Positions 1-38,497 of a stretch of DNA of 38,497 nucleotides are shown here, piece by piece (the stretch's first letter is position 1; every line of letters starts with the position of its first letter). The stretch is from Lachnospiraceae bacterium (GTDB lineage Bacteria > Bacillota > Clostridia > Lachnospirales > Lachnospiraceae), in NCBI GenBank assembly GCA_017540265.1, contig JAFYBJ010000048.1:1-38497 (forward strand). The letters are read 5' to 3'. A model generated the notes under the pieces. It made no database searches and was not told where the DNA came from. It saw only the letters and a program-made list of their open reading frames with translations. Both the position numbers and the translations under genes were made by a program.

Positions 1-47
1 CCTTATGTAGGAGGAGGATCATTGATCTGTAAAATGTATCCCTGCTT

Positions 48-126
48 TGTCATCCTGAGGGCTGTAGCCCGAAGGATCTTTATACCGAATCGTATCAGAA
101 AGATTCTTCGCTTCGCTCAGAATGAC
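48..126. repeat. Imperfect inverted repeat of the TGTCATCCTGAG family
   Basis: The left end reads tgtcatcctgag and the right end ctcagaatgaca, with inner arms gaaggatcttt and aaagattcttc, so the whole element folds back on itself. A half copy of the same sequence lies at 1003-1031. This looks like a dispersed intergenic palindromic element. It sits just downstream of the pilin gene and could act as a 3' stem-loop for that transcript. The rest of 1-197 holds no gene that I can see. Confidence 0.6.
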
Positions 127-197
127 ATAAAGTGGTATTTATGTGGATTCGGGATGTTAGTTATCGTATATAATAACAACCATATAGATCAAATGCT

Positions 198-653
198 TTA
201 GCTTCCTGATTTAGCTGTAATAGACTTCTGGGTCCATGTGCCATCTGCCATGCTAAGTTCAACCGTGTTCTTTCCATCCTGTGAATCAAACTTGATCTCA
301 AGACCGGTTATCGTATAATCAGCATGTGTTTTGCCACCTGTAGCCTTGTTTGTAATTGTAGCAGATATTAACGCTGTAGGATCCACCATATCATTTACTT
401 CTTTAAGTATTGCAGTATCTGCAGCAGCAACACCGGTCAACGGATTTGCGCCCTTTGCATACTGCTCATCCTGAACCACCTGCAGAGCCGTGTAGATAGC
501 ATGTCCTTCCTCATAATACTTGCTCTCTCTTGCCCTGTCGATGTAGCCTAACAGTGAAGGTACTAAAGCAGCTGCAAGTATTGCCAGTATTACCAGCACC
601 ACGATAAGTTCAACCAGCGTGAAACCTTTGTTGTTTTCCTTAATTCTTTTCAT
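198..653 (-). CDS. Type IV pilin-like protein, probable major (pseudo)pilin
   Basis: The 151-residue product begins with a short basic leader ending in NNKG, followed by FTLVE and about 20 hydrophobic residues. This is the classic prepilin peptidase site with Glu at position 5 of the mature protein. The rest is a small globular domain rich in Thr, Ala and Asp, without cysteines, the usual size of a major pilin or GspG-type pseudopilin. After cleavage the protein would polymerise through its N-terminal helix into a surface filament. A strong AGGAGG ribosome site lies 8 bases before the ATG. It follows four other pilin-like genes but is separated from them by a 400-bp hairpin-rich gap, so it may be expressed separately and at a higher level. 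The filament type (motility, adhesion, DNA uptake) cannot be told from sequence. Confidence 0.85.
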   Translation of the reverse strand: MKRIKENNKGFTLVELIVVLVILAILAAALVPSLLGYIDRARESKYYEEGHAIYTALQVVQDEQYAKGANPLTGVAAADTAILKEVNDMVDPTALISATITNKATGGKTHADYTITGLEIKFDSQDGKNTVELSMADGTWTQKSITAKSGS

Positions 654-699
654 TGTTCTTTCCTCCTTGGGTTGTGTTTATATTATTTATTAAATTGCA

Positions 700-885
700 G
701 CAGACTCGCGAAATCACTTCGTTATTTCGCTCGTTGCAATATAAATTTGCCTTTAAAGCAGACTCGCAAAAATGCTTCGCATTTTCGCTCGTTGCGGTAG
801 GAAATTACCTTTAAAGCAGACTCGCAAAAATGCTTCGCATTTTTGCTCGTTGCGGTAGGAAATTGCGGAGCAATTTCCTACCGCA
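700..885. repeat. Hairpin-forming tandem repeat, three units of 58 bp plus a perfect palindrome
   Basis: The word gcagactcgc recurs at 700, 758 and 816, giving a 58-bp period. Each unit contains its own inverted repeat, for example gcaaaaatgc facing gcatttttgc around a ttc loop. The third unit runs into a perfect 16-bp stem (851-866 with 870-885) around a 3-base loop. Unit 1 is diverged; units 2 and 3 are nearly identical. The array occupies the gap between the minor pilin genes and the major pilin gene. It does not look coding, and it resembles REP/BIME-type elements. Confidence 0.8.
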
Positions 886-1002
886 TATTATACACAATCA
901 CAGTGGCTTTTGTAAGCCTTTTTTGTGCATTTTTACCTATTATTCGTCAAAAACCGCTACAGTACATATATCGGCAGTTTCTGAAAAAACTTTAGTTTTT
1001 AA

Positions 1003-1053
1003 AAAGATCCTTCGCTTCGCTCAGGATGACAATGAGTTTACCCGGGATGACAG
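1003..1053. repeat. Half copy of the TGTCATCCTGAG repeat
   Basis: Positions 1003-1031 read aaagatccttcgcttcgctc followed by aggatgaca, matching the right half of the element at 48-126. A further short gggatgaca follows near 1044-1052. Immediately left, at about 983-1001, aaaaactttagttttt can form a short A/T stem. With the 58-bp array it fills the 403-bp gap 654-1056, in which I see no gene. Confidence 0.55.
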
Positions 1054-1056
1054 TTC

Positions 1057-1926
1057 TTACATCTCCGAATACAGCGTATTATCATTCCGGTAATATACGT
1101 CATTTTGTATATCAACGGTCTCTCTTGTGATATAGACGATCTCGTTATTATCCGGATCATCGTCTTCATCTGCCTTTACCACAGTAACTACCGTCTTTAC
1201 GGTTTTTACAAGAAGCTTATCTTCGGGGCCGCTTCCGTCATCCACAGTCACCTTGACCGGTTTAACCGTGAATTCAAGCCTTACCTCATAGCCGTTGTAA
1301 AATTCTTTTGAAAAATGCTCCTCGGCTCCCCTTTCCACAAGAGTGCCGTTACGGGATGAAAAAAGCATTCCGAAATCGCTTGCTATATCTATCACATCAG
1401 CATAAGCATTCTGATATGCAGGCTGTGTCTCGGGGGCATATTTTGAATAATAACGATAAGTAAGACAGCCGGCGGGCAAGGCAGCCGGTTCCTCATTTGT
1501 GATCTTGCCGCTCTTAACTATGACAGTCCCCTCGGGCAGCCCTCTTGTATCCAGCTGAACCATAAACGCCCCATCGCTTGCGTTTGAAGGGAGAAATTCG
1601 ATCCCTTCCCCGCTTATCTCGATCCCATCCGCAGCAGCTATGCCTGTTCCGTCCTTATCCCTTATTTTTATATATCCCGAATGTCCCGCCACGGATGAGG
1701 AAGGCTGCATGGTGCGTATATCATTTTTTATTTCCGCCAGTACGGTATCCGCCACGGTAAAAGCCGTCATAAGCCTCTGCTTCGCATAATACTCTCTGAA
1801 GGAATAGGAAATGATGGTCGAGGCCCCTATAAGGAATATGCCTAAGAGTGCAAAGCTCACAATAAGTTCCACCATAGTGGAACCTCTGTTGTTTCCCTTT
1901 AGATTTTTTACTGAATGCTTTTTCAT
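1057..1926 (-). CDS. Minor pilin-like protein with prepilin N-terminus (PilW/GspJ-like)
   Basis: The product of about 289 residues starts with MKKHSVKNLKGNNRG followed by STMVE and a long hydrophobic stretch, so it carries a prepilin cleavage site with Glu5. The remaining 240 residues form a globular domain with many beta-type and acidic stretches, larger than a major pilin and typical of a minor pilin such as PilW or pseudopilin GspJ; that subfamily call is an inference from size and order. An in-frame ATG three codons earlier (1935) is possible; neither start has a strong ribosome site, and translation is probably coupled to the gene ending at 1941. It is the last of four closely spaced pilin-like genes. 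Confidence 0.75.
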   Translation of the reverse strand: MKKHSVKNLKGNNRGSTMVELIVSFALLGIFLIGASTIISYSFREYYAKQRLMTAFTVADTVLAEIKNDIRTMQPSSSVAGHSGYIKIRDKDGTGIAAADGIEISGEGIEFLPSNASDGAFMVQLDTRGLPEGTVIVKSGKITNEEPAALPAGCLTYRYYSKYAPETQPAYQNAYADVIDIASDFGMLFSSRNGTLVERGAEEHFSKEFYNGYEVRLEFTVKPVKVTVDDGSGPEDKLLVKTVKTVVTVVKADEDDDPDNNEIVYITRETVDIQNDVYYRNDNTLYSEM

Positions 1927-1940
1927 TCCATCCACAGGTA

Positions 1941-2324
1941 TCAGTGCAGATTAATGGTGCTGAATACCGTTATCCCTCTGGACTCGGTCTCACCCTCTGC
2001 ATTCTCATATGTCACATCCTTGGCAACCGGCTCCACCTCATAGGTAAAGGTTCTGAAGCGATATGTCGCTTTTCTTCCCTCTGTCGCAATGTCAAAAGGT
2101 CCCTTTTCCCCGGAGAGCACATCTTCCCTGCCGTTAAAAAGCAGGACAGCCTTTTCCTGATAATCCGAATGCGCCACATCCGTATCCTTTGCCTTTCCCA
2201 GCATATTCGAGGCAAAACCAAGGCAGCCCGAAAGCACGCCCGCGCAGATCATAAGTATAAGAAATGCTATTATGACCTCGGACATTGTCATTCCTTTATT
2301 ATTTTTTAAATATCCGATCCCCAT
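1941..2324 (-). CDS. Small minor pilin-like protein with prepilin N-terminus (PilV/GspI-like)
   Basis: The start chosen gives 127 residues: MGIGYLKNNKG, then MTMSE and a hydrophobic helix. The Glu5 and the Gly before the cleavage point are present, although Met replaces the usual Phe. This ATG lies one base after the stop codon of the preceding gene, which suggests coupled translation. A longer frame reaching 2426 would overlap that gene by 100 bp and place 34 extra residues before the leader, which is unlikely. The globular part is short, about 90 residues, as in PilV or GspI. It probably caps or primes the filament with its neighbours. Confidence 0.75.
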   Translation of the reverse strand: MGIGYLKNNKGMTMSEVIIAFLILMICAGVLSGCLGFASNMLGKAKDTDVAHSDYQEKAVLLFNGREDVLSGEKGPFDIATEGRKATYRFRTFTYEVEPVAKDVTYENAEGETESRGITVFSTINLH

Positions 2325-2325
2325 A

Positions 2326-2952
2326 TCAGTAATATGCCACCCATTCCATGCCGCCGCTATATACCGGCTGCCCATGCTCATCGGTCCCGGTCTCCGGCTT
2401 TGTATAACGGAAACGTTCCGTAACACAGGAAACCGCCGTTACATTCTTATCCTTTGTAGGGTCGTCATCCGGAGCGAAATTTTCTATCTTCACTGTAAGG
2501 ACATAGATATTATTATCCTCATCATCCATATCCTCATATTCCAGCGATTTCGTAAGAGTGAGCCTTATGGGAAACATCCCTGCATCAGGCGAAGCGGCAG
2601 GCAGTGTAACCTTATAATCCGTACCATTGCTCACAGGATAATTCCTGTTATCCCTAACGAACCCGTAGATATAGCTTTCAAGGCTTCCCTGCTTAAGGTT
2701 TTCAGCCTTTTCCCTGTCGGTAAGGTTGTATCTTAATGTCTCGCCAAAGGAATAAGCCTGCTCGTAATACCTCTCCGCCCAGGCTTCATCATTCACCGTT
2801 GCAAACATCTGATAGGATACAGTAAGCACGGCAAGACAGAGTATCATGATTATGGACATGACACAGGTAACTATTATCATCGCAGCGCCTTTATCATCAA
2901 GCGCTGCTCTCTTAAGCTTCCCGCATATGTTTTTCCTTACGTTACTCTCCAT
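2326..2952 (-). CDS. Pilus-associated membrane-anchored protein lacking Glu5 (PilX/GspK-like)
   Basis: The 208-residue product has a basic N-terminus ending in DDKG, followed by AAMIIV and a hydrophobic segment to about residue 48. The Gly and hydrophobic helix resemble a prepilin, but position 5 is not Glu. Loss of Glu5 is a known trait of GspK, the pseudopilin at the filament tip, and the region after the helix begins with an acidic helix as in PilX-type proteins. AAGG lies six bases before the ATG. The gap to the giant gene upstream is 8 bp, so the two are almost surely cotranscribed. The GspK/PilX parallel is inferred from context and the missing Glu5. Confidence 0.7.
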   Translation of the reverse strand: MESNVRKNICGKLKRAALDDKGAAMIIVTCVMSIIMILCLAVLTVSYQMFATVNDEAWAERYYEQAYSFGETLRYNLTDREKAENLKQGSLESYIYGFVRDNRNYPVSNGTDYKVTLPAASPDAGMFPIRLTLTKSLEYEDMDDEDNNIYVLTVKIENFAPDDDPTKDKNVTAVSCVTERFRYTKPETGTDEHGQPVYSGGMEWVAYY

Positions 2953-2960
2953 CTTTTACC

Positions 2961-5900
2961 TTAAGGGATCTCCACAGCAGGGGGAGATACAAACACGCTT
3001 TCATCCTCCATTACTGCCTTTATGCTTATGGATGCATTATAATCACTGTCTTCCGAAGTACTGCTGTAAACAGTTCCTGTCTCAGTATCCGTGAAATCAA
3101 ACTGTCCCGCAGCTACAGGAAGTATAAGTTTAAAGGTTCCGTCAGGATCGCAGCCTATCTTAAGATCCAGATCCTTAAACAGATATCTTATGCTTTCCGT
3201 GCCCTGATTGATCACCACTACGCCCCAGATCGCATTCTGCATATCGGGAACTGCAAGTGTGGCGCTCTCTTCGGTAACATCAGCACTTCCAAGCTCATTT
3301 CCTTCCGCATCAGTCATACGGAATATCTTACTTCCGTTCTCTTCTTTAATGCTTATTATCACAGAAGCCTGTGCCGCATTTGAATGCACCGATCCGCCGG
3401 ATACCTCTGAGGTATTCGCTGCGACCGTGATCTCATAATGATCGGGATATCCGTCACTTCTGCCAAAGCTGTATGAAGTCATGGGAATATATCCGCTCAC
3501 ATTTCCATCAAAGGTAGATTCATCAAAGGTCTGTGTGCTTGCCTCTGCGGAATATAGTGCTCCATTTGCACTGGCATCCGTTACCGCTTCCGTAACAGTC
3601 ACATCATCAAGCCTTACCTTCGGCACCGTAAGAGGAGAGCCGACAGTATATTCTGAAACAGCCCTGTTATCGCCGGTTCCCGGGGCCCTGCGCACAAAAG
3701 GTAACAGCACCTTTCCCGCATAGCTGTAAGCCCAGTCGGAAGCGATACCGGGTATCCATACGGAATATGCTTCCGAACCTTTGGTAAGAGTGATGGTGCC
3801 TCCGGCGCCAAAGGAAGAAGCCTCCGGATCCGCAAGCATTTCCTCAACGGCTGCTATCTGGCTGCTGCCTTCTAAATCTGCAATACCGGCAGCCGCTGCC
3901 ACTGCCTCATCCATGCTGTCAAACCATATACCGTATACGGGATAATTATATCCAGCGCTGCTGTCATCATCGCTTATAAGCGCATCAAGACTGTTAGCCG
4001 TATCCATGAAGGCTGTTTCCGTAAGCGCTTCTTCATCTCCGAAACTGAATGCAAAAGATACCACCGGTTTAACAAGCCTGCTTAAGATGGTTACTTCTGT
4101 CATATCCCCGTCAAGTGAATCATACCATCTGGTGCTGTCCTCGGTAGCAAGCGCTATGATAAATATGTTTACGGCACTTCCTTCATACTTTTCAAGATCC
4201 ACTACCGCAAAGGTATCCTCTATCCTGTCAAGAAGGACTGTCCTGTCCCCGTTGCTGTCCATAAGCATCACCCTGTATCCGGCACATGCCGCGCTTCCGT
4301 CTTCATTTTCCTGAACCGAGGCATTCCACTGCAGTCTGTATTTAAGCTCCTCCCGGGAAATCTGGCGCACATCCGGCTTAAGCAGGGAATCCAGCCTTTG
4401 CTTAAGACCGGTCCACGTATGCTCATCGCTGGAAGCAAGGCTTCCGGCAGTTTCAGTCTCCCCTTCAACCCTTACGGTGAAGGCATCATAGTTCCACTCA
4501 TCTCCGCCAAGTATAAGGCTGTAAAGACCGGTATCCTCATCCTTTGAAGATGAAGCATCCTGTCCCTCAAGGACAGTGATCTCACCGGCATTATTAATGC
4601 GGTAACTTCCTATATCCGCCTGGGCGGTCAGATTTCCGTCAGCATCAAAAGTCTTTCCATATACGGAAAGCTTATATGAGGAATAGTCACCGTCATTCTC
4701 AGCCTTCCATGATACGGTATAATTTAACTTTTCGCCCTCGCCGTCATCGGTAAATGCCGCAAGAGCGCTGCCGTCTTTATCCTTATCGGCAAGTGTCACT
4801 GCCGAAAGCGTCTGCATGTCTGCATTGAAAAGGATCTGCCTGTAATTGCCATTATTTTTTGCCTTTGTGTAATATACGGCCCTGGTCTTCTCTGCAAGCT
4901 TGTCATAATAGAAATAATAATATGTACCCGAGCCGCTTACATTTTCAGCAGTCTGCGACAGCCTGTCTGCGGGGCTTAAATCAGCTATGGCACCCAGTTC
5001 TTTTACCACAGGGCTGTAATAGCATACCTCTTCGCCTGAGGTAAGATCCGTCACAAAGCCCGTAGATCTGTCCTTAGGCTTTCCGTCAGACCAGGCCTCA
5101 TTTTTCGAGCAGCTTATGTAAGTGTTCACGGGACAATCCGTTCCGTATCCGCAAAACCAGGTCACCACCCTGTAATCATGATAATCCGAAGGATTTATAC
5201 CTGAAACGGAATCAGCCGTATTAAGCTTTACGGTAACAGCACTGTTATTTCCGAAAAACAGTGTATCCTTGGATGCCAGCGTATATGTACCGCCATCGGA
5301 ATTCTTTACGGCATAGATCTCAGTACGGAACATTTCATAGCCGTAACGGCCGCTTCCGTTATACGACCACACGGCAGCCCTCATGGTGGCATTGAAATCT
5401 ATGTTTCCATCCTCATCAAGCTTAATATCTGCGTCTGTCTGCTCTATTCTTCCCTCTTTGGTGTAAGCATCATGCCATATGCGGTTATTGTCCTGAGATG
5501 ACCAGGCAGGAAGAGCCATACTCTCTGAAAATTCCGCAGAGTCATCAAAGCCCTCGCAGCTCGCCTTTGCCGTTGCTGTCATTACCCACGTACCCTCAGA
5601 GCTGTTATTGTTTGCCGTACGCACCATGACACCGTTTGCATCAAGCTTTGCATTATGATGCGGCAGTGCAGCTATATATGCATCAAAAGCAGTTTCCGAG
5701 GGATCCTTACCCTCTATCACTATCTCAGGCGCCGTCACATCATTTATACCGTCATAGAGCTTGTCGATCAAAACGGTCACCTTCCAGTTCTTTGCCGGAT
5801 CGGCATTATAGAATGCTGCATATTCATCCGCATTTATAAGATGTGCGCACCATTCATACTCGCCGTCGTCATCCGCATCGAAACGTACTATCTCAATATC

Positions 5901-8900
5901 AGGCTTTGGCAGATAGCCGACGATATCCGAAAATCCCTCGGCCGGAAGGCTCATGGTTCCGTTTATGGATCTGCCCCTGACATTTACAACTACGTAATAT
6001 GTTGTGGTTTCATCAGATACCACCGCCGGAAGATCCAGGATAGCATCACAGTTATATACATTCTCTGTATACGAATGTATGGACTCTCCACCCTGCTGCC
6101 TTATCCATTCTGTCGTAATGCCGTCTTCTGTAAGAGCCTGTGCCTTAACATCCGCAGTGGGGATCTTGTATACATCCACATTCATGACATAATAAGCAAG
6201 ACCGTCCACTCCTATAGGCTGCCAGGATGCGACATATTCCTCATCCCTTGCCGAGTACTCAACCTTAAGATCAGTTACATAGCTGTCCGCCATCCTCTCA
6301 TCGGCGATGCTTGCAAAGAACCTTCTCATGTCCGGATCAGTGATATCCTCCGCCCCCGGGATACTGTCAGATTCCCTCTTCTGATAAACAGAAAGGTCTG
6401 CTTCTTTTTCATTTTCATTAAACCAGAGAAGTATGGGTTCCTCCATCTCCGTGATGACATTGTTTTTCTTCGTCCTGACTCCCAATGTTTTCTCATCCTT
6501 AACCCAGAGGAAAGGATTCTTTACAAAGTCAGATTCTTTCTGATACATATTGTTATTGCCAAGATCATAGCTGCTTATGAAATAATCCCCGTATTCACTT
6601 CCGGCAGCCTGCCCTGCCACCAGCCTGTGGGCATTTATCTGTCTGTCAAGTACACCCGTATCCCCGGCTTTCATAGTATCGTAATCATATACGTTGGGAT
6701 AATTTCCCGTACTGCCCGTGGGCGTACTGAGTGCTGCCATTATCCCTCTGGCGTTCCTGTCCCTTGTGAAACTGCTGGCCACCATATAATAATTTCCATA
6801 GCACATCTCAGTACGCATGGATCTTCCCTTTGATCCCCAGAAGGGATCATTGTTGCACCAGCACAGCCCTCCTCTGTCCTGGTCGCCTGTAAATTCAATG
6901 ACACTGAAGCAGTTCTGCATCACGGTATATCCGCCGCAGCCTGCCACAGCTCCCCAGTCGGTGGTATTATCCCCGCTCCAGTCCACAAGGGTTCCGGTAT
7001 TTACACCACTCTTGCCATACGCTACAAGCTCCCCGTTAAGCAGCTTCTTGCTGTATGTGATACGGTTGCCTAATATACCACCTGTCTTCGCCGGCTTTAT
7101 GGATGTATTCTGTGCCGTAACAAAGAAATCCGTGCAGTAATTCCTGCAATAATTGATATTAAGTATAAGATTGTCCGCATTCGCCCCGTTTACGCTATCC
7201 TTGCTCGGATCCGGTCCTCCCGCATAGGATACTATCCCGTTTGCCTTTGAATATGCTATAGCATCCGCCTCATAGCCGTTTACGCAGTCCACCACATTTA
7301 CATAATATACTTCATTGCTTTCCCTGGTATATATTTCCGATACAATGCCCGCTGTCTCGTTTGCTATGGCCCAGCCGGTTGTTCCGGTATCTATAGCCGG
7401 ATCTATATTATGATTTACCCTGTGGTTTATACGTCCGTGATTCTGGCAGGATAATACATTTACGCTCTGCCCGGATTTTATCCCGCTTATGCTGGAGATT
7501 ATGCCGCCTACGGTACCGTGACCCTCCTGCTGGAAATTGGTACGGAGCGTGCCGTAATTAAAGCAGTTGTCTATGATACCGCCGTTGCTGTTCCACTTTG
7601 CTATTATGCCGCCCACATTATGGGAATGGTTATCAACCACATCACCTATGTTTACACAGCCATGCACACGCCATCCGGTATCACTTTCATTATACTGGCT
7701 GCCGATCACACCTCCTACAAAATAAAGGGATTTTCCTCCTTTGCTGTTGCTTCCCGTATTTATGTAATTATTCACCGTAAGGCTGCCTTCATTTCCCTCT
7801 TCATCCACATTACGCCTTACGTAAGCGCAGTTTACGTTATAAGCCACCACCTTCTCGGATTCATTCTGTCCGATGATGCCTCCTACTGTAGCGCTGATGT
7901 CGGTGATATTCGAGCATATGTACCATTTTCCGGAAGCGCAACCAACTACCGAGCCCTTGCTCCCGTTACATCCTGCTATACCTCCAAGATGTCCGAAGCC
8001 CTCAGCAGACATCCGTATCTGTGCATCAAATTTATCCTTTTCAAGGACTGTCACGTCATTATTTTCATCCACCGTTATATAATCCCTGAGAGCATAGAAT
8101 ACGCTTTCCGTATTGGTATAGGAAAGCTCTTCATTCATAATATCCACGCCGGTATAATAAGCATCCTCGTCACGCTTTCCGTATATCTGATCGTCTATAT
8201 ATTTCTGTGACAGCATCTGCTCCGCGCAATTGCCTGAGGTGGCATTGACAGCATCACTTCTTGAGGAATTCAGTGAATCATAAACATACCTTGAAATACT
8301 CCTTTTTATGGGACCGTCTTCTTTTTCACCAAGCTGCTTAGCGCTCATTCCCAGATCCGTGCCATAACCGCAGAAGCTTAAAACACCCTCGTTTAAACCT
8401 GCGATACCGCCTGCAAGTCCCTTTCCAAGCTCAACATAGGCCTGACTGCTTCCCTGCTTTAAGATGGCGCAGTTCTTTATAACGCCGCCGCTCTCATTAT
8501 GCCCGCAGATGCCGCCAAGCTTCATGCTTATCTTATTCTGGCCTTTACCGTCCTCATAATATCCGACAGCGCTTATCCTTCCGCCGTCCAGGCTGCAGCG
8601 GTCAATGGTTCCGTCCGAACCGTCATGGCTTCTGTTGACCCCCGCTATACCGCCATAGGATCTGGTCTTTTCGTTTCTGCTGTCCAGCTCATCCTTTATC
8701 ACGCCCTCGTAATAAACCTGCCTTACAAGACCGCCGTTATTATCTCCGACTATGCCGCCTAAATATTTAACATCCTTAAGGACGCTCTTTGAATCAAAAT
8801 TCACTTCGACCTTAAGATCCTTACTGTCACTCCCCGACTTTTCATAAAGGGTTATGACCGCATCTTTGCCCCTGTTCTCACCTACGGCTCCGCCAAGTGC

Positions 8901-11900
8901 AAATTCGGTGCTCCCTCCCGAATAAGAAACATCTTTACCTGTAGTACCGCCTTCAAGCCTTCCTTCATTTAATCCGACAATGTAGCCTAAAGATGTAAGA
9001 TGATCGCCCTGTATGACCACCTTTTCATCTGAGTCGGTACCCGCGCTGCAGAGTCTTATGATTCCGGAAGGATCATTTATTGAAGCTACGATGCCGCCGG
9101 AAGATGCATTTAAGGTTATCACAGGAACAGTCCCGTTCTTCTCGTCCACGCTGCATTCAAGCAAAAGTCCCGCATTACGCGCGCATATACCGCCGGCATA
9201 GCCCAAGGTCGCCGTTACTTTTCCGTGATCGATACTATCCTCTATTTCGCTTTCTTTTGTTACAAGAGGCACTATGCCTCCTGCATATCCGCCCCTTGCC
9301 GCTGCGGAAGAAGCGGTAACGGGACCGTAATTTTCTACAAGGCTTATCTTCTTTCCGCCTTCCATTCCGCCTGCGATACCGCCGGCATAGCTTACGGCAT
9401 TTACCACTGCATAGCTCTTAAGCGTTAAGCTTTCGCTTCCCTTTATCTCACCGTCGGCAAGGTATCCTACAAGGCCTCCGGCATAAGAACCGCTTGCCTT
9501 TACATTTATGGCTTCAGCGCCTGTATGGTTTTCGGTGACAGCTTCAATGCTGCCGCCCTTATCATTTCTTCCAATGAGTCCGCCGGCTTCATTCCTGCCC
9601 TGAACGCTCAGTGAATATTGCAGATAGAAAGCTCCGCCGCTTTCGACCACACCGTGATTGCGACCCGCAAGGCCGCCTACTTCCTCATCTCCGGCAATGA
9701 TGCCGTATGCCCTGCAGGCAGTAAGTATTCCGCCTTTTCCTGACGAACCGTTCTTTATGCCGCGTATGTTCATTCCGGCTATACCGCCTATGCGGTCTGC
9801 TCCGGCTACTGTCACGGATCTGTCATTTATGCAGCCCTTTATGGTGCCGGCATAATACTTATAAGTTCCGGTCTGTCTTAAATCCTTTTCATCAGCTGAG
9901 CCGAAATTAACGCCTGCGATACCGCCCGCTATATTCCTTCTGGAATTTCCTATGGATGCCTCATTGCGGCTGTTTATTATAAGTCCCTCATTAAGCCCCG
10001 CTATGCCGCCAAAGCCGTCATTTAAGGTTTCTATCACGCCTTTGTTTGCGCAGCTCTCCACTACCGTAGCATGTGGATTATGGCCTATGATGCCGCCTAT
10101 GAGACCGTTCTTTGCGGTGGTCTCCACTCCCACGTACCCCGTAAGATCCATCTTTGCGGCATCTGCGGTCTCTGCCAGCTCCGTTACACGCCCGCTGTTT
10201 ATTGCATTCTTTATTATCACGCGGGAATCTTCATCATCAGCACCTATAAGACCACCGCCAAAGGTGACAGCCCTTACTTCCCCGTTATTGAATTCACCTT
10301 CCGTACTGCCGCCTATGGTAAGGATGTATGCGGATGCATTACCGAGTTTCGAGTAATTCATCTTCCAGATGCCGTCCGCATTCCTCTGCATTATGTTCAT
10401 ATACCAGCCGTCATCACCTATGGCTGTATATCCTTCCTTTGTTCCGGATGCGGGAAGGCTTCCCGAGCCCTCTGTTAACGCCTGGAAACCTGCGATACCG
10501 CCCACAAGGCTCTTTCCGCTTACTGCTGATGAACGGTTGCTGTATTTTATATCCATTACCGCATCGGACTTCATCTGAAGTATATTTCCTCCGATGACGC
10601 CGCCCACGGCATATCTGCCTTCAACACTTGTCGTGGATATGCGTATGCTCTGTCCGGAAAGGATCTCGGGAGCAAGGTTGAGTCCCACGAATCCGCCCAC
10701 GAAATCGCCTCTTCCGTATACGTTGCCGGCAACATATTCCTTCTCTGTCCCGTCGCCTTTGAGTTCTATCTCACCGTTTATGCCGTTATACCCTACAAAA
10801 CCGCCCACATTGTTTTTTCCAACGGCCAGTGTGGCAATGGCGCTGGATTCCATCTCGGTGCTGTTGAACTCTATCCTTCCGTATTCATTTAAACCTATCT
10901 GTCCGCCCACATTGGAGCCTTCATAAGCCCAGGTATCCTTTACCCTCTTATACATCACCTGGCCGTAGTCGTTTATATTAGCCCCGCAGTTCCTTATCAC
11001 TGCAAGGCATGAGACATCTTTGCTTCCCGTAGTATCCGGAATGCCCGAATTCTTTCCGGCAATGCCGCCTATGTTCACGCCGCTTCCCGCAACAGCAGCT
11101 CCGCTCCTGCAGGCATTTATTATGCTGCCCCTGCAGTTCATGCCTGTAATGCCGCCTATGCAGTTATTTCCAAGAACATAAGATGCATTATCCGAAGAAT
11201 TTACGGTAACAACAGATACCCCTGCAGGCACCTTTGAACTTCCGAGTATGCCTCCAACATTATCAAAGCCTGTGATATATCCGCCCTTAACGGTGCTGCA
11301 GCCCGTCATATATCCGTCATAGGCAAAGCCTGCTATACCGCCCACAAAGACTCCCCTGCTGTCATAATCGAGAGCCTTCCTGCCTGCACCGGTCTTTCCG
11401 TTCCCTGTCGTATATATCGAAAGTCTCTCCCTTGCTGCGGTCTCATTCATGGAAAAACTGCAGTCGGCGATCTGTACGCCATAAGCAAACCCTGTTATAC
11501 CTCCTATGTAAAGACCTTCATGTGACCTGTAAAGAGGATCTTCCTTTTCCATGTCGGATATGCCGTATCTTGCTTCCTGCCCGGAAAAGAGCGGTTCAGA
11601 TGCATTGGTTAAGCGATCCACAATACCTGTATATGCGGCATTCTCGCAGTTGATCACATGCATATGTGCCCCATCTGCATGTGAAGGAGAGCCGTCTGCC
11701 TTTATATTTCCGGCTATGCCGCCCGTAAACATATTCCCCGTTACCACGGCACCGTTCTTTACCGAGCGGCTTCCCACAGACTTTAAATAGTTTCCCATAC
11801 CAATGGAAACCGCTTCCGTTTCACCGGCTTTAACTCCGATGACCGCATTATCCGCCATAAGAGCATACCCGGTCACTCCGCCTATGCCCACAGGTATGTA

Positions 11901-13811
11901 ACCGTCGGTTTCTATGGTGTCATAAGTAAAGGGCTTTTTGCTTCCTGCATATACAACCTTTCCGTCAACCCTTCCGGCAGTCAGGATCCTGTCTGTTACC
12001 GAAGACGCATCGGATTCCGTAACACCGCATACCATGCCAAATCCCATTGCCTTCGGGCATACAGCCGATGAACCTTCGGGATATTCACCTGCGAGGGTAT
12101 TTATAAGATCCTCATCATAAGTAAGGGTTCCCTCCGCCTTACATTTATCCGAAAAAGCAAGCTGCTTTAAGCTTCCTCTGTTAAGACCTGCGATCATGCC
12201 GGCGCCTGCAAGATTAACAGCGCTCTCCCCTATCTTTAAGCTGCAGGCATCAATATATACTTCTTTTATGCTTCCTTCATTCACGGAAAAAAGCCCGGCA
12301 TAGCGGGCTATATTCTTTGCGCTCTCTCCTTCCGAAAGTCCTGAAACATCTCCGTAATGCTTTGCAGACTGCTCGCTTATACGGTAATTTGCAAGAACTT
12401 TTCCGTTTCCGTCAAATACCATTCCCCCGGGGAAGATCGGAACTGACGGAAACACTGTTTTATCCGCATCCTCCGGATCTGCATTTACTGCGGCATTCTT
12501 AAGCGAATATACGATATTATCTTTCCAGTCGATATCACCGGACATCTCATATCCTGATGTATCCTCATGATGATATCTTATATTGCTTATATGACGGCTC
12601 TTTGAAAGGCAGACCTTTGCACCACCGTTTCCCGTAGCGAAAAGGTCATTCTCCACATTTGTTTTTTTCGGCTCTTCAACCGTATATTCACGGGCCACGG
12701 CCGCAGCGGGCAGAGGCTCCACCCCTACCTTTGCATATAAGTCCACAGGCTTGTTTCCCAGTATCCTTGTGATGCTTAAGCCGGTATTTTTCTGAAGCAT
12801 ACCGTTTTCTATCATCGCATAGGATGCGGCATCCATCATGGAATCCAGTTCGATCACAAACATGCCGCCGCTGTAATCGATGATATACGGAAGCGTATAA
12901 GTATTTCCCTGTGTAAGAGCTCCGGGAAGGCTCTTTCCCGAAGGAAGGACAGCCATCTCGGTCTTTAAATTTAAGACCTTTCTCTTTTCCGTCTGTCCGA
13001 AAAGGCCGTCTGAAACAGGACTGAAGGAGATGGTAAAGAGCTTTACATCATCGCTCTTATCGTAAAAAGATATGGTATATGCGGTATCCTGCTCCTGAAG
13101 CCTTGAATTACTTGAAAAACGCAGATAGAGAGTTTCATCGTTTACAAGTGCAGGCCTGGATGAAAGCTTAAGCTTCACGGCATCAAGTGCTGTCTTATTC
13201 ACCTGATCCATGGCATAATACCCTACCGCCAAAGGCGACCTTTCCGCTTCTGCCCTGCTGTCCTTATTTATGCTGTATATGCCCAGCCTGTCGTCATTTT
13301 CAGCCTGCGCATATTCAAAACCTTCTGTCCAGCTTCCGTAAAAAACGCTGTAAACCTTCTTTGAAGTGGTATCAAACTCAATGCATATGGAACCGTTTAA
13401 TACCTCTGCATCAAAAATATACGGCGCCACAAGATCAAAAAGTTCGGAAGAAACGCCGGAGGAATAAGCCCCCTTTGAAACGGTTATATATGAATAATCA
13501 TGATCGATAAAAGAATTGTCTTTTTCAACAGGAAGCCCGTAAACACTTTTGTCAGCGATCTGCGTGGCAGCAGGCTTTATGCTGTTCTTAAGATACTCAT
13601 CGAGAATGCCCTGGCTTTCCATGTATGAAAAAGCAGACTGGGCCCCGTAATAAATGGACTGGGCATTTTCGTTATTCTTAACAAATTCCGTATGCCTTAT
13701 CCAGCCGGTAACACCCCAGGCAGACACGCCAAGAAGGATAACGATTATCACCAGGACAACCATCATCTCCACCAGTGTAAAGCCTTTATTCCCTGTCTTT
13801 TTCATACTCAT
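2961..13811 (-). CDS. Giant prepilin-type surface protein with GLUG-like beta-solenoid and Fn3-like segments
   Basis: One uninterrupted frame of about 3,616 residues. The N-terminus is MSMKKTGNKG, then FTLVEMMVVLVIIVILLG: a prepilin cleavage site with Glu5 and a pilin helix. Residues to about 460 form a mixed domain. From about 465 to 2,340 there are some 35 Gly-rich repeats of the type GGIAGxN, each followed by short segments with xxxCxN and Gly/Ser, matching GLUG-type repeats of surface adhesins and expected to build a beta-solenoid. From about 2,500 to 3,300 several stretches resemble fibronectin type III strands (for example VASWQPIGVDGLAYYV and YRLQWNASV). The C-terminus lacks an LPXTG or a hydrophobic anchor, so attachment would be through the pilin helix. 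ATG 13811 is preferred because AAGGTGG lies 10 bases upstream; ATG 13820 and GTG 13817 are alternatives. I infer a filament-tip or minor-pilin adhesin. The ligand is unknown. Confidence 0.85.
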   Translation of the reverse strand: MSMKKTGNKGFTLVEMMVVLVIIVILLGVSAWGVTGWIRHTEFVKNNENAQSIYYGAQSAFSYMESQGILDEYLKNSIKPAATQIADKSVYGLPVEKDNSFIDHDYSYITVSKGAYSSGVSSELFDLVAPYIFDAEVLNGSICIEFDTTSKKVYSVFYGSWTEGFEYAQAENDDRLGIYSINKDSRAEAERSPLAVGYYAMDQVNKTALDAVKLKLSSRPALVNDETLYLRFSSNSRLQEQDTAYTISFYDKSDDVKLFTISFSPVSDGLFGQTEKRKVLNLKTEMAVLPSGKSLPGALTQGNTYTLPYIIDYSGGMFVIELDSMMDAASYAMIENGMLQKNTGLSITRILGNKPVDLYAKVGVEPLPAAAVAREYTVEEPKKTNVENDLFATGNGGAKVCLSKSRHISNIRYHHEDTSGYEMSGDIDWKDNIVYSLKNAAVNADPEDADKTVFPSVPIFPGGMVFDGNGKVLANYRISEQSAKHYGDVSGLSEGESAKNIARYAGLFSVNEGSIKEVYIDACSLKIGESAVNLAGAGMIAGLNRGSLKQLAFSDKCKAEGTLTYDEDLINTLAGEYPEGSSAVCPKAMGFGMVCGVTESDASSVTDRILTAGRVDGKVVYAGSKKPFTYDTIETDGYIPVGIGGVTGYALMADNAVIGVKAGETEAVSIGMGNYLKSVGSRSVKNGAVVTGNMFTGGIAGNIKADGSPSHADGAHMHVINCENAAYTGIVDRLTNASEPLFSGQEARYGISDMEKEDPLYRSHEGLYIGGITGFAYGVQIADCSFSMNETAARERLSIYTTGNGKTGAGRKALDYDSRGVFVGGIAGFAYDGYMTGCSTVKGGYITGFDNVGGILGSSKVPAGVSVVTVNSSDNASYVLGNNCIGGITGMNCRGSIINACRSGAAVAGSGVNIGGIAGKNSGIPDTTGSKDVSCLAVIRNCGANINDYGQVMYKRVKDTWAYEGSNVGGQIGLNEYGRIEFNSTEMESSAIATLAVGKNNVGGFVGYNGINGEIELKGDGTEKEYVAGNVYGRGDFVGGFVGLNLAPEILSGQSIRISTTSVEGRYAVGGVIGGNILQMKSDAVMDIKYSNRSSAVSGKSLVGGIAGFQALTEGSGSLPASGTKEGYTAIGDDGWYMNIMQRNADGIWKMNYSKLGNASAYILTIGGSTEGEFNNGEVRAVTFGGGLIGADDEDSRVIIKNAINSGRVTELAETADAAKMDLTGYVGVETTAKNGLIGGIIGHNPHATVVESCANKGVIETLNDGFGGIAGLNEGLIINSRNEASIGNSRRNIAGGIAGVNFGSADEKDLRQTGTYKYYAGTIKGCINDRSVTVAGADRIGGIAGMNIRGIKNGSSGKGGILTACRAYGIIAGDEEVGGLAGRNHGVVESGGAFYLQYSLSVQGRNEAGGLIGRNDKGGSIEAVTENHTGAEAINVKASGSYAGGLVGYLADGEIKGSESLTLKSYAVVNAVSYAGGIAGGMEGGKKISLVENYGPVTASSAAARGGYAGGIVPLVTKESEIEDSIDHGKVTATLGYAGGICARNAGLLLECSVDEKNGTVPVITLNASSGGIVASINDPSGIIRLCSAGTDSDEKVVIQGDHLTSLGYIVGLNEGRLEGGTTGKDVSYSGGSTEFALGGAVGENRGKDAVITLYEKSGSDSKDLKVEVNFDSKSVLKDVKYLGGIVGDNNGGLVRQVYYEGVIKDELDSRNEKTRSYGGIAGVNRSHDGSDGTIDRCSLDGGRISAVGYYEDGKGQNKISMKLGGICGHNESGGVIKNCAILKQGSSQAYVELGKGLAGGIAGLNEGVLSFCGYGTDLGMSAKQLGEKEDGPIKRSISRYVYDSLNSSRSDAVNATSGNCAEQMLSQKYIDDQIYGKRDEDAYYTGVDIMNEELSYTNTESVFYALRDYITVDENNDVTVLEKDKFDAQIRMSAEGFGHLGGIAGCNGSKGSVVGCASGKWYICSNITDISATVGGIIGQNESEKVVAYNVNCAYVRRNVDEEGNEGSLTVNNYINTGSNSKGGKSLYFVGGVIGSQYNESDTGWRVHGCVNIGDVVDNHSHNVGGIIAKWNSNGGIIDNCFNYGTLRTNFQQEGHGTVGGIISSISGIKSGQSVNVLSCQNHGRINHRVNHNIDPAIDTGTTGWAIANETAGIVSEIYTRESNEVYYVNVVDCVNGYEADAIAYSKANGIVSYAGGPDPSKDSVNGANADNLILNINYCRNYCTDFFVTAQNTSIKPAKTGGILGNRITYSKKLLNGELVAYGKSGVNTGTLVDWSGDNTTDWGAVAGCGGYTVMQNCFSVIEFTGDQDRGGLCWCNNDPFWGSKGRSMRTEMCYGNYYMVASSFTRDRNARGIMAALSTPTGSTGNYPNVYDYDTMKAGDTGVLDRQINAHRLVAGQAAGSEYGDYFISSYDLGNNNMYQKESDFVKNPFLWVKDEKTLGVRTKKNNVITEMEEPILLWFNENEKEADLSVYQKRESDSIPGAEDITDPDMRRFFASIADERMADSYVTDLKVEYSARDEEYVASWQPIGVDGLAYYVMNVDVYKIPTADVKAQALTEDGITTEWIRQQGGESIHSYTENVYNCDAILDLPAVVSDETTTYYVVVNVRGRSINGTMSLPAEGFSDIVGYLPKPDIEIVRFDADDDGEYEWCAHLINADEYAAFYNADPAKNWKVTVLIDKLYDGINDVTAPEIVIEGKDPSETAFDAYIAALPHHNAKLDANGVMVRTANNNSSEGTWVMTATAKASCEGFDDSAEFSESMALPAWSSQDNNRIWHDAYTKEGRIEQTDADIKLDEDGNIDFNATMRAAVWSYNGSGRYGYEMFRTEIYAVKNSDGGTYTLASKDTLFFGNNSAVTVKLNTADSVSGINPSDYHDYRVVTWFCGYGTDCPVNTYISCSKNEAWSDGKPKDRSTGFVTDLTSGEEVCYYSPVVKELGAIADLSPADRLSQTAENVSGSGTYYYFYYDKLAEKTRAVYYTKAKNNGNYRQILFNADMQTLSAVTLADKDKDGSALAAFTDDGEGEKLNYTVSWKAENDGDYSSYKLSVYGKTFDADGNLTAQADIGSYRINNAGEITVLEGQDASSSKDEDTGLYSLILGGDEWNYDAFTVRVEGETETAGSLASSDEHTWTGLKQRLDSLLKPDVRQISREELKYRLQWNASVQENEDGSAACAGYRVMLMDSNGDRTVLLDRIEDTFAVVDLEKYEGSAVNIFIIALATEDSTRWYDSLDGDMTEVTILSRLVKPVVSFAFSFGDEEALTETAFMDTANSLDALISDDDSSAGYNYPVYGIWFDSMDEAVAAAAGIADLEGSSQIAAVEEMLADPEASSFGAGGTITLTKGSEAYSVWIPGIASDWAYSYAGKVLLPFVRRAPGTGDNRAVSEYTVGSPLTVPKVRLDDVTVTEAVTDASANGALYSAEASTQTFDESTFDGNVSGYIPMTSYSFGRSDGYPDHYEITVAANTSEVSGGSVHSNAAQASVIISIKEENGSKIFRMTDAEGNELGSADVTEESATLAVPDMQNAIWGVVVINQGTESIRYLFKDLDLKIGCDPDGTFKLILPVAAGQFDFTDTETGTVYSSTSEDSDYNASISIKAVMEDESVFVSPPAVEIP

Positions 13812-13830
13812 GTCCACCATGCCACCTTAT

Positions 13831-13921
13831 ATTATACCACAAACGCTGCGCTGCCCGCCATCCATGGCGGCCAAAAGCGCTTGCTTTTTGTGCATAACGT
13901 CCCTGTTATACCACAAACGCT
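13831..13921 (-). promoter_or_regulatory. Putative promoter region of the giant pilin operon: duplicated extended -10 around an inverted repeat
   Basis: On the minus strand the 16-bp sequence agcgtttgtggtataa occurs twice (plus-strand 13832-13847 and 13906-13921). Each copy ends in TGGTATAAT or TGGTATAAC, which match an extended -10 (TGnTATAAT). No good -35 is seen for either. The upstream copy would leave a leader of roughly 80 bases with a ribosome site; the downstream copy would start too close to the gene. Between the copies lies a 7-bp inverted repeat, ccgccat-cc-atggcgg (13855-13870), which could be an operator. This is a prediction from motif only. Confidence 0.35.
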
Positions 13922-13929
13922 TCAGCAAC

Positions 13930-13976
13930 AAAAAACAGAACCTTCCTCTATCTATATCGGACAGATCCTGTTTTTT
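13930..13976 (-). terminator. Terminator after recN
   Basis: On the minus strand aaaaaacaggatc pairs with ggttctgtttttt (13-bp stem with two G-U pairs, 21-base loop), ending in a T run. It starts 30 bp after the recN stop codon and would close the long xse-isp-dxs-recN transcript. The A/T-rich ends make it plausible in both directions. Confidence 0.7.
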
Positions 13977-14006
13977 ATTAAACAAGCCCTATGATTTTTT
14001 TATGCT

Positions 14007-15695
14007 TTATGCTCTGATCGTTTTCTTTGCCCTTCCGGCCTCATTTTTAAGCTCCGAGGCATTCGCAAGTGCCATATCGCTTACGCTGTCGCCGCCAAGC
14101 ATCCTTGCCAGCTCATTTAATGAACCTTCCCCGTCAAGGGCGCTTATCTCTGTCTCGGTCCGTCCCGCACTCTCGCTCTTTTCTATGCAGAAATGCGTAT
14201 CGGCCATGGCCGCGATCTGAGGAAGGTGTGTGATGCATATCACCTGATGATCCTTTGCAATTGCCGCCATCTTCTCCGATACCTTCCAGGCGGTCTTTCC
14301 GGATATACCGGTATCTATCTCGTCAAATATGAGGGTGCCTATGGCATCCTTCCTTGCAAATACCGATTTGAGCGCCAGCATTATCCTCGAAAGCTCACCG
14401 CCGCTTGCCACATCGGACAGAGGCTTTTCCTTCTCTCCGGGATTTAATGAGATCAGAAACTGCACCTCATCACTTCCATGGGCAGAAAATACCCCCGTAT
14501 CGCTTACATCTATCTTAAAACTCACCTTGAGGAAGTTCAGATCCATGAGGGTTTCCGTAATATCTTTCTGTAAACTTCCCGCCGTTTTAACACGCAGATC
14601 ATGTATCTTTAAATTTATCTTCCCAAGCTCTTCCTCTTTCTTTTCTTTTTCTTTTCCAAGATCCAAAAGCAGCTTTTTAGCATCTCCAAGCTCCTCAAGT
14701 TCTTTTTTTCTCTTTTCAAGATATTCCAGGATCTTTTCCCCTGAATTGCCGTATTTTGCCATAAGACGGTTCAGAACATCGAGCCTTTCCTCCGTCTGTC
14801 TGTACTCCTCCCCGTCAAATTCCGAATCTTCGATGTAATCATCTATCTGTCTTGATACGGACCTTAAAATATCCTCCGCCCCGGAAAGCTCCGCTCCCGT
14901 GTCCTTTAAACGTTCATCAAAGTTTGCTGCGCTGTCCATTTCCCTTACCGCTCTTCCCGCAGCATCTATGATCCCGTCGTCTGAAGATAATAATTCCTTT
15001 ACCTTCCCCAGCGCCTCAAATATATTCTCGGAATTCTTCATGCGCTTAAAACGTTCTTCAAGCTCATCTTCTTCCCCGGGCCTTATATTTGCAGCCTCTA
15101 TTTCATTAACCTCATACTCCGCAAGCGAAAGCTCACGCTTTCTTGCCGTATCATCCATATCCAGAGCTTTCATTTTTCCTTCGATCTCCTTAAGCTCCGA
15201 ATATTTCACCGCTGCACTTCCAAGCATATCCTCCATTTCTTTTCCGCAATATGCATCTAAAAGCTCCCTCTGTCTTTCCTTTTTTAAAAGACTCTGGTGT
15301 TCATGCTGGCCGTGTATGTCTATGAGTAACGAGGCAAGCTCTTTCATCTGCTTTGCGCTCACGCTCTCCCCGCATACCTTAAAGGATGATCTTGAATCCT
15401 TTAGTTTTCTTGATAATATGATCGTACCGTCTTCTTCAACAGGCATATCCATATCCTTTATGCGCTGTCTTAAGTCCTCATCTTCTATAACAAATTCAAG
15501 CTCGGTAAGGGCATATTCCGCCCCCTGTCTTATCATGTCAGCTGAAGCCTTTGCTCCTAAAGTAAGTGCTATGGAATCTATTATTATCGATTTGCCGGCG
15601 CCGGTTTCGCCTGTAAGAATATTAAGACCGTTTTTAAAAGAAACACTTGCCTCCCTGATCAGGGCAAGATTTTTAACATTAACTTCCGTAAGCAT
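14007..15695 (-). CDS. recN: DNA repair protein RecN
   Basis: The 562-residue product is an SMC-like ATPase that acts in double-strand break repair and helps bring broken ends together. The Walker A motif GETGAGKS is near residues 29-36. The middle is coiled coil rich in Glu, Lys and Leu, with the hinge-like zone in between. The ABC signature SGGELSRIMLALKS and Walker B LIFDEIDTGISG are near the C-terminus. The length is normal for the family. It is the last gene of the cluster, 24 bp after nadK. In many Clostridia argR lies between nadK and recN and spoIVB follows; neither is seen here. AAGGGGG lies about 15 bases before the ATG, a long spacing. Confidence 0.97.
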   Translation of the reverse strand: MLTEVNVKNLALIREASVSFKNGLNILTGETGAGKSIIIDSIALTLGAKASADMIRQGAEYALTELEFVIEDEDLRQRIKDMDMPVEEDGTIILSRKLKDSRSSFKVCGESVSAKQMKELASLLIDIHGQHEHQSLLKKERQRELLDAYCGKEMEDMLGSAAVKYSELKEIEGKMKALDMDDTARKRELSLAEYEVNEIEAANIRPGEEDELEERFKRMKNSENIFEALGKVKELLSSDDGIIDAAGRAVREMDSAANFDERLKDTGAELSGAEDILRSVSRQIDDYIEDSEFDGEEYRQTEERLDVLNRLMAKYGNSGEKILEYLEKRKKELEELGDAKKLLLDLGKEKEKKEEELGKINLKIHDLRVKTAGSLQKDITETLMDLNFLKVSFKIDVSDTGVFSAHGSDEVQFLISLNPGEKEKPLSDVASGGELSRIMLALKSVFARKDAIGTLIFDEIDTGISGKTAWKVSEKMAAIAKDHQVICITHLPQIAAMADTHFCIEKSESAGRTETEISALDGEGSLNELARMLGGDSVSDMALANASELKNEAGRAKKTIRA

Positions 15696-15719
15696 ATAAT
15701 ATTTTAAATTCCCCCTTAT

Positions 15720-16568
15720 CTACTCCATCTTCTTATGCAGTATTTCCAGAAATCCCGCATTGGATATCCTTATGACTCTTGTAACTTCCTCCGCTCCCGT
15801 CACCGTAAGATAATCTCCGGGATGAAGCGTCCTATTAAGATTTCCGTCAAAGTATGCGCCCACATCCACAGGCCTTACACCTTTTGGCGGAAGTATCATC
15901 ACGGTCACCTCGGTATCTGCCGAAAGGACCACGCTCCTTGTATTGAGCATATGAGATGCAACAGGTGTAAGCTGTATCAGCTTTGCCGTAGGCTCAACGA
16001 TGGCACCTCCTGCGGACAGATTATATGCCGTGGAGCCCGTAGGCGTACTGATTATCATACCGTCTGACTTAAAATCACTTAAGAAGGAACCGTTTATGCA
16101 GACCCTGTAACCGGTCACCTGCATATCTCCCCTTCTTGAAAGCACCACATCATTCAGCGCAAGATCCGAGGGCTCATCCTCTCCGTCCTTATGGACATAG
16201 CCCTTTAACATCATGCGTTCTTCTATGGTGAATTCATCTTCCAAAAGCTTTATGATGGCATCATCCGCATCCGAAAGTTCAACCTCAGCCAGATATCCCA
16301 CATTTCCAAGATTAAAACCTATTATGGGAAGATCCGCCGCCTTGGTCTTCTTTGCGGCGGAAAGCACGGAACCGTCGCCGCCTATGACAATGCAGCCCTC
16401 CATGCCTCCCGGTATATCAAGATATACATCACAGATATCAAGCAGGGGAGCCAAAGCATCTCTTATCCCTTTTTCTTCTGCTATCTTAAGAAATCTCTTC
16501 TGTATGTCCTTTCCTATGGAAAGTTCCTTATCCTTTAAGCTGTTTGATATTATGCAGATCTTCTTCAA
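15720..16568 (-). CDS. nadK: NAD kinase
   Basis: Phosphorylates NAD to NADP in the cytoplasm. The GGDGSVLSA motif near residue 64, the NLGNVGYLAEV segment and STPTGSTAYNLSAGG are the conserved substrate and catalytic parts of the NadK family. The start chosen is TTG at 16568 (MKKICIISNS), because AAGGGGGAG lies five bases upstream and the family N-terminus begins at this point; this gives 282 residues. A GTG at 16598 in frame overlaps the tlyA stop codon (GTGA) and would add ten residues. The position between tlyA and recN is the standard clostridial order, and the genes are probably one transcript. Confidence 0.95.
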   Translation of the reverse strand: MKKICIISNSLKDKELSIGKDIQKRFLKIAEEKGIRDALAPLLDICDVYLDIPGGMEGCIVIGGDGSVLSAAKKTKAADLPIIGFNLGNVGYLAEVELSDADDAIIKLLEDEFTIEERMMLKGYVHKDGEDEPSDLALNDVVLSRRGDMQVTGYRVCINGSFLSDFKSDGMIISTPTGSTAYNLSAGGAIVEPTAKLIQLTPVASHMLNTRSVVLSADTEVTVMILPPKGVRPVDVGAYFDGNLNRTLHPGDYLTVTGAEEVTRVIRISNAGFLEILHKKME

Positions 16569-16594
16569 GGTCTCCCCCTTCTTAAACTGTTTGA

Positions 16595-17401
16595 TCACAG
16601 TGTCTCATGCGCTCTTTTAACAACCTCTCTTATGCTCCCGCCCTCATCTATAAGGCTCTCACCTTCCTCTTTGCGTATATGCATAAGATATTCGATATTT
16701 CCTTCCGGTCCTCTGACAGGAGAATGATCAAGTCCAAGTATCCTGAAGGAATTTTCACGGGCATAGGAAAAAGCATTTTCTATAACTTCCTCATGAACCG
16801 AAGCTTCCCTTACCACACCCTTTTTTCCGACTTTTTCGCGCCCTGCCTCAAACTGCGGCTTTATGAGACATACCATTTCCCCGCCTTCCTTAAGCAGGGG
16901 ATATGCTGCCGGCAGGATCTTTGAAAGTGATATAAAAGAAACATCCACGGAAGCAAAATCCGTCTTTTCCGGTATTTCCTTTTCGGTCACATACCTGAAA
17001 TTTGTCTTTTCAAGGCATACCACACGTTCATCGCTTCTTAACTTCCAGGCAAGCTGTCCGTACCCTACATCTATGGCATACACCTTTGCAGCGCCGTTCT
17101 GCAGCATGCAGTCCGTAAAACCGCCTGTGGATGCGCCTATATCCATGCATGTCTTTTCCGAAAGATCAAGTTCAAAAGACTCCACGGCCTTCTCAAGCTT
17201 AAGACCGCCGCGGCTTACATATCTTAAGGTATTGCCTCTTATTTCGATCACTGCATTTTCCGGAAAAGTGCTTCCCGCTTTATCTTCGCGGATGCCGTCC
17301 ACAAAAACAGACCCCTCCATAATGATCCGTTTTGCCTTCTCCCTGCTCTCGCATAAACCCTTGTTAACCAAAAGCACATCAAGCCGTTCCTTAGCCGCCA
17401 T
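16595..17401 (-). CDS. tlyA: TlyA family RNA methyltransferase (S4 domain plus FtsJ-like domain)
   Basis: The 268-residue product has an S4 RNA-binding domain at about residues 4-62 (ERLDVLLVNKGLCESREKAK) and a Rossmann methyltransferase domain with the SAM-binding motif DIGASTGGFTD. TlyA proteins 2'-O-methylate rRNA in some bacteria; in others the family is also described as haemolysin-like, so the substrate is inferred. ATG 17401 is preferred since GAGGTG lies five bases upstream; its first base is also the last base of the dxs stop codon. The gene's own stop overlaps the alternative GTG start of nadK. Confidence 0.93.
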   Translation of the reverse strand: MAAKERLDVLLVNKGLCESREKAKRIIMEGSVFVDGIREDKAGSTFPENAVIEIRGNTLRYVSRGGLKLEKAVESFELDLSEKTCMDIGASTGGFTDCMLQNGAAKVYAIDVGYGQLAWKLRSDERVVCLEKTNFRYVTEKEIPEKTDFASVDVSFISLSKILPAAYPLLKEGGEMVCLIKPQFEAGREKVGKKGVVREASVHEEVIENAFSYARENSFRILGLDHSPVRGPEGNIEYLMHIRKEEGESLIDEGGSIREVVKRAHETL

Positions 17402-19269
17402 CACAACACCTCAATGATCCTTGCAAAGACGGATGCCATATCCATCTTAAGCCCTGATTTCAATATATCCGGCGCACCGTGCTCCACAAACTCATCCGGT
17501 ATCGCGACATTTATCATCTTTATCCTTTGATCTTCCGGAGTCTTTTCGTCATAAAGCTGTCTGAAGCGCTCGCCGAAACCTCCGGTCAGCACGTTTTCCT
17601 CAAGGGTCACTATTAACTTATGCCCCCTGTTTGCGATACCCACCATATTCTCATCAATAGGCTTTACAAAGCGTGCATTTATGAGTGTGGCATCATGCCC
17701 TTCTTTTATGAGCCTTTCTCTTACCTGCAAAGCCGTGTCCATCATAGATCCGACAGCTATGAGGCATACCTCGCTTCCCTCATATATCATCTCACTCTTA
17801 CCGAGCTCAATGGGCGCCCTGAATTCCTTTAAGCCGTCATAGGCTTCACCTCTGGGGTAACGTATCGCCATGGGACCCCCGAAATCGGCAGCATAATTTA
17901 CCATATCCGCAAGCTCCCATTTATTCTTGGGCGCCATGATATGCATGTTCGGCATCTGAGCTAAAAATGAAAGATCAAAAACGCCGTGGTGCGTGGGGCC
18001 GTCACTTCCCACTATTCCTGCCCTGTCAATACAGAAGGTCACAGGAAGATTCTGCAGACATACATCATGCAGCAGCTCATCGTAGGCCCTCTGAAGGAAA
18101 GATGAATAAACCGCAAAGAAAGGATGAAGGCCGCCCGCTGCAAGCCCTGCGGAAAAAGTCACCGCATGCCCTTCTGCTATACCCACATCAAAGAAACGGT
18201 CCGGATAGAGATTGTGGAAACGCTTTAAGCCTGTGCCGTCCGGCATGGCCGCAGTTACTGCCACCAGATCCTCCCTCTCATGTGCCAGCCTGCACATCAC
18301 CGTGGAATAGATATCCGTCCAGCCGGGTTTGTTTTTAACCTTCTTAGGCATGCCTGTCTCTATCTCAAAAGGATCCGTACCATGAAACCTTGCAGGATGC
18401 TTTTCTGCGGGAGCATAACCCTTTCCCTTTTTTGTAAGGACATGAACTATGACTGCACCCTGCACTCTCTTTGCATCCTCAAGTGCCTTAAGCATCGCGG
18501 GAATATCATGACCGTCCACAGGTCCGAGGTAAGTGATACCCATATTCTCAAAAAGCATGTTGGGCATCACCAGATTCTTTACCGTACTCTTTAATCGCTG
18601 TATAACCTTTACCGTGCCGCGTCTGCCGGAATCCATCAGACCGTAATACACGCTGTTCTTTAAATTTAAATATCCCTCGTTTGTCCTTATTCCGTTTAAA
18701 TACTTTGACATTCCACCCACATTCTCCGCAATGGACATATTATTGTCATTGAGGATGATGATGAAATTATTTTTCATTTCCCTGTTTGAGCAGTTATTTA
18801 AACCCTCAAAAGCAAGGCCTCCCGTCATAGATCCGTCGCCTATGACCGATACCACGGTATAATCTCCGCCCGTAAGCTCCCTTGCCTTCACAAAACCAAG
18901 CCCCGCGGATATTGAGGTTGATGAATGTCCGGTTTCAAAGCAGTCCGAAAGGCTCTCTCTCCTTTTGGGGAAGCCGCTCATTCCGCCGTATTTTCTCAGA
19001 TTATCAAACCCGCTCTTTCTCCCCGTAAGAAGCTTATGTGTATAGGACTGGTGTCCCACATCCCATATGAGCTTATCTTCCGGAAGGTTGAGTGAGAGAT
19101 GAAGCGCCATGGTAAGCTCCACGGTTCCTAAATTTGATGCAAGATGTCCTCCCGTACGGCTTATATGCTCTATAAGAAAATCCCTTATCTCCTGGGCAAG
19201 AGCATCATAATCTTTAGGCGCTATCTTCTTTATATCATTTTCCCTGTTTATCTCATCAAGAAATGCCAT
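17401..19269 (-). CDS. dxs: 1-deoxy-D-xylulose-5-phosphate synthase
   Basis: Catalyses the first step of the MEP isoprenoid pathway, condensing pyruvate and glyceraldehyde 3-phosphate with thiamine diphosphate. The 622-residue length is normal. The thiamine diphosphate motif GDGSMTGGLAFEGLNN...NDNN lies near residues 145-180, and the DRAGIVGSDGPTHHG signature is near 410-425. A transketolase C-terminal domain ends the protein. It is 7 bp downstream of ispA, which uses the prenyl precursors made by this pathway, so the pair forms a functional unit. AGGAG lies in the end of ispA about 14 bases before the ATG. Confidence 0.98.
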   Translation of the reverse strand: MAFLDEINRENDIKKIAPKDYDALAQEIRDFLIEHISRTGGHLASNLGTVELTMALHLSLNLPEDKLIWDVGHQSYTHKLLTGRKSGFDNLRKYGGMSGFPKRRESLSDCFETGHSSTSISAGLGFVKARELTGGDYTVVSVIGDGSMTGGLAFEGLNNCSNREMKNNFIIILNDNNMSIAENVGGMSKYLNGIRTNEGYLNLKNSVYYGLMDSGRRGTVKVIQRLKSTVKNLVMPNMLFENMGITYLGPVDGHDIPAMLKALEDAKRVQGAVIVHVLTKKGKGYAPAEKHPARFHGTDPFEIETGMPKKVKNKPGWTDIYSTVMCRLAHEREDLVAVTAAMPDGTGLKRFHNLYPDRFFDVGIAEGHAVTFSAGLAAGGLHPFFAVYSSFLQRAYDELLHDVCLQNLPVTFCIDRAGIVGSDGPTHHGVFDLSFLAQMPNMHIMAPKNKWELADMVNYAADFGGPMAIRYPRGEAYDGLKEFRAPIELGKSEMIYEGSEVCLIAVGSMMDTALQVRERLIKEGHDATLINARFVKPIDENMVGIANRGHKLIVTLEENVLTGGFGERFRQLYDEKTPEDQRIKMINVAIPDEFVEHGAPDILKSGLKMDMASVFARIIEVL

Positions 19270-19276
19270 ATATATA

Positions 19277-20185
19277 TCAGTTTCTCCTGTTTACAAGTGC
19301 CTTTATAAGTTCTGTAAGAAAAAGCTTCGCCTCTTTCTGTGCTCCTTCCGGAACCTCAATCTTTTCAATGGCACTTACCGCTTCTTCCGAAAGCTTCTTC
19401 TGTTCCTTCTCTGCCGCCTCAAGGCCAAGATATGAAAGCCATGTCTTCTTTCCGTTTTTCTCATCACTGTGGGCAGGCTTTCCTATCTCCTCTGTTTTAC
19501 CTGTCACATCAAGTATGTCATCCTGAAGCTGGAATGCAAGCCCGAATTTTGCAGCCGCCGTTTCAAGCTTCTTTACGGTATCATCCGAAGCGCCGGCCAG
19601 TATGGCACCACAGCAAAGCGATGCCTTAAGAAGCGCGGAAGTCTTGTTCTCATATACAAAGAGCAGTTCCTCCTCATTAAGATCAAGGCCTTTTTCCTCC
19701 GCCTCCACATCCAGGCACTGACCGCCCACCATGCCGTAGATACCTGAATTCTTTGCAAGACATTCCAGAGCTTTAAGCTTCTTTTCCGCCTCTGCGCCGC
19801 TCTTAAGCGCAGTCTCAAAAGCATAATTTAACAGTCCGTCTCCCGCAAGAACAGCCATGCCCGCGCCGTATCTGGCATGAGTAGAGGCTCTTCCGCGCCT
19901 TAACATATCATTATCCATTTCGGGCAGATCGTCATGTACCAGAGAGTATGTATGTATCATCTCAATTGCGGCGGCAAAGGCATCAGCCTCATCACCTTTT
20001 CCTCCGCACATGGTATAGCTGCACTTAAGCATGACAGGCCTTAACCTCTTGCCGCCTGCCTCCACACTGTAATTCATGGCATCTATGACTGTCTTCTGGT
20101 ATCCCGCAGTTTCCGGAAGATATTCTTTTAATACTTCCTCCACCTCATTTGTCTTATTTTTCAGCTCATGATACATATCATTCAT
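19277..20185 (-). CDS. ispA: Polyprenyl (farnesyl/geranyl) diphosphate synthase
   Basis: Chain-elongates isopentenyl diphosphate with allylic partners to C15-C20 prenyl diphosphates. The 302-residue product has GGKRLRP, the first Asp-rich motif DDLPEMDND (aspartates that bind Mg and diphosphate) and the second FQLQDDILD. The two residues inserted between the aspartates of the first motif are typical of bacterial farnesyl diphosphate synthases. ATG 20185 is chosen (MNDMYHEL), with GAGG nine bases upstream; it overlaps the end of xseB by 8 bp. Start options at TTG 20200 and ATG 20176 exist. The exact chain length of the product is not shown by the sequence. Confidence 0.95.
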   Translation of the reverse strand: MNDMYHELKNKTNEVEEVLKEYLPETAGYQKTVIDAMNYSVEAGGKRLRPVMLKCSYTMCGGKGDEADAFAAAIEMIHTYSLVHDDLPEMDNDMLRRGRASTHARYGAGMAVLAGDGLLNYAFETALKSGAEAEKKLKALECLAKNSGIYGMVGGQCLDVEAEEKGLDLNEEELLFVYENKTSALLKASLCCGAILAGASDDTVKKLETAAAKFGLAFQLQDDILDVTGKTEEIGKPAHSDEKNGKKTWLSYLGLEAAEKEQKKLSEEAVSAIEKIEVPEGAQKEAKLFLTELIKALVNRRN

Positions 20186-20420
20186 CTTCAAAATCCTCAA
20201 GTTTTCCGTTCTTTGAAAGAATCTTCACTTTCTTCTCGACCATATCAAGCTCTTCCGAGCAGTCTTTTAACCGTTTTATCCCATCCTCATAAAGAGCAAA
20301 GGCTTTTTCAAGAGGGATATCCTCATCCTCCATTTTCTCAAGTATCTCATCAAGCGCCTTGAAATTTTCTTCCAGCCCGGGCTTTTTTTGTTCCTCGTTT
20401 TTTTCTTTTTTTGCAGCCAT
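20178..20420 (-). CDS. xseB: Exodeoxyribonuclease VII small subunit
   Basis: The 80-residue acidic and basic helical protein contains FKALDEILEKMEDEDIPLEKAFALYEDGIK, the conserved helical hairpin of XseB. It binds the large subunit XseA to form exonuclease VII, which degrades single-stranded DNA from both ends. AGGGAGGG lies 8 bases before the ATG. It is 4 bp after xseA and overlaps ispA. Confidence 0.95.
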   Translation of the reverse strand: MAAKKEKNEEQKKPGLEENFKALDEILEKMEDEDIPLEKAFALYEDGIKRLKDCSEELDMVEKKVKILSKNGKLEDFEDE

Positions 20421-20424
20421 AAAC

Positions 20425-21699
20425 TTATCCCTCCCTTTGAGCGGTCTCTTTTACTTCAGCACTTAACGCACCGTCTTTCAGATCTATCTTTATCAGATCT
20501 CCTATTTTCACATCTGCTATACTCTTTATCTTCTTTCCCGAATCATCCCTTAAGAAGCCGTAACCGCCTGCCAGTCTTTCATGGGGCGAAAGCGCCTTTA
20601 TACGTTCCATATAAAGCTTTACTTCATGCTTTTTTTCATTTAACAGTTTTAAGAAGGATATCTCAAGCTTCTCCCCGTAGGTTTTGAATCTTTCTTTTTC
20701 CAGCTTAAACCTGCTCTCGGGCGAGCACGAATCAAGCTTTACGCTTAAGCCCTCAAGCTCATGCCTCTTTTCCGAAAGCAGATGCTCCATCTTAAGATTA
20801 AGGAGCCTTCTTTTGCTTTCCTCTTTAATCCTGTATGCCGATACGCTTGAACGCAGGGCAAAATCAAGCCTTTCGCGGTATCCCCTGACAGATGCGATGA
20901 TCTTTTCTATATCGCACACGGCTCTTTCCGCAGCAGCCGAGGGAGTGGGAGCTCTGAGATCCGCCACAAAATCCGATATGGTCGTATCCGTTTCATGCCC
21001 CACCGCGGAAATGACCGGCACACTGCAGTCAAATATAGCCTGCGCCACAGCTTCTTCATTAAAAGCCCACAGATCCTCAATGGAGCCTCCGCCCCTGCCC
21101 ACTATCATCACATCAACGCCTATGGCTTCCAGGGCACGTATGCCTTCAACTATACTGGGGACGGCATTCTCTCCCTGTACTATTGCAGGATAAAGAATGA
21201 TATTTATATACGGATTGCGCCTCTTCGATACGTTTATGATATCCCTTATGGCTGCGCCGGTCGGCGCTGTCACAACTCCCAGAGTATGTGTGAAAAAAGG
21301 GATGGCCTGTTTGTATTCGGGAGCAAACATCCCTCTTTCCTCAAGTTCATTCTTTAACTTTTCAAACTTTTCCGCAAGCTCACCCATGCCCTGCTTTTCG
21401 ATCTTTGAAATATAGAGCTGGTAAGCGCCGTCCCTTTCAAACACTTCTATGCGTCCGAAAGCCGTAACGCTCATGCCATCCTCAAGCTTAAAAGGTATGG
21501 ATGCCGCCTGCGCCCTGAAGCATACGCACTTAAGCAGGGATTTCTCATCTTTTAAGCTTAAGTAAATATGCCCGGAACTGTGATATTTAAGGTTGCTGAT
21601 CTCTCCGCGGACGAAAACTCCCGAAAGCAGGTAATCCTCGGAGAACATATTCCTGATATAGGAATTGATCTGTGTGACTGTATATTCGTTTCTACGCAT
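20425..21699 (-). CDS. xseA: Exodeoxyribonuclease VII large subunit
   Basis: The 424-residue product has an N-terminal OB fold (residues 1-100, VTQINSYIRNMF and GEISNLKYHSSGHIYLSLKD), then the nuclease domain with GRGGGSIEDLWAFNEE and GHETDTTISDFVADLRAPTPSAAAE, then a long coiled coil and a short C-terminal barrel segment. These are the standard parts of XseA. AAGG about 7 bases before the ATG serves as ribosome site. It sits 23 bp after nusB and 4 bp before xseB, so both subunits are made together. Confidence 0.97.
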   Translation of the reverse strand: MRRNEYTVTQINSYIRNMFSEDYLLSGVFVRGEISNLKYHSSGHIYLSLKDEKSLLKCVCFRAQAASIPFKLEDGMSVTAFGRIEVFERDGAYQLYISKIEKQGMGELAEKFEKLKNELEERGMFAPEYKQAIPFFTHTLGVVTAPTGAAIRDIINVSKRRNPYINIILYPAIVQGENAVPSIVEGIRALEAIGVDVMIVGRGGGSIEDLWAFNEEAVAQAIFDCSVPVISAVGHETDTTISDFVADLRAPTPSAAAERAVCDIEKIIASVRGYRERLDFALRSSVSAYRIKEESKRRLLNLKMEHLLSEKRHELEGLSVKLDSCSPESRFKLEKERFKTYGEKLEISFLKLLNEKKHEVKLYMERIKALSPHERLAGGYGFLRDDSGKKIKSIADVKIGDLIKIDLKDGALSAEVKETAQREG

Positions 21700-21722
21700 T
21701 CCGGAGCCTTGTGATAAAGCCG

Positions 21723-22178
21723 CTATACAAGCTTTGCAAGCACTCCGTTAACAAATTCGGAGGACTTCTCCTGACCGTATTTTCTTGCAAGCTCCACAGC
21801 TTCGTTGATCGCTATCGCATCTGAGATATCATCATCATAACGCATCTCGTAAAGAGCTATACGTAAAAGAGTAAGCTCCACCTTTCCCAGACGATCCGTT
21901 GTCCAGCCGGACATCTTTTCATTAAGTTCCTTATCGATTTCCGGAAGAACCTTTAAAACATTATTGAAGCGCACGGAGATTTCCTCTCTTGCCGCTTCAT
22001 CCATCCGTTCTTCTTCTGTTTCCTCTTCCTCATCCCAGATATCGGTTCCCTCGTATCTGTCTTCTATATCATCCTGGAGAAAGAAAAGTTTTTCCTGCTC
22101 GCCAAGCTCTGAATCATCAAAAAACTCCTTGCGGAAAAGAAGATAAAAAAGCTGTTTTCTCAGAAAATGCCTGCTCAT
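21723..22178 (-). CDS. nusB: Transcription antitermination factor NusB
   Basis: All-helical RNA-binding protein that acts with NusE in rRNA antitermination. The 151-residue product has the usual N-terminal MSRHFLRKQLFYLLF and the C-terminal LTLLRIALYEMRYDDDI...INEAVELARKYG...FVNGVLAKL signature. A strongly acidic insert (about residues 40-65, DIWDEEEETEEERMDE) is longer than in the typical protein. ATG 22178 is preferred because AAGGAAGG lies just upstream; a TTG at 22193 overlapping the Asp23 gene stop is the alternative. Confidence 0.94.
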   Translation of the reverse strand: MSRHFLRKQLFYLLFRKEFFDDSELGEQEKLFFLQDDIEDRYEGTDIWDEEEETEEERMDEAAREEISVRFNNVLKVLPEIDKELNEKMSGWTTDRLGKVELTLLRIALYEMRYDDDISDAIAINEAVELARKYGQEKSSEFVNGVLAKLV

Positions 22179-22189
22179 GGATCCTTCCT

Positions 22190-22564
22190 TCAAACTCCGC
22201 TCAAATCCACAGAGCTTATCTTTATATTTACATTTGCAACGGAAAGACCTGTCATATTCTCTATGGCATTCTTTACCTTTTCCTGAACCTGCTTGCAGGT
22301 CTCCGGAATACGCTTCGAAGCTTCAAGCACAAGAGAAAGATTAACACTCACGGTATTATCCATTATGCTGACCTTTGTTCCCTTTGTAAGCTTGCTCATA
22401 CCGGTCTTGCTCATAAGTTCATTGGTGATACTGCCCACAGGAGAAGAAACCCCTTCAACCTCGGAAGCCGCAAGTGAAGCTATCACCGCCACAACATCAT
22501 CGGCGATGCATACGGTACCCTTTCCTCCGTCTGCGAGATTAAGCTTTATGCTGTCTGATTCCAT
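22190..22564 (-). CDS. Asp23/Gls24 family envelope protein
   Basis: The 124-residue protein has the Asp23 family pattern: an ADDVVAVIASLAASEVEGV segment, then VSVNLSLVLEASKRIPETCKQVQEKVKNAIENMTGLSV, then VNIKISSVDL. Family members locate to the membrane in Gram-positive bacteria and are linked to envelope stress; the precise role here is unknown. GGAGG lies seven bases before ATG 22564, so the 30 extra residues of the longer frame are rejected. An Asp23 gene directly before nusB is common in Clostridia. Confidence 0.9.
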   Translation of the reverse strand: MESDSIKLNLADGGKGTVCIADDVVAVIASLAASEVEGVSSPVGSITNELMSKTGMSKLTKGTKVSIMDNTVSVNLSLVLEASKRIPETCKQVQEKVKNAIENMTGLSVANVNIKISSVDLSGV

Positions 22565-22600
22565 ATATGTACCTCCATACCGGACAATCCATAATATAAC

Positions 22601-22629
22601 GTCAGGGGCAAAGGTATTTTGCACCTGAC
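22601..22629. repeat. Inverted repeat between the lipoprotein gene and the Asp23 gene
   Basis: On the minus strand gtcaggtgcaaa and tttgcccctgac form a 12-bp stem with one mismatch around a 5-base loop. No T run follows on either strand, so a standard terminator is doubtful. It lies about 37 bp upstream of the Asp23 start and could be an operator or an RNA stem-loop at an operon break. Confidence 0.45.
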
Positions 22630-22670
22630 TTGATATTCTATCAGAAAACCTCAATCATTTCAAATCTGCT

Positions 22671-23945
22671 TCAGAACATGAAACATAATATCCTTGCCCT
22701 GTCATTTGTTGTATAATCAACGGTTTCAGAGCCCTCCGGAAGCACGTCAAATATCCTTTTATTCTCTATAAGAGTTTGCTTAAACAGCTCATAGCACTCA
22801 TCATCACAGCAGCGGAAAGCTGCATAATCCTTTCCTTCCGCGTCCGCTTTCTTAAATATCTTTGCGAGTTCCTTTTCGTTGTAATCCCTGAAAAACAGAC
22901 CTTCTTCAACATAATAATTAGCATCTGTCGCCACGCACTCCGGGAGATCAATATCCGGGTCGGCAACATGGGTATCCTTTATATCCTCAAATGTCACATT
23001 CAGATAATCATAGCTGATATCCCTGCCCGGCACGGCCTTTTCACCGTTTAAGCTCCTGTATTCCTCATCGCCCCATGTGGCATCCAGATAATAGTATTCA
23101 CCGTCCACCTTTACCAGATTCCACGCATGCCCGGTGCCGTCTTTTATCTTTCCCGTCACCACCGTACATTCCACGCCCATCTGCCCCAGAAGATACTGAA
23201 CACTTTTGGCATAGCCCTGACATACGCTCCTGCCGTATATGAGCACCGATATTATATTCTGGTTATCCCTTGCATCTTTATCATATACCGTGTTCTTTAT
23301 GATCTTTTCATATATGCCTTTTGTTTTTCCGTATTCACCACTGTATGAACTTATACCGGAAAGAAGCTTTTCAGTAGCAGCCCTTATCTTTTCATCATAA
23401 TATTCACACTCTTCCGGACTGTAGGTATACTTGCCGGACAGAGTGTAATATGTCTTCCCCGTCTTAAGATAGCGGCTGTAGCTGTATCCTTCAGTCCAGT
23501 ATATTTCCGGATGATCGTTTAAAACACAGACAAAAGCATCTCCCAGAGCCTCTTCATCCTTCGCGCTTATAAGCACGTCACTTCCGTGACCTTCAAGTAT
23601 CACATATATCTCCGCATACAGATCTGCAAGAGACGGATCCATGTGATCGAAATAATAAAGCCCCCTGCTGCTTTGCTTTACGGCCTCAAGCCTGTCCGGA
23701 GTAAGCCCTGCGGATAACCTTTTTTCTTCGTATTCCTTTTCATCAAATAATACGGATCTTTCTTTACCCACGCTCCCGCTATCTGCCCCGGAAACGGATA
23801 CTTCAGCCCCGGAAACGGATACTTGAACCCCGGTAAGATCATCGGGCATATAAAGCTCATCGTTCATCCCGCAGCCGGCGGGCATGATAAGACATAAAAC
23901 AAAAATAAGATATGCTTTTTTAAGAAGTGCTCTTCCTTCTGCCAT
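22671..23945 (-). CDS. Transglutaminase-like lipoprotein
   Basis: The 424-residue product starts MAEGRALLKKAYLIFVLCLIMPAGCG: a basic start, hydrophobic stretch and a lipobox-like PAGC, so it is likely exported and lipid-anchored, though Pro at -3 is unusual. The transglutaminase/cysteine protease core shows Cys242 (SVCQGYAKS), His273 (GTGHAWN) and Asp288 (YYLDATWGDE), the complete triad. A linker after the signal repeats VSVSGA twice. ATG 23945 lies one base after the prfC stop, so translation is probably coupled. The substrate is unknown; a role in trimming or cross-linking surface proteins or peptidoglycan is an inference. It is not usual in this part of the clostridial cluster. Confidence 0.8.
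   Translation of the reverse strand: MAEGRALLKKAYLIFVLCLIMPAGCGMNDELYMPDDLTGVQVSVSGAEVSVSGADSGSVGKERSVLFDEKEYEEKRLSAGLTPDRLEAVKQSSRGLYYFDHMDPSLADLYAEIYVILEGHGSDVLISAKDEEALGDAFVCVLNDHPEIYWTEGYSYSRYLKTGKTYYTLSGKYTYSPEECEYYDEKIRAATEKLLSGISSYSGEYGKTKGIYEKIIKNTVYDKDARDNQNIISVLIYGRSVCQGYAKSVQYLLGQMGVECTVVTGKIKDGTGHAWNLVKVDGEYYYLDATWGDEEYRSLNGEKAVPGRDISYDYLNVTFEDIKDTHVADPDIDLPECVATDANYYVEEGLFFRDYNEKELAKIFKKADAEGKDYAAFRCCDDECYELFKQTLIENKRIFDVLPEGSETVDYTTNDRARILCFMF
23786..23824. repeat. 21-bp tandem duplication inside the lipoprotein linker
   Basis: The 18-base word ccccggaaacggatactt occurs at 23786-23803 and 23807-23824, a 21-bp period that keeps the frame and encodes the repeated VSVSGAE/VSVSGAD linker. 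A third copy begins with ccccgg at 23828 and then diverges. Likely a recent slippage expansion of a spacer between the lipid anchor and the folded domain. Confidence 0.75.
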
Positions 23946-23946
23946 A

Positions 23947-25545
23947 TCACCAGCCCTTGCCGAATTCCGAGAGCTTAAGCCCCGGATTTCTGTCAAGCGT
24001 CATTCCTATACTCCATTCATTTATAAATATAAGAAGCGGATTCCCCTTAAGATCCTCTATCTTTTTCATATCCGATGTACCGGTGAGACGGGCCACATCC
24101 ACTTCATTTTTATTTTCTATCCATCTTATATATTCGTACGGCAAAGGCTCGAGACGTATCTCCACATTGTATTCGTTCTCAAGTCTGTATTTTAATACTT
24201 CAAACTGAAGGACACCCACGACGCCGACAATGATCTCCTCCATGCCGCTTCCTATCTCCCTGAATATCTGTATAGCGCCTTCCTTCGCTATCTGATCAAC
24301 CCCCTTTACAAACTGCTTGCGCTTCATGGTATCGATCTGCCTTACCCTTGCAAAATGTTCCGGCGCAAATGTAGGTATTCCTTCATACATCACATCCATT
24401 GACGGAGCGCATACCGTATCGCCTATGGAAAAAAGTCCGGGATCAAATACGCCTATGATATCCCCGGCATAAGCCGTATCGAGTATCTTTCTCTCGTCCG
24501 CCATAAGCTGCTGAGGCTGGAGCAGACGCATGTTTCTCTTACCCTGCACGTGCTTTACTTCTTTTTCGGCATCAAATTTTCCGGAGCATATGCGCATGAA
24601 TGCGATCCTGTCTCTGTGCGCCTTGTTCATATTCGCCTGTATCTTAAAAACAAATGCCGAAAAATCCTCACTTACGGGATCCACAAGCTTATCCCTACTC
24701 TTCCTTGGAAGCGGTGTGGTGGTCATCTTAAGGAAGTGCTTTAAGAATATCTCAACACCGAAATTTGTAAGCGCGGACCCGAAAAATACCGGAGTAAGCT
24801 TTCCGCCCCTTACCATATCCAGATCAAAGGATGCGCCGGCCATATCTATGAGCTCGATATCCTCCGTGAGTTTTTCATAAAAATCATCACCTACGGCAGC
24901 CTTAACTGCTTCCGTGTCAGAAAAAAGAATGTGATGCTCTTCACCTTCTTTTGTACCCTTTTCAGTATCGGTGAAAGTAACTATATCTCTTTCTTCTCTC
25001 TCATATATGCCCTTAAATGACTTTCCGGAACCTATAGGCCAGTTCATCGGAACCGTCTCTATACCCAGCTCCTTTTCGATCTCATCAAGCAGATCCAAAG
25101 TTTCCCTGGCATCCCTGTCCAGCTTGTTTATGAAGGTAAAAATAGGAATGCCTCTCATTCCGCAGACTTTAAAAAGCTTCCTGGTCTGCGGCTCGACACC
25201 CTTTGAAGCATCGATCACCATCACTGCGGAATCTGCCGCCATAAGGGTCCTGTAAGTATCCTCGGAGAAATCCTGGTGCCCCGGCGTATCAAGTATGTTT
25301 ATGCAGAAACCGCCATACTCAAACTGAAGCACAGAACTGGTAACCGAGATTCCTCTTTCCTTTTCTATCTCCATCCAGTCGGATACGGCATGCCTTGCCG
25401 TGGCCTTTCCCTTGACAGATCCCGCAAGATTTATGGCTCCGCCGTAGAGAAGAAATTTTTCCGTAAGAGTAGTCTTTCCCGCATCAGGGTGGGATATGAT
25501 GGCAAACGTCCTTCTTCTTTCTATTTCATTCCTGCACTCAGACAT
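23947..25545 (-). CDS. prfC: Peptide chain release factor 3
   Basis: Ribosome-bound GTPase that recycles release factors 1 and 2 after termination. The 532-residue product has the G1 motif HPDAGKTT, switch region ERGISVTSSV, G3 DTPGHQDF and G4 NKLD, followed by the domains II and III typical of RF3 rather than EF-G. ATG 25545 (MSECRNEI) is preferred because GGAGA lies six bases upstream; the longer frame to 25584 begins inside the intergenic region. It is the first gene after the ftsZ terminator. Confidence 0.95.
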   Translation of the reverse strand: MSECRNEIERRRTFAIISHPDAGKTTLTEKFLLYGGAINLAGSVKGKATARHAVSDWMEIEKERGISVTSSVLQFEYGGFCINILDTPGHQDFSEDTYRTLMAADSAVMVIDASKGVEPQTRKLFKVCGMRGIPIFTFINKLDRDARETLDLLDEIEKELGIETVPMNWPIGSGKSFKGIYEREERDIVTFTDTEKGTKEGEEHHILFSDTEAVKAAVGDDFYEKLTEDIELIDMAGASFDLDMVRGGKLTPVFFGSALTNFGVEIFLKHFLKMTTTPLPRKSRDKLVDPVSEDFSAFVFKIQANMNKAHRDRIAFMRICSGKFDAEKEVKHVQGKRNMRLLQPQQLMADERKILDTAYAGDIIGVFDPGLFSIGDTVCAPSMDVMYEGIPTFAPEHFARVRQIDTMKRKQFVKGVDQIAKEGAIQIFREIGSGMEEIIVGVVGVLQFEVLKYRLENEYNVEIRLEPLPYEYIRWIENKNEVDVARLTGTSDMKKIEDLKGNPLLIFINEWSIGMTLDRNPGLKLSEFGKGW

Positions 25546-25576
25546 ACAGGTCTCCTTTCGATGATCCTTATTGTTT

Positions 25577-25613
25577 ACAAACATAAAGAGGGATCCTGTT
25601 TAAAGGACCCCCC
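25577..25613 (-). terminator. Probable terminator after ftsZ
   Basis: On the minus strand ggggggtcct pairs with aggatccctc (10 bp with two G-U pairs, 6-base loop), followed by tttatgttt, a broken T tract. It starts about 22 bp after the ftsZ stop and precedes prfC. Confidence 0.6.
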
Positions 25614-25635
25614 GTGCATGTGATATTAAACCGGT

Positions 25636-26952
25636 TTATTCCTCGTCGTCTTTCCTTCTGTTTCCGGCATCTCTTATAAAGCTGGGGAACTGATATCCGG
25701 AGCTGCGTCTCCTGGTTGTGTTCCTTTCCGGTGTATTGAACTTGGGAATATTGGTAGTACCTATCTCGGAAGGCTTATCCTCGGATACAGGCTTTACAAA
25801 AGCATTCCTCACTTCCGACTTATTGTAGCTGTCCGTTGAAGCAGCCCTTCCGGGAACAGCCTGCCTTACTGCCGGCTTCTGTATCTCAGGCTCAGCCTGT
25901 GATACGGGCATCTCGGGAGCGGCAGGTCTCTGCGGTGCCGGTCTGTATGATCCGGGCCTGTAAGAAGGCGCTGTACTAGCCGGACGTCTTATACTGGAGA
26001 TAGGCTCATCAACTCCCGTAGCGATAAGTGTGACAGTGCAGGTATCCTGCATATCCTTATCCTCGTTCATACCCCAAATGAGATTTACGCTTTCTCCGGT
26101 AATGCTTGCAACATATTCAACAGCGGTACGCGCGTCGAACATGCTCACATTTCCCCGCATAGCCAGTATGATGTCGGTGGCATGATCAAGTGTTGTCTCA
26201 AGCAGCGGGCTTGCTACTGCCTGCTTCGCCGCATTAAGGGCCTTGTCATCACCGGTGCCTGTGCCTATGCCCATGTGCGCTATGCCTTTATCTTTCATTA
26301 CGGTGGTAACATCCGCGAAGTCGAGATTTACGACAGCCGGATTGTTTATGAGATCCGTGATACCGCTTACGGACTGCTGAAGCACCTCATCTGCCTTATG
26401 GAAGGCATCGCTTATGCTGGCATTCTTATCTATGATATCAAAAAGCTTTTCATTGGGTATGACTATCAGGGTATCTACATTTTCCTTAAGAGCCTCTATT
26501 CCCTGAAGAGCATTGTCCATGCGCTTCTTCTGTTCAAAAAGGAAAGGCTTGGTGACGACAGCCACTGTAAGAGCTCCCTGCTCTTTTGCGATCTTTGCTA
26601 TCACCGGCGCTGCTCCGGTTCCGGTTCCGCCTCCCATACCTGCCGTGACGAATACCATATCGGCACCCTGTAATGAATCGGCTATCTCATCCGCACTTTC
26701 CTCGGCTGCCTCCTGACCGATCTCCGGCTTTGCACCGGCTCCGAGTCCCTTTGTCACCTTCTCACCAAGCTGTATGAGCTTCTTTGCCTTGCAACGCTGA
26801 AGCACCTGCTTATCGGTGTTCGCTCCTATAAAATCCACATCCCTTACGCCGTCTTCGATCATGCGGTCAACAGCATTATTACCTGCGCCGCCGACACCTA
26901 CGACGATTATCTGTGCAACCCTTTCTGTTTCCGTGCTGCTAAGTTCTATCAC
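25636..26952 (-). CDS. ftsZ: Cell division protein FtsZ
   Basis: Tubulin-like GTPase that polymerises into the division ring at midcell. The 438-residue protein shows [10 protein letters not shown] at the start, the tubulin signature [10 protein letters not shown], the T7 loop NLDFADV, and a long Pro/Ala-rich linker (from about residue 320) ending in FPSFIR, the C-terminal peptide that binds FtsA/SepF-type partners. The start is GTG 26952, with AGGAGG seven bases upstream; a TTG six codons earlier overlaps the ribosome site and is rejected. The gene has its own predicted promoter and a terminator, so it may be made in excess of the upstream division genes. Confidence 0.97.
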
Positions 26953-26989
26953 TTTGATTCCCTCCTGCAAAATTCCCTACTACGGGATA

Positions 26990-27018
26990 ATTTTAACGTC
27001 TTTGTTTTTTTCACGCAA
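26990..27018 (-). promoter_or_regulatory. Predicted sigma-A type promoter of ftsZ
   Basis: Minus strand TTGCGT (plus-strand 27013-27018), 17-bp spacer, TAAAAT (26990-26995): 3 of 6 and 5 of 6 matches to consensus with ideal spacing. It lies in the gap between ftsQ and ftsZ, with a leader of about 30 bases to the GTG. Confidence 0.5.
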
Positions 27019-27061
27019 CCGCTTTAACGGATAAAATAAGCATTCCGGGCTTCTTGTTGAC

Positions 27062-27817
27062 TCATTCGGTCAGCGTTCCCTCTCCGTTTTTAAAATAATA
27101 TAATTCCCTTCCGCGGCTGTAATTTTCTATATGAAGAGTCCCCGATCTGCCCATAAGCTCTTCGGAAGCAAGAAGCTTTGCAGCCATCTGAACCTTTTCA
27201 TTAAGGTGATCGTCATCTCCCATGCTCACGATTATCCCCTTGCAGCAAAAGCTTATCTCATAATTGTTATTGAAACTTATGGTCTCCACTTTAAGTCCCG
27301 CAGCTTTTAGCGCCTGTGTCATGTTTAAGACTGTCTGAAATACATGTTCATTCCCCACCGGCAGGGCCTCATACATGCTGAAGCTGTCAAAGTTCAATCC
27401 TTCTACCAGGGGCAGCCCTTCCGTAGGAACATCAGACGCTTCCACCACTATGCCGTCCTTATCAAAATACATATAACGGTCCATATATTCCACATAACCC
27501 GCAACTTCCTTTTCCCTTACGCTTATCGTAATGGAATCCCGGCTGTCAGCCTTCACGCTTATGGCTTCGATAAACGGCAGATCCTTTACCTTTACACCGC
27601 CAAATCCGGCAGATAGCACCAGTGTATTATCCGCAAACCACCCTCTCTCGGTTATGTTCCTTATATCGGCAGCCGTATAGTGTACATTTCCCTCCACCCG
27701 GACATTTTTAACTGCAAAAAGCTCCGTGAGGATATAAACTCCCGCGCAGAAGGCAAGCCCGAGCACTTCAAAAAAGATTATTCTTTTTTTTGCGGCTATC
27801 CTGTATTCCTCATACAT
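27062..27817 (-). CDS. ftsQ: Cell division protein FtsQ/DivIB
   Basis: The 251-residue protein has a short cytoplasmic start, one membrane helix at about residues 13-33 (IIFFEVLGLAFCAGVYILTE), a POTRA domain (VKNVRVEGNVHYTAADIRNI...) and a C-terminal FtsQ domain. It joins FtsL and DivIC in the divisome and acts outside the membrane. The start overlaps the end of ftsW by 8 bp. Its place between ftsW and ftsZ is standard for this cluster, though murG often precedes it. Confidence 0.9.
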   Translation of the reverse strand: MYEEYRIAAKKRIIFFEVLGLAFCAGVYILTELFAVKNVRVEGNVHYTAADIRNITERGWFADNTLVLSAGFGGVKVKDLPFIEAISVKADSRDSITISVREKEVAGYVEYMDRYMYFDKDGIVVEASDVPTEGLPLVEGLNFDSFSMYEALPVGNEHVFQTVLNMTQALKAAGLKVETISFNNNYEISFCCKGIIVSMGDDDHLNEKVQMAAKLLASEELMGRSGTLHIENYSRGRELYYFKNGEGTLTE

Positions 27818-28985
27818 GACGCGTGATATTCTCCTTTACCACCAGAAATACCATTCCCAGCTCGGCAAGCAAAAACAATACCGAAGATCCGCCATAGCTT
27901 ATGAACGGTAAACCTACACCGGTATTCGGCATGAGTCCCGTAACGACCATTATGTTAAGCGATACCTGTATGGCGATATGGAACATAACTCCGAGCACCA
28001 CCATTTTGCCGTAAATATCCACAGTCCTTGCAGCTATCAGATACATGACAAATATCATGGCAAAGAATACCAGGATAAGAAGGGCTGCGCCGATAAGCCC
28101 CGTCTCTTCGCATATAACAGAAAAGATCATATCATTATGAACTTCAGGTATGGTGCCGAGCTTCTGTATGCTCCTGCCTATCCCCTTTCCGGTAAGCCCG
28201 CCCGAACCAATGGCATACAACGCCTGCAGTGGCTGGAAACCTCCGTCCCTTAAGTGAGCTTCGGGATTCAGCCATACCATTATTCGCCTTGTCCTGTAAC
28301 CTATATCCGCGGAATACTCCATCTGTGAAACACGGCTTAAATACCAGGTAAGTAGCACAGCTACAATGCCAGCAAGCGCAGCATGAACCTTTATATCCTT
28401 TATTGTTACAAAGATCATAAGCATGGTTATGCCCATGATGATGATGGCGCTGGAAAGATTATCCGTGATAACATATACCAACCCCGCCAGTATAAGCGGC
28501 GGCACAAAAAGCGTAAGATAACCTTTAAATCTTCCCACCCTTCCCAGAATAGGATAATCCGCCACCATTCCCGCCAGATATATTATCACCGCTATCTTTA
28601 CAAACTCCGCAGGCTGCACCGATATTGACGTACCGGGTATCTTATACCATCTGATGGCGCCGTTAACACTTATACCGAAAAACTTAAGCATGATAACGGA
28701 AACCGCAGCAGCCATAAGAAGCAGTATCCTGAACTTATTTGAACCGATAAACTCAAACATCCATTTTCCGGCCGGAGTAAGAAAGATCATTATAACAATG
28801 ATGCCCGCAAATTCAGCGATCAGCTGGGTACGAAGATAATGAAAAGTATCTGCGGACTCCGCACCTCCGTTATAGGCACTTGATGAGAATATCATAAACA
28901 GGCCCCAGATAAGAAGCCCAAGTGTGATCAGGGCCAGGGACAGCATTAAAGATATATCACGTTTTTTTACCGGACTCTTACTCAA
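27810..28985 (-). CDS. ftsW: FtsW/RodA/SpoVE family peptidoglycan polymerase (FtsW)
   Basis: SEDS-family glycosyltransferase that polymerises septal peptidoglycan from lipid II with its partner PBP. About ten membrane helices are visible. The conserved loop with GLTGKGIGRSIQKLGTIPEVHNDMIFSVICEETG and the C-terminal GLMPNTGVGLPFISYGGSS are the family signatures. The start is TTG 28985, overlapping the murD stop by 8 bp; ATG 28946 would remove the cytoplasmic tail and is less likely. Next to the division PBP gene, it is more likely the vegetative FtsW than the sporulation SpoVE. Confidence 0.93.
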   Translation of the reverse strand: MSKSPVKKRDISLMLSLALITLGLLIWGLFMIFSSSAYNGGAESADTFHYLRTQLIAEFAGIIVIMIFLTPAGKWMFEFIGSNKFRILLLMAAAVSVIMLKFFGISVNGAIRWYKIPGTSISVQPAEFVKIAVIIYLAGMVADYPILGRVGRFKGYLTLFVPPLILAGLVYVITDNLSSAIIIMGITMLMIFVTIKDIKVHAALAGIVAVLLTWYLSRVSQMEYSADIGYRTRRIMVWLNPEAHLRDGGFQPLQALYAIGSGGLTGKGIGRSIQKLGTIPEVHNDMIFSVICEETGLIGAALLILVFFAMIFVMYLIAARTVDIYGKMVVLGVMFHIAIQVSLNIMVVTGLMPNTGVGLPFISYGGSSVLFLLAELGMVFLVVKENITRHV

Positions 28986-30360
28986 GACCTCTTACATACT
29001 CCTTAAACTGTCTGCCTCTTTCTTCATAGTTCTTAAACATATCCCAGCTTGCGCAGGCAGGAGACAGAAGCACCGCATCTCCCTCTTTGGAAAGAGAAGC
29101 CGATATCTTAACAGCCTCTTTAAGACTCTCCGCCCTGTAAACAGCATCAAACCCGTGAGACCTTGCACATTCCTCGATCTTATCAGCGGTTGCTCCTATA
29201 AGAACAAGAGCCTTTACATGTCCGTCAAAGGATTCTATCCACTCATCATAGGTACTCTGTTTGTCATAACCTCCGCCTATGACCACTGTAGGCCTGTCCA
29301 TGGCTTCGACCGCTTTTATCGCCGCATCGGGATTTGTCCCCTTGGAATCATTAAAGTATTCAACGCCCTTATGATCACGAACAAATTCTATACGATGCTC
29401 CACTGCATTAAATTCCCTGACCGTGGCTATCACTTCTTCCATGGGAACACCTATGCTCTCGGTCATGGCCATGGCTGCCATGACATTTTCCGCATTATGC
29501 TTTCCCTTAAGTTTCATCTCTTTTACATTCATAAGGGACTTAACTTCCCCGTTATAAGCCCTGCATATCATATCACCGTCAAGAAAATACCCGTCCTTAA
29601 GCTTTTCCGTCCCGGAAAAGAATATGACGGAACTTTTACATCTGCTTCCGAATTCCTTTGTATACGGATCGTCATAATTAAGAACGCATACATCCTCCGC
29701 ACTCTGGCGTTCCGTTATCCTTTCCTTGCAGGCAATATAATTTTCCATTGTATGATGTCTGTTTAAATGATCCGGGGTTATATTAAGTATGGCGCACACC
29801 TGCGGATGAAAAAGATCCGTGCTCTCAAGCTGAAAGCTTGATATCTCTGCGACAGTCACATCCCCGTCTTTTGTAAATGCGGCGGCATCGGTATAGGGAT
29901 CACCTATATTTCCTACGACAAATGACTTTCCGAAATGATCCGCGCATATCTTTCCCGTAAGAGCTGTGGTCGTTGTCTTTCCGTTTGTTCCGGTAATAGC
30001 TATAAGCCTTCCCTTTGCACAGGTATAGGCAAGCTCTATCTCCCCGCTTATCTTTACACCCTTAGCTTTAAGCTTTTCCGCAAAAGGCGTATCAAGCGGA
30101 ACTCCCGGGCTGAAAACCACGATCTCAAAAGAGCTTATCTCTTCATCGGAAGGGAGCCCCCCTGTAAACACGGTAACGCTTTCTTTTATGCCGTAGGGGA
30201 CAAGCGCTTTACGCAGTCTCTCTCCTGCCGCATCCGCATCAAAGTTTTCCCCTTCATCATATACAAAAGGCAATGCGCCTTCATGTTCAAGCAGGGCCGC
30301 TGCCGCGATACCGCTTTTTCCGGCACCTATGACTGCTATCTTTTTTCCTCTGTAATCCAT
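28978..30360 (-). CDS. murD: UDP-N-acetylmuramoyl-L-alanine:D-glutamate ligase
   Basis: Adds D-glutamate to UDP-MurNAc-L-alanine in the cytoplasm, ATP-dependent. The 460-residue protein has an N-terminal Rossmann-type domain (KKIAVIGAGKSGIAAA), the ATP loop GTNGKTTTT, NITPDHLNRH, and the C-terminal ligase domain with SKGTNPDAAIKAVEA. ATG 30360 is chosen (MDYRGKK), with GGAGG seven bases upstream. It is the only Mur ligase in the window. Confidence 0.96.
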   Translation of the reverse strand: MDYRGKKIAVIGAGKSGIAAAALLEHEGALPFVYDEGENFDADAAGERLRKALVPYGIKESVTVFTGGLPSDEEISSFEIVVFSPGVPLDTPFAEKLKAKGVKISGEIELAYTCAKGRLIAITGTNGKTTTTALTGKICADHFGKSFVVGNIGDPYTDAAAFTKDGDVTVAEISSFQLESTDLFHPQVCAILNITPDHLNRHHTMENYIACKERITERQSAEDVCVLNYDDPYTKEFGSRCKSSVIFFSGTEKLKDGYFLDGDMICRAYNGEVKSLMNVKEMKLKGKHNAENVMAAMAMTESIGVPMEEVIATVREFNAVEHRIEFVRDHKGVEYFNDSKGTNPDAAIKAVEAMDRPTVVIGGGYDKQSTYDEWIESFDGHVKALVLIGATADKIEECARSHGFDAVYRAESLKEAVKISASLSKEGDAVLLSPACASWDMFKNYEERGRQFKEYVRGLE

Positions 30361-30386
30361 GATCTTTCCTCCGGTCATTATCCCGA

Positions 30387-32534
30387 TCATTCTCCGGCCC
30401 GTTCTATAAGAGGGCCCGCTTCATCAGCCGATAACGAAGCATTTCCGGATACCGCCTCATCCTCCGATACGGAGTCCTGTGATACCGACGGATAGAGTGA
30501 CGCCGTATCGGGTATATCCTGCTCGGCTCTTTCCTCATCGCTTATTATCTCCGTCTTCGGCACGTGCATATAAGGAAGCACTTCATTCAGTATGTCCCTG
30601 CATAACAGACAGGCATAGCGCGTTCCGTATTCCTGGGAAGAAGTATTTGGCCTGTCTATTACCACATATATGGCTATCTGCGGATCGTCTGCCGGCGCAA
30701 AGCCCATAAAGGATACGGTATAGTCCACCTTTCCCTTACCTGAATACTCCGCCGTACCTGTCTTACCGCCTATCCGGTATCCTGCAGGTTTTGCCCTGGT
30801 ACCTGTACCTTCATCAACAACACCGATACAGTATTCTATCATCTGCTTTGATACTTCTTCGCTTATGACCCTGCGCACCACTTCCGGCTTTATGGTTTTC
30901 ACAACATTACCACCCTGATCCTCAAGACGGCTCACCACGTGCGGTTTATAAAGAGTCCCGCCGTTTACAATACTCGAAAAAGCATTGACTGTCTCTATCA
31001 TGGTCACGTTATAACCCTGACCGAAGGTTGATGTCATAAGCTCTGTTGTTCCCATCGTCCTTTCGTTAAAGACAAGCGAGCTCGTGACCATCTCACCCTC
31101 AAGATCTATATTCGTCTTTAAACCGAAGCCGAAATTCCTGCTGTATTTCAGAAAGTCCTCTTTACCTATCTTCTGGCCCATTTTCATAAGAGCCACGTTG
31201 CAGGATTTTTCAAGCGCCTGCTTCACGGTAAGAGTACCGTCGCCGTATCTGTTGTGGCAGTGGATCGTTACGGCACGAGCTCCTTCACCGAAGGTAAGAT
31301 GACCTCCGCATTCGTATATGTCACTGTCATGTACAGCCCCCGTATCAAGGCCTGCAGCCAGGGTAAAGGTCTTACCTACGCTTCCCGGCTCATAAGACTG
31401 CTGGGTACAGAAATTCTTCCAGAGTTCAGCGGATACCGCATCATCTATTGCCTCATTTTCCGAGAGCGAATATTCTTCCGCAGCTGCTGCCCTCATCGAG
31501 CTTACGGTGGCATCATCGTACATGGAAAGATCCTTGGGATTATTCGGATCATAGTATGGATAACTTGCCATGGCTATGATCTCACCCGTATTAACATTCT
31601 CAATGATCACACCGGTATTTTCAGAACCCGGCTCCCCTTCTCTGAATTCATTTGCGTGCTCCTCGTTGTATTTTCTTATCTTATCCTCACACACTTTCTG
31701 TATGTAAGAATCTATCGAAGTCACCAGATTGTATCCGTCCACCGCGGATATCACTGTTCTTTCAAGAGCATTATCATCCGTGAGATAACCGTATTCCCTT
31801 CCGTTCCTGCCGGTCAGCTCATCATCATAAAAACCTTCAAGGCCGTAACGCCCCTTTGAATCACTCACATATCCGAGAACATCTCCCGCAAGAGCTCCTG
31901 CAGGATAAACTCTTTTATAGTAACTTTCAAAAGATACCGCAGAATCATTTATAAGACTCTTCTTATCAAGCCCGCCTTCATTTTCAGATGCCGATCTGCG
32001 CAGTTCCTTATTCTTATTTTTTATTCCTTCCTCATAGGATATCTTTTCGTTATAGCTCACCTCACGCTTTATCACCTTATACTGATCGGTGGGATTTTCA
32101 TTTATATAATCCCTGAGATATTTTTTATCAAGATCAAATTTATCAGCTATCTCGGTGATCGTAGCATCCATATTGCCGTTCTTTTTTTCGCCTTCAAGAA
32201 CAAGCTTTGAATCAAGTATCAGTTTATATACCTTTTCCGACTGGGCGAGCACAGCGCCGTTCCTGTCAAGTATGGCACCTCTTTTATATGGTATTTCAGT
32301 GGAAGAATACTGCTGCTGAGAAAGAACCTGCATCTTATAATCATCGCCCTTTTCGATCATTATCGAGCCGACTTTGACAATAAGAATAATAAAAAGGACA
32401 GCGAACACTGTAACCAAAAAGCCTGCCCTTCCGTTTACCCTTTTAGAGAATTTTCCCGGATCCACACGATGCGAACCCGCCAGTTTTTTCAGATTTAAGA
32501 GGAAATGCTCCTCTCCTTTTCTTCTTTCAGCCAT
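30387..32534 (-). CDS. ftsI: Division-type penicillin-binding protein (class B, FtsI/SpoVD/PBP2B type)
   Basis: Transpeptidase that cross-links septal peptidoglycan, partner of FtsW. The 715-residue protein has a cytoplasmic start, one membrane helix at about residues 36-58, a pedestal domain with IPYKRGAILDRNGAVLAQS, and the catalytic domain with Ser385 in SVGK, SCN at 444-446 and KTGT at 591-594. No PASTA domain follows; the tail is rich in Ser, Asp and Glu. The position after ftsL is that of the division PBP. Sequence does not separate FtsI from SpoVD, but the absence of other sporulation genes here favours FtsI. A weak ribosome site precedes the ATG. Confidence 0.93.
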   Translation of the reverse strand: MAERRKGEEHFLLNLKKLAGSHRVDPGKFSKRVNGRAGFLVTVFAVLFIILIVKVGSIMIEKGDDYKMQVLSQQQYSSTEIPYKRGAILDRNGAVLAQSEKVYKLILDSKLVLEGEKKNGNMDATITEIADKFDLDKKYLRDYINENPTDQYKVIKREVSYNEKISYEEGIKNKNKELRRSASENEGGLDKKSLINDSAVSFESYYKRVYPAGALAGDVLGYVSDSKGRYGLEGFYDDELTGRNGREYGYLTDDNALERTVISAVDGYNLVTSIDSYIQKVCEDKIRKYNEEHANEFREGEPGSENTGVIIENVNTGEIIAMASYPYYDPNNPKDLSMYDDATVSSMRAAAAEEYSLSENEAIDDAVSAELWKNFCTQQSYEPGSVGKTFTLAAGLDTGAVHDSDIYECGGHLTFGEGARAVTIHCHNRYGDGTLTVKQALEKSCNVALMKMGQKIGKEDFLKYSRNFGFGLKTNIDLEGEMVTSSLVFNERTMGTTELMTSTFGQGYNVTMIETVNAFSSIVNGGTLYKPHVVSRLEDQGGNVVKTIKPEVVRRVISEEVSKQMIEYCIGVVDEGTGTRAKPAGYRIGGKTGTAEYSGKGKVDYTVSFMGFAPADDPQIAIYVVIDRPNTSSQEYGTRYACLLCRDILNEVLPYMHVPKTEIISDEERAEQDIPDTASLYPSVSQDSVSEDEAVSGNASLSADEAGPLIERAGE

Positions 32535-32567
32535 ATTCTTTTATATTTTCATATCACTGACCCGATA

Positions 32568-32975
32568 TCACCTGATATCTGCATACTGCTCCACATAATC
32601 GTTTACATCGGACGTGTATCCGGCAACCTGTCCTTCGCCGGGAAGTTTCATTCCAAACTCCTCAATAGCAAGGCGGCGTATCTCTTCCATGTTTACACTG
32701 TTCTCGATCGCCTCTTCTGCATTGTCATTCCTGTCTTTTAAATTCTTATATTCTGTCTGCAGTGCAAAATATTCTTCTCTGAGTACTGCCGTATCCGCCA
32801 TCAGATCGATGGAGTACACGAATCCTCCCATAAGTACGCCGGCCATGGACAGAGCAAGCAGCCATGTAAATGCATTAAGCCTTAAGCGCCTTCTCTCTTT
32901 GCGCCTGTTTTCCCATATAGGATGTATCTCTTCTTTCCGCTTCCGTGCAGCACTTCCGTAAACGTATCCTTCCAT
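32568..32975 (-). CDS. ftsL: Cell division protein FtsL-like
   Basis: The 135-residue protein has a basic cytoplasmic N-terminus (RKERRRLRLNAF), one membrane helix at about residues 36-57 and a coiled coil from about 60 to 105 (TAVLREEYFALQTEYKNLKDRN). This is the DivIC/FtsL layout, and the place between rsmH and the division PBP gene is diagnostic. It would pair with DivIC and FtsQ. Sequence conservation in this family is low, so the call rests mostly on layout and context. GGGGG lies before the ATG. Confidence 0.85.
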   Translation of the reverse strand: MEGYVYGSAARKRKEEIHPIWENRRKERRRLRLNAFTWLLALSMAGVLMGGFVYSIDLMADTAVLREEYFALQTEYKNLKDRNDNAEEAIENSVNMEEIRRLAIEEFGMKLPGEGQVAGYTSDVNDYVEQYADIR

Positions 32976-32986
32976 TGTTCCCCCTG

Positions 32987-33937
32987 TTATACCGGATCGT
33001 TATCCGTTTTTTCAAATATTCTTAATTTTGCGGGCTTCGCCCTTTTATTCATCTTCAGTTCTTCTTCGCCGGCCGTTACGGGATGCCTTGTTATGACCTT
33101 TCCCTTCGATACTTTCCCGCATACACATACAGGAAATCCCGGAGGACAGATGCAGGGCGATTCAGCTGCCCTGAAGGCATTCTTTACTATCCTGTCTTCC
33201 AGCGACTGAAAGCTTATTATCAAAAGCCTTCCGCCGGGTTTTAAGAAATCTATAAAACCCTCTATGGAGTTTTCAAGCACTTCCAGCTCTCTGTTGCACT
33301 CTATCCTTATGGCCTGGAAAACACGCTTTGAAGGATGACCTCCCAAAGCCTGCATCTTAGCCGGGATCGAAGCCCTTATTATCTCATTTAACTCAAAGGT
33401 ACTCTTTACCGGACCCGAAGCTCTTTTCTTTAAGATATTCTCCGCTATCTTCGATGCGAATCTCTCTTCGCCGTATTCTTTGAATATCCTTGTTAATTCT
33501 TCCCTGCTGTATTCATTTACAACGGTATATGCACTCAGGTTCCCGTCACGATCCATTCTCATATCGAGAGGCGCATCATCATTATATGAAAAACCTCTCT
33601 CAGGATTATCCAGCTGATAGGAACTCACCCCTATGTCGAGAAGTATGCCGTCTGCGCCTTCTATCCCGCGTTCTTTAAGTACCGCCACGGCATTTTCATA
33701 ATTGCCTCTGATCAGAGTAACCTTACTGCCAAAAACCGAAAGCCTTTCTCCGGAAGCCTTAAGCGCATCCGCATCCTGATCGAAGCAAAAGAGCCTTCCT
33801 GTATCGGATAACTGCTTTGCTATCCCTTCCGAATGACCGCCGCCGCCTGTTGTGCCGTCGACATATATGCCATCCGGCTTTACCTGCAGACCTTCCATCA
33901 CCTCATTAAAAAGTACGGGTATATGCTTAAATTCCAT
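32987..33937 (-). CDS. rsmH: 16S rRNA (cytosine(1402)-N(4))-methyltransferase
   Basis: Methylates N4 of C1402 in 16S rRNA. The 316-residue protein has the SAM motif DGTTGGGGHS, the LLDIGVSSYQLDNPERGFSYNDDAPLDMRM block and, near the C-terminus, PGGRLLIISFQSLEDRIVKNAF, all typical of RsmH/MraW. It follows mraZ by 5 bp with only a weak ribosome site, so translation is likely coupled. Confidence 0.98.
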   Translation of the reverse strand: MEFKHIPVLFNEVMEGLQVKPDGIYVDGTTGGGGHSEGIAKQLSDTGRLFCFDQDADALKASGERLSVFGSKVTLIRGNYENAVAVLKERGIEGADGILLDIGVSSYQLDNPERGFSYNDDAPLDMRMDRDGNLSAYTVVNEYSREELTRIFKEYGEERFASKIAENILKKRASGPVKSTFELNEIIRASIPAKMQALGGHPSKRVFQAIRIECNRELEVLENSIEGFIDFLKPGGRLLIISFQSLEDRIVKNAFRAAESPCICPPGFPVCVCGKVSKGKVITRHPVTAGEEELKMNKRAKPAKLRIFEKTDNDPV

Positions 33938-33942
33938 AGCGC

Positions 33943-34380
33943 TTAAAACGAAATATCAATGCCTTCATTCATTTCTTCAGCAAGCGATTCCAGATCTTCC
34001 GGAGCATCTCCCTGCTCCTCGTATTTTTCTTTATCCCAGATCTCTATCCTGTTTATCATCCCGCAAAAGACCACATCCTTTGACAGGGATGCATATTTTC
34101 TCAGGCTTGCCGGCAGTAATATCCTGCCCTGCTTATCCGTCTCCCCGTCAACAGCCGATGCGGAAAAATGCATCTGGAAACGGCGGGTCTTTTTATCAAG
34201 AACAGACATGCTGCGGAGCCCGTACTCAAGCTTATTCCAGGCCTTTGCATCAAGTATCCACAGACACTCATCCATGCCTTTGGTGATCACAAAACCTTCC
34301 CCCAGTTCTTCCCTGAACTTCTGCGGGATTATGATCCTGCCCTTTTCGTCTATGCTATGGCTGTAATCACCCTTGTACAA
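33943..34380 (-). CDS. mraZ: Transcriptional regulator MraZ
   Basis: DNA-binding protein of the SpoVT/AbrB fold that represses its own division operon. The 145-residue protein has two copies of the family half-site: DEKGRIIIPQKFREEL (about residues 11-26) and DKQGRILLPASLRKYA (about 82-97). The start is a TTG at 34380 (MYKGDYSHSIDEKGR), matching the conserved N-terminus, with AGGGTG about 7 bases upstream. Its likely binding boxes lie directly in front (34388-34432). Confidence 0.97.
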   Translation of the reverse strand: MYKGDYSHSIDEKGRIIIPQKFREELGEGFVITKGMDECLWILDAKAWNKLEYGLRSMSVLDKKTRRFQMHFSASAVDGETDKQGRILLPASLRKYASLSKDVVFCGMINRIEIWDKEKYEEQGDAPEDLESLAEEMNEGIDISF

Positions 34381-34387
34381 ATTATTT

Positions 34388-34432
34388 CACCCTTTTTCAC
34401 CACACAGTGGGTAATTTCCCCACCTGTCACCA
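34388..34432 (-). promoter_or_regulatory. MraZ-box-like direct repeats in front of mraZ
   Basis: On the minus strand TGGTG, TGGGG, TGGTG and GGGTG occur at phases 0, 10, 30 and 40 (plus-strand 34428-34432, 34418-34422, 34398-34402 and 34388-34392); phase 20 holds the reverse motif ACCCA. Known MraZ sites are TGGGN-type repeats spaced by one helical turn. They lie just after the predicted -10, at the transcription start, fitting self-repression. Confidence 0.65.
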
Positions 34433-34440
34433 CAAAACTT

Positions 34441-34469
34441 ATTTTAACCACCCTTTTGCCTTTTTACAA
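34441..34469 (-). promoter_or_regulatory. Predicted promoter of the mraZ division operon
   Basis: Minus strand TTGTAA (plus-strand 34464-34469), 17-bp spacer, TAAAAT (34441-34446): good matches to sigma-A consensus. Transcription would start near 34434, at the edge of the MraZ-box repeats, giving a leader of about 55 bases. Confidence 0.6.
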
Positions 34470-34490
34470 GCAGAATTTTTTAATTTGCAC

Positions 34491-34515
34491 AAAAAAATAA
34501 GGCCTGAGCCTTATT
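34491..34515 (-). terminator. Terminator after lgt
   Basis: On the minus strand aataaggc-tcag-gccttatt forms a perfect 8-bp stem with a 4-base loop and runs into seven T residues. It separates the ychF-lgt transcript from the mraZ operon promoter. Confidence 0.85.
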
Positions 34516-34527
34516 CTTTAGCAATGT

Positions 34528-34573
34528 TTAACAATATCTAGTGCCAGCAGAAATCCGTTAACAATATCTTGTG
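34528..34573. repeat. Pair of NrdR-box-like direct repeats
   Basis: ttaacaatatctagtg (34528-34543) and ttaacaatatcttgtg (34558-34573) differ at one base and are 30 bp apart. On the minus strand they read CACTAGATATTGTTAA and CACAAGATATTGTTAA, close to the NrdR box consensus CwAtATaTwG. Tandem boxes about three helical turns apart are how NrdR sites are usually arranged, although 31-32 bp is more common than 30. No nrd gene is in the window. They lie between the lgt stop and its terminator. Confidence 0.5.
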
Positions 34574-34587
34574 AAAAGCTTTCCTTT

Positions 34588-35466
34588 TTACATTGTATTT
34601 TTTTTGTACTTAAGCTTCCATCTTATCACTGCCTCCGCTGCCAGAGCTGCTGTAAAGAGCCCTATACCCAGACATGCCGATACAGCAAGCGATGTTCCGG
34701 GGATCTTTAAACGGTCTGTCCTTATCCCTTCCACAAAGAATCTTATTATACCGTATCCGCCCAGATACCACAGCGAAAGCTCTCCTTTAAACTTCCTGTA
34801 CTTTCTGAGATTATAGAGAAGTATAAGAAGTATGAGGTTTAGCGTACTTTCATAAAGGAAAGTGGGATGAACCTGTATATAATTCGTGCCCTCAAGAATG
34901 TGAGATGCGAGCTCCTCACTTATATCACGTCTTCTTACAGCATCCACAGGAAGTCTCATGGCAAAGAGATTGTCCGTATATCCGCCGAAGACTTCCCTGT
35001 TTGTAAAATTGCCGAAACGGCCTACTATCTGCCCTACAAGCACCCCTATAAAGGTAAGATCCAGCATGGCAGGCATATCCTTCTTTTTAACCCTGCACCA
35101 GATGATCACAGTAAGGATACCGGCTATGATGCCGCCATATATGGCAAGACCACCCTGTCTTATATTAAGGATACTTAAAAGGTCGTTTTTATAATAATCC
35201 CAGGAGAAGATCACATAATAGGCTCTCGCCCCCAATATTCCGAATACGAGCACCCATATGCCCATATCATAAAAATCATCAGGATCTATCCCGTCCTTCT
35301 TAGCCGCTCTTGTGATAACCGCAAAGGCAAGCACCACTCCCACCGCTATGATAACGCCGTAAAGAGCGATCTCAAAGCCAAATATACTGAAGCTCTTCGG
35401 CACATTTTCCAAATAAATGCCAAGATTCGGAAAAGCAATGGCAGTCTCGTCCATCCAGTCAGGCAT
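34588..35466 (-). CDS. lgt: Prolipoprotein diacylglyceryl transferase
   Basis: Membrane enzyme that attaches diacylglycerol to the cysteine of prolipoproteins, such as the transglutaminase-like one in this window. The 292-residue protein has about seven membrane segments, the RQGGLAIYGGIIAG segment and the Lgt signature GRFGNFTNREVFGG near residues 147-160, plus HPTFLYES. A good AAGGAGAG site lies before the ATG, 11 bp after ychF. Confidence 0.97.
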   Translation of the reverse strand: MPDWMDETAIAFPNLGIYLENVPKSFSIFGFEIALYGVIIAVGVVLAFAVITRAAKKDGIDPDDFYDMGIWVLVFGILGARAYYVIFSWDYYKNDLLSILNIRQGGLAIYGGIIAGILTVIIWCRVKKKDMPAMLDLTFIGVLVGQIVGRFGNFTNREVFGGYTDNLFAMRLPVDAVRRRDISEELASHILEGTNYIQVHPTFLYESTLNLILLILLYNLRKYRKFKGELSLWYLGGYGIIRFFVEGIRTDRLKIPGTSLAVSACLGIGLFTAALAAEAVIRWKLKYKKNTM

Positions 35467-35477
35467 ATGTGCTCTCC

Positions 35478-36578
35478 TTATACATTAAACCTGAAAAGGA
35501 TGACATCTCCGTCCTTTACAACATAATCCTTGCCCTCAAGACCGGCAACACCTTTTTCCTTCGCTGCAGCTATCGAGCCCAGGGATATCAGATCCTCATA
35601 TTTTACAACCTCGGCGCGGATAAAGCCTCTCTCGAAATCCGTATGGATCTTTCCGGCAGCCTGGGGTGCCTTTGTACCTTCCTTTATCGTCCAGGCACGG
35701 CATTCATCCTCACCTGCCGTAAGGAAGCTTATAAGACCCAAAAGCTTGTAGCTGGCCTTTATCAGTCTGTCGAGGCCGGCCTCTTTAAGTCCCAGCCCGT
35801 CAAGGAATTCCTTCTTCTCCTGCTCATCAAGCTCTGCTATCTCTTCTTCTATCTGTGCGCATATCACAAATACTTCGCTGCCTTCTTCAGCCGCTATCTT
35901 ACGTACTGCCTGCACATTTGCATTGCCGGCACCGTCATCCGCAAGATCACCGTCCGCAACATTGGCCGCATATATCACAGGCTTTGCTGTCAGCAGATTA
36001 TAGGACTTAAAGATAATTTCCTCTTCTTCATTTAAGCATTCAAAACTCTTCGCAAGCTTTCCCTCATCCATATGAGCCTGAAGCCTGGTTATGAGTTCCG
36101 CCTCCTGCTTTGCAGCCTTATCTCCGATCTTTGCACTCTTTATAACCTTTGCGGCCCTGCGCTCTATTATTTCCATATCGGAAAGCAGAAGTTCCATATT
36201 TATGGTCTCTATATCCCTTGCAGGATCAATGCTGCCATCAACATGAACTATGTTTGTATCCTCAAAGCAGCGCACCACATGCACTATGGCATCCACCTCG
36301 CGGATATTCGCAAGGAACTGGTTTCCAAGGCCTTCGCCCTTTGACGCGCCTTTTACAAGACCGGCTATATCAACAAATTCAATTACCGCAGGAGTGACCT
36401 TCTTTGTGTGATACAGTTCACCTAATTTCTCTATCCTCTCATCCGGCACCGGAACCACGCCGATATTCGGTTCTATGGTTGCAAAAGGGTAGTTTGCCGC
36501 CAAAGCCCCCGCCTTTGTAAGACAGTTAAATAATGTTGACTTGCCGACATTGGGCAATCCCACGATTCCTAATTTCAT
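35478..36578 (-). CDS. ychF: Redox-regulated ATPase/GTPase YchF (Obg family)
   Basis: The 366-residue protein has the G1 loop GLPNVGKS at residues 7-14, the G3 region [20 protein letters not shown] and a C-terminal TGS-type domain ending in [13 protein letters not shown]. The G4 region reads NVAD rather than NKxD, as in the ATP-preferring YchF group. YchF binds ribosomes and is linked to stress response; its exact role is unresolved. AAGGAG lies 11 bases before the ATG. Confidence 0.97.
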
Positions 36579-36635
36579 TTTTCCCTATTCTCCTTAAATT
36601 TTCCTTTATTTATAAGGGTTTAAGCTTCTGATGAT

Positions 36636-36658
36636 TGTTTAGGGTACCAATTAGGGTA
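36636..36658. repeat. Direct repeat of ggtaccctaatt, possible integrase-tail remnant
   Basis: On the minus strand ggtaccctaattggtaccct contains ggtaccctaa twice, 12 bp apart. One frame here reads KTETGTLIGTLNNHQKLKPL before a stop. The idea that it is a leftover integrase tail or attachment site at the border of the accessory block is only a guess. The rest of 36579-36816 has a stem-loop (next entry) and nothing else that I recognise. Confidence 0.3.
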
Positions 36659-36689
36659 CCAGTTTCAGTTTTTATCCATGGAATTATAC

Positions 36690-36721
36690 GGAATTAAAAA
36701 GCCTGATCTTTCAAGCTTTTT
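36690..36721 (-). terminator. Probable terminator after the DUF4143 ATPase
   Basis: On the minus strand aaaaagcttga-aaga-tcaggcttttt forms an 11-bp stem with one G-U pair and a 4-base loop; the T run is part of the stem and continues into aatt. It lies about 95 bp after the ATPase stop codon. Confidence 0.6.
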
Positions 36722-36816
36722 CCGGAATAAAACAGGACATAACCGGCGTAAACCACTCAAAATCTAAAATATATTACCATAATCTATGGAATATCTCCAC
36801 CATATTAAATTTGTTG

Positions 36817-38151
36817 TCATTCTTTTTTCTTCAAATATTCTTTTATCTTAAACGTGCAAAAATATGGGAATGTAAAAATATCATTTGCATGTCCTACATT
36901 AAAATCGCCAAGCTTTATTCCAAATGAGATATCACCATAGTTCTTATTCTTGATCAATGCAGACAACGATCTTGATTGATTACTGTTAGACTTGACTTCA
37001 ACAGGAATCAAATCATTTTGCGTTCTTACGAAGAAGTCTTCTTCAAGAGTAGAATTCTCCTTCTTATAATAGAAAAGCCCAAGCCCCTGCTTCACAAAAG
37101 CCTCGGCAACGAAGTTCTCATAAAGAGCACCTTTATACACTCCGAGATTCTTGTTAACCCTTAAATCTTCCTGTGCTTCCTCATCTAACGCAGAAACAAG
37201 CAGACCAGTGTCCGGATAATACAGTTTATACTTACTCTCCTCCACATTACCTTTAAGCGGTAACTCAGGAAACCGCAAGCACTGACACTCCGTTATAACA
37301 CCTGCATCAATAAGCCATTCAATACATCCGGTGTATTCCCTGGATCTTGCATTCTTTTCAATTTTATTAAACTGGAACTTCTTATTCTCTTTTGCAAGCT
37401 GCGCAGGAATACTTCTGTACACACTAATTATTTTTGTCTGGTCGAGGCTTTCTGCATATTTTCTTACATCTTCTTCGTAATCAAGCCTAATCTGTTTCTG
37501 TGCATCCAATGTACCGGAAAAAAGGCCTGTCTCTATATAAGTTTTAACTACGGCCGGCATTCCTCCTAACACGCAATAATCTAAGAATAAGCTCTTAAAA
37601 ATCGACAGTTCATTTTCATTAAAAGGCTTATTATCAATCATGTGAATTAAGATAGAATTTATCTGTTCCTGACTATACCCTTTTGCCCAAAGAAACTCTT
37701 CGAAGTCCATCGAATACATTTCATAATCGGTCTTTGCTCCAACACTATTACTGTGAATCTTTTTATAATTAATCCCAAGCATTGAGCCACTACAGATAAC
37801 ATCATATTTTCCATCTATCTTAAAAGACTTAAGAGTCGTAGCCAAATCCGGATTCTCTTGTATTTCATCAAAAATAAGTATAGTTTCATCAGGAATAAAC
37901 TTAAAAGCCGGATTTGCCAAAGAAATATTCTTAAGAACACTTTCTACATCATAACCATCTGCAAGTATCTGCATGTATTTCTTTTCAAGAGCAAAATTGA
38001 TATACACAACATTTTCATAGTTCTCCCCAGCAAAATGCATAATGGATTCTGTCTTACCGATTTGTCTCGCACCTTTTACTATAAGAGGCTTATGCTCCGG
38101 ATCTGCTTTCCAGCCATTTAAGTATTCATCAATCTTTCTTCTGTAATACAT
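36817..38151 (-). CDS. AAA+ ATPase of the DUF4143 family
   Basis: The 444-residue protein has Walker A GARQIGKT at about residues 27-34, Walker B TILIFDEIQ near 90, a sensor-like CSGSMLG, then a winged-helix-like middle and the C-terminal DUF4143 domain with DFFVRTQNDLIPVEVKSN, which has the PD-(D/E)xK-like look of that domain. Members are common in gut Firmicutes and Bacteroidetes and often lie in variable regions; no function is established. GGAGG lies seven bases before the ATG. It is clearly richer in A/T and in Lys, Asn and Ile than its neighbours, which suggests acquisition by transfer. Confidence 0.88.
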   Translation of the reverse strand: MYYRRKIDEYLNGWKADPEHKPLIVKGARQIGKTESIMHFAGENYENVVYINFALEKKYMQILADGYDVESVLKNISLANPAFKFIPDETILIFDEIQENPDLATTLKSFKIDGKYDVICSGSMLGINYKKIHSNSVGAKTDYEMYSMDFEEFLWAKGYSQEQINSILIHMIDNKPFNENELSIFKSLFLDYCVLGGMPAVVKTYIETGLFSGTLDAQKQIRLDYEEDVRKYAESLDQTKIISVYRSIPAQLAKENKKFQFNKIEKNARSREYTGCIEWLIDAGVITECQCLRFPELPLKGNVEESKYKLYYPDTGLLVSALDEEAQEDLRVNKNLGVYKGALYENFVAEAFVKQGLGLFYYKKENSTLEEDFFVRTQNDLIPVEVKSNSNQSRSLSALIKNKNYGDISFGIKLGDFNVGHANDIFTFPYFCTFKIKEYLKKKE

Positions 38152-38184
38152 TCATCTACCTCCAAACAAATGTTATCACAAAAC

Positions 38185-38248
38185 ATGAGGCACTTTCAAG
38201 CATATTCTCGCATTTTATGAGGCACTTTATGTCGCAATCACGCATTTT
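38185..38248. repeat. Two 32-bp tandem repeats upstream of the ATPase gene
   Basis: The word atgaggcacttt starts units at 38185 and 38217, and cgcatttt ends each. The middle of the unit is variable. The array is 30-100 bp upstream of the ATPase start and might be an operator or part of its promoter. I cannot see clear -35 and -10 boxes. Confidence 0.6.
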
Positions 38249-38256
38249 ATTAAATC

Positions 38257-38496
38257 TTAAACTCTTGCCACCACACCTTCAAGAATCTGCTGAATAGGGA
38301 TTTTTACTTCCTGTTTGTAAGAGTAACTTCTTGTGAGCCGATTTTTGCAAGAATAACTCCAAAAATCGCACCTTGAAAACAGAATTAAGTTTTGCAAAAA
38401 CAGCCCAAATCGGAAGTTTCTATTACAAGGGTAGCATTTAGTTTTACAAATGCCTTGAAAACAAGGTTTACGAAGTGGTACTCTGTTCCTGAGATC
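38257..38496 (-). CDS. Possible partial CDS running off the window edge (or structured non-coding DNA)
   Basis: A frame of 79 codons without a stop enters from the right edge and ends at TAA (38257-38259). The last part, EVKIPIQQILEGVVARV, looks coding, but the upstream part is Cys-, Phe- and Arg-rich (PCFQGICKTKCYPC) and made largely of inverted repeats, such as ccttg-tttt-caagg, and cgatttttg facing caaaaatcg. I do not recognise the protein. It could be the C-terminus of an unknown gene, or a chance open frame in a repeat-rich mobile-element end. Confidence 0.25.
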   Translation of the reverse strand, partial: DLRNRVPLRKPCFQGICKTKCYPCNRNFRFGLFLQNLILFSRCDFWSYSCKNRLTRSYSYKQEVKIPIQQILEGVVARV

Positions 38497-38497
38497 A

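Follow-up and report, generated by a model that had tools for sequence, protein, structure and literature searches.

A frame of 3,619 codons in a draft Lachnospiraceae genome is a real pilus subunit and a member of a family of giant pilins. With moderate confidence, we regard its product as a modular minor pilin of giant size that belongs to the type IV pilus of a monoderm, where it would occupy the H slot at the tip and present a stalked adhesin. The window, i.e., the whole stretch of 38,497 nucleotides that was analyzed, corresponds to bases 1-38,497 of contig C26 in an assembly of 1.9 Mb (67 contigs, ~73% complete). The features discussed below are listed in Table 1.

A giant frame with a pilin start

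The predicted product has a mass of 386 kDa and a calculated pI of 4.6. The unbroken frame described in an earlier note on this DNA, which gave no strand, was borne out and lies on the minus strand, and a homologue of similar length is present in a separate genome (L063); the length of 3,616 residues given there fits the methionine at residue 4, whereas counting from the first ATG gives 3,619. A sequence resembling a ribosome-binding site (GGTGG, read by eye) lies 8 bases ahead of the third in-register methionine, and the real start is probably at residue 6, which would leave the leader MKKTGNKG. A promoter scan of the region 5' of the gene revealed no signal clearly exceeding those in shuffled sequences.

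The prepilin profile check proposed in the earlier note matched N_methyl (PF07963) at 28.9 bits (cut-off, 21.2), and recognition of the protein by Pfam over cut-off was limited to this leader. The processing site reads KG/FTLVE (slash, predicted cut) and is followed by a hydrophobic stretch, as in class III signals (G/FxxxE), with Glu18 at mature position 5 (hereafter, Glu5). The leader glycine and Glu5 are invariant across 15 aligned giants, and we infer that prepilin peptidase would cleave the protein here. The long N-terminal alpha-helix of type IV pilins is predicted by AlphaFold2, so that the prepilin start and pilin helix recognized earlier from the sequence alone are upheld by both profile and model.

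Table 1 Features of the giant pilin gene and its operon in the window.
Feature	Position	Strand	Residues or length	Basis and remarks
Major-type pilin	198..653	minus	151 aa	PF07963, 39.2 bits; GspG-like, sub-threshold
J-like (PilW position) minor pilin	1057..1935	minus	292 aa	RGSTMVE; PF07963, 22.6 bits
I-like (PilV position) minor pilin	1941..2426	minus		KGMTMSE; PF07963, 23.7 bits
K-like (PilX/GspK position) minor pilin	2326..2952	minus	208 aa	KGAAMIIV, without Glu5
Giant minor pilin gene	2961..13820	minus	3,619 codons + stop	Counted from the first ATG
Variable acidic C-terminal region	2964..6620	minus	~2401-3619	Possibly beta-sandwich domains
GLUG/M26-type parallel beta-helix (predicted)	6621..12575	minus	~416-2400	Motifs and model of residues 12-1100
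RHISNI (conserved RHxxN motif just ahead of the solenoid)	12579..12596	minus	409-414	
Predicted beta-sandwich between head and solenoid	12636..13169	minus	218-395	
Family-specific N-terminal module past the membrane helix	12990..13700	minus	41-277	Alignment A2
Pilin alpha-1 helix (predicted)	13614..13775	minus	16-69	AlphaFold2; helix 5-58 in model numbering (add 11 for protein numbering)
Class III prepilin leader	13782..13820	minus	1-13	PF07963; predicted cut before F14

Operon context and place in the pilus

Immediately downstream of the giant gene the operon encodes, in this order, a K-like pilin without Glu5, I-like and J-like pilins with Glu5, and the major-type pilin. The K-like pilin had no NCBIfam match and no significant Pfam match; the NCBIfam matches of the I-like pilin to PilV/XpsI were weak and far under cut-off, and its start probably lies inside the listed ORF. 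The window begins at the contig edge within the operon, and its pilins are counted up to that edge. Genes resembling pilC, pilM, pilN/O and pilB (named by eye) open contig C31 (L083) of the same genome, as would be expected if a contig break had split the operon. In relatives the operon is intact, and in many of them apparent pilC, pilM, pilN/O-like and pilB genes (likewise named by eye) follow; the giant is encoded together with genes for pilus assembly.

To profile this arrangement we scanned 51 loci, 46 of them with at least 700 bases downstream. A Glu5-less K-like pilin was encoded near the giant in 41 of the 46 loci and was not found in the other five (L049, L057, L071, L106, and L108). 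The giant was followed by the K-like pilin within 700 bases in 34 loci, and the order K-J-giant was detected in seven, which belong to a single lineage from within and close to the genus. In a few relatives (L046, L093, and L096) the I-like pilin also lacks Glu5.

As the giant is the sole minor pilin beside the K-, I-, and J-like ones in the operon of the window, it may occupy the H slot, an assignment made by operon position and not by fold. Several relatives (e.g., L045, L050, L054, L055, and L098) encode a further Glu5 pilin immediately upstream of the giant gene, which weakens the case for the H slot, the giant not always being the sole candidate. The earlier reading as a very large minor pilin is supported. 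Such a pilin could instead sit along the filament or at the cell surface, and Raynaud et al. (PMC8179133, in the part cited here) consider a location in the filament body possible for modular pilins whose linker is flexible. We judge this unlikely for the giant, given that Glu5-less K-like and I/J-like neighbors, which are the arrangement of a tip complex, are frequent, and that a filament would pay a high steric price for an appendage of 3,500 residues on many of its subunits.

Other enlarged pilins were seen in the surveyed genomes. Two genomes of one genus encode further large pilin-start proteins upstream of the giant, of 1,557 (L054, 13800-18473) and 1,325 residues (L055, 14719-18696), and the I- and J-like pilins of L044 (12665-16302) are enlarged to 579 and 629 residues. 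On contig C11 (L084), the source genome carries a second cluster of type IV pilus genes, in which no giant was seen; it encodes a PilT-like ATPase, a Glu5-less K-like protein of 693 residues, and a pilin of 531 residues.

Repeats and fold of the solenoid

The roughly 35 GGIAG-like repeats reported earlier were recovered as 36 GG-I-x-G-like motifs, with starts spanning residues 507-2246, as against 2.4 on average and no more than 8 in shuffled versions of the protein (n = 500). The motif count also exceeded that of all 50 shuffles in each of the 47 giant frames examined, of which 45 are distinct (L070 duplicates L044, and L077 duplicates L043). Across these frames 48% of the 1,024 intervals between motifs measured 24-40 residues and 26 were shorter than 24, and the autocorrelation of hydrophobicity in the solenoid was without a peak.

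Structure prediction, also proposed in the earlier note, was applied to residues 12-1100 and gave a model (mean pLDDT 68.5, pTM 0.65) in which a solenoid comes after the pilin module. The 1,000 best Foldseek chains were re-aligned with this N-terminal model using VIA; among the best 50 of these 1,000 chains the best structural match was to IgA1 proteases, and M26 rows far outranked lyase rows. As a predicted structure, the modelled part of the solenoid is identified by this comparison as a parallel beta-helix of M26/GLUG type. The GLUG-type solenoid suggested earlier is thus supported by structural match, while the Pfam GLUG profile (PF07581) stays sub-threshold in the giant pilin (best 18.8 bits, cut-off 20.5); it is over cut-off in two relatives (L046 and L062). 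A sequence search of solved structures with the giant pilin returned a single match, taken as chance (E = 0.057). Profile matches of the N-terminal part to solved structures cover essentially the helix, and the VIA rows barely reach the head; GspH, FimU, and ComZ were not among the best 50 of the 1,000 VIA chains, which excludes nothing.

Instead of a stalk, the beta-helix could be a tip-held enzyme, a polysaccharide lyase or pectinase cutting plant or capsule polysaccharide. This we find improbable. Pfam detected no lyase or glycosidase family in the giant pilin, 14 relatives yielded two sugar-related domain matches, both sub-threshold, and the M26 rows lie well above those of lyases; the 36 like repeats with variable loops moreover resemble a scaffold and not a single active site.

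We take IPR011493 to be the GLUG motif, and the matched part of the IgA1 proteases to be their beta-helical domain and not the catalytic one. A pilus-borne M26-type protease would agree with this best structural match, with the detection of Peptidase_M26_N in one of 15 giants, and with Raynaud et al. (PMC8179133, as excerpted), who call an architecture of pilin plus IPR011493 a predicted M26 peptidase, but the HExxH zinc site is absent from the giant pilin and from the 20 relatives scanned alongside, making such a protease very improbable.

The source genome also encodes, on contig C47 (L085, 4863-8204), a protein of 1,113 residues whose start resembles a signal peptide and which contains GLUG repeats, one of them matched over the Pfam cut-off. 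It is without a pilin leader, i.e., the same repeats are combined with a different secretion route.

The C-terminal region

The C-terminal region was modelled as all-beta with low confidence (mean pLDDT 49), and a search of solved structures with its profile gave zero matches. The Fn3-like segments proposed earlier went unconfirmed, with no fn3 match to the giant pilin in Pfam at E ≤ 1. No ligand-binding domain was recognizable by Pfam in the giant pilin, and the PilY1 beta-propeller (PF05567) was not among its Pfam matches. The LPxTG motif is absent from the sequence, in agreement with the earlier observation that a cell-wall anchor is missing, and the reading as an LPxTG wall-anchored adhesin was rejected.

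Conservation and distribution of the family

First-pass blastp without composition statistics inflates E-values on glycine-rich repeats, and the adjusted BLASTP was relied on. In the composition-adjusted comparison with 44 other giants (E ≤ 1e-3), the N-module (residues 30-470) had matches in 43, the solenoid in 26, and the C-terminus in 10, with none in shuffled giants. Conservation decreases from the N-module to the solenoid and further to the C-terminus. With composition statistics on, the best match for both the solenoid and the C-terminus was L063 (Lachnospiraceae UBA1066), whose frame of 3,545 codons shares 31% identity over residues 11-3473 (composition statistics off). The R, H, and N of the RHxxN motif are invariant in a 15-row alignment, and the stricter pattern RH[LIF]xN[IL] was found in 32 of the 47 giant frames. 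In a phylogeny of 45 N-modules the window clusters with eight Lachnospiraceae relatives (support 100/99); its host is a relative of rumen Lachnospiraceae.

Residues 1-460 matched 40 of 98 genomes of relatives (E ≤ 0.001), many of these matches being to ordinary pilins via the helix and ~30 to frames of 1,560-4,540 residues. Within the family, a profile of the N-module (A2; 20 rows, membrane helix left out) was matched in 40 of 299 genomes, representing 39 of 298 genera; matches were also obtained in 23 of 285 genomes of the order, from five families, and in 4 of 398 genomes of the phylum, two of them outside the family (frames of 369 and 2,182 residues). When the longest frame per genome was considered, 33 of the 40 genomes in the family set reached at least 1,400 residues, as did 15 of the 23 in the order set. 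Among the seven shorter family members, five (L099-L103) have a frame that is intact, measures 783-1,008 residues, and contains 4-5 motifs, one has an in-frame stop (G243), and one is a 200-residue frame (G223).

Prepilin starts joined to giant repeat frames recur, as shown by the survey of Lachnospiraceae suggested in the earlier note. A scan of named genomes yielded 20 loci, all 20 with a pilin start; 14 contain closed frames of 1,994-3,545 codons, and six frames reach contig ends. The hosts are mainly uncultured Lachnospiraceae, with rumen or omasum named for four of the 20, and we take the RUG and RUI series to be rumen genomes. Also included are Diplocloster agilis ASD5720, D. modestus ASD4241, and Lachnospiraceae YSB2008, presumably cultured. 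A 67-contig, 73% complete draft leaves room for an artefact in which a misassembly or an overlooked frameshift joined a short pilin gene and an adhesin gene. Such an artefact has a negligible probability and is refuted in practice by separate genomes, given the pilin starts and closed giant frames of this separate collection.

PilB with MshEN was taken as the pilus marker in place of PilM_2 (PF11104), which was rejected as it matched 143 of 299 genomes with what seemed to be a mixture of PilM- and FtsA-like proteins. The PilB marker was detected in 123 of the 299 family genomes. Of the 40 genomes that have the N-module, 38 carried this marker (exceptions, G197 and G291), a significant co-occurrence when kinship is ignored (Fisher p = 1.5e-14). 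PilY1 (PF05567) was over cut-off in none of the 299 genomes, nor in any of 14 control genomes, which thus offer no positive control.

The longest frame (L086/L087, contig C19 of G250) has 7,664 residues, the pilin start GFTITE, and 88 GG-I-x-G-like motifs. Tandem giant pilins of 3,222 and 3,167 residues are encoded on contig C36 of G255 (L106).

Comparison with known pilins and tip adhesins

Searches of an open-licence library turned up no account of such giant pilins or of their operon slot. A survey of modular pilins (PMC8179133) reports 264 architectures, the most extreme multi-domain case cited in the part available having 860 residues, and its architecture of pilin plus IPR011493 (M26 family) may overlap with the giant family. 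The giant pilin combines a pilin module with a module foreign to pilus biology, the predicted M26-type beta-helix, as modular pilins do in the sense of Raynaud et al. It shares with PilB and PilC of Streptococcus sanguinis, as described in passages of PMC8179133 and PMC9934059, the class III start with Glu5, a grafted C-terminal module, a Glu5-less pilin in the operon, and a monoderm host, homology being compared up to the helix only. The streptococcal pilins are ~50 kDa each with a vWA or lectin module, whereas the giant has 386 kDa and a long beta-helix with a variable tail.

ComZ of Thermus thermophilus (PMC6561018, in excerpt) is likewise a beta-solenoid pilin, for which a location at the tip has been argued from structure. 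Its solenoid of ~380 residues (~60 Å) is inserted in the pilin fold and is nearest to an ice-binding protein, whereas that of the giant comes after the pilin module, is of M26/GLUG type, and is ~5 times longer; ComZ, as stated there, binds DNA for competence in a diderm host. As in the HIJK set (FimU/PilV/PilW/PilX; GspH-K), I-, J-, and Glu5-less K-like pilins are accompanied by one further minor pilin, although in the H position the giant would be more than ten times the size of an ordinary pilin. Its proposed role resembles that of the PilY1/PilC tip adhesin, a very large tip effector on a minor-pilin complex; PilY1, however, carries a beta-propeller and does not belong to the pilins, whereas the giant is a pilin with a predicted beta-helix. 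PilC/PilY1 are described as absent in monoderms in the cited part of PMC9934059. From M26 IgA1 proteases and GLUG-repeat proteins, the giant differs in its lack of HExxH, its 36 repeats, and its pilin N-terminus. Of the new type of tip adhesin proposed in the earlier note, modular pilins and one solenoid pilin, ComZ, were already known; the size, the recurrent family, and the largely fixed operon slot are new relative to the papers searched. Further papers drawn on in part are PMC10191384, PMC3672088, and PMC6916266.

A model of a stalked tip adhesin

In the published accounts, as far as excerpted, the tip consists of HIJK minor pilins and is capped by K, which is without Glu5; filaments grow tip first, and models place modular pilins that bear adhesive modules at the tip. 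From this tip model and from the operon with its K-, I-, J-like and major pilins, we infer that a tip position is likely for the giant, and with it a role in adhesion to a ligand. Prepilin peptidase would cut before F14, and the N-terminal helix would pack into the filament alongside the other minor pilins that the operon encodes (I-like, J-like, and Glu5-less K-like), the giant taking the place held elsewhere by a small H pilin (FimU/GspH). With the filament growing tip-down, the tip complex would be assembled first and end up at the tip, from which the solenoid would project as a stiff beta-helical stalk. The fast-evolving terminal region, likely the binding end, would attach to a surface at the end of the stalk, such as plant fiber, a mucus glycan, or another cell, and the giant would thereby fill the role of the non-pilin adhesin PilY1 in diderms. 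Beta-helices have 24-33 residues per coil and a rise of 0.48 nm; for about 2,000 residues, the stalk is estimated at roughly 30-40 nm. Pilus-mediated adhesion to cellulose has been published for ruminococci (seen in excerpt) and, by analogy, suggests plant fiber as a possible ligand.

More tentatively, pili of Lachnospirales might have a core tip unlike any described, in which the H subunit is no other than a giant stalk pilin (~1,900-7,600 residues), with priming complex and adhesin in one polypeptide that replaces PilY1. Such subunits would perhaps be the largest pilins known, their reach and specificity being tuned by repeat number and C-terminal swaps. We hold this reading lower because of the other Glu5 pilin directly upstream in some relatives.

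PilFind requires proteins of fewer than 350 residues (PMC3244431, as excerpted), and this size limit, along with Pfam recognition of the leader alone, means that giants are easily missed as core pilus parts. How monoderm type IV pili adhere without PilY1 is called poorly understood in the literature, in the parts cited here. The giant family offers a concrete and widespread candidate for such adhesion, named strains included, and if the tip model is true, the pili of these bacteria would bear stalks tens of nanometres long and of changeable length.
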